Positions 1-64,000 of a stretch of 64,000 bases of DNA are shown here, piece by piece. Every line of letters begins with the position of its first letter. Within the stretch, counting starts at the first letter, position 1. Position numbers and translations under genes: made by a program. The stretch covers positions 62,001 to 126,000 of the forward strand of contig NZ_SMGR01000005.1 of assembly GCF_004346865.1 (NCBI RefSeq). The letters run 5' to 3'. The DNA comes from Shimia isoporae (GTDB lineage Bacteria; Pseudomonadota; Alphaproteobacteria; Rhodobacterales; Rhodobacteraceae). The notes below the pieces were generated by a model. It saw only the letters and a list, made by a program, of their open reading frames with translations, did not search any database and was not told the DNA's origin.

Positions 1-99
1 CTGAGAGAGATTAAGACGCTCGGAGGCGGCGTGGAACGACCCGGTTTCCTTCACGGCGAGAAACGCTTCCAGATCGCCGAAATCATAATTGATGCTCAT
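1..99 (-). CDS. LysR-family transcriptional regulator, N-terminal fragment
   Basis: The minus strand from the ATG at 97-99 encodes 33 residues that run off the left edge. They begin MSINYDFGDLEAFLAVKETG and continue with SFHAASERLNLSQ, the typical first helices of a LysR winged helix-turn-helix (an L-x-x-F-L-A-V start, then G-S-F-x-x-A-A-x-x-L-x-x-S-Q). The gene is divergent from tcuA with an 80-bp gap, the usual arrangement for a LysR activator of the neighbouring catabolic operon (compare TcuR of tricarballylate operons). Only the DNA-binding start is visible, so the effector domain and exact subfamily are unknown. Confidence 0.85.
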   Translation of the reverse strand, partial: MSINYDFGDLEAFLAVKETGSFHAASERLNLSQ

Positions 100-125
100 G
101 GCGCATCAATCCTCCACAATCAGAC

Positions 126-136
126 ATTTGTCAAAT
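126..136. promoter_or_regulatory. Palindrome in the LysR/tcuA divergent promoter region
   Basis: The 80-bp gap between the divergent LysR gene and tcuA contains the perfect 11-bp palindrome ATTTGTCAAAT. AT-rich interrupted dyads of this kind fit LysR recognition boxes. Its position between the two starts makes it the best operator candidate here; no binding data can be inferred beyond that. Confidence 0.45.
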
Positions 137-179
137 CAACATAGCAGGCGTACCCAGGAAACAGCCAAGGAAACAAGCC

Positions 180-1562
180 ATGACGCAATATGATATCGCT
201 GTGATAGGCGGCGGAAACGCAGCCCTTTGCGCAGCCATGACAGCCGCCGAGGCCGGTGCCAAAGTTCTTATTCTGGAAACCGCGCCAAAGGCATATCGCG
301 GGGGGAACTCGCGGCACACCCGCAATTTCCGCTGTATGCACAGCGCCCCTCTCGGCCCTCTCGTAGACAGCTACTCTGAGGACGAGTACTTCGACGACCT
401 GATGAAGGTCACCAAGGGCAAGACCGACGAAACCCTCGCTCGATTGGCCATTCGCACGTCCGAAGAATGCCTTCCTTGGATGGAAGAACACGGCGTGCGT
501 TTCCAGCCCAGCCTGTCCGGCACACTCTCTCTGGCGCGCACAAACGCCTTTTTCATGGGCGGTGGCAAAAGCTTGGTGAACGCTTACTACCGAACCGCCG
601 AGAAGCTCGGCGTGGATGTGTTGTACGAGGCGGCAGTGACCCATCTGGAACTCGATGGCGACCGCATCGCATGGGTCGACTACACCCACGAAGGCCAACC
701 GCACCGCATCAGCCCCAAATCGGTCGTCGTCGCATCCGGCGGGTTTCAGGCCGACACCGACTGGCTCACCCGTGCTTGGGGTCCCGCAGCCAAGAACTTC
801 CTGATCCGTGGCACACCCTACAACCGAGGGGTCGTGCTGGCCGACCTTCTGGAACAAGGCATCAATCAGGTGGGTGACGCGGACCAGTGTCACGCTGTCG
901 CCATCGACGGCCGCGCTCCCAAGTTTGACGGAGGCATTGTAACGCGCCTTGACTGCGTACCTTTCTCGATCGTTGTCAACAAAGAGGCCGAGCGCTTTTA
1001 TGACGAGGGCGAAGATGTCTGGCCAAAGCGTTATGCCATATGGGGCAGACTCGTGGCCGCACAACCCGATCAGGTCGGCCATGTGGTGATCGACAGCAAA
1101 TCCATCGACCTTTTTATGCCCTCGGTTTTCCCGCCGCTCAAAGCTGACACCCTCGAAGATCTCGCAGAACTGATGGGAATTGACGGCTCCAAACTCAAAG
1201 CCACAGTCGATACCTTCAATGACGCCTGCGGTGACACGTCCGGTTTCCATCCGACCGAACTCGACGGCGTCGCCACCTCCGGCCTGACGCCGCCCAAAAC
1301 CAACTGGGCCCGCCCGATCACCGAGCCCCCGTTTTACGGGTACTCGTTGCGCACCGGTGTGACCTTCACCTACCTCGGCCTCAAAGTCGACGAAAACGCC
1401 CAGTGCAGCACCGCCAACGGCCCCGTCAAAAACCTGTGGGCCGCCGGAGAAACCATGGCCGGATCCATTCTCGGACAGGGCTATCTCGCCGGTTACGGCA
1501 TGACCATCGGAACCGTCTTCGGACGCATCGCAGGCCGGGAGGCCGCCGCCCATGCAAGTTGA
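180..1562 (+). CDS. tcuA: FAD-dependent tricarballylate dehydrogenase TcuA
   Basis: A 460-residue flavoprotein of the FAD_binding_2 (succinate dehydrogenase/fumarate reductase flavoprotein) superfamily. Residues 5-25 form the dinucleotide-binding fold with a G-G-G-N turn at 10-13. The C-terminal FAD site reads W-A-A-G-E at 420-424, followed by the Gly-rich stretch to about 445. Family knowledge: TcuA oxidises tricarballylate to cis-aconitate and passes electrons from FADH2 to TcuB. The start follows an AAGGA ribosome site 8 nt upstream. The 3' end overlaps tcuB by 11 bp, so the two are translationally coupled. The TTT transporter and PrpF-like gene nearby support a tricarboxylic acid substrate. 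An alternative is another FAD-dependent organic acid dehydrogenase of the same subfamily. Confidence 0.85.
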   Translation: MTQYDIAVIGGGNAALCAAMTAAEAGAKVLILETAPKAYRGGNSRHTRNFRCMHSAPLGPLVDSYSEDEYFDDLMKVTKGKTDETLARLAIRTSEECLPWMEEHGVRFQPSLSGTLSLARTNAFFMGGGKSLVNAYYRTAEKLGVDVLYEAAVTHLELDGDRIAWVDYTHEGQPHRISPKSVVVASGGFQADTDWLTRAWGPAAKNFLIRGTPYNRGVVLADLLEQGINQVGDADQCHAVAIDGRAPKFDGGIVTRLDCVPFSIVVNKEAERFYDEGEDVWPKRYAIWGRLVAAQPDQVGHVVIDSKSIDLFMPSVFPPLKADTLEDLAELMGIDGSKLKATVDTFNDACGDTSGFHPTELDGVATSGLTPPKTNWARPITEPPFYGYSLRTGVTFTYLGLKVDENAQCSTANGPVKNLWAAGETMAGSILGQGYLAGYGMTIGTVFGRIAGREAAAHAS

Positions 1563-2622
1563 TCTAATTCAGGAAGCCCGCCGTCAGGCCGAAATCTGCA
1601 ACGCCTGCCGCTATTGCGAGGGCTATTGTTCGGTCTTTCCCTCCCTGCACGCCAACCGGTCCTTCAGCGACGGTGACATCACGCAGCTGGCAAACCTCTG
1701 CCACAACTGCCGGGGTTGCTACTATGCGTGCCAATACACCGCCCCGCACGAGTTTGACCTGAACCTTCCTGCGGCATTGGCCGAAGTGCGCCGCGACAGC
1801 TGGGAAACCTATGCTTGGCCGCAGCCGCTGGCCCGTCGTTTCAACACCCACGGTGCCGCAATCGCATTGGCGCTGGTCCTCGGGTTCGCCCTTCTCTTTG
1901 CAGCCATCAAAGCCCTCGGCTCGGCGGGGGGCGAAGGCTTCTACGCAGTCCTGTCCCACAACGCCATGGTCGCAATCTTCGCGCCGGCCTTCCTCCTGCC
2001 CCTCGTCAGCATCGTCATCGGTCTGCGCAGGTATTGGCGCGACGTAGGTGGCCAACGCCTCACACTTGCGGATATCACAGGCGCTTTCGGACGGGCCGCC
2101 AGGATGCAAGATCTTGCAGCTGGTCACGGGGAAGGCTGCAACTTCGAAGACGAAGACCGTTTCAGCCAGGGCCGTCGCCACGTGCATCAGGCCATCATGT
2201 ATGGGTTCCTGTTGTGCTTCGCCTCGACCTCATCGGCCACTGTGCTGCACTATGTCTTCGACATGCCCGCGCCCTACGCATTGTTTTCTCTGCCGAAGCT
2301 GCTTGGTATCTCCGGAGGTCTCCTGTTGACCTTTGGCTGCGCAGGGATGGTCGCCCTGAAACTTAAATCGGACCGTCACGTCGGCGATGTCAAAGCTTTC
2401 GGCGGCGACATCGCGTTCATCACGCTACTAGGCTTTGTCGGGCTCTCAGGTCTGGCGCTTTATGCTCTTGGCAGCACCCCTGCGATGCCGGCACTGCTGG
2501 CAATTCACCTGGGGGCCGTGCTCACATTCTTCCTGCTCACGCCTTTCACAAAAATGGCGCACGGCTTCTTCCGCCTGACCGCCTTGATCCGTGACGCCCA
2601 GCGCAAACGCCTGTCCCAATAA
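1552..2622 (+). CDS. tcuB: Tricarballylate utilisation Fe-S membrane protein TcuB
   Basis: A 356-residue protein of the TcuB/CitB family. Two ferredoxin-type C-x2-C-x2-C-x3-C motifs are visible at Cys16-19-22-26 and Cys50-53-56-60, so it can carry two 4Fe-4S clusters. From about residue 105 the chain is a membrane domain of roughly six helices. In Salmonella TcuB reoxidises the reduced FAD of TcuA and delivers the electrons to the quinone pool. The gene overlaps tcuA by 11 bp and ends at a clear terminator. Length is close to characterised TcuB proteins. Confidence 0.85.
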   Translation: MQVDLIQEARRQAEICNACRYCEGYCSVFPSLHANRSFSDGDITQLANLCHNCRGCYYACQYTAPHEFDLNLPAALAEVRRDSWETYAWPQPLARRFNTHGAAIALALVLGFALLFAAIKALGSAGGEGFYAVLSHNAMVAIFAPAFLLPLVSIVIGLRRYWRDVGGQRLTLADITGAFGRAARMQDLAAGHGEGCNFEDEDRFSQGRRHVHQAIMYGFLLCFASTSSATVLHYVFDMPAPYALFSLPKLLGISGGLLLTFGCAGMVALKLKSDRHVGDVKAFGGDIAFITLLGFVGLSGLALYALGSTPAMPALLAIHLGAVLTFFLLTPFTKMAHGFFRLTALIRDAQRKRLSQ

Positions 2623-2647
2623 GGTTTTTCAATCACGAAAACTAAGG

Positions 2648-2678
2648 GTCGTGCGGGTTCACGCCCGCGCGACTTTTT
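2648..2678 (+). terminator. Rho-independent terminator of tcuAB overlapping the kinase 3' end
   Basis: GTCGTGCGGG (2648-2657) pairs with CCCGCGCGAC (2664-2673) with one G-T wobble and a 6-nt loop, followed by TTTTT at 2674-2678. It lies 26 bp after the tcuB stop. The right half of the stem is also the last codons of the converging sensor kinase gene, so the DNA is used twice. Confidence 0.7.
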
Positions 2679-4056
2679 CACGTCGGAGACTCAGTGTCAG
2701 GCTCGCGCCCTCTGCCACATCATCAATCGACAAGGCTCCACCTTGACGCTCTGCAACCGACACCGCGATCGCCAGCCCCAAACCACTGCCATCGTTCGAA
2801 GAAACCTGCGAAAAACGTCCCAGCGCCACTTCACGATCCGAAGGTGACAATCCGCGACCGTCATCCCTGACGGAAACGCTGACAACGTCTTGCGATGCCT
2901 GCATTTCGACCAGAACAGACGCCAAGTCCGGCCCGCCGTGTTTCAACGCATTGTCGATCAGATTTTTGATCGCCTCGCCGATGAATACCCTGTCGCCACG
3001 CACCGGCACCGGATGCTCCGGCAGGATCAACTCGAACTCAACGCCTCGGGACAGGATTTCCGGCGCAGCCTCGGCACAGATCGTCTGCACGTGTTCTGTC
3101 AGATCAAACTGCTCCTGATGTCCATCGTCCGAAATGTGACGCAGGCGCTCCAGTGAAAGCAGCTGATCTGCCACCCGCGCGGAGGATCGCGCAGCCGCCA
3201 CCATTTCATCCGTGCGCCGTTCTCGCTCTGCCTCGTTGGGGGCATCCCGCACCGCTTCAGCCATCGATTGAACCGCAGCAGCCGGATTGCGCAGCTGATG
3301 GGCCGCATCGGAGATAAAGTCCTGATGCGCTTTGATACTGCTTTCGACCTGCCCAAACAGCTGGTTGAGCGTCCGAACAATACCGCGCGTCTCGGCGGGC
3401 ACCACGCGCTTGATCCGGCTCAGATCATTGGGGGATCGGATCGAAATCGCGTCCTGCAAATCCGTGAGCGGCCGCAAACCCAGCTTCACGCCAAACCAAA
3501 CCACCAACACAAGAGTCGTAAGCAACCCGCCAATCAAGGCTGCCGACCGGATCACCAACTCACGCACGAACGCGTCTCTGTCCGCGATACGCTGCCAGAC
3601 AGTTACCGTGGCATCCCCAGTAAGGTTTTCAATCGTGATCCGCTCTGCAACCTGTAAGACACGCACATCCTCGCCACGATACCGCGCCTCAAAGAAACGA
3701 GGGTCAAACAAGCTGGTCGCACGGCTGTCGGGGTTTACTGGAGGATAGGCGTAACCCGTCACGTAAATTCCGCCCGGACCGGTCGCGTGGTAAAAAACCT
3801 CGCCGCCAGAGGCATCACGGATGAGATCACGCGTGGAAGGAAGGATCGCATCACCCTCGGACAGAACCACATCTCGGGAAATCGCAAGAGCCGCAGCCAG
3901 AAGGCTGCGGTCGAACAGTTCCTCCGCCGTTTGTTGGGCGACGCCAACACGCCAAACGCCCAGAACAATCCCCATAGCCAACAGAGGGGTCAGGATCACC
4001 ACCAATAGGCGCACCCGCAGCGACGCGCGTCGCATCAGATGGACCGCAGGGCGCAT
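2659..4056 (-). CDS. tctE: Sensor histidine kinase, TctE-like
   Basis: A 465-residue membrane sensor kinase. Membrane segments lie at about 16-36 and 171-193, flanking a periplasmic sensor region of about 130 residues (the 2CSK_N type found in TctE kinases). A HisKA domain follows with phospho-acceptor His253 in the D-A-A-H-Q-L-R-N-P motif, then the HATPase domain with D-D-G-R-G-L and G-S-G-L-G-L-A-I near the C terminus. The start overlaps the stop of the response regulator by one base (TGATG), so they form one operon. In the known TctD/TctE system the pair senses external tricarboxylates and activates the tct transporter, which is divergent here. Confidence 0.85.
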   Translation of the reverse strand: MRPAVHLMRRASLRVRLLVVILTPLLAMGIVLGVWRVGVAQQTAEELFDRSLLAAALAISRDVVLSEGDAILPSTRDLIRDASGGEVFYHATGPGGIYVTGYAYPPVNPDSRATSLFDPRFFEARYRGEDVRVLQVAERITIENLTGDATVTVWQRIADRDAFVRELVIRSAALIGGLLTTLVLVVWFGVKLGLRPLTDLQDAISIRSPNDLSRIKRVVPAETRGIVRTLNQLFGQVESSIKAHQDFISDAAHQLRNPAAAVQSMAEAVRDAPNEAERERRTDEMVAAARSSARVADQLLSLERLRHISDDGHQEQFDLTEHVQTICAEAAPEILSRGVEFELILPEHPVPVRGDRVFIGEAIKNLIDNALKHGGPDLASVLVEMQASQDVVSVSVRDDGRGLSPSDREVALGRFSQVSSNDGSGLGLAIAVSVAERQGGALSIDDVAEGASLTLSLRREKVARA

Positions 4057-4724
4057 CAGCCGACAACTTCCAGCATGTAGCCCAGACCGCGGGCAGTTTT
4101 GATCGACAGGCCGTAGTCCGCAATTCGTTTGCGCAATCGAGAGACATGCGGCTCGATTGCACTGTCTTCCACCTCAGCCCCGACGCCGTAAACGTGCTCG
4201 ATCAAGTGGGCCTTGGACACAATTCGGCCGCGCCGCTCGATCAGGCACTCCAAAACTGCGGCCTCCTTTCTCGGAACGTCCAGCGCCACACCTGCCGCGC
4301 TCACCTTTCGGTTGGCGCGATCGAATTCCAGCCGACCGATGGTTTCAAGACTGGCGAAATCAAGGTTCTTGCGCCGCGACAACGCCCGGATACGCGCTTC
4401 AAGCTCGTCCATTTCGAACGGCTTTACGAGATAATCGTCCGCGCCTGTGTCCAATCCCGTGATCCGGTCACTCAGCTCCCCCCGAGCGGTCAGCAGAATA
4501 ACAGGCGTACCGTCGTCGCGCAGCCGCATAGCGCGCAACACATCGAGCCCGGATTTTTCAGGGAGATTGATGTCCAACACGACCAGGTCAGCGCCTTCCT
4601 GTGCCAGAAACCGGTCAGCACTTGCCCCGTCATTGAGCACATCTGCTGCATGCCCGCGATCCCTCAGCCGGTAAGCAATCGCATTGGCCAGCGCTTCATT
4701 GTCCTCGACGATCACGATCCGCAT
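4056..4724 (-). CDS. tctD: OmpR-family response regulator, TctD-like
   Basis: A 222-residue regulator with a receiver domain (acidic Asp8, phospho-acceptor Asp51, Lys101) and a C-terminal OmpR/PhoB winged helix ending R-G-L-G-Y-M-L. The ATG at 4724 is chosen; a TTG five codons upstream is in frame but starts before the conserved M-R-I-V-I-V-E-D. It is the first gene of the two-gene operon with the kinase. It is divergent from the TTT solute-binding protein gene across about 136 bp, so direct control of that promoter is the natural inference. Confidence 0.87.
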   Translation of the reverse strand: MRIVIVEDNEALANAIAYRLRDRGHAADVLNDGASADRFLAQEGADLVVLDINLPEKSGLDVLRAMRLRDDGTPVILLTARGELSDRITGLDTGADDYLVKPFEMDELEARIRALSRRKNLDFASLETIGRLEFDRANRKVSAAGVALDVPRKEAAVLECLIERRGRIVSKAHLIEHVYGVGAEVEDSAIEPHVSRLRKRIADYGLSIKTARGLGYMLEVVG

Positions 4725-4780
4725 TTTTTGATTCCGCAAGCTTGGCGCAAGGTTGGCTTACCATGATCGGCAGATCACGA

Positions 4781-4795
4781 GGGGAATCAATCCCC
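4781..4795. promoter_or_regulatory. Inverted repeat between tctD and tctC
   Basis: GGGGA-ATCAA-TCCCC lies in the divergent promoter region of the response regulator and the solute-binding protein genes, 66 bp before the tctC start. It is a candidate operator for the adjacent TctD-like regulator. OmpR-family sites are more often direct repeats, so the assignment is weak. Confidence 0.3.
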
Positions 4796-4860
4796 GAATT
4801 TGGCATTCGCAAAGACGATGAGGACGACAGCGCGAATGTCTGGTCTAAAGGGAGGAACCA

Positions 4861-5949
4861 ATGACCATCGCAAAATTCACCCGCCGTGCGGTTGCCGGTA
4901 TGATCGCTGCCGCAGGCCTGGCTTTTCCGGCCTCGGCCGAAGTCGATTTCTCCGGCAAGACCATTGAATGGGTGATCCCGTTCTCTGAAACCGGCGGATC
5001 GGCCAAGTGGGCCAACTTCTTTGCACCGCTCCTGTCCGAAGCCCTTCCGGGCCAGCCGACAGTGGTCGTCAAATTCATGCCGGGCGCAGGCTCGACCAAA
5101 GGCGCAAACTGGTTCCAAAAGGAAAAACACAAAGACGGCACGCTGCTTTTCGGCACGTCCGGGTCCACCCAGTTCCCCTACCTGCTTGGTGATCCCCGTG
5201 TCCGCTATGAATACAACGACTGGAACCCGGTCATGGCATCCGGCACAGGCGGTGTTGCATATTTGAACGCCGAGGATGGCGCCAAGTTCGACGGCTCCGC
5301 CAACATGTTGCAGGACGTCGACTTCATCTACGGGTCGCAGGGGGCCACCCGTTTGGACCTCGTGCCGCTTCTGGCGTGGAAAATGCTGGGCATGAACGTC
5401 GAGCCTGTTTTCGGCATCAAGGGTCGCGGCGACGGCCGCCTGATGTTTGAGCGCGGCGAAGCCACCATCGACTATCAGACCTCCTCCGGATACCTCAAAG
5501 GCTCTGCCGAAATGGTGGAAGCCGGTCAGGCAGTGCCGATGATGACCTGGGGCTCTCTGGATGCGGATGGCAACATCGTGCGCGACCCGACTTTCCCGGA
5601 AATCGCAACCTTCAAAGAGGTGTGCGAAGCAACCGATGGCTGTGAAACCTCCGGCGAGCAATGGGACGCATGGAAAGCCTTCTTCGTTGCAGGTTTCCCG
5701 GTTCAGAAACTGGCCTTCCTGCCCGCTGGCACGCCGCAGGATGTGATCGACACGTACACCAAAGCGTTTGAAGACGTGGTGGCCCGCGCCGACTTCCCGG
5801 AGATCTCCTCCAAACGCGTCGGTAAATACTCCGTCTTTACCGGCGCAGGTGCGCAATCCGCACTCGGTACAGCCACCAATGTTCCCGACAGCGCCAAGTC
5901 CTATGTCGTGAACTGGCTCAAAGAAGACTACGGCGTCGAGCTCAAGTAA
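4861..5949 (+). CDS. tctC: TTT transporter solute-binding protein TctC
   Basis: A 362-residue periplasmic binding protein of the Bug/TctC family. Residues 1-26 are a signal peptide (K-F-T-R-R-A start, hydrophobic core, cleavage near A-S-A-E). The mature chain starts with D-F-S-G-K-T-I-E-W-V-I-P-F and has M-P-G-A-G-S around residue 78, the ligand-contact motif of the family. A strong GGGAGG site precedes the ATG. The gene is followed by a GC hairpin and then the transporter gene, which fits over-expression of the binding protein relative to the membrane subunit. The ligand is inferred to be a tricarboxylate such as tricarballylate, citrate or aconitate, from gene context only. Confidence 0.88.
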   Translation: MTIAKFTRRAVAGMIAAAGLAFPASAEVDFSGKTIEWVIPFSETGGSAKWANFFAPLLSEALPGQPTVVVKFMPGAGSTKGANWFQKEKHKDGTLLFGTSGSTQFPYLLGDPRVRYEYNDWNPVMASGTGGVAYLNAEDGAKFDGSANMLQDVDFIYGSQGATRLDLVPLLAWKMLGMNVEPVFGIKGRGDGRLMFERGEATIDYQTSSGYLKGSAEMVEAGQAVPMMTWGSLDADGNIVRDPTFPEIATFKEVCEATDGCETSGEQWDAWKAFFVAGFPVQKLAFLPAGTPQDVIDTYTKAFEDVVARADFPEISSKRVGKYSVFTGAGAQSALGTATNVPDSAKSYVVNWLKEDYGVELK

Positions 5950-5962
5950 GCCCACGCCGACA

Positions 5963-5993
5963 GGGACGGCCCCAACCCCTCTTGGGCCGTCCC
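5963..5993 (+). terminator. Intra-operon hairpin between tctC and tctAB
   Basis: GGGACGGCCC (5963-5972) and GGGCCGTCCC (5984-5993) form a perfect 10-bp stem with an 11-nt loop. There is no long U-tract right after it, so it may act as a partial terminator or as a 3' stabiliser of the tctC message. Confidence 0.6.
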
Positions 5994-6028
5994 CTCTTCC
6001 CTGATTTTTCCAAAGAAAGGCGGCTCCG

Positions 6029-8065
6029 ATGGAGGCTTTCGCCACAGCTCTTCCCGCGCTCTCTGACGCGTGGGCTCTGATCCTGCAACCTGTTGTTCTG
6101 GGCTATCTGGTGCTCGGCGTCGTCATGGGCCTCGCCGTCGGCGTTTTCCCTGGCCTTGGTGGGATCGCAGGCTTGTCGCTCCTGCTGCCTTTCATGTTCG
6201 GGATGGAACCCGTGTACGGTCTCGCCCTCATGATCGGTATGGTCGCAGTGGTGCCGACCTCCGACACTTTCGCCTCCGTGCTGATGGGCATACCAGGAAG
6301 TTCCGCTTCGCAGGCCACTGTTCTGGACGGCTTCCCGCTGGCCAAGAAAGGCGAAGCCGCACGAGCGCTCTCTGCGGCTTTTGCCTCATCGCTTTTCGGC
6401 GGGCTGGTCGGCGCAGCCTTCCTGACCGTTTTCATTCTCGTCGCGCGCCCGATCGTGCTGGCCTTCGGACTGCCCGAGATGCTGATGATTACCATCCTCG
6501 GCCTCTCCATGGTGGCGATTTTGGCCGGACGCATTCCGCTCAAGGGGCTGGCGGCGGCAGGGCTCGGCCTGATGATCGGCACCATTGGCGAGGCGGACGC
6601 TGGTGGCAGCCTGCGCATGTCCACTTATGACATCCCCTATCTTACGGACGGGCTGAAGCTCGTCATTGTCGGCCTCGGTATCTTTGCGGTGCCGGAAATC
6701 GTGTCGCTGCTCCGGCAGGACCGTGCAATCGCCAAAGGCGCAAGCTTGGGTGCCGGCTGGATGGATGGCATCAAAGACTGGTTCGCCAACAAATGGCTGT
6801 CGGTCCGCTGTTCCCTGATCGGCGTGACCGTGGGCATCATCCCCGGTCTCGGTGGCTCGGTTGTGGACTGGATCGCCTACGGCCATTCGGTGCAATCCAC
6901 CAAGGACAAATCCAATTTCGGCAAAGGCGAAGTGCGCGGCGTGATCGGGCCGGAGAGCTCCAACAACGCCAAGGAAGGGGGCGGCCTGGTCCCCACCCTT
7001 CTCTTCGGCATCCCCGGTTCCGGCTCCATGGCCATTTTCATCGGCGCAGTCGCGCTTCTTGGCTCCGGCGACATCGAAGTTGGCCCGGGCATGCTCAAGA
7101 ACAACCTCGACATCACCTATTCCATCGTCTGGCTGCTCGCATTGGCCAACGTGGTGGGAACGTTGCTGTGCATCGCAGCCTCAGGCGGTATCGCAAAGCT
7201 GACCACCATCCGTTTCACCTATCTGGCGCCGTTCCTGTTCATGCTGATCAGCTTCGCTGCCTTCCAGTCCGGCCAGAACTTCGAAGACCTACTGGCCCTC
7301 TTCGTGATCGGCCTCATCGGCATCTTCCTACGTCGCTTCGACTGGTCGCGCCCCGCGTTCCTGATCGGGTTCGTCCTGTCCAATCCGGTCGAGAAATTCA
7401 CCAACCAGGCGTTCCAGATCGCGTCTTTCCGGTTCCGCAAGAGCTTTGATGCGGGCATCGAGTATATCTTCTCGCCCATCGTGATCGTGCTGATCATCAT
7501 CACAGTCTTGTCGGTGGTCATCGGCATTCGTCAGGCCAAATCCATCATGGCCGAAGGCGAGGTTCAATCCGGTTCCAAACGCGCGCCAATTGTTTTCCTG
7601 ATGGTGATCATCGCCTACCTCGTGGCCGCGTTGATCAACGCCAACATGATCCCCGACTACAATATGACCGACAAGGTAATCCCCCTTGTAGTCGGAGGCT
7701 TCTCGCTGCTCTGCTGCCTGATCCTGATGGTACAAATGATGCGCCGCCCCGAAGGCGACAGCATCTTTGCCGACAAGGAAGTCGCAGGTGAAGACGCCGA
7801 CGCGCCCTACGGCCTGTGGTCCACATTGGCGTGGTTTGCCGCCTTGATTGCGGGAACCGCAGTGGTCGGCTTCATCCTCGCGCTCGTCGCCTTTCTGGTC
7901 GCCTTCTTCCGCGTCAGGGCGCAAGCAAGCTGGCCCAAAACCCTCATCCTCACTGCCTGCGGCATCGGCCTGATGTGCTTCATGGCGGGCATCCTGAACC
8001 GCGACTTCCCACCCGGCCTGCTGCAATCCGCAGTCGACCTGCCGTGGCCGCTCGGAGGCAACTGA
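6029..8065 (+). CDS. tctA: TTT transporter membrane protein, TctA fused to TctB
   Basis: A 678-residue polytopic membrane protein. Residues 1 to about 500 match TctA, with the repeated G-L-x-x-G-x-x-P-G-L-G-G type motifs near 34-46 and 270-285 and about a dozen hydrophobic segments. From about residue 520 a second region with four membrane helices resembles TctB, the small subunit that is normally separate (about 150 residues). Known TctA proteins are about 500 residues, so this is a natural fusion. With TctC it forms a secondary cation-coupled importer. The stop at 8065 is one base before the next start, so the operon continues. Confidence 0.85.
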   Translation: MEAFATALPALSDAWALILQPVVLGYLVLGVVMGLAVGVFPGLGGIAGLSLLLPFMFGMEPVYGLALMIGMVAVVPTSDTFASVLMGIPGSSASQATVLDGFPLAKKGEAARALSAAFASSLFGGLVGAAFLTVFILVARPIVLAFGLPEMLMITILGLSMVAILAGRIPLKGLAAAGLGLMIGTIGEADAGGSLRMSTYDIPYLTDGLKLVIVGLGIFAVPEIVSLLRQDRAIAKGASLGAGWMDGIKDWFANKWLSVRCSLIGVTVGIIPGLGGSVVDWIAYGHSVQSTKDKSNFGKGEVRGVIGPESSNNAKEGGGLVPTLLFGIPGSGSMAIFIGAVALLGSGDIEVGPGMLKNNLDITYSIVWLLALANVVGTLLCIAASGGIAKLTTIRFTYLAPFLFMLISFAAFQSGQNFEDLLALFVIGLIGIFLRRFDWSRPAFLIGFVLSNPVEKFTNQAFQIASFRFRKSFDAGIEYIFSPIVIVLIIITVLSVVIGIRQAKSIMAEGEVQSGSKRAPIVFLMVIIAYLVAALINANMIPDYNMTDKVIPLVVGGFSLLCCLILMVQMMRRPEGDSIFADKEVAGEDADAPYGLWSTLAWFAALIAGTAVVGFILALVAFLVAFFRVRAQASWPKTLILTACGIGLMCFMAGILNRDFPPGLLQSAVDLPWPLGGN

Positions 8066-8066
8066 T

Positions 8067-9170
8067 ATGAGCAAATCCCAAACAGCTATTCCTTACGTCT
8101 TCATGCGTGGTGGCACATCCCGCGGCCCCTACTTCAACCGAGCAGACCTGCCCAAGGATCTCGATCAGCTCGCCGAAGTCCTGATATCCGCCGTCGGTGC
8201 CGGACACCCCCTCAACATCGACGGCATAGGCGGCGGCGCGGCCGTGACAACCAAGGTTGCCATGCTGAGCCCTTCCGACGATGACTGGGCCGACATCGAC
8301 TATTTCTTCGCGCAGGTCTCGGTCGAAGAAAAGCTGGTGGACTTCAAACCGACGTGTGGAAACATCCTTTCCGGCGTCGGACCTGCGGCCATCGAAATGG
8401 GTCTGGTCGTCCCGTCGGGTGACACAACCGAAATCAGGATCCGCGCCACAAATACAGGCGCACAGGTCGTTGCCAACGTTGCGACCCCTGGTGGCGCGTT
8501 GACCTATGAAGGGACCGCCGCAATCGCGGGCGTGCCCGGGCAGGCCGCTCCTGTCCAGCTAAAATTCATGGGGGTCGTTGGCTCGGCCACCGGCGCTCTG
8601 CTGCCCACAGGCAACCTGCGCGACACATTTGATGGAATCGAAGTCACGTGCATGGATGTGGCCATGCCGGTGGTGCTCGCCCGCGCCGGGGATTTTGGCC
8701 TGACCGGATATGAGAGCGCCGAGGAGCTTGACGCGAACACTGAGTTCTTTGCCCGGATGGAAGCCATACGTCTTCAGGCAGGCGCAGCCATGGGTATGGG
8801 CGATGTGACCAAATCCGTGACTCCCAAGTTTGCCTTTCTGGCACCGGCAAAGAATGGCGGGACGATTGCGACGCGCTACTTCATGCCATGGAAAACCCAC
8901 CCTTCAATGGCGGTAACCGGAGCACAGTGCATTGCATCCTGCGCGCTGACACCGGGCACTGTGTCGGATGGCCTGCTCGAGCGGCCCGCCGACAGTCCTG
9001 CAGAAGTCGTTTTGGAACACGCTTCAGGCACAATCGACGTTTTGGTGGATTTTTCCACCGACGACGGTTTTGATCTGAATGCCGCTGGTCTCGTGCGCAC
9101 TGCGCGCAAACTCGCGGACGGAAACATCTATGTCCCACGCACTGTCTGGGACGGGGAGGAGACACCATGA
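8067..9170 (+). CDS. PrpF/GalD-family isomerase (4-oxalomesaconate tautomerase-like)
   Basis: A 367-residue protein of the PrpF fold family (duplicated diaminopimelate-epimerase-like domains). The start P-Y-V-F-M-R-G-G-T-S-R-G and the P-T-C-G-N-I motif near residue 95 are family signatures. Members interconvert cis/trans or keto/enol forms of unsaturated tricarboxylates: 2-methylaconitate (PrpF), 4-oxalomesaconate (GalD) and aconitate. Its place right after the transporter, with TcuAB nearby making cis-aconitate, favours an aconitate-type substrate, but GalD activity is equally possible from sequence. It overlaps the next gene by 4 bp (ATGA). Confidence 0.75.
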   Translation: MSKSQTAIPYVFMRGGTSRGPYFNRADLPKDLDQLAEVLISAVGAGHPLNIDGIGGGAAVTTKVAMLSPSDDDWADIDYFFAQVSVEEKLVDFKPTCGNILSGVGPAAIEMGLVVPSGDTTEIRIRATNTGAQVVANVATPGGALTYEGTAAIAGVPGQAAPVQLKFMGVVGSATGALLPTGNLRDTFDGIEVTCMDVAMPVVLARAGDFGLTGYESAEELDANTEFFARMEAIRLQAGAAMGMGDVTKSVTPKFAFLAPAKNGGTIATRYFMPWKTHPSMAVTGAQCIASCALTPGTVSDGLLERPADSPAEVVLEHASGTIDVLVDFSTDDGFDLNAAGLVRTARKLADGNIYVPRTVWDGEETP

Positions 9171-9988
9171 GCCTCAAGAACATTCTCGTTGCCTTCAACG
9201 GATCGGAAGGCTCCCTTTCCGCGCTCAGATACGCCGCGGCACTGGCAAATGACGATACCCACGTGACTGTACTGCTCGCGCACTCCGGTCACGATGTCAT
9301 CAACACGCGCGGCATGTGGGTTCCGGACCGCGCCCGCGAAATCATCGCACAGGCCAGCTCTGATTTCCTTGACGAAATCGAGGCCCGGTTCAACTCGGTG
9401 AAAGATGACCTGTCGCTCGGAGACCGCCTTCACTTCCGTCGTGAAACAGGTCGCGTAGACGCGATCGTATCCGAAACCGCCCGCGCCTTTGACCTCGTGG
9501 TCATTGGTCAAGACTTGCCGTCAGAAGGTGTGGATGAACACGTTTTCCTTCATCCGGACCGCATCGCCTTGGTGAGCGGACGTCCCGTCCTGATTGTGCC
9601 ACAGGGGCACGACGCAAAGGCAACGCACTCTCATGCCGTGTTGGCTTGGGACGGGGGACGTGCGGCCGCACGGGCGTTGTCCGATGCGTTGGACTTGCTA
9701 GAGGATCAGGGCAGAGTGACCGTCCTCAGCGTTGGTGAAACCAACGCGCCGCGCCCCTCCGAGGAACTGATGACCCACTTGGCACGGCACGGAATAACCG
9801 CGGATCGCGAAAAAATTCCGGCGACGCCGGGTCCTGCCCGCGCGCTGATCGCCTATTGTCGCGAGAAAGATCCATGCCTTCTCGTGATGGGAGCTTATGA
9901 GCACTCCAAGTTCCGCGAAGACTTCCTTGGCGGCATGACAGCCCGCGTGTTTAAGCGCACTCCGATTCCGGTGCTGCTTTCCCACTAA
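9167..9988 (+). CDS. Universal stress protein, tandem UspA domains
   Basis: A 273-residue cytoplasmic protein with two UspA domains. The first covers about residues 1-145 and starts K-N-I-L-V-A-F-N-G-S. The second covers about 155-273 and contains the nucleotide-binding-like pattern L-V-M-G-A-Y-E-H-S-K-F-R-E at about 242-254, followed by G-G-M-T. Tandem Usp proteins of this size are common in alphaproteobacteria and often accompany transporters. The start overlaps the stop of the isomerase gene, placing it in the tct operon. The exact role is unknown. Confidence 0.8.
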   Translation: MSLKNILVAFNGSEGSLSALRYAAALANDDTHVTVLLAHSGHDVINTRGMWVPDRAREIIAQASSDFLDEIEARFNSVKDDLSLGDRLHFRRETGRVDAIVSETARAFDLVVIGQDLPSEGVDEHVFLHPDRIALVSGRPVLIVPQGHDAKATHSHAVLAWDGGRAAARALSDALDLLEDQGRVTVLSVGETNAPRPSEELMTHLARHGITADREKIPATPGPARALIAYCREKDPCLLVMGAYEHSKFREDFLGGMTARVFKRTPIPVLLSH

Positions 9989-9994
9989 TTCGAC

Positions 9995-10037
9995 ACCGAC
10001 GTCATACCGACGTTTTGCAGACATGATGCAGACATGA
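9995..10037. repeat. Consecutive 11-bp-spaced repeats upstream of and over the dehydrogenase start
   Basis: Two units of ACCGACGT with an 11-bp period (9995-10013) are followed by two perfect copies of TGCAGACATGA (10016-10026 and 10027-10037). The second copy contains the ATG start at 10034. Similar ACCGACGT pairs occur at 23835 and 53487. The unit length close to one helical turn suggests a protein-binding array, but the role is unknown. Confidence 0.6.
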
Positions 10038-10996
10038 AAATTCACATACTCGACGATTGGTTCGACACCCTCCGCGGTTTGCCCTGCTTTGCAAAACTAC
10101 AGGGCCATGACGTAACGGTCTGGACCGATCACACTGACGACATCGCCGAACTTGCCGACCGCTTGGCAGAGGCCGAAGCGCTGGTTCTGTTTCGCGAACG
10201 CACCAAGGTGACGCGTGCTTTGTTGGAGCGCCTTCCCAACCTGAAACTGATCAGCCAGCGCGGCGTTTATCCACACATCGACGTGCAGGCCTGCTCCGAT
10301 CTTGGGGTTCTGCTGTGTTCCAAAATCCCAATGGGCGCAGGTGTGAACTACGCCGCCGCGGAACTCACATGGGCACTCTTGATGATGGGGCTCCGCGACC
10401 TCCCAAACCAGATGAAGTCTGCAAAATCAGGCGCTTGGCAGGCTGGCGTTGGCAAAACCATGCGCGGCCGCCGGCTTGGCCTATATGGTTATGGCCGCAT
10501 CGCAAAGGCCGTCGCTGACTACGCGGATGCCTTCGGGATGGAGACGGTCTGGTGGGCCTCTGAAGCGGGACGCGCCCGCGCAAAGGCGGACGGGCGTCGA
10601 GTTGCAGAAAGCCGGGAAAGTTTCTTTGCGAACTGCGACGCGATATCTCTGCATATCCGCCTGAACGACAGCACCCGCGGGATCGTAACCGAGAGTGATC
10701 TTGCGCAAATGCCCGAAGGCGCCCTGCTCGTGAACACCTCCCGCGCCGGCCTCATCGCCCCCGGAGCGCTCCTTTCGGCCCTCAACAGCGGTCGCCCCGG
10801 CAAAGCCGCCATCGACGTATTCGACGCCGAACCCCTGACCGATCCCACCGATCCGTTGCTTTCCCACCCAAACCTGATCGCAACCCCACATATCGGGTTC
10901 GTGACAGAAGACGAAATTGACAAACAATTCAATGACATATTCGACCAGATCGTCGCCTACACCGCCGGAAGCCCGATCCACGTGATCACCGCCTGA
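10034..10996 (+). CDS. D-2-hydroxyacid dehydrogenase family protein
   Basis: A 320-residue NAD(P)-dependent oxidoreductase of the D-isomer-specific 2-hydroxyacid dehydrogenase family. The Rossmann motif G-L-Y-G-Y-G-R-I-A lies around 149-157. The catalytic triad can be placed in N-T-S-R-A-G-L-I (Arg), D-V-F-D-A-E-P-L (Glu) and T-P-H-I-G-F (His). It may be SerA-like or act on hydroxyacids derived from the tricarboxylate pathway; the substrate is not predictable. It is separated from the Usp gene by the repeat array and could have its own promoter. Confidence 0.8.
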   Translation: MKIHILDDWFDTLRGLPCFAKLQGHDVTVWTDHTDDIAELADRLAEAEALVLFRERTKVTRALLERLPNLKLISQRGVYPHIDVQACSDLGVLLCSKIPMGAGVNYAAAELTWALLMMGLRDLPNQMKSAKSGAWQAGVGKTMRGRRLGLYGYGRIAKAVADYADAFGMETVWWASEAGRARAKADGRRVAESRESFFANCDAISLHIRLNDSTRGIVTESDLAQMPEGALLVNTSRAGLIAPGALLSALNSGRPGKAAIDVFDAEPLTDPTDPLLSHPNLIATPHIGFVTEDEIDKQFNDIFDQIVAYTAGSPIHVITA

Positions 10997-11046
10997 GCGA
11001 CAGGAAAACGCGGTTCACTGGGGGACATTCTGCGCTACGGATCGCA

Positions 11047-12354
11047 TTATTTTGCAAATGCCAACTCCGGCAGGAATGTCGCAATGGCGGGAATGAACAT
11101 GATCATGATCAACGTGATCACTTCAACCTGAAGGAACCACCAAATTCCGCCGAAAATCTCTTTCAGGGACAACGAAGGGACCACGCCCTTCAGTATGAAG
11201 GCATTCAATCCGACCGGCGGCGTGATCAGACCAATCTCGAGAGTCTTGACCACCACGATCGCGAGCCAGATCGGGTGTGCGCCCAACTCGATAAGTGGCG
11301 GTACAAAAATTGGTACGGTCAGGAACATCACAGAAACCGGATCAACCATGCAACCAAGGATCAACAACAAGATCACATAGAGGCAAACGATCCCCATCAT
11401 CGACATATCAAGGCCAACAATGAATTCGGAAAGCGCTCCGGACGCACCGCTGACTGCGAGATAGGATGAAAAGATCAATGCGCCCACGAGAATAATGAAA
11501 ATCACCGACGTGGTTTGAGCGGTATCCAGAAAAACCTCCCTCAATACCGGAAAAGACAGCCGTTTGCGGACCAGAGCGATTAGAAATGCGCCCACTGCGC
11601 CAATGGCTCCGGCCTCCGTGGGGGTGATGATCCCGGCATAAATCCCGCCGATGACAACGCCACCCAAGGTCAGGAAGCTCCAAACACCTTTCAAAGATTG
11701 CATCCGTTCTTCGATGCTCGCCTTCGGAAGCGCAGGCGCCATTGCAGGGTTCCGGCTGACACGAATGTAGATCATCACGAGATAGGCCAAGGCTGTCAGC
11801 AAGCCCGGGATGACGCCAGCGATCAAAAGCTTTGGCACAGACTCACGGGCGATAATGCCATAGACGATCAGATTGATACTCGGCGGAATCATTCCCGCCA
11901 ATGTCCCCACTGTCGCAACACAGCCAGCGGCGAGCTTGCGGTTGACTTTCAAGCTCAACATCTCAGGGATCGCAACCCTTCCGAACACGGCCGTCGAAGA
12001 CGTGGTTGATCCGGAACACGCCGCAAATGCTACCGCCGCAACAGTCGTTGCAATCACCACACTTCCCTTCACGTGGCCAAGCCACGCTCTGGTAGCGCGA
12101 TAAATGTCCTGCGTGATTCCGGCTTTGGCAGCCACATGCCCCATCAAAAGGAACAAAGGCACAGCACTCAGCGCGTATCCGGATCCGATATCAAAAAGCC
12201 GACCGCCAATCGTGTCCAGTGTGATTGTTGTGCCTCGAATCAGCGCGAAGCCCACCGCGCCCGATATCAACAAAGCGATGCCAACCGGCACGCGCATGAT
12301 CATCAAAAAACCGACCAGTCCGATCACAAGAGGAATTTGAAGCGACTCAATCAT
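11047..12354 (-). CDS. dctM: TRAP transporter large membrane subunit DctM
   Basis: A 435-residue membrane protein with about twelve hydrophobic helices and the DctM pattern, including G-G-I-Y-A-G-I-I-T-P-T-E-A-G-A-I-G-A. The start at 12354 (M-I-E-S-L-Q-I-P-L) is chosen because it overlaps the dctQ stop by 8 bp (ATGATTGA); the longer frame would run far into dctQ. It is the ion-coupled permease of a TRAP importer and the third gene of dctP-dctQ-dctM. Confidence 0.88.
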   Translation of the reverse strand: MIESLQIPLVIGLVGFLMIMRVPVGIALLISGAVGFALIRGTTITLDTIGGRLFDIGSGYALSAVPLFLLMGHVAAKAGITQDIYRATRAWLGHVKGSVVIATTVAAVAFAACSGSTTSSTAVFGRVAIPEMLSLKVNRKLAAGCVATVGTLAGMIPPSINLIVYGIIARESVPKLLIAGVIPGLLTALAYLVMIYIRVSRNPAMAPALPKASIEERMQSLKGVWSFLTLGGVVIGGIYAGIITPTEAGAIGAVGAFLIALVRKRLSFPVLREVFLDTAQTTSVIFIILVGALIFSSYLAVSGASGALSEFIVGLDMSMMGIVCLYVILLLILGCMVDPVSVMFLTVPIFVPPLIELGAHPIWLAIVVVKTLEIGLITPPVGLNAFILKGVVPSLSLKEIFGGIWWFLQVEVITLIMIMFIPAIATFLPELAFAK

Positions 12355-12913
12355 TGGATTTCTCATCTTCCACCGGCGCCAAGGCCGCGATGTCATTGAC
12401 GGCGGCTTCTTCAAGCAGCTCATTTTTTGTGAACAGGCAGATCAGTTGGGTCAGGAAACGCAGAGCGAATAAGGCCAGTCCGACAGGAATACCTGCGCGC
12501 GCCCACCAGGTTTTGACTTCGATGACCCCCAGAACAGTGTCGCCCATGACGTAGTTGCTGAAGGCAGACACGCCGCTCGTCCAGGTCAGTGCTGCAAAAA
12601 ACAAAAAGGCCACTGAAAGGTAGATCGCCTGGGTTGTCTTCTGAACGCTGCGTGGAAGGTAATCATACAGAATCCCCACCGTTATATGGGCGTCTCGCCT
12701 TTGCGAATATGCCAGCCCGAGGTAAATCAGATAGACAAACATCAGGCTGACATATTCATAGGCCCCGGGCATGCTCTTTGAGAACAAAGCCCGAGCGAGG
12801 ACCTCTAGCATCGTAAGTGTCATCATTGTCGCAACGGCCAAGGCCGAAACGTAACAGGCGACCTCCTCCAGTTTCCGTTGCAACCAAATGGCATTGCTGG
12901 TCAAAACTGCCAT
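12347..12913 (-). CDS. dctQ: TRAP transporter small membrane subunit DctQ
   Basis: A 188-residue protein with four membrane helices (about 20-40, 52-72, 92-112, 135-155) and the DctQ family pattern A-R-A-L-F-S-K-S-M-P-G-A-Y-E-Y. It starts with an ATG behind a GGGAGGG site. It partners DctM and overlaps it by 8 bp. A GC-rich stem-loop separates it from dctP, which fits lower expression of the membrane subunits than of the binding protein. Confidence 0.85.
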   Translation of the reverse strand: MAVLTSNAIWLQRKLEEVACYVSALAVATMMTLTMLEVLARALFSKSMPGAYEYVSLMFVYLIYLGLAYSQRRDAHITVGILYDYLPRSVQKTTQAIYLSVAFLFFAALTWTSGVSAFSNYVMGDTVLGVIEVKTWWARAGIPVGLALFALRFLTQLICLFTKNELLEEAAVNDIAALAPVEDEKSND

Positions 12914-13017
12914 CGAGATGTCCCTCCCCCAAAAAATCGCCTTTTGAATGTCCGTCTCAAAACGTCACCTGCCCCCAAGATCAGGTATGACGCTATTTGC
13001 AGACTTCCGGCTTTGCT

Positions 13018-13050
13018 GCGCCGCCCATGGCCCAAGTCTACAGGCGGCGC
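13018..13050 (-). terminator. Stem-loop between dctP and dctQ
   Basis: GCGCCGCC (13018-13025) and GGCGGCGC (13043-13050) form a perfect 8-bp GC stem with a 17-nt loop in the 176-bp gap between dctP and dctQ. No U-tract follows. It may lower read-through into the membrane subunits or protect the dctP message. Confidence 0.45.
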
Positions 13051-13089
13051 GCTTCTCCTAAGGACCCAATCCTAAGCCTACCGAAAGGT

Positions 13090-14118
13090 TCAGCTTCCCT
13101 GGTTCGCTTCGTGCTTTTCCAAAATCATCAAAAAGTCATTCAGAACTTGATGACCAGGCAAGCCGTCCGCTTCGCGTGCGTCCGCCCAACTTTTATAGGT
13201 TGCGTCGCGAGCTTCGATCATCTTGGCCCATTCGGCGTCGTCAAATTTAACGACTTCGGTCAGTTCATGCAGGGCAGCATCGGCTTCTACCTCTGCTTCT
13301 TCGAGCAAGATACGCGCCTGCACGACAGTCTCGTCACGCACCTCTTCGATCACGGCCTTCACATCGTCCGGAAGCGCATTCCACGCGTCAAGATTGATGG
13401 ACACAGGCATCGGGAAGTAGAACCAATCCACATCGTCCCAATAGCTGAAAATTTCACCAAAACCGAAAGCGTAGGCATCCGCAGGTGCGCCGATGATAGC
13501 GGCCGTGACGACCTTGCGCTCCGCGGCAGCCGGCAACTCACCCCACGGGATGCCATAGACGGTAATGTCGAGCTGTTTGAGTATCTCTGCGGCGCCGCCA
13601 TGCGCTCGGATCTTTGCGGCTTTCAGATCGTCGATTGTACGGATCGGTTCATGAGACAGCAACTGGATGGACCCCCACTGCCCCGGGAACAGATATTTCT
13701 GATTCATCGCCGTGAACTCCGCTTCCACTGTCGCGGTCTGAAAGAGTTCATGTCCGGCCTGAACATGGGCCATTGGATCGCCAGTCATAAATGGAAGCGA
13801 CGTCACATTCGCAAGCGGAAACAAGCCCGGGTTATATACCGGCGAAAACTCCCCCATATCGAACGCGCCGACCTTGATGTTTTCCGGCTGGCCGGAAAGC
13901 TTGCCAAGCGGGCCACCAAAAATGCGCGTGAATTTCACCTTTCCTTCGGTGCGTTTCTCCACTTCGTCCATAAACCAGCGCGTAGCCAGGTTTGATGGCC
14001 CTTTGCCCGTAAAGGCATGATATTTTAGATTGATTTCTTGCGCCACTGACGTGGTCGGCGCTGCCATAGCGGCGACGGCAACCAACGCGCTGGCGCAAAG
14101 CGATTTGACAAGTTTCAT
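13090..14118 (-). CDS. dctP: TRAP transporter solute-binding protein DctP
   Basis: A 342-residue periplasmic binding protein with a signal peptide (residues 1-26, cleavage after S-V-A-Q is plausible) and the DctP fold. Residues around 163-171 (A-A-K-I-R-A-H-G-G) hold the conserved Arg that usually binds a ligand carboxylate. A GGGAGG site precedes the ATG. It heads the dctPQM operon, with a TGCGG-N4-CCGCA palindrome 182 bp upstream. The ligand is an organic acid, but which one cannot be read from the sequence. Confidence 0.87.
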   Translation of the reverse strand: MKLVKSLCASALVAVAAMAAPTTSVAQEINLKYHAFTGKGPSNLATRWFMDEVEKRTEGKVKFTRIFGGPLGKLSGQPENIKVGAFDMGEFSPVYNPGLFPLANVTSLPFMTGDPMAHVQAGHELFQTATVEAEFTAMNQKYLFPGQWGSIQLLSHEPIRTIDDLKAAKIRAHGGAAEILKQLDITVYGIPWGELPAAAERKVVTAAIIGAPADAYAFGFGEIFSYWDDVDWFYFPMPVSINLDAWNALPDDVKAVIEEVRDETVVQARILLEEAEVEADAALHELTEVVKFDDAEWAKMIEARDATYKSWADAREADGLPGHQVLNDFLMILEKHEANQGS

Positions 14119-14299
14119 ACGATGTTCCTCCCAAAGGTCATTCTGTAGTCTTCACGATCGACAAACAGCCGACCATTGATGTGACGCAGCTGACTTCCGG
14201 CTTTCTCCTCCTCGCCGAAACTCTTCTGATACTTATCGCCACTATTAGTTGGTTAATCTCATTTTCTATCCGCGAGGACGGGGGATCACGCCCTGACTT

Positions 14300-14313
14300 T
14301 GCGGAAACCCGCA
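14300..14313. promoter_or_regulatory. TGCGG-N4-CCGCA palindrome upstream of the TRAP operon
   Basis: The sequence TGCGGAAACCCGCA lies between the 3' end of the OsmC gene and dctP, 182 bp upstream of the dctP start. Matching palindromes lie at 16111 and 18331. The shared form and position suggest the binding site of a dimeric regulator, with the LuxR-type regulator at 16135 as first candidate. Confidence 0.5.
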
Positions 14314-14338
14314 GCAAAAATGATCAGCACCGCAAAGA

Positions 14339-14794
14339 TCACTTCCGGACCCAGTTTTCCTGTATTTCGCAACCCGCCCGGCGCAAAAGCACCGACACCG
14401 GACATTTTTCGCCGACGGTTTTTGCGAGCTTTGCAATCTGTTCGTCGTTGGCATCCGTGTCCAGAACGACCCTCAATTCGATCACGGGAAATGGTGTTCC
14501 GATCTCTGCCTTGCCAAAGACGCCCCGGGTATCGAAGTGGCCGCAAACGTCGAATTGCATATCTCTAACGTCCATTTTCATGGAGCCCGCCACGAAGTTG
14601 GCGATGACGTTCGTGCAGCCAAGAAAAGACGACAGCATGGTTTCAAGCGGCGTGGCATAAAGGTCTGTTCCACCCCGTTCGGGCGGCTCATCCGTCGCAA
14701 TCACCTTACCGCGCGCGACCATCTCTGAACGCGCATGGGACACCGCGTGCCCCGCTACGTCGATCTTGAACAGATCAGGCATGACATGTGCCAA
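14339..14794 (-). CDS. OsmC/Ohr-family protein
   Basis: A protein of about 151 residues with the OsmC fold and its two redox cysteines in S-S-F-L-G-C-T-N-V and G-E-K-C-P-V-S. Family members reduce organic hydroperoxides or act as stress proteins. The start is set at a TTG (14794) that has GGAG 6 nt upstream; the first ATG (14782) is 18 nt from the same site. An upstream in-frame ATG at 14836 would include the ribosome site in the coding region. It is probably the last gene of the tautomerase-lactonase unit, with a 91-bp gap before it. Confidence 0.75.
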   Translation of the reverse strand: MAHVMPDLFKIDVAGHAVSHARSEMVARGKVIATDEPPERGGTDLYATPLETMLSSFLGCTNVIANFVAGSMKMDVRDMQFDVCGHFDTRGVFGKAEIGTPFPVIELRVVLDTDANDEQIAKLAKTVGEKCPVSVLLRRAGCEIQENWVRK

Positions 14795-14885
14795 GTTTCT
14801 CTCCTTTCTTTGCAGCCCAACTGGAAGACCATGCACCCAGTGGGCAGATGCTGATTAATAAACACCACTGACCAAGTTTCATGGT

Positions 14886-15776
14886 TCAGAACAGCGCCAG
14901 TCCCGGCGTTTTGACCCGAGTTCGATAAAGGCTGGTCGATGACGTGAAATACAGATCGCAGAGATCCTCTCCACCCCAGGCGAAATTGGCTGTAAACTCC
15001 GCCATGCGAATGACGCCCAAAGTCTCGCCATCAGGCGCGATTACATGAACGCCACCCGGTCCCGTGCAGTAGAGATTTCCCGTGCTGTCGATTTTCATGC
15101 CATCCGGATGACCTTCGCCATCGCCTTTGACGACCTCGGTCCAAACGTCGCCACCGCTGGCGTTGCCGGATTTGTCGATGTCAAAAACTCGGATGTGCCT
15201 GTTTTCCGTGTCGTTCACAAAAAGACGCGTTTCGTCCAACGAAAAGCAAAGCCCATTGGGCTGACCAAAGTCGCTCGCCAATTGGCTTATGTGGTTGCCG
15301 TCAGGCGTCACACAATAAACCCCCTGAGCGCCCAGTTCAGTTTCCCGTTCGACCCCGAAATAGTCCATCCGCCCATAGGTTGGATCGGTGAAAAACACCA
15401 ATCCATCACTGCGGACGACAACGTCATTTGGGCTGTTCAGTTCTTTGCCACCGAAGTGTGTCGCCAAAGTGTGGAGGGATCCATCAGGTTCGGTTCGCGT
15501 CAAGCTTGATGTGGCGTGCTGGCAGGTCAACATCCGGCCCTGACGATCGTAGGTATTACCGTTACCCATGTTGCTCGGAGCCCGAAAGACCGAAACCGCA
15601 TCATTGGCATCCAGACGGTATAGCGTATCACCCGGAATATCCGAAAAAGTCAGGTGTTTTTCGCGAGGATGCCAGATCGGCCCCTCCAGAAACTTGAAAC
15701 CATCCGCCACCTTGGTCAGCGACGCGCCTGCATCGATAACCGCGTCAATCCGGATGTCCCAAACATCTACGGTCAT
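14886..15776 (-). CDS. SMP-30/gluconolactonase/LRE family protein
   Basis: A 296-residue six-bladed beta-propeller of the SMP-30 family. Metal-site signatures are present: F-L-E-G-P-I-W (Glu), N-S-P-N-D-V-V (Asn-Asp), S-D-F-G-Q-P-N-G-L and H-P-D-G-M-K-I-D. Such enzymes hydrolyse sugar or other lactones with a divalent metal. It overlaps the tautomerase gene by 4 bp. The pairing with a tautomerase suggests ring-opening and tautomerisation of an unsaturated lactone, which is an inference from context. Confidence 0.8.
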   Translation of the reverse strand: MTVDVWDIRIDAVIDAGASLTKVADGFKFLEGPIWHPREKHLTFSDIPGDTLYRLDANDAVSVFRAPSNMGNGNTYDRQGRMLTCQHATSSLTRTEPDGSLHTLATHFGGKELNSPNDVVVRSDGLVFFTDPTYGRMDYFGVERETELGAQGVYCVTPDGNHISQLASDFGQPNGLCFSLDETRLFVNDTENRHIRVFDIDKSGNASGGDVWTEVVKGDGEGHPDGMKIDSTGNLYCTGPGGVHVIAPDGETLGVIRMAEFTANFAWGGEDLCDLYFTSSTSLYRTRVKTPGLALF

Positions 15777-15982
15777 GATTGCTGCCTCAATTCTTTGACG
15801 CGTTCGCCGCCAGCGAACCAGTCAACGTCCTCGATTTCTTCAAACACCACCCAAACGTTTTCGGCTGGAATACCGGCCGCCTCACTGAGGGACCGCGTTA
15901 CATCCTGGGTGACCTTCTCCTTGATCCCTTCTGGATCGCGCTCAATCACCTGCTTGACGATGCGAATGTTCACAAATGGCAT
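15773..15982 (-). CDS. 4-oxalocrotonate tautomerase-family protein
   Basis: A 69-residue protein starting M-P-F-V-N-I-R-I, so Pro1 after Met removal is the expected catalytic base. The length and the V-W-V-V-F-E-E-I segment fit the small 4-OT-like tautomerases that convert enols to alpha,beta-unsaturated keto acids. It is the first gene of a unit with the SMP-30 protein (ATGA overlap) and probably the OsmC gene. A TGCGG-N4-CCGCA palindrome lies 129 bp upstream of the start. Confidence 0.85.
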   Translation of the reverse strand: MPFVNIRIVKQVIERDPEGIKEKVTQDVTRSLSEAAGIPAENVWVVFEEIEDVDWFAGGERVKELRQQS

Positions 15983-16110
15983 CTGGGCCCCCTCTCATGT
16001 CCAACCGCGCCTTCTCGCGCGGCACCAATGCTTGGAGCGAAACTAGAAAAGGGGTGGTGCGACGTATGCGTGTCCCCGCGCATAGGTTTAGCGGGCCAAC
16101 GCATCAGATT

Positions 16111-16124
16111 TGCGGATTCCCGCA
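16111..16124. promoter_or_regulatory. TGCGG-N4-CCGCA palindrome upstream of the tautomerase unit
   Basis: TGCGGATTCCCGCA lies between the tautomerase start and the 3' end of the response-regulator gene. It is the second of three matching palindromes in a 4-kb stretch. Distance to the tautomerase start is 129 bp. Confidence 0.5.
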
Positions 16125-16134
16125 AGCCTGCCAA

Positions 16135-16863
16135 TCAGGTGTTTTTGTCCAACCAGTCCTGAAACTGGGTTTCCTCGCGCCGAAGCGTGTCAGCGTTGAG
16201 AATGCCACGACTGAGCGCAAGGAAAATTGCGCGGGTGCGCGCGTTGAAACTCGGGCCAAACTCACCCTGCGGAATGTCGCCCCGATCCAGCCCCAGCTTC
16301 TGATAGAGATGCTGCAAACGGCTCTGGGCACCCCGTAACGACACCTTGCGGCGGGCCGCCATCGTTTTGTCAGTCAGCCCGAGGCACAGGTCGACAAGCG
16401 CCTCGTATTCCAAATCTGTCAAGCTGGAGAACCGGTCATGAGCCCGTTGTTGTACACCGCGTACCTCGCGATCAATCACGCACTGCTCGGCAACAAACAC
16501 ACCCTGAATGGCAAGCTTCAGCTGCTCTTCCGGCGCGGTTTTCAGAACATAGCCATAGACTGCGGCAGGCGGCACGATCCGTGTCACGCCACGAATGTAG
16601 GCCTCCTCGGCATAGTTTGACCAAAACAGAATTCGTGTAGCAGGGCTGCGCGCCCAAATCGCCTTCGCCGCGTCAACGCCCGTAACATTTGGCATTTGTA
16701 GGTCGAGGATAACACTGTCGAACTCCTCGGATTCAAATGCTTCCAGCGCGACACTGCCATCCGGAGTTACCGTTACGGCCTCTACATCCGGCAGAACCGC
16801 CCGTGCGACTCTCTCAAGGAATTCTCGATGCAGTTTGTCGTCTTCCGCAATCAAAAGGCGCAT
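16135..16863 (-). CDS. LuxR/NarL-type response regulator
   Basis: A 242-residue regulator. Residues 1-120 are a receiver with Asp8-Asp9, phospho-acceptor Asp54 and Lys108. Residues about 143-190 form a LuxR-type helix-turn-helix, diverged but recognisable (L-T-D-L-E-Y-E-A-L start, L-Q-H-L-Y-Q-K-L-G-L end). About 50 residues follow the HTH, which is longer than in NarL. It lies 42 bp after the histidine kinase gene in the same direction and is its likely partner. It is the best candidate for binding the three local TGCGG-N4-CCGCA palindromes. Confidence 0.83.
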   Translation of the reverse strand: MRLLIAEDDKLHREFLERVARAVLPDVEAVTVTPDGSVALEAFESEEFDSVILDLQMPNVTGVDAAKAIWARSPATRILFWSNYAEEAYIRGVTRIVPPAAVYGYVLKTAPEEQLKLAIQGVFVAEQCVIDREVRGVQQRAHDRFSSLTDLEYEALVDLCLGLTDKTMAARRKVSLRGAQSRLQHLYQKLGLDRGDIPQGEFGPSFNARTRAIFLALSRGILNADTLRREETQFQDWLDKNT

Positions 16864-16905
16864 ATGATGTCTTTCTTATTCACGCCCCGAAAGAGCCGTT
16901 GGGTT

Positions 16906-18183
16906 TCAGGAAGCCGCGGCATATGGCACCGAAATTGTCACACGCGTGCCCGCATCGTCGTGCCGGTTCTCAAAATTGACCGTCGCAGAAATCAGTTCAG
17001 CCCGAGTGCGGATATTATTGATCCCGCTGGCAGACTTCACAGCGTCCTCGCTGATCCCGTTTCCGTCGTCGTCAACACATACATCAATCGACTTTTCACG
17101 TGTCGAAACAGTGACTGAAATCTTCGCACAATCTGCATGCTTCAAGGCATTGTTCACCGCCTCTTGCACGATCCGATACACCGCTGTGCGAACTGTTTCA
17201 GGAAGCTTGTCCACTTTCCCTCCGGTCCTATCCTCAACATCCCAGACAAGGCTACGGCGACTGTGTTTCATGCAGCGTTCAAGATGGGCATCCACCGCCT
17301 CAGAAAATCCGAACAACTGCAAAACGCCCGGCTTCATAGCTTCGACAATGTGGCGTACATCGGCCAGGCAGTGATCCAGATCGTCTTGCAGCAGCGCAAG
17401 TTCCTGCGTCGAGAGTTGCTTATCCGCTTCCAACCTGGACATACGCCGCTTAATCCTCGCAAGGTCCGCAAGAGTCTGGTCGTGAAGATCCATACCCAGA
17501 CGTTGCCTTTCGCGCTCCATACCTTCCGTCAGTTGAAGCGCGCCCATGCGCAGCGCCTTTTCCCGCCCCTTGGCTTCGCTTTCGGCCACCGCTGCGTCTC
17601 GCGCTTCCTTGCCCCGTTCCAGCGCAAAGAGATAGGCCGAAACCAGGTCCGCTGCCCCCTGCGTCAAGCCCGCCAGATCCGCATCGTAATAATTCACCTT
17701 GTGGCTGGATATCGCCAACGATCCGATGATTTCGCCTTGCACACGCATCGGCACGATGATCCTGCTCCGCAAATTGGCATCGAAAAGCGGTTTGCTGTCC
17801 GCTCCTTCGAAATGAAAGCGGTCGTCTTCCCATGCATCATCAGTCAGGATGTAGGGCAACTCTCCCCGCAAAACAGCGCGTATAGGGCTTGTTTCGGTAG
17901 GTTTCGCTGGATTGTGCGCGTGGCTCCAAGTGGTGTGCAGGCGCGCTTCATAGCAAATCTGCGTACCTGACGGATGCAACAGTACGATATCGAGGTGGTC
18001 GTGCGGTATTAGTGTTCGCAACCCGTCGGCAAAGTTTTCCAATACCAACTCGTAGTCAGTCGGCCCCGCTATTGCCTTCGCAATGGCAAGGAAACACGCC
18101 AACGCTTCTTCGGAATTCGGCATCGCCGCCAACACCCTTTCAACCCGTGCCGGCAGTTCATCATACTCCGGCAACCCATTCAA
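16906..18183 (-). CDS. GAF-domain histidine kinase, NarX/HisKA_3 type
   Basis: A 425-residue kinase without clear membrane helices, so likely cytoplasmic. A GAF domain covers about residues 30-190, a coiled-coil linker about 190-225, and the HisKA_3 dimerisation domain carries phospho-acceptor His234 in the motif R-L-G-M-D-L-H-D-Q-T-L. The HATPase domain follows, with D-D-D-G-N-G and a short G-box region. It pairs with the LuxR-type regulator immediately downstream. The signal is unknown; the neighbouring TRAP and catabolic genes suggest a small organic acid or a redox cue. Confidence 0.85.
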   Translation of the reverse strand: MNGLPEYDELPARVERVLAAMPNSEEALACFLAIAKAIAGPTDYELVLENFADGLRTLIPHDHLDIVLLHPSGTQICYEARLHTTWSHAHNPAKPTETSPIRAVLRGELPYILTDDAWEDDRFHFEGADSKPLFDANLRSRIIVPMRVQGEIIGSLAISSHKVNYYDADLAGLTQGAADLVSAYLFALERGKEARDAAVAESEAKGREKALRMGALQLTEGMERERQRLGMDLHDQTLADLARIKRRMSRLEADKQLSTQELALLQDDLDHCLADVRHIVEAMKPGVLQLFGFSEAVDAHLERCMKHSRRSLVWDVEDRTGGKVDKLPETVRTAVYRIVQEAVNNALKHADCAKISVTVSTREKSIDVCVDDDGNGISEDAVKSASGINNIRTRAELISATVNFENRHDDAGTRVTISVPYAAAS

Positions 18184-18619
18184 TCTGGCACCTCGCCCTA
18201 GCTTGATTTCAAACGATATTTCTCATCGGCATGCACGGCGCGACTTGGAATGACTCCACCAAAAAACCATGCACCATGTCACTTCACGGCAAGGCAAGCG
18301 CCTGCGAAAGTGTCAAAGGCGCAAGCTTTCTGCGGGTTCCCGCAAACGCCTGCTGACAATCCTATCAAGCAGCAGACAACCGTCGCAAAACGACCTGATC
18401 GTTTCTCCGCCCGCTTGGGCACCTCATGATCAACAACGGATGTCGCCAGGACGACTTGAAACGCACGTGCGGACTAAATGGCCTGAAATGGCTTCAGTTC
18501 CACCCGCGGTTTCGCCAACGGCTAAAACGGCTTGGAGAATCTGGAACATGCAATGTCCGGAAACACCGCCTCGGATACCCAAAGGAAGGTTTGAGGACGT
18601 TCAGCGATTTACAACAACG
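18184..18619. promoter_or_regulatory. 436-bp noncoding gap with a TGCGG-N4-CCGCA palindrome (18331-18344)
   Basis: No convincing gene is seen here. The stretch is the upstream region of the kinase-regulator operon (leftward) and the 3' side of the NDUFS4-like gene. TGCGGGTTCCCGCA at 18331-18344 is a perfect dyad (TGCGGG-TT-CCCGCA), 148 bp upstream of the kinase start. It is the best-conserved of the three copies, consistent with autoregulation of the two-component system. Confidence 0.5.
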
Positions 18620-18931
18620 TTAGTGCGTCCAAGGTCCACGGCGGTTCGTGGCAAAGTTCTCGCCGTACCCACCCTGCCGGATATTGGCTTTGCGCTTGTG
18701 TGGTTCACTGACTTGCGCCTGAATGCCATGCTCTTCCGCGTAAGCCAAAGCCGCTTCTTTGCTGTCAAACCGCAACTGCACTTGGCTTTGCGTATCGCCA
18801 GATCCAGTCCACCCCATCAAAGGGTCGATCTCACGCGCCTCAGACGGACCATACTCAAGAATCCAGTCTTTGGTTTTCGCAACACCCGACGACATTGCGG
18901 TGCGGGCGGGTTGATAGATACGCGCAATCAT
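18620..18931 (-). CDS. NDUFS4-like complex I accessory subunit (ETC complex I subunit)
   Basis: A 103-residue protein matching the ETC_C1_NDUFS4 family: [14 protein letters not shown] at the start, W-I-L-E-Y near residue 23, M-G-W-T-G-S-G-D and the [15 protein letters not shown] end. Family knowledge: alphaproteobacterial complex I has this 18-kDa accessory subunit, shared with mitochondria. It stands alone here, away from the nuo operon, as is usual. Confidence 0.9.
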
Positions 18932-19457
18932 CAGCTAACTCCTTGGCTGCCTCGCTTTATCACGGATTCCCCCAGTTCCGGCAAGAGCCGAGTTGCCGCA
19001 ACATGCACGGTGCCGCATCGAATTTTCTTGGAAAGCTTGCAAGCAGCCTCTTGCGCCGAACCAACCACGGGGAGCGAGGGGTGTAATGTGGCCTATCGAG
19101 GCAAACATGTCGGCTGCTTGCTGGAATTTAGCTTACGATCTCCCCTCATTATTTGGCAAGTGCGACATATCAAATATTTCACGGAAGACAGGAAAAATTT
19201 CCTGAAATTACTGCAATGAGCGATATTTCCTACCAAAATGTCGCAACCAATCCCAAAGACGCCTTCCTCTATCCCGCACAGACACCATTTTGGTCTTCTT
19301 CAGTGCCTCTCCCTTTCTGCGCTTGCAAATGACTTTCTGCCGCCATGCAGCATGCCCAACACAGTCTTTTGAAATATCAATGTCATCGCGCGGCCCGAAT
19401 CCCCTTGAACAAGAACAAAAAGAGATCAAACTAACGCCCAACGAAAGGAATCTGTGC
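18932..19457. promoter_or_regulatory. 526-bp upstream region of uvrB and the NDUFS4-like gene
   Basis: This divergent intergenic region has an AT-richer core around 19100-19240, likely promoters for both sides. A near-perfect dyad, CAGGAAA-AA-TTTCCTG, lies at 19189-19204. A short reading frame of 39 codons (19086-19205) has a weak upstream purine stretch but no recognisable product. I did not find the alphaproteobacterial LexA box (GTTC-N7-GTTC). Confidence 0.4.
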
Positions 19458-21647
19458 ATGGCCCATTCTGTTGAGGCTCCTCTCATGAGCGCCGCCCCTG
19501 CGGACCCGAAAAGCCGCCCCAAGCTCGAAGGCGGCCGTCGCATCGTCATGCATACTGAATTTGAGCCTGCAGGGGACCAACCGACAGCAATTGCGGAACT
19601 CTCGCAGGGTGTGACAGACGGTGAACGCAATCAGGTTCTGCTGGGCGCAACAGGTACCGGCAAAACGTTCACGATGGCCAAAATCATCGAGGAGACCCAG
19701 CGACCCGCCATTATTCTCGCGCCGAACAAAACGCTCGCCGCTCAGCTTTATGGCGAAATGAAGGGGTTCTTTCCGGAGAACTCGGTCGAGTATTTTGTGA
19801 GTTTCTATGACTACTATCAGCCCGAAGCCTATGTGCCGCGTTCCGACACCTACATAGAAAAAGAAAGCCAGATCAACGAACAGATCGACCGGATGCGCCA
19901 TTCGGCAACCCGCGCGCTTCTGGAGCGTGACGACGTGATCATTGTTGCGTCTGTGAGCTGCATTTACGGTATCGGATCGGTTGAGACCTATTCCGCCATG
20001 ACACTCGATCTGAAAGCGGGCGGCGAATACGATCAGCGGGCTGTCATTGCAGACCTTGTCGCATTGCAATACCGGCGCAACGATCAAGCCTTCCAGCGCG
20101 GCTCTTTCCGCGTCCGCGGAGACAGCCTCGAGATCTTCCCGGCCCACCTTGAAGACCGCGCCTGGAAGCTTTCGTTCTTTGGCGAAGAGTTGGAAAACAT
20201 CACGGAATTCGATCCGCTGACCGGCGAAAAGACGGACACCTTTGAACAGATCCGCGTCTATGCAAACAGCCACTATGTGACGCCCAAGCCCACGCTCAAT
20301 CAGGCCATTGTCGAGATCAAGAAGGAACTCCGCCAGCGCCTTGATCAGCTGGTGGACGAAGGCAAGCTGCTTGAGGCTCAACGTCTGGAACAGCGCACCA
20401 ACTTCGATCTTGAGATGCTGGAGGCGCAGGGTTTCTGCAACGGGATCGAAAACTATTCTCGCTATCTGACCGGTCGGGCACCGGGAGAGCCGCCGCCCAC
20501 TCTGTTTGAGTTTATCCCGGACAACGCCATCGTATTCGCGGATGAATCCCATGTGTCCGTACCGCAAATCGGCGGCATGTACCGTGGCGACTACCGACGC
20601 AAGTTCACCCTTGCAGAACACGGTTTCCGGCTTCCTTCCTGTATGGACAACCGCCCACTGAAATTCGAGGAATGGGACGCTATGCGCCCGCAGTCGGTCT
20701 TTGTCTCTGCTACCCCAAGCGCATGGGAGCTCGACCAATCCGGTGGCGTCTTTGCGGAACAGGTCATCCGCCCCACCGGCCTTCTGGACCCCGAAGTCGA
20801 AATTCGTCCTGTCGAAATGCAGGTCGACGACCTGCTCGATGAAATCCGCAAGGTGTCCGCCGACGGTTTCCGCACGCTGGTCACAACCCTCACCAAACGC
20901 ATGGCCGAAGACCTCACCGAATACCTGCACGAACAGGGCATCAAGGTGCGCTACATGCACTCCGACATCGACACCCTTGAACGCATTGAAATCCTGCGCG
21001 ACCTGCGCCTGGGTGCCTTTGACGTGCTCGTCGGCATCAACCTGCTGCGCGAGGGACTGGATATTCCCGAATGCGGCCTCGTCGCCATTCTGGATGCCGA
21101 CAAAGAAGGCTTCCTGCGTTCGGAAACCAGCCTCGTGCAAACCATCGGCCGCGCCGCGCGCAACGCCGAAGGCCGCGTCATCATGTACGCCGACAGGATT
21201 ACGGGCTCGATGGAGCGCGCACTGAACGAAACCAACCGCCGACGTGCCAAACAGATGGCCTATAACGAAGAGCACGGCATCACACCGGAAACGGTCAAAA
21301 AGAACGTCGAAGACGTGCTCGCCGGCCTGTACCAAGGCGACACGGATCAATCCCGCGTCACCGCCAAGATCGAAAAACCCCTACACGGCGGTAACCTCGA
21401 AGCGGTGCTGGATGGCCTGCGCGAAGACATGCGCAAGGCCGCCGAGAACCTCGAATTCGAAGAAGCCGCCCGCCTGCGCGACGAGGTCAAACGTCTGGAA
21501 GCGGTGGACCTGGCCGTCGCCGACGACCCCATGGCGCGACAATATGCAGTGGAAGCGGCAGCCGAGAAGGCGGTCAACTCACGCGGCCGGTCAACCGCAG
21601 GACGGGCCGGGCAGCGTGGTGGCAATGGGAAGCGGCGGGGGCGGTAG
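19458..21647 (+). CDS. uvrB: UvrABC excision repair helicase subunit UvrB
   Basis: A 729-residue protein with all UvrB landmarks. Walker A G-A-T-G-T-G-K-T lies near residues 61-68. The beta-hairpin Y-Y-Q-P-E-A-Y-V-P motif, D-E-S-H box, helicase motifs V and VI (G-L-D-I-P-E and Q-T-I-G-R-A-A-R-N) and a C-terminal UVR motif near 640-675 follow. UvrB verifies DNA damage delivered by UvrA and recruits UvrC. The start at 19458 follows AAAGGA; the open frame extends further upstream but without conserved sequence. The C-terminal tail is Arg/Gly-rich. Confidence 0.97.
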
Positions 21648-21661
21648 TCCACACCCCAAGG

Positions 21662-21699
21662 GCCAACGCCGGACCGGTCAAGAAGGGCCGGTGCTGGCT
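21662..21699 (+). terminator. Possible terminator after uvrB
   Basis: An imperfect stem pairs GCCAACGCCGG with CCGGTGCTGGC, 9 of 11 pairs matched, about 15 bp after the uvrB stop, followed by only a short T run. It is a weak intrinsic terminator candidate. Confidence 0.35.
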
Positions 21700-21734
21700 T
21701 TGCGGCCTGCGGCCTTGATTCCGGGCCTAGTCAA

Positions 21735-21863
21735 TTATTTCTTTGGAGGTTTCTTTGGCGAAGGCGGCTTTGGTTTGGGTGCTGGCCCTACTCCGGTTTC
21801 CTTGTTCATAGATCCGGAACCTCTATTTCCCCTTGTCGGCGGTGGTGCTGGTCTCTTCGCCAT
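21735..21863 (-). CDS. Small Pro/Lys-rich protein (42 aa)
   Basis: The minus strand encodes 42 residues from an ATG at 21863, starting M-A-K-R-P-A-P-P-P-T-R-G-N-R-G-S and ending P-K-P-K-P-P-S-P-K-K-P-P-K-K. AGGA lies 5 nt before the ATG. The protein is basic and likely disordered, and no family is recognised. It is divergent from the membrane protein gene at 21885 with only 21 bp between the two starts. Low-complexity short frames can arise by chance, so the call is tentative. Confidence 0.4.
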   Translation of the reverse strand: MAKRPAPPPTRGNRGSGSMNKETGVGPAPKPKPPSPKKPPKK

Positions 21864-21884
21864 TTTCTTCCTATAGCTGTATTC

Positions 21885-22367
21885 ATGACGGACGATACAC
21901 GACTTGATATAGCCAAGGAAGCACTCCGACAATCGGAATTGATGATTGAGGACACTAACCACCTAGCGACTTCGGCCGATCAAAGAGCCATGGCTTTGGC
22001 AGGGACTTTGGCCGCTGTTTCATCTCTTTTGGTAACTCTAGGTGGTACGGCGCCTGCCCCAACTTTCGCGTATATTTCAGCCGGAGGATTTGTTGCTGCC
22101 AGCTTCATGGCTGCTGCGTCTTGTTTGCCAAGAGACTTCCATATCCGCGGTCATTGGTGGAGAGATTGGGAAGGACACATCGACGATGGAGATGAATTGT
22201 TCCTCGCTCTTTCATCTCAGGCCCAAGAGAACGATCTGCGAATTGATGAAAACTATAGAGCGCTAAAGAAGGCAGGTGCATCAATGAAACGCGCATTTGT
22301 CTTTGCCTTTCTGGTGTTCGCATTTTTTGGTGGGGCTCAGGCTGGGGCCATCTTCCTCGCGCTTTAG
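21885..22367 (+). CDS. Hypothetical membrane protein with three predicted helices
   Basis: A 160-residue protein of unknown function. An amphipathic N-terminal helix (1-35) ends with T-S-A-D-Q-R-A and is followed by two membrane helices (about 36-54 and 60-80), a soluble loop (83-128) and a C-terminal helix (134-158). The layout of a short helix with A-D-x-x-A leading into paired membrane helices recalls the SLATT/Pycsar-effector type of small membrane effectors. That is only a resemblance of layout, and no cyclase partner lies nearby. Base composition is lower in GC than the neighbours. No clear ribosome site is seen before the ATG. Confidence 0.6.
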   Translation: MTDDTRLDIAKEALRQSELMIEDTNHLATSADQRAMALAGTLAAVSSLLVTLGGTAPAPTFAYISAGGFVAASFMAAASCLPRDFHIRGHWWRDWEGHIDDGDELFLALSSQAQENDLRIDENYRALKKAGASMKRAFVFAFLVFAFFGGAQAGAIFLAL

Positions 22368-22478
22368 TTTCACCGTTGCGCCCGACTTAGGGAGGAAGCG
22401 AACGCGCTCTCCCGTCGCGCCAAATGCGTGCCATTCAAAAAGCGGCGCACCTTCGGTGCGATGGGGAGGTCGGGCGCG

Positions 22479-22503
22479 GCATGATGCAAAGCATCATGCT
22501 TTT
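22479..22503 (+). terminator. Perfect hairpin with T-run downstream of the membrane protein gene
   Basis: GCATGATGC-AAA-GCATCATGC (22479-22499) is a perfect 9-bp stem with a 3-nt loop, followed by TTTT. A second small stem, GCACC-TTC-GGTGC, precedes it near 22447-22459. Together they are a good intrinsic terminator candidate for the gene ending at 22367. Confidence 0.6.
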
Positions 22504-22554
22504 GTGATCTCCCCCATATCGACACACCCCGTCTCCCCATCCTACCCTCTCCCA

Positions 22555-22986
22555 ATGCGCACCCTCCTCATCCCCTTCCTCCTCCTCACCTCCCCCGCCG
22601 CCGCGTGGGAGGCCACCCTCGCCGACATCTGCATCCTCACCCATGAGACCGACACAGCGCATGTCCATCTGACCTACGACCCCACGAAACCGCTCTACAC
22701 CCTCGCGATCACCCGCAAAGATGCCACTTGGCCAGAAGATCCTTGGTTCGCCATCCGCTTCGTCGGCCCGAACGAGATCACCATCTCCACCGACAAACAC
22801 GCGCTCAGCGACGATGGCCAGACCCTCAACGTCGCCGACAGCGGCTTCTCCAATGTGTTGGACGGGCTGCAATTCAACGCCATGGCCCTTGCGGGAACGC
22901 AAACAGACGGTGAGGCCATCGACCTCACCGACGCGGCTCAGGAAGTGCAGAAGTTTCGCGACTGCGCCTCTGCTCAAGTGTCTTGA
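22555..22986 (+). CDS. Hypothetical secreted protein (143 aa)
   Basis: A 143-residue protein with a signal peptide (M-R-T-L-L-I-P-F-L-L-L-T-S-P-A-A-A, cleavage near 17) and cysteines at the mature N terminus (A-D-I-C-I-L) and near the C terminus (R-D-C-A), which may form a disulfide. The rest is beta-rich. No family is recognised. The start is set at the signal peptide ATG; a longer frame upstream crosses the hairpins and is not protein-like. It is probably periplasmic. Confidence 0.7.
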   Translation: MRTLLIPFLLLTSPAAAWEATLADICILTHETDTAHVHLTYDPTKPLYTLAITRKDATWPEDPWFAIRFVGPNEITISTDKHALSDDGQTLNVADSGFSNVLDGLQFNAMALAGTQTDGEAIDLTDAAQEVQKFRDCASAQVS

Positions 22987-22992
22987 GTTTGG

Positions 22993-23265
22993 TCAGAAAT
23001 CAAAGATGTCGTCGAGAAATCCGCTCATCTTTTTCTTCTTGCGCTTTTTGCCGTCATAACGCGGATCATAGTCACGACCATGCGACTCTGGGCTGCGTTC
23101 ATAGCTCTGCGGGGGCGGCGGAGGCGCATACGCCGCGGCACGCTCGATGATCTTGTCCAGTTCCCCGCGATCAAGCCAGACACCGCGGCAGGTCGGGCAA
23201 TAATCAATCTCGACACCGTTGCGATCCGCAATCACCAGCGTCGCACCATCAACCGGACATTTCAT
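22993..23265 (-). CDS. TFIIB-type zinc-ribbon protein
   Basis: A 90-residue protein with an N-terminal zinc ribbon: C-P-V-D-G at Cys3 and C-P-T-C-R-G-V-W-L-D-R-G-E-L around residues 23-36 (zf-TFIIB, COG3809). A Pro-rich linker and a Lys-rich stretch lead to a hydrophobic F-L-D-D-I-F-D-F end. GGAG lies 6 nt before the ATG at 23265; a TTG one codon upstream is also possible. The function of the family is unknown. Confidence 0.82.
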   Translation of the reverse strand: MKCPVDGATLVIADRNGVEIDYCPTCRGVWLDRGELDKIIERAAAYAPPPPPQSYERSPESHGRDYDPRYDGKKRKKKKMSGFLDDIFDF

Positions 23266-23394
23266 CAATCTCTCCTGTGTTATCCTGCAATGCAGATAGT
23301 CACGCCCGCGAGACTTGCCCCCCCACGCGGAATAACATTTGCGTCAGTACAAAGATGCTTGACCGCTGTTAGCGCTACCGGATACCGTTTGCCC

Positions 23395-23793
23395 ATGCCA
23401 GTTCACAGCCTAGACCACGCCAATATCCGCACCACCAACCTTGAAGCCATGATCGCCTTCTACGAAGACGTGCTCGACATGACCAACGGACCGAGGGCGG
23501 ACTTCGACTTTCCGGGGGCTTGGCTCTATCTCGGCGATACTGCCGTCGTCCATCTGGTTGGTGTGGAAGGTAATCCACAAACCGAAGGCGACCTTGCTTT
23601 GGAACATGCGGCCTTCCGCGCGACGGATCTTGCCGCTTTCATGGCCAAACTCAAAACCCGCGGCGTAGACCACTATCTTGGGTTCCCGCCGGGGGTGCCC
23701 ATCGTGCAGGTTAATATCCATGATCCGGATGGAAACCACCTGCATGTGGACTTTCACATCGACGAACTCGAAGCAGCAGGTCTGTCCCGATAA
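23395..23793 (+). CDS. VOC family (glyoxalase/dioxygenase-like) protein
   Basis: A 132-residue single VOC module. Metal ligands are plausible at His7 (L-D-H-A-N-I), at His of L-E-H-A-A-F-R and at the C-terminal H-L-H-V-D-F. The R-T-T-N-L-E-A-M-I-A-F-Y-E-D-V-L start is classic for glyoxalase-like folds. The substrate is unknown. The ATG at 23395 is chosen since residues before it are not conserved in character. An 8-bp dyad TAGCGCTA lies just upstream. Confidence 0.8.
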   Translation: MPVHSLDHANIRTTNLEAMIAFYEDVLDMTNGPRADFDFPGAWLYLGDTAVVHLVGVEGNPQTEGDLALEHAAFRATDLAAFMAKLKTRGVDHYLGFPPGVPIVQVNIHDPDGNHLHVDFHIDELEAAGLSR

Positions 23794-23834
23794 CGTCCCG
23801 CCCAATGTGGACCCCATGACCCCACCTGAACTGC

Positions 23835-23853
23835 ACCGACGTAATACCGACGT
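23835..23853. repeat. ACCGACGT tandem pair, copy 2
   Basis: ACCGACGTAATACCGACGT, two 8-bp cores with an 11-bp period, lies in the gap between the convergent genes ending at 23793 and 23909. It is followed by a TGCAGAC element as at the 9995 copy. Confidence 0.6.
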
Positions 23854-23908
23854 GTTGCCGATGTTCTGCAGACCCCCGAAATACTGAAACGACGGGCCTG
23901 TTACCTGC

Positions 23909-24403
23909 TTATTGCAGCCCGTCGCGGGAGGCTTCTACCGCATCGGCAAGCGGCTTGAAGTACTTTACCTCCGCGGAATTTCCACCCCGCATGATGGCAA
24001 CGGCCTGATCCACGCTTTGCGCATACAGCGCTTGCGCTTCTGGCAAGGCAGCTTCGGTAACGGCGCGAACCCGGAAATTGTAGCGTTCCCGCCCCAAAGA
24101 CTTGTCGGTGTTCGCGCGCACAAAACTATAGAGATTGCGGTTTATGCGCGTCAGAGCCACTTCCGCTTCCCAATAGGCAGACGCATTTGAAATCACCCGT
24201 ACAGTGCCTGCATACGCCTGCTGGAAGCAGTCGACTCGGTAAACAGGAGGCGCCTCGGCACAGCCTTCAATGCCGCTCAGAAACGTGGAAACGGTGCGTT
24301 CGGTCTGGCTGTTGGAGAATCCCATGTCGCCCTGCTCGGCCCGCGCCGCAGAACCAGCCGCGATTGCCAGTATCGCCAAAGTTAAATTTTTGAACGCCCG
24401 CAT
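23909..24403 (-). CDS. Hypothetical periplasmic protein (164 aa)
   Basis: A 164-residue protein with a signal peptide (M-R-A-F-K-N-L-T-L-A-I-L-A-I-A-A-G-S-A-A-R-A). The mature part is helical with two cysteines (E-G-C-A-E and R-V-D-C-F-Q) that may pair. No family is recognised. A longer in-frame start exists but its extra 60 residues lack protein character and would bury the signal peptide. It lies just downstream of a small Usp gene. Confidence 0.65.
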   Translation of the reverse strand: MRAFKNLTLAILAIAAGSAARAEQGDMGFSNSQTERTVSTFLSGIEGCAEAPPVYRVDCFQQAYAGTVRVISNASAYWEAEVALTRINRNLYSFVRANTDKSLGRERYNFRVRAVTEAALPEAQALYAQSVDQAVAIMRGGNSAEVKYFKPLADAVEASRDGLQ

Positions 24404-24461
24404 ACACTTAACTCCAAAAGCTTTGGGCAACATGGCCCAAACTGTTTCCGGACACAACCAA

Positions 24462-24869
24462 TCAGCGCACCAAATGGACGGCGCAACGCGCGTGGCGCGC
24501 CACATGTGTCGCCGTGCTGCCAAGCAAGACGTCCTGCACGCTCGGTTTTTGAGACGCGACAATGATGCAGTCCACATCATGCGCTTCGCCCCACTTCAGA
24601 ATACTCTTTCCCACTGGCCCTTCGATCACCACACCTTCTGCTTCCGCAAGGTCCGCTCCCAAACTGGCCAGACTGTCTTCGATTGCTTGCCGCGCTTCAT
24701 CCTGGAAACCCTCGGGAATGTAATTGGCGGCGTATTTTGGAACCTGCTGCATCACATGCAGCAATGTGACATGCACGCCCTCCGGAGCCAGCAATTGCGC
24801 AACGGCGACCGCGCCCGTGGTATTATGGTCCTCGTCAAACGACACCGGCACAAGGATATGCTGATACAT
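24462..24869 (-). CDS. Universal stress protein, single domain
   Basis: A 135-residue UspA protein starting M-Y-Q-H-I-L-V-P-V-S-F-D. The C-terminal nucleotide-binding-like region is altered: V-A-S-Q-K-P-S-V-Q-D-V-L-L-G-S-T-A-T-H-V keeps the G-S-x-x-x-x-V part. A GTG one codon upstream is the alternative start. It is followed by the secreted protein gene and preceded by an ABM-domain gene on the same strand, possibly one operon. Confidence 0.82.
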   Translation of the reverse strand: MYQHILVPVSFDEDHNTTGAVAVAQLLAPEGVHVTLLHVMQQVPKYAANYIPEGFQDEARQAIEDSLASLGADLAEAEGVVIEGPVGKSILKWGEAHDVDCIIVASQKPSVQDVLLGSTATHVARHARCAVHLVR

Positions 24870-24887
24870 CACGCCCCTTCTCTGCGC

Positions 24888-25208
24888 TTAATCAAAGGCC
24901 GCTGCGACCTCGTACATCACCGGTTCAAAACTCCGGCACAGCTGATTTATCTTGCGGTTGCGCTCGCGCATTTCTTCGGTTCGCAACATCGCCTGAAAAT
25001 CTTCGCGTCGCTCCCACTGGGAATAATTTGCGATGCGCGTTTGCGCATCATTTACATGCAATCCCGCTGCGATAAACCCCTGTTGTTTCGAGATAAAACT
25101 GTCATAGGCGTCTGTCAGCGCGTCCATCAAATCCTGACAGGTGCCGGGCGTCATCTCAAAGGTCGTGATCACGGTCTGAAGTTGGGCATCCTTGGCAATC
25201 GTAGGCAT
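24888..25208 (-). CDS. Antibiotic biosynthesis monooxygenase (ABM) domain protein
   Basis: A 106-residue protein with the ABM ferredoxin-like fold, including F-I-S-K-Q-Q-G-F-I-A-A-G-L-H and Y-S-Q-W-E-R-R-E-D-F. ABM proteins include heme-degrading and quinol monooxygenases, but most have no assigned substrate. GGAGG precedes the ATG. It is the first gene of a likely unit with the Usp gene 18 bp downstream. Confidence 0.78.
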   Translation of the reverse strand: MPTIAKDAQLQTVITTFEMTPGTCQDLMDALTDAYDSFISKQQGFIAAGLHVNDAQTRIANYSQWERREDFQAMLRTEEMRERNRKINQLCRSFEPVMYEVAAAFD

Positions 25209-25272
25209 GTCATCCTCCCTGGCTGTCCCCAGAGTAGACCACGCGCCGCCCTGCTGGCTACATGAATTCCAT

Positions 25273-25287
25273 ACCCGCTATGCGGGT
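25273..25287. promoter_or_regulatory. Short perfect hairpin in divergent promoter region
   Basis: ACCCGC-TAT-GCGGGT forms a perfect 6-bp stem between the ABM gene and the rightward gene at 25323. It may be an operator or part of a leader. Nothing further can be said from sequence. Confidence 0.3.
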
Positions 25288-25322
25288 GGCGTTAACTTTT
25301 TGTTCACCCTATAAGTCAAATT

Positions 25323-25991
25323 ATGAACAGCGAGATGTTCATGTTGTATTCGTTAATGGTATTTCTCGCGCTCGCTCCGGTGCTCCGGGCTGGTCCCTGG
25401 CCCCGCGCGCCGGGCGAGCAGTTTACAAGCATTACTGTCGAAGCCCCCACCAGCGCCACAGCGGTCAATCAGGTTTATGGCGCACTATATTTCGAGCGCG
25501 GCCTGCCCCGCGAATGGACCCTTGGCCTGGACAGCGGAGCCGACGGACTCGGCTACCAAAAATCTTATGCTTTTTTGCGCCGCCCATTTTTTTCTGGGCG
25601 CAGCTCAAGAGCTGCCATCGAACTCGGCGTTGGATATCAAAGCTCGGCGCGCGGGCACGGGTTCGCCATCCGTCCAGCCCTCACATGGGGACGCGGCCTC
25701 GAGGTAGTTAACAAGCCAGGCTGGCTGACACTTGATGGCTCTGCCGCCCACATCCCCTTTCTGGAAACAACAATTTTCAAGATCGAAGCGACTGCAGGCC
25801 TATCGTGGACCGATGCCTTCAAAACCTTTTTGCAAGCCACATACGAGCAGGAAACCGGCCGCCCCGCCTTCAGCAGTATAACGCCGTCCGCCGCCGTGCA
25901 GGTCAGCGACAGCTTCCATCTAATCGGCGGCGTAATCCTGTCAAAGGAACAGAAAACGAAAGTGAAATTCGGAGTCTGGATGTCGTTTTGA
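25323..25991 (+). CDS. Hypothetical secreted beta-rich protein (222 aa)
   Basis: A 222-residue protein with an N-terminal signal sequence (about residues 1-23, ending V-L-R-A). The rest alternates polar and hydrophobic residues, with many Gly and aromatic residues, and ends K-V-K-F-G-V-W-M-S-F, where the terminal Phe is typical of outer-membrane beta-barrel proteins. No family is recognised. The ATG five codons in is an equal start. I infer a small outer-membrane or surface protein. Confidence 0.65.
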   Translation: MNSEMFMLYSLMVFLALAPVLRAGPWPRAPGEQFTSITVEAPTSATAVNQVYGALYFERGLPREWTLGLDSGADGLGYQKSYAFLRRPFFSGRSSRAAIELGVGYQSSARGHGFAIRPALTWGRGLEVVNKPGWLTLDGSAAHIPFLETTIFKIEATAGLSWTDAFKTFLQATYEQETGRPAFSSITPSAAVQVSDSFHLIGGVILSKEQKTKVKFGVWMSF

Positions 25992-26144
25992 TTGGCTCAC
26001 ACCTGCGCCCAACCACCGCAATTGAAACCCGCCTGCAACTCACGCATAATGCGGCCAGCATCGGCGTAAATTGACACTGCAAAAGCAGGCGCACGCCAAT
26101 GAGGTTAGAGGCAGAGACCGGGACTCCCCGGAGGAGATGCACGA

Positions 26145-26465
26145 ATGAAGTCGCTTATCAGCTCCGCAATAGCGGGCGCTTTTTTAGCCGTTTCCATGCC
26201 TGCCCCGGCGGAAGCAAGCACCATCTCGCGCGCGTGCATGAAATCCGAACGTACCGGTGCGACCCGCTCGATGTGCCGCTGTATCCAGAAGGTGGCAAAC
26301 AGCAGCCTTTCGCGCTCGGATCAAAAGCTGGCCGCCAGCTTCTTTGAGGACCCACATAAAGCGCAGGAAATCCGCCAGTCGGACAACCGAAGCCACGAAA
26401 AGTTCTGGCTGCGCTACAAGGATTTTGGCACGACCGTTACGGCATCTTGCGGGCATTTGCGCTGA
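26145..26465 (+). CDS. Hypothetical small secreted Cys-rich protein (106 aa)
   Basis: A 106-residue protein with a signal peptide (cleavage near residue 24, P-A-E-A) and four cysteines in the mature part (Cys31, Cys44, Cys46 and one near the C terminus), compatible with two disulfides. No family is recognised. GGAGG lies about 10 nt upstream of the ATG. It stands between two other short genes in an accessory-looking stretch. Confidence 0.65.
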   Translation: MKSLISSAIAGAFLAVSMPAPAEASTISRACMKSERTGATRSMCRCIQKVANSSLSRSDQKLAASFFEDPHKAQEIRQSDNRSHEKFWLRYKDFGTTVTASCGHLR

Positions 26466-26537
26466 ACTCCCCAATTCTTCGCTTGACCTGAGCCTTCCGC
26501 TGTATTCACAAAAGATAAATCTGGCGGAGCGCAATCA

Positions 26538-27503
26538 ATGTTGATCAAAGGCGTGACTATTCGCGGTCTTGAGGTTTTTGAAGCCTTGGCCGCTTCCGGC
26601 TCGGTGGCGCAGGCTGCCGAGGCCACGGGTCTGTCACAACCCGCCGTAAGCCAACAAATCAAAAACTTGGAAAACGCGCTGGGTGCGGATCTCGTCGATC
26701 ACACCAAACGACCGATGCAATTGACGCCGGCTGGGCGCGCTTACCTTGCGCGCACCTCGGCAGTGCTGACGCAACTCCGCCTTGCACATTCCGAGTTGGC
26801 TGTGATGGACCTCACCCACCTTACTCAGCTGTCCTTGGGCATTATCGATGATTTCGACAATGATCTCACACCGCGGCTGGTAACCGGCTTGGCGGAATCC
26901 ATGACACGGTGCCAGTTCCGCCTCACCACAGCCCCCAGCCATGAAATTACCGCCGCACTCCGTGACCGTGAACTGCACCTAGGTGTCACGGCCTCAACCG
27001 GAGAAGTCTATGATGGGATTACAGAATATCCGTTGGCACGCGATCCGTTCATCCTCGTCACTCCTGCCGGTCTGGTACCGGACGGCGCTGACCCGCGCCC
27101 CGTTCTCAACGACTTGCCAATGCTGCGTTATGGCCGCGACCAACTAATTTCCCGACAAATCGAGGCCCATCTGAAGAAGGTGGATTTTGTACCGCCAAAC
27201 CGGTTCGAAATCGCTTCAAACCCATCTCTGATCGCGATGGTGTCCCGCGGGATAGGCTGGGCGATCACGACACCATTGGGTTTTCTCCGCGCTGCTCGGT
27301 TCCATGAAAAACTCGACGCGCACCCGCTTCCCCTGGCACCCTTTGCGCGCAACATCTCTTTGTTGGCAAGCGCGGATTGGGCTGACACTGTTCCGCGAGA
27401 CATGGCCGAGACGCTGCGACGCCTGATTGACCAGCACATGATCTCTCCGGGCATCGAACGGTTTCCCTGGCTGCGCGGCGAGTTTCGAATTCTAGAGAAT
27501 TGA
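26538..27503 (+). CDS. LysR-family transcriptional regulator
   Basis: A 321-residue regulator. The HTH is at residues about 8-65 (G-L-E-V-F-E-A-L-A-A-S-G-S-V-A-Q-A-A, then L-S-Q-P-A-V-S-Q-Q-I). The effector domain covers about 95-300 and ends in an unusual W-L-R-G-E-F. No catabolic operon is directly adjacent, so its target is unclear; the phosphatase gene downstream is convergent. The effector region is typical in length. Confidence 0.88.
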   Translation: MLIKGVTIRGLEVFEALAASGSVAQAAEATGLSQPAVSQQIKNLENALGADLVDHTKRPMQLTPAGRAYLARTSAVLTQLRLAHSELAVMDLTHLTQLSLGIIDDFDNDLTPRLVTGLAESMTRCQFRLTTAPSHEITAALRDRELHLGVTASTGEVYDGITEYPLARDPFILVTPAGLVPDGADPRPVLNDLPMLRYGRDQLISRQIEAHLKKVDFVPPNRFEIASNPSLIAMVSRGIGWAITTPLGFLRAARFHEKLDAHPLPLAPFARNISLLASADWADTVPRDMAETLRRLIDQHMISPGIERFPWLRGEFRILEN

Positions 27504-27527
27504 CTGAACAGTGCAGTTTCGAAAAAT

Positions 27528-27971
27528 CTAAATCCGCAAGCTATCGCGCAACCCCTTTGCGCACGCCTCAATCAGGCTCAAAGCCCCGTCAAAATCACGC
27601 GTATAATACGGATCTGGTACCGCATCGGCTCCCGCGTCTGGCGCATAGTCCGTGAACAATCGAACAGGCGTGTCATTTCCCGCCGGACGCAATCGCTCCA
27701 TGTTGCTCAGGTTGTCTTCATCCATCCCGACTATCAAATCGTATCTGTCAAAATCTTGAGCCTTAAACTTACGCGCCCGCAAGTCCGAGAGGTCATATCC
27801 GCGGGCTCGAGCCGCTTCTTGCATCGGCCCATAGGGTGGCTCTCCGACGTGCCAGCCCCCTGTCCCCGCACTGTCCGTTTCTGCCTCTGGAACCATGTCA
27901 CGAAACACGCCCTCAGCCGCCGGAGACCGACAGATATTTCCAAGACAGACAAACAGGATTTTTTGCGCCAT
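27528..27971 (-). CDS. Low-molecular-weight protein-tyrosine phosphatase
   Basis: A 147-residue LMW-PTP. The P-loop C-L-G-N-I-C-R-S at residues 9-16 carries the nucleophilic Cys and Arg, and the D-P-Y-Y motif near the C terminus holds the general acid Asp. The start M-A-Q-K-I-L-F-V at 27971 is chosen; a further ATG six codons upstream is in frame. The enzyme dephosphorylates tyrosine or small phosphoesters in the cytoplasm. Partners such as a tyrosine kinase are not present nearby. Confidence 0.9.
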   Translation of the reverse strand: MAQKILFVCLGNICRSPAAEGVFRDMVPEAETDSAGTGGWHVGEPPYGPMQEAARARGYDLSDLRARKFKAQDFDRYDLIVGMDEDNLSNMERLRPAGNDTPVRLFTDYAPDAGADAVPDPYYTRDFDGALSLIEACAKGLRDSLRI

Positions 27972-28061
27972 TGTATTCTCACGTTCCAAGACCAGAGACT
28001 CCGTAAATGACGATAGCTTCCCCCAGACAGATGCTCAAACCCCTCAGCATCCGGATGAAAT

Positions 28062-28766
28062 ATGAACGGTAGAATCGTTATCCTGACAGGCGCTGGAATC
28101 AGCGCCGAAAGCGGTTTGGGCACGTTCCGCGACGTCGACGGCCTCTGGACAAAATACGATCTGAACGACGTTGCTACGCCAGAGGGGTTTGCCCGCAATC
28201 CCAATCTCGTGATGGACTTTTATAACGCCCGCCGCGCCAATGCTGCTGAAGCCGAGCCAAATGCAGCGCACGAAGCGCTGGCGAGACTGGAAGCCGACTA
28301 TACAGGCGAGATTCTCATTGTAACTCAAAACGTGGACAGCCTGCACGAAGCCGCAGGAAGCAAGAACGTGCTCCATATGCATGGAGCCCTTAACAGCGCA
28401 TTGTGCAATGCCTGCCATCACCGCTGGCCGGCGCCTGCGCTGATGGCATCGGATGATCTATGTCCCCGCTGCAACGCCGCGGCCACGCGCCCTGATGTCG
28501 TCTGGTTCGGAGAAATCCCTTACGGCATGGATGTAATTGGCGAGGCGCTATCCAAAGCCGATCTCTTTGTCTCAATTGGTACATCCGGTGAAGTGTATCC
28601 GGCTGCGAACTTCGTTGCCGAAGCTGACCGATATGGTGCGCACACAATCGAATTGAACCTCGAGCCATCCGCGCGTGCTTCGCGCTTTGCTGAGACACGT
28701 TTTGGGCCCGCGACGCAAACCGTTCCGGAATGGGTCAACGACGAACTCGCCCGCACAAAACAGTAA
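28062..28766 (+). CDS. cobB: NAD-dependent protein deacylase (sirtuin, CobB type)
   Basis: A 234-residue sirtuin. The NAD site G-A-G-I-S-A-E-S-G lies at residues 10-18, T-Q-N-V-D-S-L-H at about 88-95, catalytic His in H-M-H-G-A. A zinc ribbon has C-N-A-C and C-P-R-C pairs. F-Y-N-A-R-R at about 51-56 contains the Y-x-x-R pair of class III sirtuins, which favours desuccinylase activity besides deacetylation. A terminator directly follows the stop. Confidence 0.93.
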   Translation: MNGRIVILTGAGISAESGLGTFRDVDGLWTKYDLNDVATPEGFARNPNLVMDFYNARRANAAEAEPNAAHEALARLEADYTGEILIVTQNVDSLHEAAGSKNVLHMHGALNSALCNACHHRWPAPALMASDDLCPRCNAAATRPDVVWFGEIPYGMDVIGEALSKADLFVSIGTSGEVYPAANFVAEADRYGAHTIELNLEPSARASRFAETRFGPATQTVPEWVNDELARTKQ

Positions 28767-28789
28767 GGCCGCTCCACTTAGGAACGGCC
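28767..28789. terminator. Bidirectional terminator between cobB and the copper chaperone gene
   Basis: GGCCGCTCC (28767-28775) and GGAACGGCC (28781-28789) pair with one mismatch around a 5-nt loop. The site begins at the cobB stop and lies just after the converging copper chaperone gene, so it can serve both. Confidence 0.55.
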
Positions 28790-28811
28790 CAGCCAAGACT
28801 ATCAGGTGATC

Positions 28812-29282
28812 CTAATGATCGTGTTTTTGCGTCTTGCCATGCATCGGCTTGCGTTCAAGATCGACTGGGATTTCGACAACAATCTCGCCTGCTTTCTCAA
28901 AAACAAAAGTGACGGGAACAGTGTCACCGTGCGCCAACCCGGTGCCCAGGCCCATGAACATCACATGATCGCCGCCACGCACAAGGCCATGTTCGCCACC
29001 TGCCGGAATGACAAAGCCTTCTTCGACTTCCATCATTTTCATCACACCGTCGCCGGTTTCCTTGTGGGTGTGCAATTCGGTGCGCGCCGCCACTTCGGAT
29101 TTCACAGACAGCAGGCGATCATCTTCATCACCGGAATTGGCTATAACCATAAACGCACCCGCGTTCTTGGCTTTGGGGTTTGCAACCCGCGCATAGGGAT
29201 CATTGATGCTGATTTCTGCAAAAGCCGGCATGGCAACGGATGCGGCCGCAATGGCAGCGAGTGAGAGCAATTTGAAGGACAT
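28812..29282 (-). CDS. Periplasmic copper chaperone PCu(A)C
   Basis: A 156-residue protein with a signal peptide (cleavage near A-F-A-E, residue 22) and a PCu(A)C domain. Copper-ligand candidates include H-T-H-K, V-M-K-M-M, G-E-H-G-L and H-V-M-F-M. The tail is His-rich (M-H-G-K-T-Q-K-H-D-H). The family delivers Cu(I) to the CuA or CuB site of cytochrome oxidases. The DUF2946-like gene upstream on the same strand strengthens a copper link. Confidence 0.88.
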   Translation of the reverse strand: MSFKLLSLAAIAAASVAMPAFAEISINDPYARVANPKAKNAGAFMVIANSGDEDDRLLSVKSEVAARTELHTHKETGDGVMKMMEVEEGFVIPAGGEHGLVRGGDHVMFMGLGTGLAHGDTVPVTFVFEKAGEIVVEIPVDLERKPMHGKTQKHDH

Positions 29283-29332
29283 TTGGTTTCTCCTGTCCGG
29301 TCATTCTGAACATAAGTTTGTTTTTTCGTAAC

Positions 29333-29683
29333 TTAAGTCCGAACAGGCGGCGCCCGCGCAGCGCCCTTCAAAATTCGAATCAAGTGAGCAACGTCAGGCT
29401 CAGTGACGACGAGTCGATGCGCACGCCCTTGAGGGGCAACAATTTGTGCGGTCTCTTCCGCAACCAAGTTCAACAGACTGAGGCTGAACTCGGGGCAGAT
29501 ATGGCTCTCTCCAGTCGGATTGCCTTCGGCATCCACGGCAACCATCACTGGCGTGTGGCCAATGCAATATTCCACATAGCCCGCAACGCCCGGCATGCCA
29601 CGCGCCACAGCCATGGAGTGCCCTGTCAGAACAAGGGCCATAACAATCAGCGAGGAGAATAATGCGCGCAAGCGGGATGTCAT
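29333..29683 (-). CDS. DUF2946-like membrane-anchored or secreted protein
   Basis: A protein of about 116 residues. Residues 1-30 are a hydrophobic signal or anchor (M-T-S-R-L-R-A-L-F-S-S-L-I-V-M-A-L-V-L-T-G-H). The pattern Y-C-I-G-H followed 20 residues later by H-I-C-P-E resembles the Cys motif of DUF2946 proteins, often found beside copper genes. The start at 29683 is chosen because the longer frame would contain the rpmB terminator. It likely forms a unit with the copper chaperone gene 50 bp downstream. Confidence 0.6.
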   Translation of the reverse strand: MTSRLRALFSSLIVMALVLTGHSMAVARGMPGVAGYVEYCIGHTPVMVAVDAEGNPTGESHICPEFSLSLLNLVAEETAQIVAPQGRAHRLVVTEPDVAHLIRILKGAARAPPVRT

Positions 29684-29734
29684 GACGAAGGTATACAAGC
29701 CACCGCAGGAAAAACAACGCGACAAATGAAAGCG

Positions 29735-29756
29735 GCCCCACCAAAAGGCGAGGCCG
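29735..29756 (-). terminator. rpmB terminator
   Basis: On the minus strand GGCCTCGCC-TTTT-GGTGGGGCC folds into a 9-bp stem with two G-T wobbles, 26 bp after the rpmB stop, followed by a pyrimidine-rich stretch. It is a good intrinsic terminator candidate. Confidence 0.6.
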
Positions 29757-29781
29757 ACCAATCATTTGAAATCAAAAAGGA

Positions 29782-30072
29782 TTAGGCGTTTGCAGCCTGA
29801 GCCTTTGCGATGTCTTTTTTGATCTTCAGAGCGTTTGCAGACAGCTCAACATCTTTGGCTTTTGCCAGATACGCATCCAGACCACCGCGGTGATCAACCG
29901 AACGCAACGCAGCAGCCGAGATGCGCAGCTTGAAGCCACGGCCCAGAGTTTCGGACTGCAGGGTCACGTCGTTCAGGTTCGGCAGGAAGCGACGCTTGGT
30001 TTTGTTGTTGGCGTGGCTGACATTGTTGCCAGTCATCGGGCCTTTTCCGGTCAGTTCGCAACGGCGCGACAT
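29782..30072 (-). CDS. rpmB: 50S ribosomal protein L28
   Basis: A 96-residue protein with the L28 signature [12 protein letters not shown] at the start and the [11 protein letters not shown] motif. The length is typical for alphaproteobacterial L28. The ATG at 30072 is clear; the open frame continues 40 codons upstream without conserved sequence. It is a single-gene unit with its own terminator. Confidence 0.97.
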
Positions 30073-30253
30073 GGGTACATCCTCGTTTTTCGGTCTACGG
30101 GGACAGTGACCCCGACAATGCAAATGGGCGCCGCCAAGGCTGCGCCCGGAATTTCGTTCGGCGTCTTTAGGCCTGTTTGAGAGGGGCGTCAAGTGATTCA
30201 GGGCAATCCATCACACGATGGGCGAAAAAAGGAGACCTGGATAGTGCCTTACC

Positions 30254-30838
30254 CTAAGCCCGCCCCGCTGTGGCCGACAGGCTCACCGGATCAACCCCCA
30301 AGGAACGCAACGCCTCGGCCCATTTGTCCGCGTTTGGCAGATCAAAAACAAGATCGGTCGTAGCCTCGCAAGTCAGCCAACCGTTCTCGCCGATTTCACG
30401 CTCTAACTGGCCCGGCCCCCACCCCGAGTAACCAAGCGCCATCAGACTGCGCAAAGGGCCCGCGCCTGTTGCAATAGCCTCGAGGACGTCCTGCGTCGAG
30501 GTCATCGAGAAGTCGTCGCCAACTGTCAGGGTATTCAGGTCGGAAATGTAATCGGGAGAGTGAAGTACGAAGCCGCGCCCGCCTTCAACCGGCCCGCCAT
30601 AGTACAGTGTGCTGTCCAGTTCCGGTCGCGCCAGCGCTATTTCCAGTTGCTCCAGCAACGCCGACAAGTGCATGCCATCGATCGCCTTGTTCACGATCAA
30701 CCCCATGGCACCGTCTTCGGAATGCGCACATAGAAACACAACGGAATGCGCAAACCGTGGATCCCCCATACCCGGCATCGCGATCAGCAACCTTCCGGTA
30801 AGATCAAGGCTTTCAGGGGTATCAGGTATGTCTTGCAA
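30254..30838 (-). CDS. YqgE/AlgH family protein
   Basis: A 194-residue cytoplasmic protein of the DUF179 family. Signatures include L-T-G-R-L-L-I-A-M-P-G-M-G-D-P-R-F, V-V-F-L-C-A-H-S-E-D-G-A-M-G-L-I-V-N and Y-Y-G-G-P-V-E. The molecular role of the family is not settled. It is divergent from the DsbD-domain gene; promoters for both lie in the 150-bp gap. Confidence 0.92.
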   Translation of the reverse strand: MQDIPDTPESLDLTGRLLIAMPGMGDPRFAHSVVFLCAHSEDGAMGLIVNKAIDGMHLSALLEQLEIALARPELDSTLYYGGPVEGGRGFVLHSPDYISDLNTLTVGDDFSMTSTQDVLEAIATGAGPLRSLMALGYSGWGPGQLEREIGENGWLTCEATTDLVFDLPNADKWAEALRSLGVDPVSLSATAGRA

Positions 30839-30988
30839 GGGCCGTCCTTATGACTATTTGGCTGTCGTCGTTCCAACATGTGACTCTTCTCGCTGTGAAG
30901 CAAGGGCGAGCCCTATGTTTCAGAACTCGCGCGATTTCTCGCCAACATGTGTATTGGCTTTGATCGCACGATGCCCCATCTCTGCCTC

Positions 30989-31789
30989 ATGACACGTACT
31001 GCCCTGACCACCGTTTTCTCTTTCGCCCTGATGACCTCTGCCGCGCTCGCGCAGTCCTATGACCGCGTTGTGCAGGCCGAAGTACTTCCCGGCTGGCGAA
31101 ACGCTGACGGCAGCCATACGGCTGCGCTTCGGATCACACTAAACCCGGGGTGGAAAACGTATTGGCGGGCACCCGGAGATGCTGGCATCCCTCCGAGAAT
31201 TACATGGCGCGGGTCGCGAAATTTGGGGACTGTTGATCTGACCTGGCCCACTCCGGAAGTTTTTGACCAGAATGGCATGCGCTCCATCGGGTATTCCAAC
31301 GAGGTCGTTTTACCGGTGCAGATCGCCCCGCAGTCCAGCGACAAACCCATGACGGTTAAGGCGCAGTTGGAGATTGGCGTTTGTCGCGACATTTGCGTTC
31401 CTCAAACCCTCAAAGTGAAGGCCGAATTGCCTCCTCTGGGAGAACGAGACGCGCGCATTGCTGCGGCGATGATCGATCAACCGGTCTCTGCATCCGAGGC
31501 AAACGTTGGCTCGGTCAGCTGCAAGGTCGCGCCCACACAAGATGGACTGCGTCTAACCGCAACGATTGCCATGCCTCACATGGGGGGCAACGAAATCGCG
31601 GTCATTGAGGCTGGCGATCCGTATATCTGGATTGCCGAAGGCACGACGACCCGGCAGGGCAACACTTTAATCGCCGAAACCGAGATGATGCATGTAGAGG
31701 AGATTCCCTTCATGCTCGACCGCTCAGCCGTACGCATAACCGTGTTGGGATCAAAGCGCGCCGTTGATATTCAGGGCTGCTCAGGCTGA
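30989..31789 (+). CDS. DsbD N-terminal-like domain protein (periplasmic)
   Basis: A 266-residue exported protein. A signal peptide (M-T-R-T-A-L-T-T-V-F-S-F-A-L-M-T-S-A-A-L-A) is followed by a domain like the N-terminal domain of DsbD, with G-W-K-T-Y-W-R-A-P-G-D-A-G-I-P-P and the redox-type C-R-D-I-C at about residues 132-136. It has no transmembrane or thioredoxin part, so it is a stand-alone version. It likely exchanges electrons with a periplasmic thiol partner. Its end overlaps the end of the converging RND pump gene by 9 bp. Confidence 0.78.
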   Translation: MTRTALTTVFSFALMTSAALAQSYDRVVQAEVLPGWRNADGSHTAALRITLNPGWKTYWRAPGDAGIPPRITWRGSRNLGTVDLTWPTPEVFDQNGMRSIGYSNEVVLPVQIAPQSSDKPMTVKAQLEIGVCRDICVPQTLKVKAELPPLGERDARIAAAMIDQPVSASEANVGSVSCKVAPTQDGLRLTATIAMPHMGGNEIAVIEAGDPYIWIAEGTTTRQGNTLIAETEMMHVEEIPFMLDRSAVRITVLGSKRAVDIQGCSG

Positions 31790-34700
31790 GGAAGCTGCAG
31801 ACCGTCGCTTCAACGCGATGCCGGCCGCGCCGAGCGCAAATGCCGAAACGGCAACTAAGAATGCGCCCGCAATGAATACACCCAATGCCGCGATTGGCGA
31901 GGTTACCCCGATCAGAGCGGGGAACACTTGCACCATCGCCGGCAAGACCGATCCAAAGGCAACGACCCATCCAAGCGTCGCCACCAGCCAGCCGGCAATA
32001 GCCGTTCCTGCCATGATCACGACAGGGCGCACGCCCGGTGCGGCAGAGCCGCGACGCAAAGCCGCCATCTGACGCCCCACGTCGGACTGCATCGCGATCA
32101 GGGCGGGTACTACGATCAGCACCAAAATCATTCCAAAACCGAGCCCGTAGACCAGTGTAATCACCGTGGGCTTGAGGAACTGCGCCTGTTGAGACCGCTC
32201 AAACAAAAGCGGGGCCAAACCCAAAACTGTTGTCGCAGTGGTCAGGAACACAGGCCGCAATCGGTCGGCCGCACCATCAATAATCGACGGAATAAGACCG
32301 CGGTCCTGCGCGTAGTCGTCAATCGTTGTCACCAGGACAATCGAGTCGTTTATGATGATGCCCGTCATGCCCAGCAGACCGATTACCGTGAACATGCTGA
32401 GCGGAACATCGTGCATGTAGTGGCCGTAAATCGTGCCAACCAGACCGAAGGGAATGATCGCCATAACCACCATCGGACGCGTCCAACTCGAAAAGACCCA
32501 TGCCAGAACAAGGTAGATTCCCGCAAGACACAGGATCAGTCCGGTGCGCGCATCGTTCAGGAAATCGTTCTCCTGTTCGGCAAGACCGGACAATCGCCAT
32601 TCGATCTGCTTTTCGCTTGCAATCGTGGGTAAAATATCACTGCGCAGCTGCTCCATTATGGCTTCGGCCCGCGCTGGGTCGTCTTCGGATATGTCGCCGG
32701 TCACATTGATCAGCCGGACCCCGTTTTCGCGTCGCACCGTCGAAAAACCAGTACGGCTCTGCACCGTCACAACATCAGCCAAAGGCACATACTCGCCAAG
32801 CGGTGTACGCATCAGGGACCCCTCAAGGAAGTCGGCTGTCAACTCGCCTTCCGGCAACTCCACGCGGATCGCCGCACTGCGTGGTCCGTCCGGATAGGTG
32901 GCGGCTTCGATCCCGTTCAGGCGGTGCCTCAGCACCCTGCCAAGGGTGTCGATACTAAAGCCCAGAGCCCGTCCCTGTGCTGTCAACTCAAGGATCAGCT
33001 CCTCTTTGTCGTAGCTCAGGTTATCCTCCACCGCTGATACCTCGGGGAACTCGTCCAAAGCCGTCTTAAGGGCTTCACTAGCGGCCTTTAGCGTATCAGC
33101 TTCAGCGCCGAAAAATTCGACATCAAGCGAGTCCCCACCCGGCCCAGAGCGCCAACCACGGAAGCTGATTGTCTCGGCAAGCGGATGTCTCTGCACACGG
33201 TCCTGCAACTCGGCCACAAACGCGAAACTCGAATACGGCCGCAAGTCTGCATCGATCAATTCGATGGAAATCGAACCCAACAAGTCGCGGTCCAGTGACT
33301 CCGCGCCGGGCAAGTTACGCCCTGCGTTGCCGCCAATCTCCGCTATGACATAATCCAGAGGATTGCGGCCGTGACGCTCTTCGTATTCTTTTCCCAACTC
33401 TTCTGTGGCGCGCTGCATTTCCCGCATCATTAGCAAGCTGTCCGCGCGTGTTGCTGTGGGCAGCATTGCAAAATTTCCGGTCACGGAACCTCGTTCGGGT
33501 GCGTTGAAGAACCTCCATTTCACATCGCCATTGATAAACAGAGCCGCTTGACTGGCCAGCACCAGAACGGCTGCCGCCAAAACCGGATATCGCGCCCAGA
33601 TCACCAGGCGCATGAAAGGCCTGAACAACCGCTCGCGCACCCACCGGAAACCGACGTTTACAACACGGCTCGGCACGTCGTACCAGTGCTCCTTTGCAGT
33701 ATGCTTCAAGGCATGCGCCATGTGGTTGGGCAAAATCAGGAAGCACTCCACCAGCGACGCGGCCAGCACCACGATCACGGTAAACGGAATGTCCGCTATC
33801 AGCTCCCCGAACCGTCCTGAAATCACGGTGAGGCCAAAAAAGGCAATGATCGTCGTCAGGGTCGAAGAAAACACCGGCATCGACATGCGTCTGGCCGCGT
33901 TCTCTGCTGCTTCATAGGGTCCCTCTCCAAGCCGTCTGGCGCGCGCGTCCGCGTGCTCGCCAACAACGATCGCATCGTCAACCACTATGCCCAACGTGAT
34001 GATCAGCGCAAAAAGCGAGATCATATTGATCGTCAGTCCCGCCATATACATGAGGGCAACAGCCGCGAGCATCGCTGTCGGAATACCTGCTGCAACCCAG
34101 AAGGCCGTGCGTGCATTCAAAAACAAGAACAGCAGCACGACCACGAGCATCAATCCCATCGCACCATTGTCGATGAGAATGTTCAAACGCCCCGTGATCG
34201 CCTCTGCCCGCGTCCGGATAAGTCGCAACTCCACACCCTGCGGCAAGGTGGATTGGACGAGGGCTGCCACCTCTTCCACCTTGGCTTGCATGGAAATTGC
34301 GTCGCCAGAGCTTGTACGATCCACTCGGATCGACATCGCCGGGTTTTCTCCGACAAAGTAGGTTCGATTGCGGTCCACGCCCTCGACGCGAATGCTGGCC
34401 ACATCTTCCACCAGCAGTTTGGTGCCGTCCGGATTGGACCTTAACGTGATCCCTGCGATTTCGTCGGGAGCGCGTTTTTCGACACCTGTCCGCACGCGTG
34501 CCGCGGCACCGCTCACGTCTCCGGCAGGATCAGCATTGACCTCCTGGGCGATGGCGTCCGCGATTTGTGCCAGAGTTATGTCATGCGTGATCAGGTCCAC
34601 GGAGGAGACCTCGATCACTGTTTCGCGCTCCGCCAATCCCCGGATCGTCGTGCGCGTGACACCTTCGGTATATAGGCGGGCTATGAATTCGTCGGCATAC

Positions 34701-35179
34701 CGTGCGAGCTGGTCCGGGCTCACCGGTCCTGTGATCACGACATCCGTCACTCGATCACGCCATGCGCCTCGCCGAACCGTGGGATCTTCCGCTTCCTCCG
34801 GCAGAGTCGTCACCCCATCGACGGCGACCTGAACATCATCGGTCGCCCGCGCCATATCCCAACCGGGCTCAAAATCCAGAGTGATCCGCGCCGTTCCTTC
34901 GGTCGACCGGGACGCAGTACTCTCCACCCCTTCAACCACAAGCAAGGCAGGTTCCATTACTTGCACAATGGCGCTGTCTACGTCTTCAGCACCTGCGCCC
35001 TCCCACTGCACTGTGACCGTCACAGTTTCGACAATCACATCAGGAAAAAACTGCGCCCGCATCCGGGGAGCGGCTGCCAGACCCGCAAGGATCAGGATCA
35101 CCAGCAAAAGATTCGCAGCAGTCGCATGCCGTGTGAAGTAGCTCAGCACGCCGCCCGCGCGGGTTCCGAGGGCGCGCAC
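31781..35179 (-). CDS. RND-family efflux transporter permease
   Basis: An 1132-residue inner-membrane pump of the AcrB/MexF superfamily. The first helix lies near residues 20-40, and the V-V-D-D-A-I-V-V segment near 410 carries the proton-relay Asp pair. Duplicated periplasmic porter domains and a second set of helices follow. The C terminus is extended by an extra hydrophobic region of about 80 residues after the usual last helix. It starts 3 bp after the adaptor gene. Substrates cannot be deduced. No outer-membrane factor gene is adjacent. Confidence 0.92.
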   Translation of the reverse strand: MRALGTRAGGVLSYFTRHATAANLLLVILILAGLAAAPRMRAQFFPDVIVETVTVTVQWEGAGAEDVDSAIVQVMEPALLVVEGVESTASRSTEGTARITLDFEPGWDMARATDDVQVAVDGVTTLPEEAEDPTVRRGAWRDRVTDVVITGPVSPDQLARYADEFIARLYTEGVTRTTIRGLAERETVIEVSSVDLITHDITLAQIADAIAQEVNADPAGDVSGAAARVRTGVEKRAPDEIAGITLRSNPDGTKLLVEDVASIRVEGVDRNRTYFVGENPAMSIRVDRTSSGDAISMQAKVEEVAALVQSTLPQGVELRLIRTRAEAITGRLNILIDNGAMGLMLVVVLLFLFLNARTAFWVAAGIPTAMLAAVALMYMAGLTINMISLFALIITLGIVVDDAIVVGEHADARARRLGEGPYEAAENAARRMSMPVFSSTLTTIIAFFGLTVISGRFGELIADIPFTVIVVLAASLVECFLILPNHMAHALKHTAKEHWYDVPSRVVNVGFRWVRERLFRPFMRLVIWARYPVLAAAVLVLASQAALFINGDVKWRFFNAPERGSVTGNFAMLPTATRADSLLMMREMQRATEELGKEYEERHGRNPLDYVIAEIGGNAGRNLPGAESLDRDLLGSISIELIDADLRPYSSFAFVAELQDRVQRHPLAETISFRGWRSGPGGDSLDVEFFGAEADTLKAASEALKTALDEFPEVSAVEDNLSYDKEELILELTAQGRALGFSIDTLGRVLRHRLNGIEAATYPDGPRSAAIRVELPEGELTADFLEGSLMRTPLGEYVPLADVVTVQSRTGFSTVRRENGVRLINVTGDISEDDPARAEAIMEQLRSDILPTIASEKQIEWRLSGLAEQENDFLNDARTGLILCLAGIYLVLAWVFSSWTRPMVVMAIIPFGLVGTIYGHYMHDVPLSMFTVIGLLGMTGIIINDSIVLVTTIDDYAQDRGLIPSIIDGAADRLRPVFLTTATTVLGLAPLLFERSQQAQFLKPTVITLVYGLGFGMILVLIVVPALIAMQSDVGRQMAALRRGSAAPGVRPVVIMAGTAIAGWLVATLGWVVAFGSVLPAMVQVFPALIGVTSPIAALGVFIAGAFLVAVSAFALGAAGIALKRRSAASSA

Positions 35180-35182
35180 GGG

Positions 35183-36637
35183 TCAGCCTCCCATCCGTGC
35201 GCGCAGACGTTCCACCATCTGCGCAGGCACTTCGGGCTGGCTCAAGGCATTGAGCATCCTCTTTTTCACATCGCCCGGTATGCGATCATTGGCTTCGATG
35301 GCCGTCACAAACCTTTGCCGCTCCTCATCGCTCAGAGCGACCATCGCGGGAGCCTCGGGTATTTCTCCTGCGGGTCCGATCGGTTTGACCTTGATGCCAG
35401 CGCCCAAAAGCGGCGTGCGCCGCGTCACAACACGCTGCCCCGTCAGCCCGCGTCCACGCACCAGAACCGAGTCACCCTGCCGGCGCAGCAAAGTGACATT
35501 TAGCGTGTCCAACCGGTCCTCTTCGCCCACCACAAGCACCGTGCCTGCTGCATCCAGAGCGGTCGCAGGCAACCGAACCACCCGCTCCAACTCCGGCTCC
35601 TGAACACGTACCGTGACAAAATCGCCGGGTTTCAGCCCCCGGGCGCCGTCTAGCCGCGCATAAAGAACCCGCCCGGTCTGGCCCTCGCCCACTGCCGCTG
35701 CATCACGGGTGATCACGCCAGTCGCCTGCAGGTCCGTGCCCATCACATCCAGCGATACCGTCACTTCGGATTGATGCAACCGGTCGTCCTCATCAAGCAA
35801 CCGCACGTATTGTGGCGTGGAAACGCGAAACGCCACCTCAAGTGACAAGGGGTCGATCAAGGTTGCAAGGCGCTCGTTCATCGAAACCAACCCGCCCTCG
35901 ACGGCATTCACCTCAGATAAAGTTCCGGCAAAATCTGCCCGTATTATCGTGTCATCCAAATCGCGCTCGGCTTCGGCCAATGCGATGCGCGTACGTTCGA
36001 GGCGTGTTTCCGCCTGATCGATGCGCGCCTCGCCCTGCGCCACGGACCGCCGGTTGGAAAGCACCGCCTGCCGTGCTGACGACAAAGCAAGTTCCGCCGT
36101 TTCGACCGCCGCAGCCGTCCCGACACCGCGCGACTGGAGATCAACCTGCCGGTCAAACGCCTTCTGCCTTAACGCCAGCTGTGCCTCAGCTGAAGCGAGC
36201 TCATCTTGGGCAAGCTTCAGCGTGCGCACCGCGTCACGGTCTTCTGCCTCGGCATCCAAAAGATCGTTGGCCAATCGATCCAGCGCAAAGCGAGCCTTGC
36301 TTGGATCGACCTGCACAAGAACCTCTCCTGCGTTCACACGCGCGCCATCTTCAAAGTTTTCCGAAAGCTGGATAATTGCGCCCGGCGCCGACGCTCGCAC
36401 TTCAAGGGAACGACGCGACTGCACCTCCCCAAACGCCACAAGCTCCGGCGCGATACGGCCTGCTTCTGCTTCAACGACATTCACCGAAAAAACACGTTCC
36501 CGTGCCGGTGGTCCGCTGTTGTCACGCGCCAAACGCTCTTCGAGCGCACCGCGAACCAGATTGCCCGCAAAAAGCAGAAGCCCGGCGGTCACCGCCAGCA
36601 GGAAAAGCCCTGTAAGGCTTTGTCTCAAAAACCGCAT
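35183..36637 (-). CDS. RND efflux periplasmic adaptor (membrane fusion protein)
   Basis: A 484-residue membrane fusion protein. One N-terminal helix (about 8-28) anchors it. A biotinyl-lipoyl-like domain follows with R-R-S-L-E-V-R-A-S-A-P-G, then a long coiled-coil hairpin (about 100-220) and beta-barrel domain. The start at 36637 (M-R-F-L-R-Q-S-L) is chosen directly before the anchor. It forms an operon with the pump 3 bp downstream and is the first gene. Confidence 0.9.
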   Translation of the reverse strand: MRFLRQSLTGLFLLAVTAGLLLFAGNLVRGALEERLARDNSGPPARERVFSVNVVEAEAGRIAPELVAFGEVQSRRSLEVRASAPGAIIQLSENFEDGARVNAGEVLVQVDPSKARFALDRLANDLLDAEAEDRDAVRTLKLAQDELASAEAQLALRQKAFDRQVDLQSRGVGTAAAVETAELALSSARQAVLSNRRSVAQGEARIDQAETRLERTRIALAEAERDLDDTIIRADFAGTLSEVNAVEGGLVSMNERLATLIDPLSLEVAFRVSTPQYVRLLDEDDRLHQSEVTVSLDVMGTDLQATGVITRDAAAVGEGQTGRVLYARLDGARGLKPGDFVTVRVQEPELERVVRLPATALDAAGTVLVVGEEDRLDTLNVTLLRRQGDSVLVRGRGLTGQRVVTRRTPLLGAGIKVKPIGPAGEIPEAPAMVALSDEERQRFVTAIEANDRIPGDVKKRMLNALSQPEVPAQMVERLRARMGG

Positions 36638-36777
36638 CTGGCTCCGTCTCCCTCTACGTCGCTCGGCGTTTATGATGCGCCCGACACCGCGAAATGCCAA
36701 GGCAACTTAGGGTGATACGCACTTGCCACGAACATCCGTCGAAAAAACTTCGGGGAAATGTCCCCCAAAACTGAAAC

Positions 36778-37320
36778 TCACTTTCGACGCATGTGTTCAT
36801 CAAGTCGCGGCATGATCTCGACAAAGTTACAGGGACGGTGGCGATAGTCGAGTTGCCACTTGAGGATTTCGTCCCATGCATCCTTGCAAGCGCCCGTACT
36901 CCCAGGCAGCGCGAAAAGGTAGGTGCCGTCAGTGACCCCGCCAGTGGCACGGCTTTGAACAGCACTGGTACCTATCTTTTGCATACTTACCATCGTGAAG
37001 ACCGTTCCAAAGGCTTCGATTTCCTTTTCGTAAACGTCCCGATGAGCCTCTACCGTCACATCGCGCCCGGTAAGGCCTGTGCCGCCTGTAGAAATGATCA
37101 CATCCACTGCATCGCTCTCACACCAGTCGCGCAATTGCGCCGCGATAAGTGCACGCTCGTCCTGCACTATTTTTCGGTCAGCCAGCTTGTGACCCGCATC
37201 TTCAAGACGCGCCACAAGGGTGTCGCCGGAGCGGTCCTCTGCCAACGAGCGCGTGTCACTCACTGTCAGAACAGCAATCCGTACGGGAATAAATTCTTTG
37301 CTCTCGTCGATCCTGCTCAT
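36778..37320 (-). CDS. moaB: Molybdenum cofactor biosynthesis protein MoaB
   Basis: A 180-residue MoaB/Mog-fold protein. It has V-L-T-V-S-D-T-R near the start and the S-T-G-G-T-G-L-T-G-R-D motif around 82-92, plus A-L-P-G-S near the C-terminal third. Family members adenylate molybdopterin. It is the last gene of a unit with the phosphoesterase (3-bp gap) and the uracil-DNA glycosylase. moaD and moaE lie separately at about 53.5-54.2 kb. Confidence 0.93.
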   Translation of the reverse strand: MSRIDESKEFIPVRIAVLTVSDTRSLAEDRSGDTLVARLEDAGHKLADRKIVQDERALIAAQLRDWCESDAVDVIISTGGTGLTGRDVTVEAHRDVYEKEIEAFGTVFTMVSMQKIGTSAVQSRATGGVTDGTYLFALPGSTGACKDAWDEILKWQLDYRHRPCNFVEIMPRLDEHMRRK

Positions 37321-37323
37321 TGC

Positions 37324-37929
37324 TTATCCTTTGGGCTCAACTTCAAACCACGTTCCCGCCGGACCGAGGTTCGCGACATGGCTTTCGCCTACCATGGCAC
37401 TCCGTCCCCAACAGTCGTGAATATGTCCGCAGACGACCAACGGAGGTTGAATACGCTCGATTGCCTGCAAAACAGCTGTCGACCCCAGCGAAACGCCTTG
37501 CGATGTCTTATCCACGACGCCTTTCGGCGGTGAATGCGTGATCAATACGTCCACGTCTTCACATCCGGACAAAAGCTCCGCTCCTTGTGCCTCGGTCAGG
37601 TCACAGGACCAATCCTTGAAAGGTGTGACAGGGATAGCGTAGCCGATGCCAAAAAGTTTCAGCCCCGCCACTTCGGTCGTTTCCCCGTGCAAAACCACAG
37701 CATTCTCAGGCGCAGCGCCGCGTAATTCGTCTTCGCTCTCATTGTTGCCGGGCACCATCACCACGGGCCCTTTCAGGCCGTCAAGTAAGGCCATCGCCCC
37801 TTCCAAATCCAATCGGTGATTGGTGAAGTCTCCCGCCGCGATCACCAAATCAGCATTCCGGCTCATTTCCACAAGCCTGCGCGCCGCCGGTGCTGCGCGA
37901 TGCAAGTCCGAAAAGGCCAGTACCTTCAC
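37324..37929 (-). CDS. Metallophosphoesterase
   Basis: A 201-residue calcineurin-like phosphoesterase. Motifs are F-S-D-L-H (residues 6-10), A-G-D-F-T-N, P-G-N-N-E, T-H-S-P-P-K-G and G-H-I-H near the C terminus, giving the usual two-metal site. The start is a GTG at 37929 with GGAGG 7 nt upstream; it overlaps the glycosylase stop by 4 bp (GTGA). The natural substrate is unknown; the YfcE-like fold acts on phosphodiesters. Confidence 0.87.
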   Translation of the reverse strand: MKVLAFSDLHRAAPAARRLVEMSRNADLVIAAGDFTNHRLDLEGAMALLDGLKGPVVMVPGNNESEDELRGAAPENAVVLHGETTEVAGLKLFGIGYAIPVTPFKDWSCDLTEAQGAELLSGCEDVDVLITHSPPKGVVDKTSQGVSLGSTAVLQAIERIQPPLVVCGHIHDCWGRSAMVGESHVANLGPAGTWFEVEPKG

Positions 37930-38708
37930 GAAATTTCCTCCAGCTTGGCCTTCAGGCTTAACAAATCTGCCCAAGCCTCGCGTTTCATCCCTGGTTGGCG
38001 CAAAAGGTAAGCAGGATGGAACATGGGCATCACAGGCTTGCCGAACGCTTCCTGCCAATTCCCCCGCAGTCGCGTGATCCCTCTCCGGCCAAGCACAGCA
38101 TCGCAAGCAATATTGCCCATCAAGACGATGAGATCGGGCGCAACAATCTCTACGTGCCGCTCCAGAAACGGTTTCAGCATGGCAATTTCTTCAGGCTTGG
38201 GATCACGGTTTTGCGGTGGGCGCCAAGGCAATACATTCGTGATGTAAATCGCATCTTTGGACAAAGGCACTTCCCGCCCCATGTCAATTGCGCCGAACAT
38301 CCGATCCAAAAGCTGCCCGGCACGCCCTACAAAAGGTTTGCCTTCACGGTCCTCGTCACGCCCCGGGGCCTCGCCGATGATCATGACACGCGCTGCCGGG
38401 TTGCCGTCCGCAAAGACAAGGTTTCGAGCGCCGCGCTTCAGCTCACAGTGATCAAAGGCCGCCATTGCTGCCCTAAGCCCGTCAAGGTCGGCGACATCGG
38501 CTACAGCCTTCCTCGCCTCAACCACAGTATCGATCTGAACCTTTTGCGGCGGTGCATCGACAGGCGGGGGCGTAACCTTGGGCTTGGGAGCTTCTTTTGG
38601 CGTTTCATAGCGGTTGACCGGCGAATCCAGCATCGCTTCCGTGGCGCCGAGTTCCACCTGCCAGGCCAAAAGCGCTTCCGCTGTGTAATAATCAAGTGCC
38701 GATTCCAT
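37926..38708 (-). CDS. Family-4-like uracil-DNA glycosylase lacking most Fe-S ligands
   Basis: A 260-residue protein. After an N-terminal Pro-rich extension of about 60 residues comes the UDG core: [20 protein letters not shown] motif 1 and M-F-H-P-A-Y-L-L-R motif 2. Canonical family-4 enzymes bind a 4Fe-4S cluster with four Cys. Here only one N-terminal Cys (D-H-C-E-L-K) remains, and the T-N-V-L-P-W-R-P-P segment has no Cys where K-C-R-P-P is usual. It probably removes uracil without the cluster. The ATG at 38708 follows a TTG in frame. It is divergent from pyrB. Confidence 0.85.
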
Positions 38709-38881
38709 GGCCAAACACTAACGTCTCTGCCAAGGTGGTAAAAGACCATGCAATTTCCGGCAAATACCCGCCGATTTTACGAATTTTCATAGCGGCCATG
38801 CAGCCAGTGTCCAATGCCACGCTTGCCCTGCAAAAAGGGTCTCCATATAAGCGGCGCGATCGAGACAGAAGGAGAGCCCCA

Positions 38882-39847
38882 ATGACCTTTGGCCACAATC
38901 ATCTTCTGGGGATCGAGCCCCTGCGGCCCGACGAAATCACCTCTATTCTCGATCTTGCTGACAGTTACGCCGATCAGGCGCGCACCGAGGACAAGCATTC
39001 CACTGCGCTCAAAGGCATGACCCAGATAAACATGTTCTTCGAGAACTCGACCCGCACACAGGCCAGTTTCGAAATTGCAGGCAAGCGCCTTGGCGCGGAT
39101 GTAATGAACATGGCGATGCAGGCCAGCTCGATCAAAAAAGGCGAAACCCTGATCGATACGGCGACAACCTTGAATGCCATGCACCCCGATCTTCTTGTCG
39201 TGCGGCACCCGCACTCAGGCGCTGTGGACTTGCTGGCACAGAAAGTGAACTGTGCTGTCCTGAACGCGGGTGACGGTCGCCACGAACACCCAACCCAAGC
39301 ACTTCTTGACGCGCTAACAATTCGACGCGCCAAGGGCCGCATCCATCGCCTCAACGTAGCGATCTGCGGTGACATCGCCCACAGCCGGGTGGCGCGTTCC
39401 AACTTGATTCTGCTGAACAAGATGGAAAACCGCGTGCGGCTGATCGGGCCTCCCACGCTGGTTCCGGGCAGCTTCAAGAACTTCGGCGCCGAGATATACG
39501 AAGATATGGAAGAAGGCCTAAAAGACGTGGACGTCGTGATGATGCTACGCCTTCAGAAAGAACGCATGGACGGCGGCTTCATCCCGTCCGAACGGGAATA
39601 CTATCACCGCTACGGTCTGGACGCCGCCAAACTGGCGAACGCCAAGGATGACGCAATCATCATGCACCCGGGCCCTATGAACCGCGGTGTTGAGATCGAC
39701 AGCGAGATCGCCGACCACCCAACCCGCTCCGTCATTCAGGAGCAGGTCGAGATGGGCGTCGCTGTCCGTGCCGCAGCAATGGACCTTCTGGCGCAGAATC
39801 TGCGCGCCCGACGGGCCGAAGCTGCCAATCATCCGGTCGAGGTCTAA
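38882..39847 (+). CDS. pyrB: Aspartate carbamoyltransferase catalytic subunit
   Basis: A 321-residue enzyme. The carbamoyl-phosphate site F-F-E-N-S-T-R-T lies around residues 48-55, and H-P-x-Q-A-L near H-E-H-P-T-Q-A-L binds substrate. It condenses carbamoyl phosphate and aspartate in pyrimidine synthesis. The start at 38882 has AAGGAGAG upstream; the same leader motif precedes the pyrC-like gene. No regulatory subunit gene (pyrI) is nearby. The inactive dihydroorotase homologue downstream suggests a PyrB-PyrC' type holoenzyme as in Pseudomonas. Confidence 0.96.
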
Positions 39848-39849
39848 AC

Positions 39850-39951
39850 GTGGAAGATCCCAAAGATCCGAAGATGAGCGGCCGCGTCGCAACCGTGGCT
39901 CTGATTGTCATGTTTGCCTTTGTCGGTCTCATGATCTGGATCGGAGGCTGA
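39850..39951 (+). CDS. Small single-helix membrane protein (33 aa)
   Basis: A GTG at 39850, two bases after the pyrB stop, opens a 33-codon frame. It has a charged start (E-D-P-K-D-P-K) and one hydrophobic helix (V-A-T-V-A-L-I-V-M-F-A-F-V-G-L-M-I-W-I) ending G-G. It is separated by 4 bp from the next start, so it sits in a tightly packed operon. No family is recognised. Confidence 0.6.
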   Translation: MEDPKDPKMSGRVATVALIVMFAFVGLMIWIGG

Positions 39952-39955
39952 GCGC

Positions 39956-40516
39956 GTGCATGTCTCGGCCTCAGAACGCGGTCTGGTGCGGCTTTTCGCC
40001 GTCGACTTGCCGTCTGAGGAGGTCGAGGCGTTTCGCGAGTCCGTTTTTGACGGCGACGGTGAACTGATCGACTGGCCGCTGGCCAACGCACTCGGAGCTT
40101 TTGATCTCGACGAAGACTACATCGAGCTCTTTAACGTGCGTGATCTCGAGGGTCTCGGCCTTCCGGGATACATGGTGCAGGGCTTGGGAATATCCGAGCG
40201 CGACGTACAGGAGGACGGCAACCGCCTGTCCGCTCAGCGCGGTTGGGTACTGGTTGTCTTGTCCTCCGCATTTGGCCGCACCGAACAGACCCTCTCCCCG
40301 CGCCGCCCGCTAAGGTGGCTGGGCACCTACAAGGAAGAGGGCGCGCGGGTTCGCTATGATCCATTGCCGTCCGCCGGTGCCAAGGGTGCGCCTCTGGATG
40401 TGCCCCCCAAACCTGTTACTTCGAACCCATACAAAACGGTTCTTTTGGCCATACTTGCCTTGCCTGCCGCGGCGCTCGTTCTGGGCCTATTGTTTCTTTG
40501 GGGAAGTGCGAAATGA
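39956..40516 (+). CDS. Hypothetical tail-anchored membrane protein (186 aa)
   Basis: A 186-residue protein starting with GTG. The first 150 residues are soluble and acidic (L-V-R-L-F-A-V-D-L-P, then D-E-D-Y-I-E-L-F). A single C-terminal helix (about 161-182) anchors it. It overlaps the next gene by 4 bp (ATGA) and follows the small helix protein by 4 bp. It lies in the unit between pyrB and the pyrC-like gene. No function is assigned to it. Confidence 0.7.
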   Translation: MHVSASERGLVRLFAVDLPSEEVEAFRESVFDGDGELIDWPLANALGAFDLDEDYIELFNVRDLEGLGLPGYMVQGLGISERDVQEDGNRLSAQRGWVLVVLSSAFGRTEQTLSPRRPLRWLGTYKEEGARVRYDPLPSAGAKGAPLDVPPKPVTSNPYKTVLLAILALPAAALVLGLLFLWGSAK

Positions 40517-41019
40517 GCCAACCCCAATTGCCCGACACCATCCGGCTGCACGATGACGAGGACCTTATCGCGATTTGGCAACCGGCCTTTGGGCCGTTCT
40601 TGCGCAAGCTGGTTGTGGTGTCCCTTCTCACTGCTGTTGTGCTTGGCAGGCTGATTTTTGTCTTTACCGATCTATCCGGCGTTTTGTCGTGGACCATCAG
40701 CATCCTGGTCTCCGCCGCGCTTTACGCTTTCCTGTTTGATGATGTTTTTGAATGGCGACAACGCCGCGACGATCACTGGGTTTTGACAAACTGGCGTCTG
40801 ATTTTCGTGAACCCGATGGACGAAAGTGAGCCCGACAGCCTGTCTCTGTCAGATTGCGGCACCGCCAAAGGTTGGATGTGGTGGTCTGTACGTCTGCGAC
40901 TTTTGCCGCGTGGCGCAATGATCCTGCCCTTCCTGAAAGATCGCAAAGGCGTCGCCGCTGAAATCAACACCGCGGTTTCCACATACAGGTCCGCGCAATC
41001 CGCCGGGGGTACCTCATGA
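40513..41019 (+). CDS. bPH2-like membrane protein A (168 aa)
   Basis: A 168-residue protein starting M-S-Q-P-Q at 40513. Two membrane helices (about 34-54 and 60-78) are followed by a region like bacterial PH domains: W-V-L-T-N-W-R-L-I-F-V-N-P, then a short beta-rich stretch. Overlaps of 4 bp link it to both neighbours. The next gene has the same layout, so the two are probably diverged paralogues. Confidence 0.65.
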   Translation: MSQPQLPDTIRLHDDEDLIAIWQPAFGPFLRKLVVVSLLTAVVLGRLIFVFTDLSGVLSWTISILVSAALYAFLFDDVFEWRQRRDDHWVLTNWRLIFVNPMDESEPDSLSLSDCGTAKGWMWWSVRLRLLPRGAMILPFLKDRKGVAAEINTAVSTYRSAQSAGGTS

Positions 41020-41468
41020 GCAGAAAAGACGAAGCCCGCATGGCCCCGAAAACCGAGTTGAATATGGATGAGACCGTGCTGCAGAGTTTCACGGCAGACC
41101 GCATGACTTATATTCGGTCATCCGCGTGGCTGGCTGCAGGGGCGATGGCATTTGGCATGATTGCGCTTTGGGCCATGGGCAATCCGCACGTTTGGACCGG
41201 CGCCGTCGGCGGCCTTGCAGCCATCGCCGTCCGCACAGCCTACCTAATGAGCGAAGAGCTAGCGGCGCGTTGGGATCTGACCAATCAGCGAGTTCTCGGC
41301 CCGGGCACCAAAGCCATCCGTCTGGGTGAGATCAAGGAACTCAACACTCTGGGCTCCGTTGTCCAGATAGTGACCCACTCCGGCGATAAACATCTCATAA
41401 AGTTTCAGGCTGACCCTGCGAAAACCATCGCTGCAATCCAGTCATCTCAGGCTGGAGGTCAGACATGA
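41016..41468 (+). CDS. bPH2-like membrane protein B (150 aa)
   Basis: A 150-residue protein with two membrane helices (about 37-55 and 61-77) followed by a PH-like stretch: W-D-L-T-N-Q-R-V-L-G-P-G, then I-R-L-G-E-I-K-E-L, the typical bPH_2 (YdbS/YdbT) pattern. It overlaps the upstream paralogue by 4 bp. Its conserved place between pyrimidine genes is noted but no link to pyrimidine synthesis can be drawn. Confidence 0.68.
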   Translation: MSRKDEARMAPKTELNMDETVLQSFTADRMTYIRSSAWLAAGAMAFGMIALWAMGNPHVWTGAVGGLAAIAVRTAYLMSEELAARWDLTNQRVLGPGTKAIRLGEIKELNTLGSVVQIVTHSGDKHLIKFQADPAKTIAAIQSSQAGGQT

Positions 41469-41532
41469 CGCTCGATCGCCGTAGCACAACCCCACTCATT
41501 GCCTGCATTTGCGCCTTCCAAGGAGAGCCCCA

Positions 41533-42810
41533 ATGACCACACTCTTCACCAACGCCCGCCTGATCGATCCCGCCCGCAACAGCGATGCTCCCGGTTGGGT
41601 GCTTGTGCGAGATGGCCTGATCGTGGCGTTTGGCGATGGCGTTTCCCCCGAAAGCGCGGATGAGATTGTAAACTGCAACGGAAAATGTCTCGCGCCGGGC
41701 ATTGTGGACATTGGGGTCAAGGTCTGTGAGCCCGGAGAGCGACACAAGGAAAGCTACAAAACCGCCGGCTTGGCCGCCGCTGCTGGTGGTGTCACCACAA
41801 TGGTTACCCGCCCCGACACGCTGCCCGCGATTGATACCCCTGAAGTGCTTGAGTTCGTAGAACGCCGTGCCAATGAGGCCGCCCCGGTCAACGTGGTGTC
41901 GATGGCCGCTTTGACCAAGGGGCGCGAAGGCAAGGAGATGACGGAAATCGGTTTCCTAATGGATGCTGGCGCGATTGCCTTCACCGACTGCGACCATGTC
42001 GTCACCAACAACAAGGTGCTTAGCCGCGCAATGACCTATGCCCGTGCCAATGGGGCTCTGGTAATGGGCCATCCACAGGACCCGGGGTTGTCCAAGGGTG
42101 CTGCCGCCAATGCCTCGAAATTTGCCGCATTACGGGGCCTGCCTGCCGTGTCCCCAATGGCGGAACGTATGGGGTTGGACCGTGATCTGGCGCTCGTGGA
42201 AATGACGGGTGTTAAATACCACGCGGATCAAATCACAGCCGCACGCGCCCTCCCTGCATTGGAACGCGCCAAGAAAAACGGCTTCGATGTGACTGCGGGT
42301 ACTTCGATCCACCACCTTACGCTCAACGAACTGGACGTTGCTGACTACCGAACTTTCTACAAGGTCAAGCCGCCACTGCGGGCCGAAGAAGACCGACTCG
42401 CGTTGGTCGAAGCGGTTAAAACGGGCCTGATAGATGTGATCTGCTCCATGCATACGCCGCAGGACGAAGAATCCAAGCGCTTGCCTTTTGAGGAAGCCGC
42501 CTCAGGCGCAGTGGGCCTGGAAACTCTGCTGCCCGCAGCCATGCAGCTTTATCAGAACGGCGACCTGTCTCTGCCTCAGCTATTCAAGGCTATGGCTCTC
42601 AACCCAGCGAACCGTCTCGGATTGCCAGCTGGCCGGATCGAAGAAGGTGCGCCGGCCGACTTCGTCGTTTTTGATCCTGACGCTCCGTTCATTCTGGACC
42701 GCTTCAAACTGCAGTCCAAATCCAAGAACACTCCGTTTGACGGCGCCAAGATGCAGGGTAAGGTGCACGCCACTTACGTGGCCGGAAAGGCCGTCTACCG
42801 GAGAGACTAA
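41533..42810 (+). CDS. Dihydroorotase homologue, apparently non-catalytic (PyrC'-like)
   Basis: A 425-residue amidohydrolase-fold protein of the class I dihydroorotase family. The metal motif D-x-H-x-H-x-R-E-P-G is replaced: Asp59 is kept, but Gly61 and Lys63 stand where the two His should be (D-I-G-V-K-V-C-E-P-G). The catalytic T-D-H-A-P motif is S-M-H-T-P at 305-309, so the Asp is lost. Pseudomonas has an inactive PyrC' of this kind that is needed for assembly of active PyrB. The pyrB gene upstream shares the same AAGGAGAGCCCCA leader. A true dihydroorotase must then be encoded elsewhere. Confidence 0.85.
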   Translation: MTTLFTNARLIDPARNSDAPGWVLVRDGLIVAFGDGVSPESADEIVNCNGKCLAPGIVDIGVKVCEPGERHKESYKTAGLAAAAGGVTTMVTRPDTLPAIDTPEVLEFVERRANEAAPVNVVSMAALTKGREGKEMTEIGFLMDAGAIAFTDCDHVVTNNKVLSRAMTYARANGALVMGHPQDPGLSKGAAANASKFAALRGLPAVSPMAERMGLDRDLALVEMTGVKYHADQITAARALPALERAKKNGFDVTAGTSIHHLTLNELDVADYRTFYKVKPPLRAEEDRLALVEAVKTGLIDVICSMHTPQDEESKRLPFEEAASGAVGLETLLPAAMQLYQNGDLSLPQLFKAMALNPANRLGLPAGRIEEGAPADFVVFDPDAPFILDRFKLQSKSKNTPFDGAKMQGKVHATYVAGKAVYRRD

Positions 42811-43419
42811 ATGCCCTTGATCGATTCGACCCCCACCGTCCTGATGCTCTGGGCGGTGCTTGGATATCTCTTGGGGTCGGTCCCCTTTGGCATGGTTCTA
42901 GCCAAAGTAATGGGGCTCGGCAATTTGCGTGATATCGGATCCGGCAACATTGGGGCCACCAATGTGTTGCGGACCGGCTCAAAGAAAGCAGCCGCGCTGA
43001 CGCTCGTTCTTGATGGCGGCAAGGGCGCCGCAGCAGTGTTGCTTGCGCGCGGATTGGCTGGCGAAGATGCCGCACAGATCGCGGGCCTTATGGCCTTTAT
43101 TGGTCACTGTTATCCTGTCTGGCTCAAATTCAGGGGCGGCAAGGGTGTTGCGACATTCCTCGGGCTGATTTTGGCTCTCGCCTGGCCCGTCGGAATTGCC
43201 TGTTGCCTTACATGGCTGGTCGGCGCGGCCGTCTCTCGGATTTCCTCATTCGGAGCACTGTTCTCTGCGGGTATGTCCACGGTATGGATGGTGATCCTGG
43301 GCCAATCAGAAGCATTTTTGCTAGGTGTTGTACTGACAATCATCGTTTTCTGGCGTCACCGCGAAAACATCAAACGCATGCGCGCCGGTACAGAACCGCG
43401 TATTGGGCAGAAATCCTGA
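42811..43419 (+). CDS. plsY: Glycerol-3-phosphate acyltransferase PlsY
   Basis: A 202-residue membrane enzyme. The signatures are G-S-V-P-F-G (residues 18-23), G-S-G-N-I-G-A-T-N-V-L-R-T-G and G-G-K-G-V-A-T-F, which bind acyl-phosphate and glycerol-3-phosphate. It starts the phospholipid pathway with PlsX. It begins at the base after the pyrC-like stop, so it shares the transcript. The length and five-helix layout are typical. Confidence 0.94.
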   Translation: MPLIDSTPTVLMLWAVLGYLLGSVPFGMVLAKVMGLGNLRDIGSGNIGATNVLRTGSKKAAALTLVLDGGKGAAAVLLARGLAGEDAAQIAGLMAFIGHCYPVWLKFRGGKGVATFLGLILALAWPVGIACCLTWLVGAAVSRISSFGALFSAGMSTVWMVILGQSEAFLLGVVLTIIVFWRHRENIKRMRAGTEPRIGQKS

Positions 43420-43593
43420 ACCTGACGGCCCGCAACGGCCCAAATCACACATCTATTTCGAGCGCTTTCTGGCGGAATTGCGCCCGAAGTCTTAATTTCT
43501 CCTGTCCCTCAACTCTTCTTTAACGAGTATGCCCAAAAACATCCGCATACTCAGGGCGGAAAATCCCCCATGTGTTCCTCAGGAGGGTGTAAA

Positions 43594-44034
43594 TTGCCGG
43601 TCCACTTTGAAGTTTTCCCGCAGTTCCCTCTCATCTACAGCCGTTTTGTGGGCAGCGTTTCAAAAGAAGACGTCAGTGCACGGCTGGCTGGCACCCTGCC
43701 TCAAGCAGATAGTTTTTCGGAATTGGCAGAGATAATCGACCTGACCGACGTCACAGAACTTGCAATCACCCCATCTCTCATCTGTGCCATTGCCGATGAA
43801 ATCGCATGGCAACACAGCGAGATCGGCAGACTTCACAAACTATGCATTTTGCGACCGGCCAGCGCGAGTTGTCCTGGGGTCGATCTGCTTCTGGAGCTTC
43901 TGGCCGGACATGGTCAGGAGATGCCAATCATAGTGGTTACTGCACCCTCAGATGCCGTGCGCGAGTTGAAGCTCCCGGCGGAAAGCCTGCGTCTATTGCC
44001 GAGGCATTTCATGCCTCCGCTGCATCTCGTATGA
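43594..44034 (+). CDS. STAS-like small protein A
   Basis: A protein of about 146 residues of unknown function with an alternating beta/alpha pattern like STAS-type folds. The start is set at a TTG (43594) with AGGAGGG 6 nt upstream. The resulting start (M)-P-V-H-F-E-V-F-P-Q-F-P-L-I-Y-S-R-F aligns with M-P-I-H-A-R-Y-I-D-A-L-D-I-M-Y-F-T-F of the next gene. An upstream ATG (43570) would put the ribosome site inside the gene. The two are tandem paralogues. Confidence 0.65.
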   Translation: MPVHFEVFPQFPLIYSRFVGSVSKEDVSARLAGTLPQADSFSELAEIIDLTDVTELAITPSLICAIADEIAWQHSEIGRLHKLCILRPASASCPGVDLLLELLAGHGQEMPIIVVTAPSDAVRELKLPAESLRLLPRHFMPPLHLV

Positions 44035-44130
44035 CCGATACCGGAAACCTTCCGAAAAACTTCACTTGTTAGGTATTTATTTGCTTCCACACACCAGAGT
44101 GCCGCAAATTCTACAAGTCCGGACCATACC

Positions 44131-44562
44131 ATGCCGATTCACGCCCGTTACATCGACGCGCTCGACATCATGTATTTCACCTTCACAGGCGTCGTGACCC
44201 ACGGAGAAGTGCAGTCAAAAGCCACTGAGGTTATCGCAAAAGTGCCACCTACGGTCCGCGCCGAAGTGCTCGATTTCTCAGAAATGGAGCAGTTCGATGT
44301 CGGGTTCGGAGAGGTCATGGCGACCCTCAAACTCATTCAAGAGATCAACCAGGATGCGCTCTGGGAGAAAAGCTACTATCTCGTCAAGGGCGGCAAGCTT
44401 TCACCACATGTCGTGACAATGATAACGTCGCTGTCCAAAGTGATCGGCGCGCAATACAGCATCGACGTCAGCGACGACCTTGAGGAAGCCCTGGCCACTA
44501 TGGATCTTCCAGGGGAAGCCGTGACGCACTTCACAGCATCAGCGGTTATGGCAGCTCAGTAG
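44131..44562 (+). CDS. STAS-like small protein B
   Basis: A 143-residue paralogue of the preceding protein. Shared points are the start M-P-[IV]-H, the F-x-G-x-V-[TS]-x-x-[ED]-V segment and the D-[FL]-[ST] stretch after about residue 48. It is likely cytoplasmic. Its last bases overlap the end of the converging gshA gene by 7 bp. Function is unknown; single-domain STAS-like proteins often regulate sigma factors or signalling, but no partner is present here. Confidence 0.65.
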   Translation: MPIHARYIDALDIMYFTFTGVVTHGEVQSKATEVIAKVPPTVRAEVLDFSEMEQFDVGFGEVMATLKLIQEINQDALWEKSYYLVKGGKLSPHVVTMITSLSKVIGAQYSIDVSDDLEEALATMDLPGEAVTHFTASAVMAAQ

Positions 44563-45926
44563 CTGTAGTCCCCATAAATCCGGCTTAGATCGCCGTTCCA
44601 GTCGCCGTGAAAACGGTCCAACAATTCGTCCGCGGGCACTTTGCCGCTTTCGACACTGTCTTTCAGAGCATTCAGGAAGTGTGTCTCGTCCGGCACCAAC
44701 CCGCCCGCGCCCGGGCGCGCCCGCGCTTTCAGCCCGGCCTCGGATATCGCCAATACTTCCCGCGCCAGATCGTGCATTTTCAGGCCACCGACTTCGGCCT
44801 GCAGGCCGTCGACGCTTGCTGCCACTCGCAACGCTTCTCGTGTCTCGTCGTCCCATCCTTTGGCAATGTCCCATGCGGCGTCCAAAGCCGTCTGATCATA
44901 CATCAGCCCCACCCAGAAAGCAGGTAATGCGCAAAGGCGCCGCCAGGGTCCACCATCCGCGCCCCGCATCTCCATGTATTTCTTTATCCGCGCTTCAGGA
45001 AATGCTGTGGTCAGGTGGTCTGCCCAGTCGCTCAGCGTCGGAGTTTCCCCTGGAAGTGCAGGCAATTCACCTTTGAGAAAGTCGCGGAAGGACATGCCCA
45101 GCGCATCAATGTATTTCCCGTCGCGGTAGACGAAATACATAGGCACATCGAGTCCATACTGAACCCAGCGCTCGAAACCGAAGCCATCCTCGAAAACAAA
45201 TGGCAGCATACCCGTCCGCGCGGCGTCCAGATCGCGCCAAACACGGCTGCGCCAGCTCTTGTGCCCGTTGGGTTTGCCGTCAAGGAATGGAGAGTTGGCA
45301 AACAGAGCCGTCGCCACTGGCTGCAGGCTTAGGGCGACGCGCAGTTTCTGCACCATGTCCGCCTCGCTTTCAAAGTCGAGGTTCACCTGCACAGTGCAAG
45401 TCCGGTACATCATGGTTTTCCCCATAGTGCCGACCCGGTCCATGTAGTCGGTCATCAGCTTGTAACGCCCCTTCGGCATCACCGGCATTTCCTCGTGCGT
45501 CCACTCCGGTGCCGCACCCAGACCAATAAAGCCGACCCCGATCTTGTCGGCGATATCTTTCACATCGCGAAGATGCTCATTCACTTCGTCACAGGTCTGG
45601 TGGATGTTTTCAAGCGGCGCACCGGACAGCTCCAACTGGCCACCCGGTTCAAGACTGACGTTCGCACCATCCTTTTCAAGACCGATCAGCTTGCCGCCTT
45701 CTTCCAGAGGGGTCCAGCCGTGGCCGTCACGCAGCCCTTCCAGGACCGCCAGAATCGAACGCTCGCCTTCATAGGGCAAAGGCTTGTGCGTGTCCTTGCA
45801 GTACCCGAATTTCTCGTGTTCCGTGCCAATGCGCCAGTCTTCACGGGGTTTACAGCCCGAAGACAGGTACTCTGCCAACTGGTCGTGATGCTCAATCGGG
45901 CCGCCGCCGGACTGGGGAATGGACAT
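44556..45926 (-). CDS. gshA: Glutamate-cysteine ligase, GCS2 family
   Basis: A 456-residue ligase of the plant/alphaproteobacterial GCS2 type. Hallmarks are W-R-I-G-T-E-H-E-K-F-G near residue 33, the V-S-L-E-P-G-G-Q-L-E-L-S-G-A motif and M-M-Y-R-T-C-T-V-Q-V-N-L-D-F. It makes gamma-glutamylcysteine, the first step of glutathione synthesis. The start M-S-I-P-Q at 45926 is chosen; an in-frame ATG lies six codons upstream. The gene stands alone. Confidence 0.94.
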   Translation of the reverse strand: MSIPQSGGGPIEHHDQLAEYLSSGCKPREDWRIGTEHEKFGYCKDTHKPLPYEGERSILAVLEGLRDGHGWTPLEEGGKLIGLEKDGANVSLEPGGQLELSGAPLENIHQTCDEVNEHLRDVKDIADKIGVGFIGLGAAPEWTHEEMPVMPKGRYKLMTDYMDRVGTMGKTMMYRTCTVQVNLDFESEADMVQKLRVALSLQPVATALFANSPFLDGKPNGHKSWRSRVWRDLDAARTGMLPFVFEDGFGFERWVQYGLDVPMYFVYRDGKYIDALGMSFRDFLKGELPALPGETPTLSDWADHLTTAFPEARIKKYMEMRGADGGPWRRLCALPAFWVGLMYDQTALDAAWDIAKGWDDETREALRVAASVDGLQAEVGGLKMHDLAREVLAISEAGLKARARPGAGGLVPDETHFLNALKDSVESGKVPADELLDRFHGDWNGDLSRIYGDYSY

Positions 45927-46007
45927 GGGCTCGCTCCGCTCCAAAACTGTCGTGGCGTTCAGTGGTGGGCCGATTTGTCGGGACTGTCAATGTGCTCTCG
46001 CGCACAG

Positions 46008-46517
46008 TTAACTCAGACGACGGTCATCCTTTGCCCAGATCAACACTGGCTCCGGCTTCTGCTCCTGTAGTTTTACCAACATTTGTTCGGTTTGCAGCCC
46101 CGGCAAACTGGCGAACGCATCAAACAGCGTCTCCCCCCCTTCAGCATTCACAGGGATGTGAAGCGGTTGACGTCCCGGTTGGTATAGCGCCCAAACTGCG
46201 GGTTTGCTCCGCCCGTCAAGCACAAGGCGGCTCAATCCTCGGATAGACACGCTGCCGCCGTTGAGCGGCCCGAAATATGCGACTTCGCCTTCGTCGACTT
46301 GCACAACACCCGGTCCACCGGCGCCCCGTCGAAAACGGGCACGCTGGATGCCACTGACGACCAAGGCGATGCCGGCGATCACCACAGCAAACCCCACCCA
46401 ACGCAAAATACCAGCGCCGCTGGCCCACAAGAGACCGATGGCCAAAACGCCAAGCCCTATCAGAACCTCTCGCCACTTCGCGATGGCAGCCTGCGCTTCA
46501 GGTCTTATGAAACTCAC
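46008..46517 (-). CDS. Hypothetical membrane protein (169 aa)
   Basis: A 169-residue protein starting with GTG, which overlaps the GNAT stop by 4 bp (GTGA). Two helices (about 20-36 and 40-56) are followed by a soluble beta-rich domain (about 63-160) with V-D-E-G-E-V-A-Y-F-G-P and W-A-L-Y-Q-P-G-R-Q-P-L. No named family is recognised. It is the last gene of a three-gene unit with rsmE and GNAT. Confidence 0.7.
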   Translation of the reverse strand: MSFIRPEAQAAIAKWREVLIGLGVLAIGLLWASGAGILRWVGFAVVIAGIALVVSGIQRARFRRGAGGPGVVQVDEGEVAYFGPLNGGSVSIRGLSRLVLDGRSKPAVWALYQPGRQPLHIPVNAEGGETLFDAFASLPGLQTEQMLVKLQEQKPEPVLIWAKDDRRLS

Positions 46518-47359
46518 TGTGCGTCCTCCCCATGGAACATTGCCATCGACATGCTACCTTTGCGCTGAAATCCGATGGCCTCATAGGCTCGCGCAGCAGG
46601 TTCGTTGGCAGCAAACAGGATGGCCTGCTTGACACCTCGCTCTCGCGCCTCTGCCAAATGCAGCGCCACAGCCCGCCGCGCCAGCCCTTGCCCGCGCGTT
46701 TCCGGTGGGGTGAACACAGCTCCGATCTGCACAGCGTCTCCCGCTTGGGCATTGAAACCAGTCATTGCAACCGGCAGACCCTGTTTGAACAAGATCCGGT
46801 GGCTGCCCCGCGCAATATACCCGTCTATATCCTCTGCTGCTGCCGCGTAACGCTGTGCCTCAGGCGTTCCCAAAACTTCCCCGTGATAAACGGCTCGCCA
46901 CTGTGTCGCCAACAAACGCAGACTGTCGTCAATCGGAACGACTTCAAAACCGGCGCAGTCAGGGATCAGCATCTGGTCAAGCGCGAGAACATAGCCAGGC
47001 TCTTCAGGGTTGAACGCCATTGGACAACCAGCCAATCCGGTTGCTTCCAGAAAATCCGCAACTTGTCGGGAATCCCCACTACATCCCAATAACTTTCGCC
47101 CTCGCCACATGGGAGCAGTGGCGGCCCAGTCAACAGCCCTAGCGTCGGGTGCTTGCAGGAGAATGAACCCACTGTTGCTGATGCCGAACACACCCAGCGT
47201 GGAACCGGTCTGCGCCCATACCCGCATCCCGTAGGCGTCGCTGCTGCCAAGTCCATGTGCCTCGAGATTGCTCAGGAAAAACATCGAACTCTGGATACGT
47301 TCCTTGAGGAACACGACAACCTTGTCCAGATCATTTCCGCCGACCTCCTCCCAGCTCAT
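46514..47359 (-). CDS. GNAT-family N-acetyltransferase
   Basis: A 281-residue protein with a C-terminal GNAT domain. The acetyl-CoA loop appears as V-F-T-P-P-E-T-R-G-Q-G-L-A-R-R-A-V-A near residues 209-226, and R-A-Y-E-A-I-G-F follows. The N-terminal half is a second, diverged GNAT-like region. The start at 47359 overlaps the rsmE stop (ATGA). The substrate is unknown. Confidence 0.8.
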   Translation of the reverse strand: MSWEEVGGNDLDKVVVFLKERIQSSMFFLSNLEAHGLGSSDAYGMRVWAQTGSTLGVFGISNSGFILLQAPDARAVDWAATAPMWRGRKLLGCSGDSRQVADFLEATGLAGCPMAFNPEEPGYVLALDQMLIPDCAGFEVVPIDDSLRLLATQWRAVYHGEVLGTPEAQRYAAAAEDIDGYIARGSHRILFKQGLPVAMTGFNAQAGDAVQIGAVFTPPETRGQGLARRAVALHLAEARERGVKQAILFAANEPAARAYEAIGFQRKGSMSMAMFHGEDAQ

Positions 47360-48081
47360 GACCAGTCGCCCAGCGCTTGCTGCCAAATCGTCATGGCAGC
47401 CACTGCAGCCGTATCCGCCCGCAAGATCCGCGGCCCCAAACTGACCACATGCGCAAACGGCAAGGACTTAAGCTTCGCCCTTTCCCCTTCCGAAAAGCCG
47501 CCTTCCGGTCCAATCAGAATGGCCCACTGTTTCGCAGAGGATGCTGCCAGCTGCTTGGCCGCGCCAACCTCTGCCTCATCACAAAACATCAACTGCCGCC
47601 CATCAGGCCACTCAGTCAACAGCCGCTCCAACTTGGTCAGCTCGGCCACTTCAGGCACATAAGTCCCGCCACATTGCTCTGCCGCCTCAACCGCATGGGC
47701 CTGCAACCGGTCCTGCCTGATGCGTTCGGAATTGGTAAACTCAGTCGCCACCGGCACGATCCGTGCCGCACCCATCTCAGCTGCTTTCTCTACGATAAAA
47801 TCAGTACGCGCCTTCTTGATCGGCGCGAAACACAGCCACAGGTCGGGCGGCATCTGCAACGGCTTCGTCTGTTTACAACAGACCAACTCCCCGTTGCGCT
47901 TATTGGCAATACTGATCTCGCAATACCATTCACCATCGCGGCCGTTAAACACCAAAACCGGGTCGCCAACGGCCATCCGCATCACGCCGAACAAGTAATG
48001 CGCTTGGTCCCGCACCAGAGGAATGGTTTGCCCTTCCCCCAGCCCCTGCTCTACATACAATCTGACTTTTGCCTGTTTCAT
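47356..48081 (-). CDS. rsmE: 16S rRNA (uracil1498-N3)-methyltransferase RsmE
   Basis: A 241-residue SPOUT methyltransferase. The knot region reads L-I-G-P-E-G-G-F-S-E-G-E near residues 190-201 and L-G-P-R-I-L-R-A-D-T-A near 218-228. It methylates N3 of U1498 in 16S rRNA. It is divergent from ubiA with only 12 bp between the starts, so promoters must overlap coding DNA. It leads the operon with GNAT and the membrane protein gene. Confidence 0.94.
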   Translation of the reverse strand: MKQAKVRLYVEQGLGEGQTIPLVRDQAHYLFGVMRMAVGDPVLVFNGRDGEWYCEISIANKRNGELVCCKQTKPLQMPPDLWLCFAPIKKARTDFIVEKAAEMGAARIVPVATEFTNSERIRQDRLQAHAVEAAEQCGGTYVPEVAELTKLERLLTEWPDGRQLMFCDEAEVGAAKQLAASSAKQWAILIGPEGGFSEGERAKLKSLPFAHVVSLGPRILRADTAAVAAMTIWQQALGDWS

Positions 48082-48093
48082 GGGAACCTACAT

Positions 48094-49074
48094 ATGGCCG
48101 ACACGCGCCCAACGGAAGAACCAACCGCGCAAGACCCCAAAGGTCAGGTCTCTGATGCCGTCAAAGGCAATTGGGTCGACCATATCGCGCCCGCGTTCTC
48201 CCGTCCGTATCTGCGCCTGTCCCGCGCCGACCGGCCAATTGGCACGTGGCTCCTCCTGCTGCCATGTTGGATGGGTCTTGCCCTTGCAATGCTCAGCACT
48301 CAAGAAGCCTCTCTGAACGATCTCTGGATCGCAGTGGGTTGCGCGCTCGGATCCTTCCTGATGCGCGGTGCAGGCTGTACTTGGAACGACATCACTGATC
48401 GAGAGTTCGATGCACAGGTCGAGCGCACCCGCTCCCGCCCAATCCCCTCGGGCCAAGTCACCGCCAAACAGGCTGCCGCATGGATGGTCCTTCAGGCGGC
48501 CATCGCCTTCGGCATCCTGCTCACATTCAACACGGCCGCGATTTTTCTGGGCATTCTGTCGCTCCTGCCCGTTGCGATCTATCCTTTCGCCAAACGGTTT
48601 ACGTGGTGGCCACAGGTTTTTCTCGGCATCGCGTTCAACTGGGGTGCGCTGCTAGCATGGACAGCTCACACCGGCGAGCTTCAGGCTCCCGCCATCGCTC
48701 TTTATGCCGCCGGAATCGCCTGGACGCTTTTTTACGACACGATCTACGCACATCAGGACACGGAGGACGATGCGCTGATCGGTGTCAAATCCACCGCACG
48801 CCTGTTCGCTGAAAAAACCCCACAGTGGCTTCAATTCTTCTTGATCCTGACCGTTTCGCTGATGGGCGTTGCCACAGTTATGGCGGCAATAGAAGCGTCC
48901 GCCATCGCCCTGCTCATCGCTCTTCTGGGGCCTGTAATCATGGGCTGGCACATGCAATGGCAGCTCCGGATGCTCAAAACCGACGACCCCGACCGCTTAC
49001 TGATGCTCTTCAGATCCAACCGAGACACGGGCTTGATCGCCGTCGCGTTTTTCGGTTTCGCCCTGTTCCTGTGA
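48094..49074 (+). CDS. ubiA: 4-hydroxybenzoate octaprenyltransferase UbiA
   Basis: A 326-residue membrane prenyltransferase. The first Asp-rich motif is in C-T-W-N-D-I-T-D-R-E-F-D and the second in Y-D-T-I-Y-A-H-Q-D-T-E-D-D, both needed for Mg-diphosphate binding. Eight to nine helices are visible. The N terminus has a soluble extension of about 30 residues. It attaches the polyprenyl chain to 4-hydroxybenzoate in ubiquinone synthesis. The ATG at 48094 is chosen; the frame upstream lies antisense to rsmE. Confidence 0.93.
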   Translation: MADTRPTEEPTAQDPKGQVSDAVKGNWVDHIAPAFSRPYLRLSRADRPIGTWLLLLPCWMGLALAMLSTQEASLNDLWIAVGCALGSFLMRGAGCTWNDITDREFDAQVERTRSRPIPSGQVTAKQAAAWMVLQAAIAFGILLTFNTAAIFLGILSLLPVAIYPFAKRFTWWPQVFLGIAFNWGALLAWTAHTGELQAPAIALYAAGIAWTLFYDTIYAHQDTEDDALIGVKSTARLFAEKTPQWLQFFLILTVSLMGVATVMAAIEASAIALLIALLGPVIMGWHMQWQLRMLKTDDPDRLLMLFRSNRDTGLIAVAFFGFALFL

Positions 49075-49131
49075 TTGCAAGCCCGACCCTCAGCGCGTAT
49101 CTATCGCCCAGACCAGAAAAATAAGACCTGA

Positions 49132-51258
49132 ATGCGACTCTCCTCCCTTCTTATCGTCTTCGCGACCTTCGCCACTGCCGGGCTCCTGTCGGTCGTAGCC
49201 GCCAGCTTGTCTGCCGACCTGATCGAAAACACCTCCAAGGAAGCCGTTAAACGCGAGCTCTCGTTGGCTGGACAGGATTGGACAGAAGTGCACGCGGAAG
49301 GCCTTCAGGTGTTTCTGGCTGGCACAGCCCCGACCGAAGCCGACCGGTTCCGTGCCATGACCGCAGCCGGTCGAATCGTCGACGCGGCACGGGTGATCGA
49401 CAATATGCAAGTCACCGCCACAGCCGACATAGCGCCACCCCGGTTCTCAGTAGAAATCTTGCGCAACGATGCCGGTATCTCGCTCATCGGATTGATCCCC
49501 GAGAACTCCGACCGTGACGGCATCCTGCGCTCGATCCGCAAGCTTGCCGGAACACAGGACGTCACCGATCTGCTGGAAACCGCGGAATACGATGCGCCCA
49601 TCGCGTGGCAGGAAAGCCTGAACTACGCCATAAGCGCGCTGCGCGACTTGCCTCGCTCGAAAATCTCCGTCGAGGCCGGACAAGTCAGCATCACCGCAAT
49701 GGCCAACAGCCCCGAAGACCGTCAGGAACTTTCGGCCAAGCTGGTTCGCAATTCTCCGAGCGTTGTGGACGTCAACCTCAACATCTCCGCACCGCGTCCT
49801 GTCATCACCCCTTTTACCTTGCGGTTCCTGATCGACGAAAACGGATCCCGATTTGACGCCTGCTCAGCGGACACCGACCGTGCCCGCACGCGTATCCTGA
49901 CAGCGGCCCGCAACGCAGGTCTTCCTGCCGGTCGGACCGATTGCACAATCGGTCTGGGTGTGCCCTCCCCGAATTGGGCGGCAGCCGTTGAGACAGCCAT
50001 CGACGGCCTTGCCGAACTGGGGCATGGATCGGTCACGTTCTCGGATGCCGACATTACCCTGACCGCGGCTATGGGCACTGAACAGGCTTTGTTTGACCGC
50101 GTTGTCGGCGAGTTGGACAGTGACTTGCCGGACGTGTTCGCGCTGACCGCAACCTTGCCCGAAGCGCCCGAGACCGACGCAGAAGGCACAACACCCGAAT
50201 TCACAGCAACACTCAGTCCAGAAGGACTTGTTGCGCTGCGTGGACGACTCGCAAATGAAATCTCCCGCGATACAACCGAAAGCTACGCCCACGCCAAATT
50301 CGGTTCCGAACAGGTCTATATGGCTGCCCGCCTTGACGAAACCCTGCCTCAAAGCTGGCCGTTCCGTGTGATGGCGGGGCTGGACGCCTTGGCACAACTG
50401 CATCATGGCAAGTTACTGGTCACTCCTGAATCGATCTCCGTGACCGGAAAAACCGGTGACACCGAAACCAACGCGCGGATCGCTCAAATTCTGGCGGACA
50501 AGTTGTCCTCCACCGACAACTTTTCGATCGATGTGCTGTATGTAGAAGAACTCGACCCACTGGCGGCATTGCCGACTGTCGAGGAATGCATCGCGGACAT
50601 TCAGGCTTTCGCCAAGGACAACAAAATCACGTTTGAACCCGGCTCGGGTACATTGGATGCCTCCGCCGCCGATATTCTGGATAGCATCGCCGTCAAAATT
50701 TCCGACTGCCCCGAAATGCAACTCGAAATCCAAGGGCACACCGACAGCCAGGGGCGCGAGTCCATGAACCAGGCCCTGAGTCAGACCCGTGCACAATCCG
50801 TTCTGACTGCGCTACAGGATCGTCGCATCCTCACCAAAGGGTTTGTTGCCAAAGGGTATGGCGAGAGCCAGCCCATCGCCGACAACGAAACCGAAGAAGG
50901 CCGCGAAGCCAACCGCCGTATCGAGTTTGTGCTGGTAACGCCGGAAGCCGGGGAGGCCACGGCCGAAGGCGACGAATCCGAAGCAACAGCCACCGACGCA
51001 GAAGCTACGTCCGAAGAGCAAACCGCGGGCGCTGAAGCTGCGCCAGCTTCGGAAGAGACGGCAGAGGAGACACCTGCGGAGACCACTGAAGCCCCTGCAG
51101 AAACGGAAACTGCAACAACGGAAACTGCGTCCGAAGCCGTTGACACCGGCGCCGAAGAGTCCGACACCGGAAGTGAGGCAGAAGCAGAAACCGCCACCAC
51201 GGGACAGGCCGAAGAAACGGCACCGGTAGGCGAGGAGACCACAAATGACCAGAACTGA
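49132..51258 (+). CDS. OmpA-family protein with BON-like repeats and acidic tail
   Basis: A 708-residue exported protein. An N-terminal hydrophobic signal or anchor (about 5-26) is followed by a long region with BON-like repeats (for example V-F-L-A-G-T-A-P-T-E and V-S-I-T-A-M-A-N-S-P-E-D). The OmpA peptidoglycan-binding domain lies at about 490-605, with I-Q-G-H-T-D-S-Q-G near 537 and A-N-R-R-I-E-F near 599. The last 90 residues or so are low-complexity Glu/Thr/Ala. The end overlaps the next gene by 14 bp. It probably ties the envelope to peptidoglycan. Confidence 0.85.
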   Translation: MRLSSLLIVFATFATAGLLSVVAASLSADLIENTSKEAVKRELSLAGQDWTEVHAEGLQVFLAGTAPTEADRFRAMTAAGRIVDAARVIDNMQVTATADIAPPRFSVEILRNDAGISLIGLIPENSDRDGILRSIRKLAGTQDVTDLLETAEYDAPIAWQESLNYAISALRDLPRSKISVEAGQVSITAMANSPEDRQELSAKLVRNSPSVVDVNLNISAPRPVITPFTLRFLIDENGSRFDACSADTDRARTRILTAARNAGLPAGRTDCTIGLGVPSPNWAAAVETAIDGLAELGHGSVTFSDADITLTAAMGTEQALFDRVVGELDSDLPDVFALTATLPEAPETDAEGTTPEFTATLSPEGLVALRGRLANEISRDTTESYAHAKFGSEQVYMAARLDETLPQSWPFRVMAGLDALAQLHHGKLLVTPESISVTGKTGDTETNARIAQILADKLSSTDNFSIDVLYVEELDPLAALPTVEECIADIQAFAKDNKITFEPGSGTLDASAADILDSIAVKISDCPEMQLEIQGHTDSQGRESMNQALSQTRAQSVLTALQDRRILTKGFVAKGYGESQPIADNETEEGREANRRIEFVLVTPEAGEATAEGDESEATATDAEATSEEQTAGAEAAPASEETAEETPAETTEAPAETETATTETASEAVDTGAEESDTGSEAEAETATTGQAEETAPVGEETTNDQN

Positions 51259-51571
51259 GTTCATCCTGACCACCGCAGTGATCCTGTTTGTCGCGTTCTG
51301 CATGGGCTGGTTTGCCAACTGGCTGGTGCACCGTTTCACCCGCGTGGCACAGTCTGACGTGGATGAATTGGAGCGCATGAGCCAAGAGCTTCACGAAGCG
51401 GAAGAAACACGGGATCAGGCGATCACCTACCTGCAACAGCGCGAGGCCGAGCTGACCAACCAGCTCACCCAGACCGAAGCTGAACTGCGTGCCGCCATGG
51501 ACGGCCTGCGCGATGCGCGCGCAGAAGCAGAAGAAATGCGCGCCTACGTGGAGCGATTGAACGCTTCATAA
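51245..51571 (+). CDS. Membrane-anchored coiled-coil protein (108 aa)
   Basis: A 108-residue protein. One helix (about 5-25) is followed by a long coiled coil (about 36-106) rich in Glu, Gln, Arg and Leu at heptad spacing. It overlaps the OmpA-family gene by 14 bp in another frame and probably works with it in the envelope. A strong terminator follows. No family name is assigned. Confidence 0.75.
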   Translation: MTRTEFILTTAVILFVAFCMGWFANWLVHRFTRVAQSDVDELERMSQELHEAEETRDQAITYLQQREAELTNQLTQTEAELRAAMDGLRDARAEAEEMRAYVERLNAS

Positions 51572-51591
51572 GGCGACACCCTAGAAACACC

Positions 51592-51625
51592 AAAGGCCAG
51601 TCTCTTTCCGGAGGCTGGCCTTTTT
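51592..51625 (+). terminator. Rho-independent terminator after the coiled-coil gene
   Basis: AAAGGCCAG (51592-51600) pairs perfectly with CTGGCCTTT (51615-51623), with the T-tract continuing to 51625. The loop contains an inner TCCGGA. It ends the ompA-coiled-coil unit. Confidence 0.85.
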
Positions 51626-51643
51626 GTGACCCTATCCAACGGC

Positions 51644-51973
51644 CTACTTTGACGTACCCAACACCACACCGGCCGCCTGCAGCACCTGCCGCTGCGGCTT
51701 ATAGAAAATCCAGTTGTTGATCTTCTTGCCGCGCACCAATCCAGCCGCGCTCAGCTTCTTCATATGTGCGCTCACCGTGGGCTGAGACAGATCCAGCTTG
51801 TCGACAATCCGCCCCACACAAACGCCATCGTCCACCAAATCCCCATCCACCTGCGGGGCGAAATGCGGGCGCGGGTCCAGCAGCCAAAGCATGATCTGCA
51901 AGCGTACCGGGCTGGACAGCGCGGCAAAGACTTTTGCCTGCGCCGTCACCGACTCAGTTGACTCCCCAATCAT
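51644..51973 (-). CDS. ArsR-family transcriptional regulator
   Basis: A 109-residue regulator with an ArsR winged helix: A-K-V-F-A-A-L-S-S-P-V-R-L-Q-I-M near the start, L-S-Q-P-T-V-S-A-H-M-K-K-L in the recognition region and W-I-F-Y-K-P after the wing. There is no typical Cys metal pair next to the HTH, but one Cys lies just before it (D-G-V-C-V-G). The ATG at 51973 is chosen over a TTG at 51988. It is divergent from the PLP decarboxylase gene, with an operator-like dyad between. Confidence 0.85.
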   Translation of the reverse strand: MIGESTESVTAQAKVFAALSSPVRLQIMLWLLDPRPHFAPQVDGDLVDDGVCVGRIVDKLDLSQPTVSAHMKKLSAAGLVRGKKINNWIFYKPQRQVLQAAGVVLGTSK

Positions 51974-51983
51974 ATCGTCAATT

Positions 51984-51998
51984 ATCAATATAGTTGAT
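51984..51998. promoter_or_regulatory. ATCAA-N5-TTGAT dyad between the ArsR and decarboxylase genes
   Basis: The perfect inverted repeat ATCAA-TATAG-TTGAT lies 11 bp upstream of the ArsR ATG and 24 bp before the decarboxylase start, in an AT-rich stretch. Size and place fit an autoregulatory ArsR operator controlling both genes. Confidence 0.55.
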
Positions 51999-52021
51999 TC
52001 CCTATATAGACTGATCTCGAT

Positions 52022-53404
52022 ATGACCATACCCTCAGATCCCCTCGCCCGCCAAGCCCAAGCCTTCGCGCAAGGTGCAAAACTTGGCGCAGACCACCTGA
52101 CCGCGCTCACCAACCGACAAGTGAATGCAGACACGGCCCAACTCCCCGCACTCGACATCGCACTCCCGCAAAGTGGCCACAGCCCCAATGACGTGCTCTC
52201 ACTGATGCAAGACGCCGGCAGCCCCGGCACCGTCGCCTCCGCCGCGGGCCGCTACTTCGGCTATGTCATCGGCGGCGCACTGCCTGCCGCCTCCGGTGCC
52301 CGCGCTTTGCTCTCCGCCTGGGACCAATGCGCCAACGCAGACACCGGGCCGTCGGTGATGCAGATGGAACAAACTGCCGTGCGCTGGATCATCGACCTGC
52401 TCAACCTGCCCGCCCAGACCGGAGGCGCCTTCACCACCGGCGCGACCGTGGCCAACATGACCCTGCTGGCAACCGCGCGCGACACCTTGCTGGCGTGCCT
52501 CGGCCACCCGCGCGGCAAAGGCCTGCTCGGCGCGCCTGCCCTGCGCGTGGTCGCCAGCGCCGAAATCCACGCCACCGTGCTCAAATCCCTGCGCCTGATT
52601 GGCCTTGGCTCCGAAATTATCGAACGCGTCCCTACCGACACCCAAGGCCGCATGCGTGCTGACAAGCTGCCCCCGCTTGATGCCTCCTGCATTGTGCTGG
52701 CGCAGGCTGGCAACGTCTGCACCGGCGCCTTTGATCCGATTGGGAATATCGCCGACGCCTGCCAAGCTGCGGGCGCGTGGCTACATGTCGATGGTGCCTT
52801 TGGCCTCTGGGCCCGCGCGGTGCCCGACCTGACCAACGCTCTCACAGGCCTTGAGAAAGCCGACAGTTGGGTGGTGGACGCCCACAAAACTCTCAACGCG
52901 CCGTATGACTCCGGCCTGGCCCTCTGCCGCCATCCTGAAGAGATGCGCGCCTCCATGGCCATCGGCGCCGCTTACCTGCCGCCCACCGATCCCTCGCCCG
53001 CCGACCTGACGCCAGAGTTCAGCCGCGCCGCCCGGGGTGCGGAAACCTACGCCGCCCTGCTCTCACTTGGCCGCGAGGGGCTCAACGACATGATCCTTGG
53101 CTTCCACAACAAAGCCACCCGCCTCGCAGACGCCCTACGCAATGAAGGCTTCACCGTCCCACACGACGTGCACTTCAATCAGGTGTTTGTAACCCTGCCC
53201 GACAGCCCGGAGCTCTGCGCCGCAATCACCGCAGAGGTGCAGGCGTCTGGTGAGGCATGGTTTGGCGGCGCCGCCTGGCAGGGTCAAAGCGGCTTCCGCC
53301 TGAGCGTCTCCAACTGGGCCACTTCAGACGCGGACATCGACCGGCTGGTCGCCGCCATCGTCAAAGCGCGAGAGACGGTTCTCAATTCACAAGCTGTTGC
53401 CTAA
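52022..53404 (+). CDS. PLP-dependent group II decarboxylase-family protein
   Basis: A 460-residue fold-type I PLP enzyme of the aromatic-L-amino-acid/glutamate decarboxylase family. The Schiff-base lysine is Lys289 in W-V-V-D-A-H-K-T-L-N. H-V-D-G-A-F-G-L-W holds the Asp that contacts the pyridine nitrogen, and S-A-E-I-H-A-T stacks on the cofactor. The natural substrate is unknown. The ATG at 52022 follows a short leader with no strong ribosome site. It is under the divergent ArsR regulator by position. Confidence 0.83.
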   Translation: MTIPSDPLARQAQAFAQGAKLGADHLTALTNRQVNADTAQLPALDIALPQSGHSPNDVLSLMQDAGSPGTVASAAGRYFGYVIGGALPAASGARALLSAWDQCANADTGPSVMQMEQTAVRWIIDLLNLPAQTGGAFTTGATVANMTLLATARDTLLACLGHPRGKGLLGAPALRVVASAEIHATVLKSLRLIGLGSEIIERVPTDTQGRMRADKLPPLDASCIVLAQAGNVCTGAFDPIGNIADACQAAGAWLHVDGAFGLWARAVPDLTNALTGLEKADSWVVDAHKTLNAPYDSGLALCRHPEEMRASMAIGAAYLPPTDPSPADLTPEFSRAARGAETYAALLSLGREGLNDMILGFHNKATRLADALRNEGFTVPHDVHFNQVFVTLPDSPELCAAITAEVQASGEAWFGGAAWQGQSGFRLSVSNWATSDADIDRLVAAIVKARETVLNSQAVA

Positions 53405-53486
53405 AGCGACGGTGCACTGCGCGGTGGGTTTACGCCCGTCGGCCGCGCGGTCGCAAAACCACGCACCTCCGTAAAACAGTCGCGAT

Positions 53487-53504
53487 ACCGACGTAATACC
53501 GACG
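53487..53504. repeat. ACCGACGT tandem pair, copy 3
   Basis: ACCGACGTAATACCGACG, with an 11-bp period, lies between the convergent decarboxylase and moaE genes. It matches the copies at 9995 and 23835. Confidence 0.6.
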
Positions 53505-53542
53505 CACCAAACGAAGGGGTTTCAACGGTTAACCCACCTGCA

Positions 53543-53986
53543 TCACCAGCGGCTCAGCGCGTCCTCATCTTCGTTTTTTGCCGCAACCCACTCGGCGCCG
53601 CCCGCAGTGTATTCTTTCTTCCAGAACGGCGCGCGGGACTTCAAGTAATCCATCAAATATTCCGCCGCCTCAAAGGCATTCACACGATGCCGCGAGGCGG
53701 TGGCGACCATCATGATCATATCGCCCTGACGCAGCTCACCATGGCGGTGGATGACCAAAACATCCCCAAGATCCCAACGGCTTACCGCTTCTTCGGCAAT
53801 CTTCTCCAGCGCCTTCTGGGTCATGCCGGGATAGTGCTCAATCACCATCCGATCCATGCCGCCTTTGTCGGCATCGCGCACCACACCGGTGAAGGTGACT
53901 ATTGCGCCCATGTTGCTGTGCCCGCTGGCAAATTCCTGTGCCTCGCGGCCAAAATCAAACGGCTCTTCCTGAACAACAACGCGCAT
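53543..53986 (-). CDS. moaE: Molybdopterin synthase catalytic subunit MoaE
   Basis: A 147-residue protein. Signatures are G-A-I-V-T-F-T-G-V-V-R near residue 28, H-R-H-G-E-L near 81, S-R-H-R near 98 and K-K-E-Y around 123. It transfers sulfur from MoaD to precursor Z. It forms an operon with moaD 10 bp upstream and pgsA. Confidence 0.95.
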   Translation of the reverse strand: MRVVVQEEPFDFGREAQEFASGHSNMGAIVTFTGVVRDADKGGMDRMVIEHYPGMTQKALEKIAEEAVSRWDLGDVLVIHRHGELRQGDMIMMVATASRHRVNAFEAAEYLMDYLKSRAPFWKKEYTAGGAEWVAAKNEDEDALSRW

Positions 53987-53996
53987 GGAACTTCTC

Positions 53997-54242
53997 TTAA
54001 CCGCCTGTCATTGGGGGGAAAAACGCCACTTCGCGCACGCCCTCAAGGCTCGCATCAAAGTCGGTCAGCTCCTGATCGACCGCCACTCGCAAAGCACTCA
54101 AATCTGCAAAAGCAGCCTCGTAGCGCTCCTCTCGCCCACGGAGTTCTTCGACCAGTTCGGAAACGGTTTTCGCATTTGTCTCAACGGCTTCCTTCGGAAC
54201 ACCAATTCGCTCGCGAACCCACGCGAAATACAGAACATCCAT
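53997..54242 (-). CDS. moaD: Molybdopterin synthase sulfur carrier subunit MoaD
   Basis: An 81-residue ubiquitin-like protein that starts M-D-V-L-Y-F-A-W-V-R-E and ends P-P-M-T-G-G, the Gly-Gly tail that carries the thiocarboxylate. It sits between pgsA (4-bp gap) and moaE (10-bp gap), a gene order common in Rhodobacteraceae. Confidence 0.93.
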   Translation of the reverse strand: MDVLYFAWVRERIGVPKEAVETNAKTVSELVEELRGREERYEAAFADLSALRVAVDQELTDFDASLEGVREVAFFPPMTGG

Positions 54243-54246
54243 ATTC

Positions 54247-54912
54247 TCAATCCTTCAAGTGCGGCCGAGCTTTGCTGAAATAATCATACCCTGTGACAGC
54301 GGTCAAAGCGGCAGCAACCCACAGAAGCACCATGCCAATCCAGCCAGACCAAACCATTCCCGCATGTTTCCAATGCAGGCCCAAGGTATCCTCAAGCTGT
54401 CCTGTCATGATCTGATCCACAATACTTGGATCCATGCCTAACACAGACATTCCAAGGTAGTGTTCGAACACGCCCTGCCCGAACAGAAAGGCAATCGCCA
54501 CCATCTGTGTCGCAGTCTTCCATTTGGCGAGCTTTGTGACTTTCAATGTGCCGGCAACATCGCCAAGAAACTCTCGCAAGCCGGAAACAAACACTTCACG
54601 AAAGAGTATCACAGTTGCAGGCAAAACAAGCCACGGCGACATTGATGAATAGCCCACAATCACCATCAGCGCGATCACGACCATGGCCTTATCTGCGATT
54701 GGATCGATCATTGCCCCCAATCGGGTCTCTTGCTTCCAAAGCCGCGCAAGGTAGCCATCAAACCAGTCTGTCACAGATGCCAAGACGAACAGGCACAGCG
54801 CAAACCAGTCCGCATAAGGCCTTGTAAAATATAGAAACATCACAGCGATCATCGGCGCCGCAACAAGACGCAGGACCGACAGCATATTGGGAATATTCCA
54901 AGTCATAGCCAC
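54247..54912 (-). CDS. pgsA: CDP-diacylglycerol-glycerol-3-phosphate 3-phosphatidyltransferase
   Basis: A 221-residue membrane enzyme with the CDP-alcohol phosphotransferase motif D-W-F-D-G-Y-L-A-R...G-A-M-I-D-P-I-A-D-K around residues 48-74 (D-G-x2-A-R-x8-G-x3-D-x3-D). It makes phosphatidylglycerol phosphate. It leads the pgsA-moaD-moaE unit. The neighbour upstream is usually a host gene (uvrC in many relatives); here it is the foreign element. Confidence 0.93.
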   Translation of the reverse strand: MAMTWNIPNMLSVLRLVAAPMIAVMFLYFTRPYADWFALCLFVLASVTDWFDGYLARLWKQETRLGAMIDPIADKAMVVIALMVIVGYSSMSPWLVLPATVILFREVFVSGLREFLGDVAGTLKVTKLAKWKTATQMVAIAFLFGQGVFEHYLGMSVLGMDPSIVDQIMTGQLEDTLGLHWKHAGMVWSGWIGMVLLWVAAALTAVTGYDYFSKARPHLKD

Positions 54913-55105
54913 TTCCTAAGGCCTTTTGCCCGCTACGGAAACCCCAACGATGGTCGTCGTCGTCTTTGTCGCGTTCGCTGTATCAGCCCCATCGAACAAT
55001 GTGTCGCCGATAGACCTCGATCCTCTAGTGGATCATGGGCGCAGCGCAAGCAAAACAAGGACAGTCTCGAAGCAATCACAAATCTGACTGCAAGGAGACT
55101 GCCAG

Positions 55106-55255
55106 ATGAAAGACAAACAGATCGGTATTCCGGTGACTGCGGAGCAGAAAGCCGAGATCGAAAAAGCGGTCGACACGACCGGATGCAGCCTGTCCAGCAA
55201 GGGGCGTGAATTGCTCATTGCATGGGCGCGGAGCGTGAATGGTGAGGCGGCATGA
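55106..55255 (+). CDS. Ribbon-helix-helix-like small protein (49 aa)
   Basis: A 49-residue protein with AAGGAG 9 nt upstream. The pattern I-G-I-P-V-T-A-E-Q-K-A-E-I-E-K-A-V followed by S-S-K-G-R-E-L-L-I-A-W-A fits a short RHH fold (a strand then two helices), as in plasmid and phage repressors, excisionases or antitoxins. Its stop overlaps the next start (ATGA), so it is made together with the Arm/GIY-YIG protein and may regulate it or the operon. Confidence 0.65.
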   Translation: MKDKQIGIPVTAEQKAEIEKAVDTTGCSLSSKGRELLIAWARSVNGEAA

Positions 55256-56265
55256 AACTGACCGAGGAAGTCATCAAAGACCTTAAGCCCAACACAGGAA
55301 AGCCCCAAAAGGTCGTAGCTGACGACGACGCGAAATATCTTTTTATCGTCGTCGGAAACACCAAGAAAACGTGGCAAATCCGGTGCCGATCTCAGAAAGC
55401 CCAAATCCAATGGAACATTGGGTACTGGCCAGAGATGAGTTTGCAGGAAGCGAGATCGTACGCGCGACTTGTTGACAGGCAAATAGAGCGAGGTGTTGAC
55501 CCGCGTGAAACGGGTGACCCGCACGAGTGGGCGGGTGAGATTGGACTTCCTGAAGGGAAGGAACGCATACAGGTCGCATCTCCGTTTGTTGATGGCCTCT
55601 CGCTTCAGGTGACCACCAAAAGCAAAAGCTGGCAATTCAGGTACCGGAGCGAAGGAAGTAGCAAACTGCAGACAATCGGCAAATGGCCGCAGGTCAGCGT
55701 TGCACGCGCGGTCGCAATCGCAACATCACTCAATCGCCGCTACCGACTGAGCAAGGTCGCAGACCCCGTGCAAGAAGCGCTGGAAACATTTGTGGACCTA
55801 CTGAACATCGACCGCACCGCGCCCGACTTCCTGACACGATTGGCAGAGCATGGCGACACCCTCAAAGCCGTTTACGAGGCGCAGGCGATGTTAGCCGGTC
55901 CCGACTGGCAACCGCCCATCAAGCCGAAGATGCAGCAACTGGCGAACCCAGACCCACTCAATCCATGGCGGGTTTATTACGCTCGCATCTTGAGCAAGGA
56001 ACACGGTGGGCCGTTTTACAAGGTCGGTGTGTCGAAGCGCGACATTAAGAACCGTCTCACTGAAAGGGAGAACACTGTCACCGAAGTCGCCTGCGCGTAC
56101 TTCCCAGACAAGGAAAGCGCGAAGCTGGTCGAGCAGCAAATCCTTAAAGAATTCGAAGACCTGCGCGGTCTGACACCTCGAATTTTCCCGACGAGCGGAG
56201 GCAACACCGAAGTCTTCCCGTTTGACATTCTGGGACTGGATAGTGAACCGGAGGCCACCACATGA
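55252..56265 (+). CDS. Two integrase-type Arm DNA-binding domains fused to a GIY-YIG nuclease domain
   Basis: A 337-residue protein with a layout I do not recognise from any named family. Residues about 20-85 match the DUF4102/Arm-DNA-bind domain of P4-type integrases (W-Q-I-R near 41, I-G-Y-W-P-E-M-S-L-Q-E-A-R, then R-G-V-D-P). Residues about 108-173 are a second copy (L-S-L-Q-V-T-T-K-S-K-S-W-Q-F-R-Y-R, I-G-K-W-P-Q-V-S). After a linker, residues 238-305 resemble a T5orf172/MUG113-type GIY-YIG domain: V-Y-Y-A-R at 241-245, Y-K-V-G at 256-259, Arg268 and Glu294 as metal ligand. No recombinase catalytic domain follows. It overlaps both neighbours by 4 bp. Confidence 0.8.
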   Translation: MKLTEEVIKDLKPNTGKPQKVVADDDAKYLFIVVGNTKKTWQIRCRSQKAQIQWNIGYWPEMSLQEARSYARLVDRQIERGVDPRETGDPHEWAGEIGLPEGKERIQVASPFVDGLSLQVTTKSKSWQFRYRSEGSSKLQTIGKWPQVSVARAVAIATSLNRRYRLSKVADPVQEALETFVDLLNIDRTAPDFLTRLAEHGDTLKAVYEAQAMLAGPDWQPPIKPKMQQLANPDPLNPWRVYYARILSKEHGGPFYKVGVSKRDIKNRLTERENTVTEVACAYFPDKESAKLVEQQILKEFEDLRGLTPRIFPTSGGNTEVFPFDILGLDSEPEATT

Positions 56266-56480
56266 CCCCAGACCGTCACGAAATGACCGCAGACCGTCAC
56301 GCTTACATCGACGAAATCGCCAAGCGGACCCGCGCCATTCAGGACGCCGCCAAGCGCGGCGAAGACACCCGTCCCCATGTTGACCACCTTTACGCCATTG
56401 CGCCCGTCTCAAACGGCGGGCCCAAAGGCGCGGCAGCGGAGTGGAAACGGAAGTGGAGAAAAGCGAATGGCCTTGACTGA
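56262..56480 (+). CDS. Hypothetical protein (72 aa)
   Basis: A 72-residue basic protein starting M-T-P-D-R-H-E-M-T-A-D-R-H, a short internal repeat, and ending E-W-K-R-K-W-R-K-A-N-G-L-D. It overlaps the stop of the nuclease gene (ATGA). A possible DNA- or partner-binding helix is all that can be said. Confidence 0.6.
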   Translation: MTPDRHEMTADRHAYIDEIAKRTRAIQDAAKRGEDTRPHVDHLYAIAPVSNGGPKGAAAEWKRKWRKANGLD

Positions 56481-56537
56481 TTGACAGGGCTGCAACACCA
56501 GAGAAGACCTGACAGAGTGTAAGGCCCTGTAAACAAA
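56470..56537. promoter_or_regulatory. Repeated intergenic element, copy 1 (before the ATPase gene)
   Basis: The block G-GCCTTGAC at 56470-56478 with ATTGACAGGGC is followed by CCAGAGAAGACCTGACA at 56499-56515 and then GTAAGGCC and AAACAA to 56537. The same 17-bp core and tail recur at 59969-60008. It begins in the last codons of the upstream gene and lies 135 bp before the ATPase start. It may be a phage promoter or repressor site. Confidence 0.6.
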
Positions 56538-56672
56538 CAGAAAATCCCTCGCCAAATCACCGCGTCTGGGGCAAAATGAGAGGGCCATGGAGTGCTGCAA
56601 ACACTCAACATGGCCCTGTTGTTCAACACCGGACGGCAGGCGAACAAAACACCTTGTTACGAAAGGTGCCTC

Positions 56673-58274
56673 ATGGCCGATTTTACATCCGAGAACGACA
56701 CCGAGCAAGGCCCAGCGCCACTGGGCGACAAGGGAGAATTGTTCAAGGACGCCATGGCAAACGGCAGCGCAAAAAACATCTTCGGCCAACCCGCAGACGC
56801 CGCAGAGGGTCAGCGCTTCGACCACAGCAGCATCAGCCCAAGAGGTTACAACGGGTTCAAATGGACCAAGGGCGGACGTGGCCTGCCTTACATGCTCGAC
56901 GGACGCCTGATGAACTGGGCGCTTTACCACGGCACCAACGCTGCCGCCGAAGCGCTCAAACTCATCACCAACATGCTGAAAGAGGGCGACAGCACCGCGA
57001 CCGCAACCGAATTTTTGCACGAAGGCATTCACGCCCTGCGGATTATCTGGCACGACGAAAGCCACGAACTGGTGTGCCTCGTCCCAGCCGACCAAAACGG
57101 CAAATTCCCAAAGTTCGCCTTCATTGACCCGAACACCAACCTTGCAGAAATCAGACCCACGCAATGGGTTTACAAAGACTTCATGGCCCGAGGGCGCACC
57201 AGCCTCACCGTCGCCGCGCCCAAAGTCGGAAAATCCCTGCTGGCCATGCATGAAGCGGTGGACATGGCGACAGGCGGAAAAGTCTTCAACGAACAGATCG
57301 AACCCATGCGGGTGCTTTACCTGAACGCCGAAGACACAGACGACATGCTCTGGGCCAGACTTGCCGCCATCTGCAAACTGCACAACATCAGCCTCGCAGA
57401 CATGGAAGGCAGACTGGTGCTGCAATCCGGTGTCGAATTTCCCGAGTTCTTCCTGCTGGGCTTTGACGAACAGACCAGACAGACCGTCCCGAACCCAGAG
57501 GTCATTAAGGCACTGACCAAGGCAGTCGACCACCTCGACCTCGACGCGATTATTATCGACCCGCTACAAGACCTCTCCCACGCCGATGAAACAAACGAGG
57601 CCTTCCGAACACTGGGCCAAATGCTCCGCCTGTTCGCCAGCACAAAAGACGTCGCAATCCACATCATCCACCACACCCGAAAAGTCGGCGTGGGCCTGAC
57701 ACCCAGCATCGACGATGCCCGAGGCGGATCAGCCCTCCGCGGAACCTGCCGCTTTAACCGCGTTCTGGTCGGGATGGATAAGAACGAAGGGGTGAAGGCC
57801 CAAGTGGACGATCATCGGTTTTTTTTCCGCATCGGCGAAGTGGAAGCCACCATGGCTCCCCCAAGCAGCACCGCAAATCAGTGGTTCGAGAAGACAGCGG
57901 TGGAAACACCCAACGGGGAATGGGTCGGCGCAATCCGACAGTGGCAATGGCCCGACCAGTTCGAGGGGGTGACAGTGGACATGGCCATGAAGGTCAGAAA
58001 AGCCGTGGCCGAGGCTGACCCGCCATACCGCAAAAACCATCAAGCGAAAAACTGGGTGGGAAATGCCGTGATGCAAATCTGCGGCTTCGCTCCGCTGCCC
58101 GACGACACGGAAAACATCCTCAAGGCGAAGAAAGCCCGCGCCACAGCGCTGGTGAACAAGTGGCTGCTCACAGGCGTCCTGAAGGAAACGACCCAGAAAG
58201 ACCCGAGATCAGGCAAGGAGCATCCCATCATCGTAGCCGGACAGAACGACCCGAGCGAAGTGGAGAACTTCTGA
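56673..58274 (+). CDS. RepA/AAA_25-like ATPase
   Basis: A 533-residue ATPase of the RecA-like hexameric helicase group. Walker A is A-P-K-V-G-K-S near residue 181, Walker B L-D-A-I-I-I-D-P near 290, followed by I-I-H-H-T-R-K and the D-A-R-G-G-S-A-L-R-G-T motif of RSF1010 RepA-like proteins. The N-terminal 170 residues are not recognised. The ATG at 56673 follows AAAGG. It probably loads at or unwinds an element origin; the CCACC-rich block lies directly downstream. Confidence 0.8.
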   Translation: MADFTSENDTEQGPAPLGDKGELFKDAMANGSAKNIFGQPADAAEGQRFDHSSISPRGYNGFKWTKGGRGLPYMLDGRLMNWALYHGTNAAAEALKLITNMLKEGDSTATATEFLHEGIHALRIIWHDESHELVCLVPADQNGKFPKFAFIDPNTNLAEIRPTQWVYKDFMARGRTSLTVAAPKVGKSLLAMHEAVDMATGGKVFNEQIEPMRVLYLNAEDTDDMLWARLAAICKLHNISLADMEGRLVLQSGVEFPEFFLLGFDEQTRQTVPNPEVIKALTKAVDHLDLDAIIIDPLQDLSHADETNEAFRTLGQMLRLFASTKDVAIHIIHHTRKVGVGLTPSIDDARGGSALRGTCRFNRVLVGMDKNEGVKAQVDDHRFFFRIGEVEATMAPPSSTANQWFEKTAVETPNGEWVGAIRQWQWPDQFEGVTVDMAMKVRKAVAEADPPYRKNHQAKNWVGNAVMQICGFAPLPDDTENILKAKKARATALVNKWLLTGVLKETTQKDPRSGKEHPIIVAGQNDPSEVENF

Positions 58275-58775
58275 TGCAGAAACCCACACCACTCACCACC
58301 ACCAAACCACCACCAAACCACCACCTATCCACCACCGAGCGGACAGGTGGTGCGGGGCGGTGTGCCCACCATCCCCAGCCCGACCCTGTCAGGGCTGGGG
58401 TGGTGGGTGGTGCGCACCACCACCACCACCCACTAGGGGGTGTGGGGGGGTGGTGGTGGAACGTTTTTTCGACCTTTTCGCAAAAAGGGAGGGTGCCACC
58501 ACCACCCAGACCAACTGGGCTCGAAACCAGTGAACCACCACCACCACCAAACCACCACCCAGACCCACTGGGCTCGACAGCCAACCCAACGCCCGCTCTG
58601 GGCCAATGGCGAAGGGACGCGCACGCGTTGACCCGACAGAAAACTTCGCCAACAGGAGAGCCGAGACGTCCACTGGTACCGATGACCAAAACTGCGCGGT
58701 TCACCTTATTTTTGGATCAGCACTCGCGCGTTCGCGCGATGAGTTTCCCGTCAAACTTAAAAACGGAGCATCGAC
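58275..58775. other. CCACC/GGTGG-rich structured noncoding block, candidate origin or regulatory region
   Basis: These 501 bp hold no credible gene; open frames here are poly-His/Pro/Gly/Trp artefacts of the repeats. Features: dense CCACCA runs; a 9-bp inverted repeat CCCCAGCCC/GGGCTGGGG (58373-58400); the perfect palindrome GGTGGTGCGCACCACC (58406-58421); two 27-bp direct repeats with one mismatch at 58498-58524 and 58551-58577, each holding a CCCAG-N5-CTGGG dyad; and CGCGCGTTCGCGCG at 58725-58738. Iteron-like repeats next to a RepA-like ATPase suggest a replication origin. Confidence 0.5.
58498..58577. repeat. Pair of 27-bp direct repeats with internal dyads
   Basis: Each copy begins ACCACCACCCAGACC and ends ACTGGGCTCGA; the copies differ at one base and start 53 bp apart, five helical turns. 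Inside each, CCCAG and CTGGG form a small dyad. They are the most iteron-like units of the block. Confidence 0.65.
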
Positions 58776-59114
58776 ATGCCACCGAAGAAACGGCGCGGAA
58801 GGTTCAATCGATACGTCCCGCAAGACGAAGAACGCTATCTGGTGAGCGACCTTCGAGCAGATGGATTTACCCAAAACGAAATCGCCGATCGACTGAACAT
58901 CTCGCCAAAAACGCTGCGGCTCTATCATCGACACGACCTGCTCGCGGGAGACAGAATGAAGGAACACGGTGTGATGAAGATGCTCAGAAGCAACGACCAA
59001 GAGACGCAACTGCTGGGCAGGATGTGGTACGACGCCATGCAAGCTGTAGACTTCAACGCCTCAAACATGGCCGCAGAATGGCTTATCCATCGCATCAGAG
59101 ACAAAACCCGCTGA
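58776..59114 (+). CDS. HTH protein A of the element (112 aa)
   Basis: A 112-residue basic protein with GGAG 7 nt upstream. It begins M-P-P-K-K-R-R-G-R-F-N and has a helix-turn-helix around residues 30-50 (F-T-Q-N-E-I-A-D-R-L-N-I-S-P-K-T-L-R). It could be a small terminase subunit or a regulator; the simple HTH plus helical tail fits both. It shares start sequence and layout with the gene at 59382. Confidence 0.65.
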   Translation: MPPKKRRGRFNRYVPQDEERYLVSDLRADGFTQNEIADRLNISPKTLRLYHRHDLLAGDRMKEHGVMKMLRSNDQETQLLGRMWYDAMQAVDFNASNMAAEWLIHRIRDKTR

Positions 59115-59381
59115 TCTACATGATGCGAAATCGAACAGAGAGCCCGATTTCCGCCGATTTGAGGGGGGTCTGGGCGTTTCGTGGTAGGCTGACGCTGCCA
59201 CGGAGGCTCAGAGGCGCTTTCTGGGCGATTTTTTCACAGCCCAAAATTGGGCCGCGAGACTGGGCGGAGGACGGCGCAAAAATGCGCCATGCTCGACAAG
59301 AGGACGGCACAAAATCATGCAGACCGTTTCAACCGCTTAAGCGCCCGCGCCATGGGCTTCAGACAACAGGAGAACTGACAC
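59115..59381. other. Gap between HTH genes with two small dyads
   Basis: No gene is seen in these 267 bp. Two perfect dyads are GCCCAA-AA-TTGGGC (59239-59252) and GGCGCA-AAAA-TGCGCC (59273-59288). They may be operators for the flanking HTH proteins or short hairpins. Confidence 0.35.
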
Positions 59382-59849
59382 ATGCCACCGAAGGAAAAAC
59401 GCGGAAGACAGAACGCATGGCGACCGAACAAAGAGGACCGGCTGCGGATCGTCCAGCAGGCCGCAGCAGGCATGGGTATTAGAATGATTGCGCGAGAGCA
59501 TGGCGTGGACAAGAACACCCTCATGAAGCACTGCCAAGATGAACTGCAGGAAGGCCGCGACCTGAACAAAGGCATCCTGAAATCCCGCGTCTTCAAACTG
59601 GCACAGCAGGACAACCATTTGCACGTCGCGCTTTCGGCAACGAAATTCGCACTGGGCGCGTTTCACGGCGTGAGCGAGGAAGGCGGCAGTCCAGAGGATG
59701 ACCTGAACGAAGCCGAGGAACACCAGCGGGCCGAACTCGACAGCCTCGACGAAAAACTGGAAACGTACCTGCAAGTCGAGAACAAGGCCAAACCCAGATC
59801 AAAGGCCAAGCGCATCCCGCCACCCGCCAACGACCTACCAGCCGAATGA
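59382..59849 (+). CDS. HTH protein B of the element (155 aa)
   Basis: A 155-residue protein with AGGAG 9 nt upstream. It starts M-P-P-K-E-K-R-G-R-Q-N, like the upstream HTH protein, and has an HTH around residues 30-50 (M-G-I-R-M-I-A-R-E-H-G-V-D-K-N-T-L). The C-terminal half is acidic and then Lys/Pro-rich. The size and position before the portal fit a small terminase subunit, but no large subunit follows. Confidence 0.65.
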   Translation: MPPKEKRGRQNAWRPNKEDRLRIVQQAAAGMGIRMIAREHGVDKNTLMKHCQDELQEGRDLNKGILKSRVFKLAQQDNHLHVALSATKFALGAFHGVSEEGGSPEDDLNEAEEHQRAELDSLDEKLETYLQVENKAKPRSKAKRIPPPANDLPAE

Positions 59850-59938
59850 CAAACGCCCCGCCAGTTTCCTGACGAGGCGCGAGTGAAACTGCCGTCTTCT
59901 TGCGGTACTCGGAAGCCGATCGGAGAAGCCGCAGATCA

Positions 59939-60040
59939 GGCCCTGACACCGTAGCACGCCACCCCCTCCCAGAGAAGACCTGACACCCCGTAAAGGCCTT
60001 AGAAACAAGGGCCTTGACACATTGCAGGGCGACGACCAAC
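59939..60040. promoter_or_regulatory. Repeated intergenic element, copy 2 (before the pre-portal gene)
   Basis: GGCCCTGACA at 59939, then CCAGAGAAGACCTGACA at 59969-59985, GTAAAGGCC and AAACAA to 60008, then GGCCTTGACACATTG and CAGGGC at 60010-60030. All blocks match copy 1 at 56470-56537, though the TTGAC block lies after the core here as well as a similar one before it. The gene starts 73 bp further on. Confidence 0.6.
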
Positions 60041-60112
60041 CCCCTCCCGCGGTACACTGTCAGCATCCGTTCACAGCGGGCCAGAAGGCCGCGCACAGAA
60101 GGAAACAAGACA

Positions 60113-60577
60113 GTGACCAACACGACCCGCACAGGACATTTGCGCCTGATGCCACCACCCCGCCTCACAACATGGGACGACACCCCGCTCGCGCCGCATT
60201 TGCCGCGCCTGCGCAAGACCCGACGCATTGCAGAGATTTACCGCCAGTTCAGCCCAGCCTCTCACCCACGCGCGTGTACCACCCGCGCGTTCTATCCCAC
60301 GCCACGCGAACTGGCCGCATTCACCAAGGCACATTTCACCGCCCTGCGCTGGCTCAATAGCCTGCCGCCCGAGGCGTTCAAGAAAACCGCGTCAAACGCA
60401 ATCACCGCCAGCCAGATCGCGTACCGACTGGGCAAAGTCGAAGAACTGGGCGTGGCCACAGCGCTCTGGGAACTGGGCCTGCCGACCAGCGGAGGCCAAT
60501 GGCGCGAAGACCTCATCGGAACGCCGATTAAGAGCCGATGGTGGTACGACACCCAACGCCAAGCATTAGGAGCCTGA
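60113..60577 (+). CDS. Hypothetical element protein (154 aa)
   Basis: A 154-residue protein starting at a GTG with AAGGA about 9 nt upstream. It has a basic N-terminal part (R-L-R-K-T-R-R-I-A) and a helical C-terminal half ending R-W-W-Y-D-T-Q-R-Q-A. No family is recognised. It is the first gene after the repeated element and precedes the portal gene by one base, so it is probably part of the same late unit. Confidence 0.6.
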   Translation: MTNTTRTGHLRLMPPPRLTTWDDTPLAPHLPRLRKTRRIAEIYRQFSPASHPRACTTRAFYPTPRELAAFTKAHFTALRWLNSLPPEAFKKTASNAITASQIAYRLGKVEELGVATALWELGLPTSGGQWREDLIGTPIKSRWWYDTQRQALGA

Positions 60578-60578
60578 C

Positions 60579-62069
60579 ATGGCAAAGCCGCCCCGCATAG
60601 ACACGCCGCTGGTGCCGCCAGCAGGACCACTCCGCAGACAGGCAGGCACCTCGGGCCTGCGCCATGTGTCAGGCTACCTGCAGGAAGAATACCAGCGCGA
60701 ACTGCAGGGGCGACGTGGCCGCGAACTCTACAACGAGATGGAAACGGCCTCCCCCGTCATTGGCGGAATGCTGTTTGCCATCCGCTCTGCCATGCGCGGC
60801 GCAAACTGGCGGGTGATACCAGCCGACGACAGCGACGCAGCCGACCGCCTCAAAGTGTTAATCGAGGAAGGCCTCGCGGACATGCAGCAGAGCATGAGCG
60901 ATGTGGTCAGCAGCGCCGCCTCCATGCTGACCTACGGTTTCAGCATCCAAGAACCGCTGTGGCGGCAACGCAAGGGCAAGAACCGCGCCCAACCGTGGCT
61001 CTCGTCCAAGTACAACGACGGGCTCTGGTTTCCGTACCGCTTGGCCGCGCGTAGTCAGCGCACCATCGACCGCTGGATTTTCGACCAAGAGAGCGAGCAA
61101 ATTCTGGGCTTCGTCCAAACCCCGTGGAACGGCATCCAGCGCAGCGTGCCCATGAGCCGCTGCCTCCACTACCGGACCACCGACGACCTCGACAATCCAG
61201 AAGGCCGATCGATCCTCCGCAACGCCTACGTGCCCTATTATTTCACCAAGCGGCTCAACGAACTCGAAGCCATAGGTTGTGAAAGAGATTTGACGGGCTA
61301 CCCAGTTTTGAAAGTGCCCGGCGAACTTCTCTCCAACGACGCGGACCCGAGCGCCATCGCCACCCGCAACGCCTACGAGAGCATGCTGGGCAATATCCGC
61401 CGCGACACAATGGAAGGGCTCCTGCTGCCCAGCGACGTCGATGATGCCGGAAATGCCTTCTACCAGTTTGAACTGATGACCAGCGGAGGCACCCGCGCGG
61501 TAGACACCGACGCCATGATCCGCCGCCACGAAGTCCGCATGGCGCAATCCGTCATGGCCGACTTCCTGTTCATCGGCTCCGAAAGCACAGGCTCGCACGC
61601 ATTGGCCGAGGTCAAACTCAAGAGCCTGCTGGGCGCGACCGAAAACCTGATGCAGTCGGTGGCCCATGTCCTGAACACCAGCCTCCTGCCGATGCTTTCA
61701 GCCATCAACGGCTTTGACGACGACCTGATGCCAACCCTGCAGCCTGAACCGCTGGTGCCCGCTGACCTCGACGGACTGGGCAATTACATCACCAGCCTGA
61801 CCAACGCAGGTATACCGCTCACAGACCAAGAAACCGAGAACACCCTGCGCGAGTTGGCGGACCTGCCGGAAGGACCAGCGCCAGAGGACCGCGACGCCGC
61901 CCTGATGATGCCGCCGATGGACCTCGGCGACGACACCGCGGACGACACCAATGTCGTGCCGTTCACGCCACCCGCGGACGACCCGTCCGCGGACGACAGC
62001 GTCCAGATGGAGAAGCGCCAGACCTTCGGCGAAGCCATGGGCGACCTACTGGGCAAGGAGCGGTTCTGA
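60579..62069 (+). CDS. Phage portal protein, Mu gp29-like (DUF935)
   Basis: A 496-residue portal protein. Family signs include Y-N-E-M-E-T-A-S-P-V-I-G-G near residue 50, W-R-V-I-P, S-A-A-S-M-L-T-Y-G-F-S-I-Q-E near 111-124, R-C-L-H-Y-R and G-R-S-I-L-R-N-A-Y-V-P-Y-Y. AGGAG precedes the ATG. The portal forms the DNA entry channel of the capsid. In Mu-like phages the large terminase gene comes right before; here it does not. Confidence 0.88.
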   Translation: MAKPPRIDTPLVPPAGPLRRQAGTSGLRHVSGYLQEEYQRELQGRRGRELYNEMETASPVIGGMLFAIRSAMRGANWRVIPADDSDAADRLKVLIEEGLADMQQSMSDVVSSAASMLTYGFSIQEPLWRQRKGKNRAQPWLSSKYNDGLWFPYRLAARSQRTIDRWIFDQESEQILGFVQTPWNGIQRSVPMSRCLHYRTTDDLDNPEGRSILRNAYVPYYFTKRLNELEAIGCERDLTGYPVLKVPGELLSNDADPSAIATRNAYESMLGNIRRDTMEGLLLPSDVDDAGNAFYQFELMTSGGTRAVDTDAMIRRHEVRMAQSVMADFLFIGSESTGSHALAEVKLKSLLGATENLMQSVAHVLNTSLLPMLSAINGFDDDLMPTLQPEPLVPADLDGLGNYITSLTNAGIPLTDQETENTLRELADLPEGPAPEDRDAALMMPPMDLGDDTADDTNVVPFTPPADDPSADDSVQMEKRQTFGEAMGDLLGKERF

Positions 62070-62070
62070 C

Positions 62071-62286
62071 ATGGCCACGCAGGAGCAAATCGAGGAATAC
62101 GCCGCCCTGAAAGCGGAGAACCTGACCCTCAAGGCCCAACTGGCCTACGAGGACCGCAAGCTGCACGTCGCCAAGGCCGAACGATGGGCGGAGGTCTTCG
62201 AGGAAGCGCTGACCTGCGCCCCGCCCCTGCCCTCGCAGCAGAGACGCACAGAGCGCGAGATATTCGCGGCAACGGTGGAGCATTGA
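62071..62286 (+). CDS. Small coiled-coil protein (71 aa)
   Basis: A 71-residue protein, one base after the portal stop. Residues 5-50 form a likely coiled coil (E-Q-I-E-E-Y-A-A-L-K-A-E-N-L-T-L-K-A). No family is recognised. It sits in the late gene row. Confidence 0.6.
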   Translation: MATQEQIEEYAALKAENLTLKAQLAYEDRKLHVAKAERWAEVFEEALTCAPPLPSQQRRTEREIFAATVEH

Positions 62287-62289
62287 ACA

Positions 62290-63159
62290 ATGGCAGACAA
62301 CGGAAACCTCGGCGCACTGGAACGATCCGCCCCTGAACTGAACGCCACGAACCTCGCAAACACCCGCGCAGGCCTGATGGGTCAGCTTGAAGACATACTC
62401 GCGTACGGCAACTTCACGTCCGAGTGGCAGGGCACCTCACTGGAACAACGCCTCATTGCCACGTTGCCCAACACGCCGCCGGGCGCTGCGCTGCGTCAAA
62501 TCTGCGAGGCCCTCGGCGTCCCTTGGTCGTGGTTGTCCCGTGACCACGGCTACAACCCGCCCGTCGATCGCTCGGAAGGCACCGCCCGCACAATCGAAGT
62601 CGCCAGCAGCAGCCAGACTGCGGAGCAGGCCCAAGCCGCCGCAGCCCATGCCGCAGCCATGCGGGAACTGAACGCCGCACAGGACCGCGCCAAGGCCACG
62701 CTGGCCACCGCCGAAGCCGTGGGCGCACCGATCGATGAAGACACGCTGAAAATGGCCAAGGGCAGCGCCCGCAAGGCCAAGAGCCTCATCAGCCCGACCG
62801 CCCGCGCCCTGCAGCGTTTGGAGGAAGCCGCTGACCTGAACGCCAGCAATGCCCGTCGCCTCGCAAAACGTCTCGACATGGCCGACCGCGCCCGCGCCGA
62901 GACAGCGAACAGGATAGCCGAGAACACCAAAGCCATGATTGAGAAACGCGCCAAGGAGCGAGAGCGCTTCCGCGCCAACATGGACCGAGCCGATGCCGAA
63001 CGCGCTTTTATTGAGCGCTACGGCGAAGATTACCTCCGCATCGTCAAACGGGCGGTGCACCTGTTTCCCGACACATTCCCCTACCAGCATGTGGACGTGG
63101 AAAACCTGACGCCAGAGCAAATAAAAGCGATCTCGCGCGTCATCAAAGAGAAGCTCTAG
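62290..63159 (+). CDS. Hypothetical phage-like protein with long coiled coil (289 aa)
   Basis: A 289-residue protein. The first 95 residues are compact (with W-S-W-L-S-R-D-H-G-Y), then long Ala/Arg/Glu-rich helices (about 105-240) and a C-terminal domain with H-L-F-P-D-T-F. It could be a scaffold or head-assembly protein by its place after the portal, but no motif proves this. Confidence 0.6.
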   Translation: MADNGNLGALERSAPELNATNLANTRAGLMGQLEDILAYGNFTSEWQGTSLEQRLIATLPNTPPGAALRQICEALGVPWSWLSRDHGYNPPVDRSEGTARTIEVASSSQTAEQAQAAAAHAAAMRELNAAQDRAKATLATAEAVGAPIDEDTLKMAKGSARKAKSLISPTARALQRLEEAADLNASNARRLAKRLDMADRARAETANRIAENTKAMIEKRAKERERFRANMDRADAERAFIERYGEDYLRIVKRAVHLFPDTFPYQHVDVENLTPEQIKAISRVIKEKL

Positions 63160-63175
63160 CGAAAGGAGAAATGCA

Positions 63176-63493
63176 ATGAGCGCTTTTTCAGAACTGGTGG
63201 GTCACAACCCGACCATGAGCAAAATCACCAAGGCCAGCCGCGACCTGAGCAAGGCCGCGATGGACGAGGTTGATCTGATGATTGACCGCGGCGAAGTGGA
63301 GGAAGGCGAACACGCCGACCAACTCCGCAAGGCCGCACGCCAGCATGGGCACGAAACCACGATGGAAGGCATCGCCGCCAACATCGCCAAGCGCGATGGG
63401 GTGTCCATCCAGAAGGCCCACGCGATCGCGGGTAAGACCGACCCCGCCTACAAAGAGGCTTATACGCGGTTCATCCGCAGCCGCGGAGCGTAA
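63176..63493 (+). CDS. Hypothetical element protein (105 aa)
   Basis: A 105-residue helical protein with a strong AAAGGAG site. It has D-L-S-K-A-A-M-D-E-V-D near residue 25 and a C-terminal half with V-S-I-Q-K-A-H-A-I-A-G-K-T-D-P-A-Y-K. No family is recognised. It is in the same row as the portal gene. Confidence 0.6.
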   Translation: MSAFSELVGHNPTMSKITKASRDLSKAAMDEVDLMIDRGEVEEGEHADQLRKAARQHGHETTMEGIAANIAKRDGVSIQKAHAIAGKTDPAYKEAYTRFIRSRGA

Positions 63494-63497
63494 GACC

Positions 63498-64000
63498 ATG
63501 ACCGCCACCGAACTCCTGACCCATCTGCCTGCGCGGTTCGCCACGCAGGAACCCATCGTAAAGTCGCAAACCGCGCCACTGGCACTCAATGACGCCTTCG
63601 ACTTGGCTAGCGCACAGACACAACTGCGCCTGCTGGACGACGGTATGGATGGGCCAGCGGTGGCGGACCTCATCGCCAAGACAACCAGCCGCAAGGAAAG
63701 GCACCTCTCGCATTTGATGCGGCAGGGCGCTCATGCGTTTGTCGCCCATTCGCACAGCGGTGCCATCGACCAAGCCGACCTCGAAGGCCTGCGCAAGTCC
63801 ACCGATCGTGTAGTTGCGGCGACCGAAGAACACGCGCAGAACTTCCTCATCGGCTGCATGGGCCTGCGCCACATGGTGCTATCAGGCGCGGGCCCGTTTT
63901 CACCGGAGCAGGCAAACGACATTCGCAAGGCGACCATGCTGGTCGAGGTCGACAACCTCCTCGTCATGGCAGACAGCGAAATCCCGACAGCCTTTGACCA
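63498..64000 (+). CDS. Hypothetical element protein, 3' end cut by the window
   Basis: From the ATG at 63498 the frame stays open for 167 codons to the right edge. It starts M-T-A-T-E-L-L-T-H-L-P-A-R-F and is helical throughout, with conserved-looking S-R-K-E-R-H-L-S-H-L and E-V-D-N-L-L-V-M. No family is recognised from this part. Confidence 0.65.
   Translation, partial: MTATELLTHLPARFATQEPIVKSQTAPLALNDAFDLASAQTQLRLLDDGMDGPAVADLIAKTTSRKERHLSHLMRQGAHAFVAHSHSGAIDQADLEGLRKSTDRVVAATEEHAQNFLIGCMGLRHMVLSGAGPFSPEQANDIRKATMLVEVDNLLVMADSEIPTAFD

Follow-up and report, generated by a model that had tools for sequence, protein, structure and literature searches.

What does a protein do that carries the DNA-binding Arms of an integrase in front of a nuclease instead of a recombinase? 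This question is raised by a gene at 55252..56265 (+) of the 64,000-nucleotide stretch of Shimia isoporae DNA analysed here (the window), which encodes a protein of 337 aa in a single intact frame. An earlier note, made from the letters alone, had read it as two tandem Arm repeats followed by a GIY-YIG domain in place of a recombinase. It had further proposed that a mobile element carries the gene and that the product serves as a homing-like endonuclease, a plasmid-like nicking enzyme or an interference factor against related elements. We examined the domains of this fusion protein, the element and the genes around it, possible target sites, and the occurrence of the same domain order elsewhere.

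Two integrase-type Arms precede a T5orf172 domain

The fusion matched the Pfam model Arm-DNA-bind_3 (PF13356) in two stretches, with 84.1 bits and an E-value of 7.4e-24 (cut-off, 27). Arm1, the best Pfam stretch, spans residues 3-86 (55258..55509, +); Arm2, the second Pfam stretch, spans residues ~92-175 (55525..55776, +), with limits taken from a purpose-built Arm profile. The W-x-x-R and I-G-x-W-P patterns that had been reported for both repeats are there, as WQIR/IGYWP and WQFR/IGKWP. Copies 1 and 2 scored 98.1 and 77.6 bits with the purpose-built profile, compared with 12.3 and 14.8 bits for the best of 20,000 shuffled controls each; because this profile was seeded with the Arms of the fusion, the independent evidence for the Arms is that from Pfam. 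A fusion Arm also matched the solved Arm structure 3jtz (E 0.002), and in PHROGs the fusion matched two families, one of endonucleases and one that carries an Arm and has no assigned function. The Pfam scan detected no Phage_integrase domain in the fusion, and no recombinase core follows the Arms.

Pfam, an independent profile, alignments and a structural model placed a T5orf172/GIY-YIG domain at residues ~240-325 (55969..56226, +). Residues 249-305 matched T5orf172 (PF10544) with 21.5 bits (E 3.5e-4), barely exceeding the cut-off of 20. The independent profile, for which 39 stretches were taken from other genomes and the fusion was left out, gave 23.8 bits for the C-terminal part and 7.4 bits for the best of 20,000 shuffles, of which 14,572 gave a score. 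Both domain families were above their Pfam cut-offs, T5orf172 only just, and the proposed architecture of two Arms and a GIY-YIG domain without a recombinase was confirmed.

The residues named in the earlier note are also in place: YY at 242-243, YKVG at 256-259, R268 and E294. In a six-row alignment, Y242, K257, G259, R268, E294 and E320 were invariant. In a 33-row alignment, the invariant residues were K257, G259, R268, E294, R305, E320 and F322; the conserved first Tyr fell on R245 of the fusion, which is not a Tyr, and the fusion had L298, T319 and V321 where nearly all other rows had H, G and W. Among the catalytic-type residues of GIY-YIG enzymes, Y256, K257, G259, R268, E294 and E320 are in place, with the first Tyr represented by Y242 in only one of the two alignments. 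The departures in the 33-row alignment suggest a divergent nuclease with one ambiguous catalytic-type position.

AlphaFold2 prediction of the whole fusion from the single sequence gave a mean pLDDT of 39.9, and that of the last 114 residues with 32 viral T5orf172 rows gave 70.7, with values of 71-85 over model residues 11-80. The modelled order of the C-terminal part is strand-strand-helix-strand-helix-helix-strand. A Foldseek search of this model against viral models (BFVD) returned T5orf172 and GIY-YIG proteins, with a probability of 1.00 for most of the top 20 matches and two matches at E <= 0.001; among them were a putative intron-associated endonuclease, CapR-homology proteins and a protein of phage Mt1B1_P17. 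The same search against the PDB gave no significant match (best E, 0.38). Since the input rows were themselves T5orf172 domains, which biases the model, the result is support rather than independent proof; with this reservation, a GIY-YIG fold is predicted for the C-terminal 114 residues, in agreement with the earlier assignment.

A second T5orf172 match was seen in the same genome, outside the window, in a frame of 161 codons (G000:C6:112760-113005). Larger T5orf172 proteins of other family genomes (L113, L115, L117) share a similar-looking N-terminal region, for example WVRAFYGF and WLTSFYGF.

The fusion gene resides in an integrated element that has its own integrase

The supposition that a mobile element carries the gene proved correct. 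The element begins at 55010, runs to the end of the window (64000) and continues to L003:18371 (window-equivalent 72370), that is, 17.35 kb between the direct-repeat cores. The attachment core ATAGACCTCGATC, 13 bp long and the longest exact direct repeat between the element ends, is located at 55010..55022 on the left and at L003:18359-18371 (window-equivalent 72358-72370) on the right. GC content is 0.55-0.65 within the element and 0.52-0.54 outside. The fusion gene lies near the left end, and the true tyrosine integrase, with one Arm and a Phage_integrase domain (35.8 bits), is encoded on the minus strand at the right end, beyond the window. Because the element has this integrase, the fusion is not needed for integration.

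The right core falls in the 3' end of a ceramidase-like gene (L003:18326-19003, -), to which the element supplies the new C-terminus EVYARHVEGVSNS. When the flanks were joined without the element, the encoded protein ended in EVYRRHIVRWG. Comparison with 12 of 14 relative loci showed that EVYRRH occurs in three of the 12 ceramidase-like C-termini and EVWRRH in two. In the one other genome of the genus, a search for the empty attachment site gave no ceramidase match.

The element also encodes a Mu-type portal protein (60579..62069, +; Pfam Portal_Mu, 125.7 bits), an AAA_25 ATPase, two HTH proteins, a tail-completion protein, a tape measure protein, a Mu-F-like head protein and a Mom-like DNA modification protein (Pfam Mom, 27.8 bits; cut-off, 27.1). 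Neither a large terminase nor a major capsid protein was recognised among the element proteins scanned. We regard the element as satellite-like or as a decayed prophage. The fusion might accordingly be a functionless product of chance recombination in a decaying prophage, a reading with which the lack of a recognised terminase and capsid protein, the divergence from the family at the first Tyr and at the places of the usual H, G and W, and the singleton status of the fusion (see below) would all agree. However, all 337 codons are intact, both Arms and most catalytic-type residues are kept, and the neighbouring genes overlap with the fusion gene, so that we consider such a relic improbable.

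The fusion gene overlaps two small genes and precedes an AAA_25 gene

The start of the fusion gene overlaps by ATGA with the gene of a 49-aa RHH-like peptide (55106..55255, +), and its end overlaps, again by ATGA, with that of a 72-aa protein of unknown function (56262..56480, +), for which Pfam, PHROGs and further searches gave no convincing family match. The earlier note had taken the three genes for a module with an RHH-like first member. The overlaps on both sides of the fusion are real, and it is this gene overlap that speaks for a module, whereas the RHH reading is weak (a NikA-like match of 20.6 bits, below the cut-off of 27). At the start of the 72-aa gene, a 21-bp tandem duplication (56262-56301) creates two possible start codons.

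Further downstream lies the gene of the helicase-like AAA_25 ATPase (56592..58274, +; the start may be 56673; Pfam, 111.2 bits). A short ACCACCACCAA tandem array (58287-58336) is found 3' of this gene. Relatives of the ATPase were found in 16 of 295 family genomes, the own genome included. Ten of the other fifteen were examined, and nine of these had, 0.9-2.6 kb upstream and in the same orientation, an ORF of 392-476 codons that encodes an Arm. Here, the slot upstream of AAA_25 is occupied by the fusion gene, and the integrase gene stands at the far end instead. The simplest history we infer is that the fusion gene replaced, or grew out of, an integrase gene upstream of AAA_25. The integrase-AAA_25 pair itself appears as a recurring module (L072-L076, L078-L081), with short intervening ORFs that in several cases look like AlpA by eye.

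One Arm resembles that of the integrase of the same element

We compared the Arms of the fusion with 70 others, comprising nine AAA_25-linked Arms, 40 controls, 20 short-frame cases and the Arm of the element's own integrase; the controls were hand-picked from the best-scoring PF13356 rows and are not a random sample. Among these 70, Arm2 was closest to the own integrase (score 121; next, 94). Arm1 was closest to the integrase of genome G094 (130), with the own integrase third (101), and the former belongs to another element that likewise has an AAA_25 gene. In an alternative set of 69 Arms, for which resemblance to the query was part of the selection, the own integrase ranked first for Arm2, narrowly (121 versus 118), and 28th for Arm1. 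When the 295 family genomes were searched, the own integrase ranked third by E-value among the matches starting in the Arm2 region.

Arm2 and the Arm of the own integrase are 39% identical. The best Arm matches of the fusion in general reach ~38-39% identity, and no closely matching rival element was found. The AAA_25-linked integrase Arms as a group were not closer to the fusion than the controls (p 0.45 and 0.86).

A near-palindromic 19-bp motif is a candidate site

A near-palindromic 19-bp motif occurs at three gene starts of the element (AAA, portal and integrase). Site A lies between the 72-aa gene and the AAA_25 gene (56508..56526, +), site B lies upstream of the portal operon (59979..59997, +), and two further, inverted copies lie between the integrase and the right core (L003:18186-18204 and L003:18254-18272). 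Both sites A and B have a weaker inverted copy with three mismatches within 60 bp (56470..56488, - and 60011..60029, -, respectively); shuffled flanks reproduced such a copy 11 and 16 times in 3,000. The first motif pattern was derived from three sites seen by eye and a repeat search, and with up to three mismatches it gave nine matches in L003 compared with a mean of 0.34 in shuffles, the fourth site, B, having one mismatch. The widened pattern CCTKACANNNYGTAARGSC fits all four sites by construction. Across the 4.23 Mb genome it had four exact copies, all in the element, and one 1-mismatch copy elsewhere; the reversed control had none.

The motif is not a general arm site of integrases, as the other loci scanned contained no exact copy and a single 2-mismatch copy (L006). 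A shared CCAGAGAAGA lies just upstream of sites A and B. Scans for terminators and promoters near the motif sites gave nothing above chance. We propose the 19-bp motif as a candidate site, whose possible binders are the fusion, the integrase, either HTH protein and the RHH-like peptide.

These findings bear on two readings in which the fusion would serve its own element. According to the first, it is a site-specific regulator or an accessory factor, which either contends with the integrase for arm-type sites or recognises the 19-bp motif, its nuclease acting conditionally. The closeness of Arm2 to the own integrase among the 70 Arms would fit this, as would the motif at three gene starts, with two copies between integrase and right core and next to none elsewhere in the genome, and the weaker inverted copies beside sites A and B. 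But the integrase, the RHH-like peptide or either HTH protein could bind the motif, only one 2-mismatch copy accompanies the other Arm integrases examined, and conservation of the nuclease residues would be unnecessary in a pure regulator. We judge this reading unlikely. According to the second, the Arms direct the GIY-YIG domain to an origin beside the AAA_25 helicase gene, and its nick starts replication of the element. The fusion gene is indeed just upstream of that helicase-like gene, with site A between them, and the product of the first small gene weakly resembles the mobilisation protein NikA; however, the motif copies are scattered over the element rather than clustered as at an origin, and we know of no GIY-YIG replication initiator. 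Such a replication nickase seems very improbable.

No second Arm and GIY-YIG protein was found

The same domain order, for which the earlier note had proposed a search in other Rhodobacteraceae elements, did not turn up in the family genomes sampled, by either profile or protein searches. More broadly, no second protein with both an Arm and a GIY-YIG domain was found in phages, plasmids, viral contigs, genome contigs or sampled genomes, in searches of limited sensitivity. With the whole fusion as query, tblastn matched 103 phage records and 38 plasmid records, none covering 80% of the query; among the matches listed, all fell in the Arm part except that of Prevotella phage Lak-A1. Six phage matches were examined and were integrases or a DUF723-T5orf172 endonuclease, judged by annotation or length. 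The same query matched 39 of 295 family genomes and 7 of 385 class genomes, and among the matches listed all but the own gene were in the Arms. The C-terminal part as query matched six weak phage records and three of the 295 genomes, namely the own gene, an amidase-like frame and a 34-codon frame. Viral contigs and genome contigs, scanned with short patterns from the fusion or from alignments led by it, contained no further case; because these patterns were few and short, the scans detect close relatives only.

Starting from either domain gave the same picture. A PF10544 scan of the 295 genomes matched 54 of them in 64 rows, and no Arm was found in the ORFs around the matches in the loci of 50 of these rows; the scan missed the fusion itself and so misses distant cases. 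The plus-strand frames of 80 viral T5orf172 loci likewise contained no Arm. The 20 short-frame PF13356 cases, among the matches listed, had one Arm each and looked by eye like an integrase start or a truncated integrase. In the open-access literature, we found no paper joining GIY-YIG with DUF4102, Arm-DNA-bind or an integrase arm-binding domain, and none that links arm-type DNA binding by integrases to an endonuclease and a satellite. Within the reach of these searches, the fusion is unique in its domain order.

A singleton gene near one end of an element could be a free-standing homing endonuclease gene that has recruited Arms. It would cut related elements from which the gene is absent, spread through repair and be of no use to the carrier. 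Phage homing endonucleases usually have a T5orf172 domain behind a series of N-terminal binding domains (PMC10448857). Nevertheless, the ATGA overlaps on both sides are operon-like, and the searches found no relative, carrying the gene or lacking it, that would reveal an insertion. This origin and function, too, we think unlikely.

A nuclease that may act against related integrative elements

The chimeric anatomy, most of the catalytic-type residues, the host element and its separate true integrase can be seen directly in the DNA; by reasoning from these, the fusion would bind DNA at particular sites, cut it and play a part in competition between elements. The closest model for such an activity is Odn (Gp88) of phage ICP1, in which a domain 42% identical to the RepA_N of a satellite directs T5orf172 to cleave the satellite's origin; the phage thus destroys the satellite by putting the satellite's own origin-binding domain on a nuclease (PMC8263062). 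By analogy, we tentatively prefer to regard the fusion as an Odn-like chimeric, sequence-directed nuclease that acts against related integrative elements through their attachment or regulatory sites, an explanation that is possible rather than probable. Arm-type or similar sites would be recognised by the two integrase-type Arms, with cutting or nicking nearby by the T5orf172 GIY-YIG domain at the C-terminus. The sites attacked would be attachment or regulatory sites of related integrative elements entering the same cell, and those elements would then be unable to integrate, excise or replicate. The designation of the nuclease as nickase-type in the earlier note is conjectural; Odn, a T5orf172 enzyme, cleaves its target (PMC8263062). 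Of the roles listed in that note, precedent is best for interference with related elements, which also agrees with the Arm similarities; plasmid-like nicking would draw on the weak NikA-like match.

Several results argue for the Odn-like explanation. The Arms and T5orf172 are joined in one intact frame, each far above shuffles, with K257, G259, R268, E294 and E320 kept, and the C-terminal model matches viral T5orf172 proteins, including that of Mt1B1_P17, a phage with a protein described as Odn-like (PMC10448857). The layout is that of Odn, and N-terminal binding domains commonly come in repeats among phage T5orf172 enzymes, 229 of which were surveyed (PMC10448857); a DUF723-type region is paired with T5orf172 in Vibrio phage D181. 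The element has its own integrase, to which Arm2 is closest, Arm1 is closest to the integrase of an AAA_25-bearing element, and the fusion sits where nine of ten AAA_25 relatives have an Arm-bearing ORF of integrase length. On the other side, the best Arm matches are only ~38-39% identical without a closely matching rival, the AAA_25-linked Arms are not closer as a group, Odn is carried by a helper phage but the fusion by an integrated element, and in the 33-row alignment the nuclease differs from its family in the first Tyr and in the residues that are usually H, G and W, while its model has no significant fold match in the PDB.

Since Arm2 resembles the Arm of the own integrase, one may ask whether the fusion would cut its own element. 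This difficulty might be solved by differences between sites or by Mom-like modification; in the latter case, the Mom-like protein might mark the element's own DNA as self and form a compact restriction-like pair with the fusion. The wider proposal of a new class of attachment-site-directed nucleases, in which Arms, one of them resembling that of the own integrase, target T5orf172 to exclude related elements, is a doubtful one at present. Arm integrases are common (Arm-DNA-bind_3, PF13356, was found in 304 of 394 sampled family genomes), so that the Odn-like explanation predicts a testable class of targets. If it is true, the fusion is a naturally occurring nuclease that a small and modular DNA-binding domain directs to its target.

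Comparison with known systems

With Arm-type tyrosine integrases, the fusion shares Arm domains with W-x-x-R and I-G-x-W-P; unlike them, it has two Arms in tandem and no recombinase domain. The C-terminal T5orf172 domain behind repeated N-terminal binding domains is the arrangement of the phage homing endonucleases with CapR, DUF723 or DUF4397 repeats (PMC10448857). In the fusion, however, Arms take the place of the zinc-finger type domains, a zinc finger being present in 200 of the 229 phage enzymes surveyed; for others, the available passages of that survey name RepA_N and no Arm (PMC10448857). In the endonuclease of Vibrio phage D181, a DUF723-type region (24.4 bits) precedes T5orf172 (22.9 bits); the fusion is 30-32% identical to it over the aligned nuclease part, and FYKVG and GGNTE are common to both.

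As in Odn, a DNA-binding domain of mobile-element type comes first in the fusion and T5orf172 last (PMC8263062), and as in Odn-like coliphage proteins, which carry two RepA_N domains, there are two N-terminal binding domains (PMC10448857). Whereas Odn and the Odn-like proteins use RepA_N and are aimed at satellite replication origins (PMC8263062, PMC10448857), the fusion uses integrase Arms and would be aimed at arm-type or similar sites. The former are carried by the phages that satellites parasitise, the fusion by an integrated 17.35 kb element. An Arm-guided nuclease, if true, would thus extend the Odn principle to integrase attachment sites and to conflicts in which the attacker is an integrated element.
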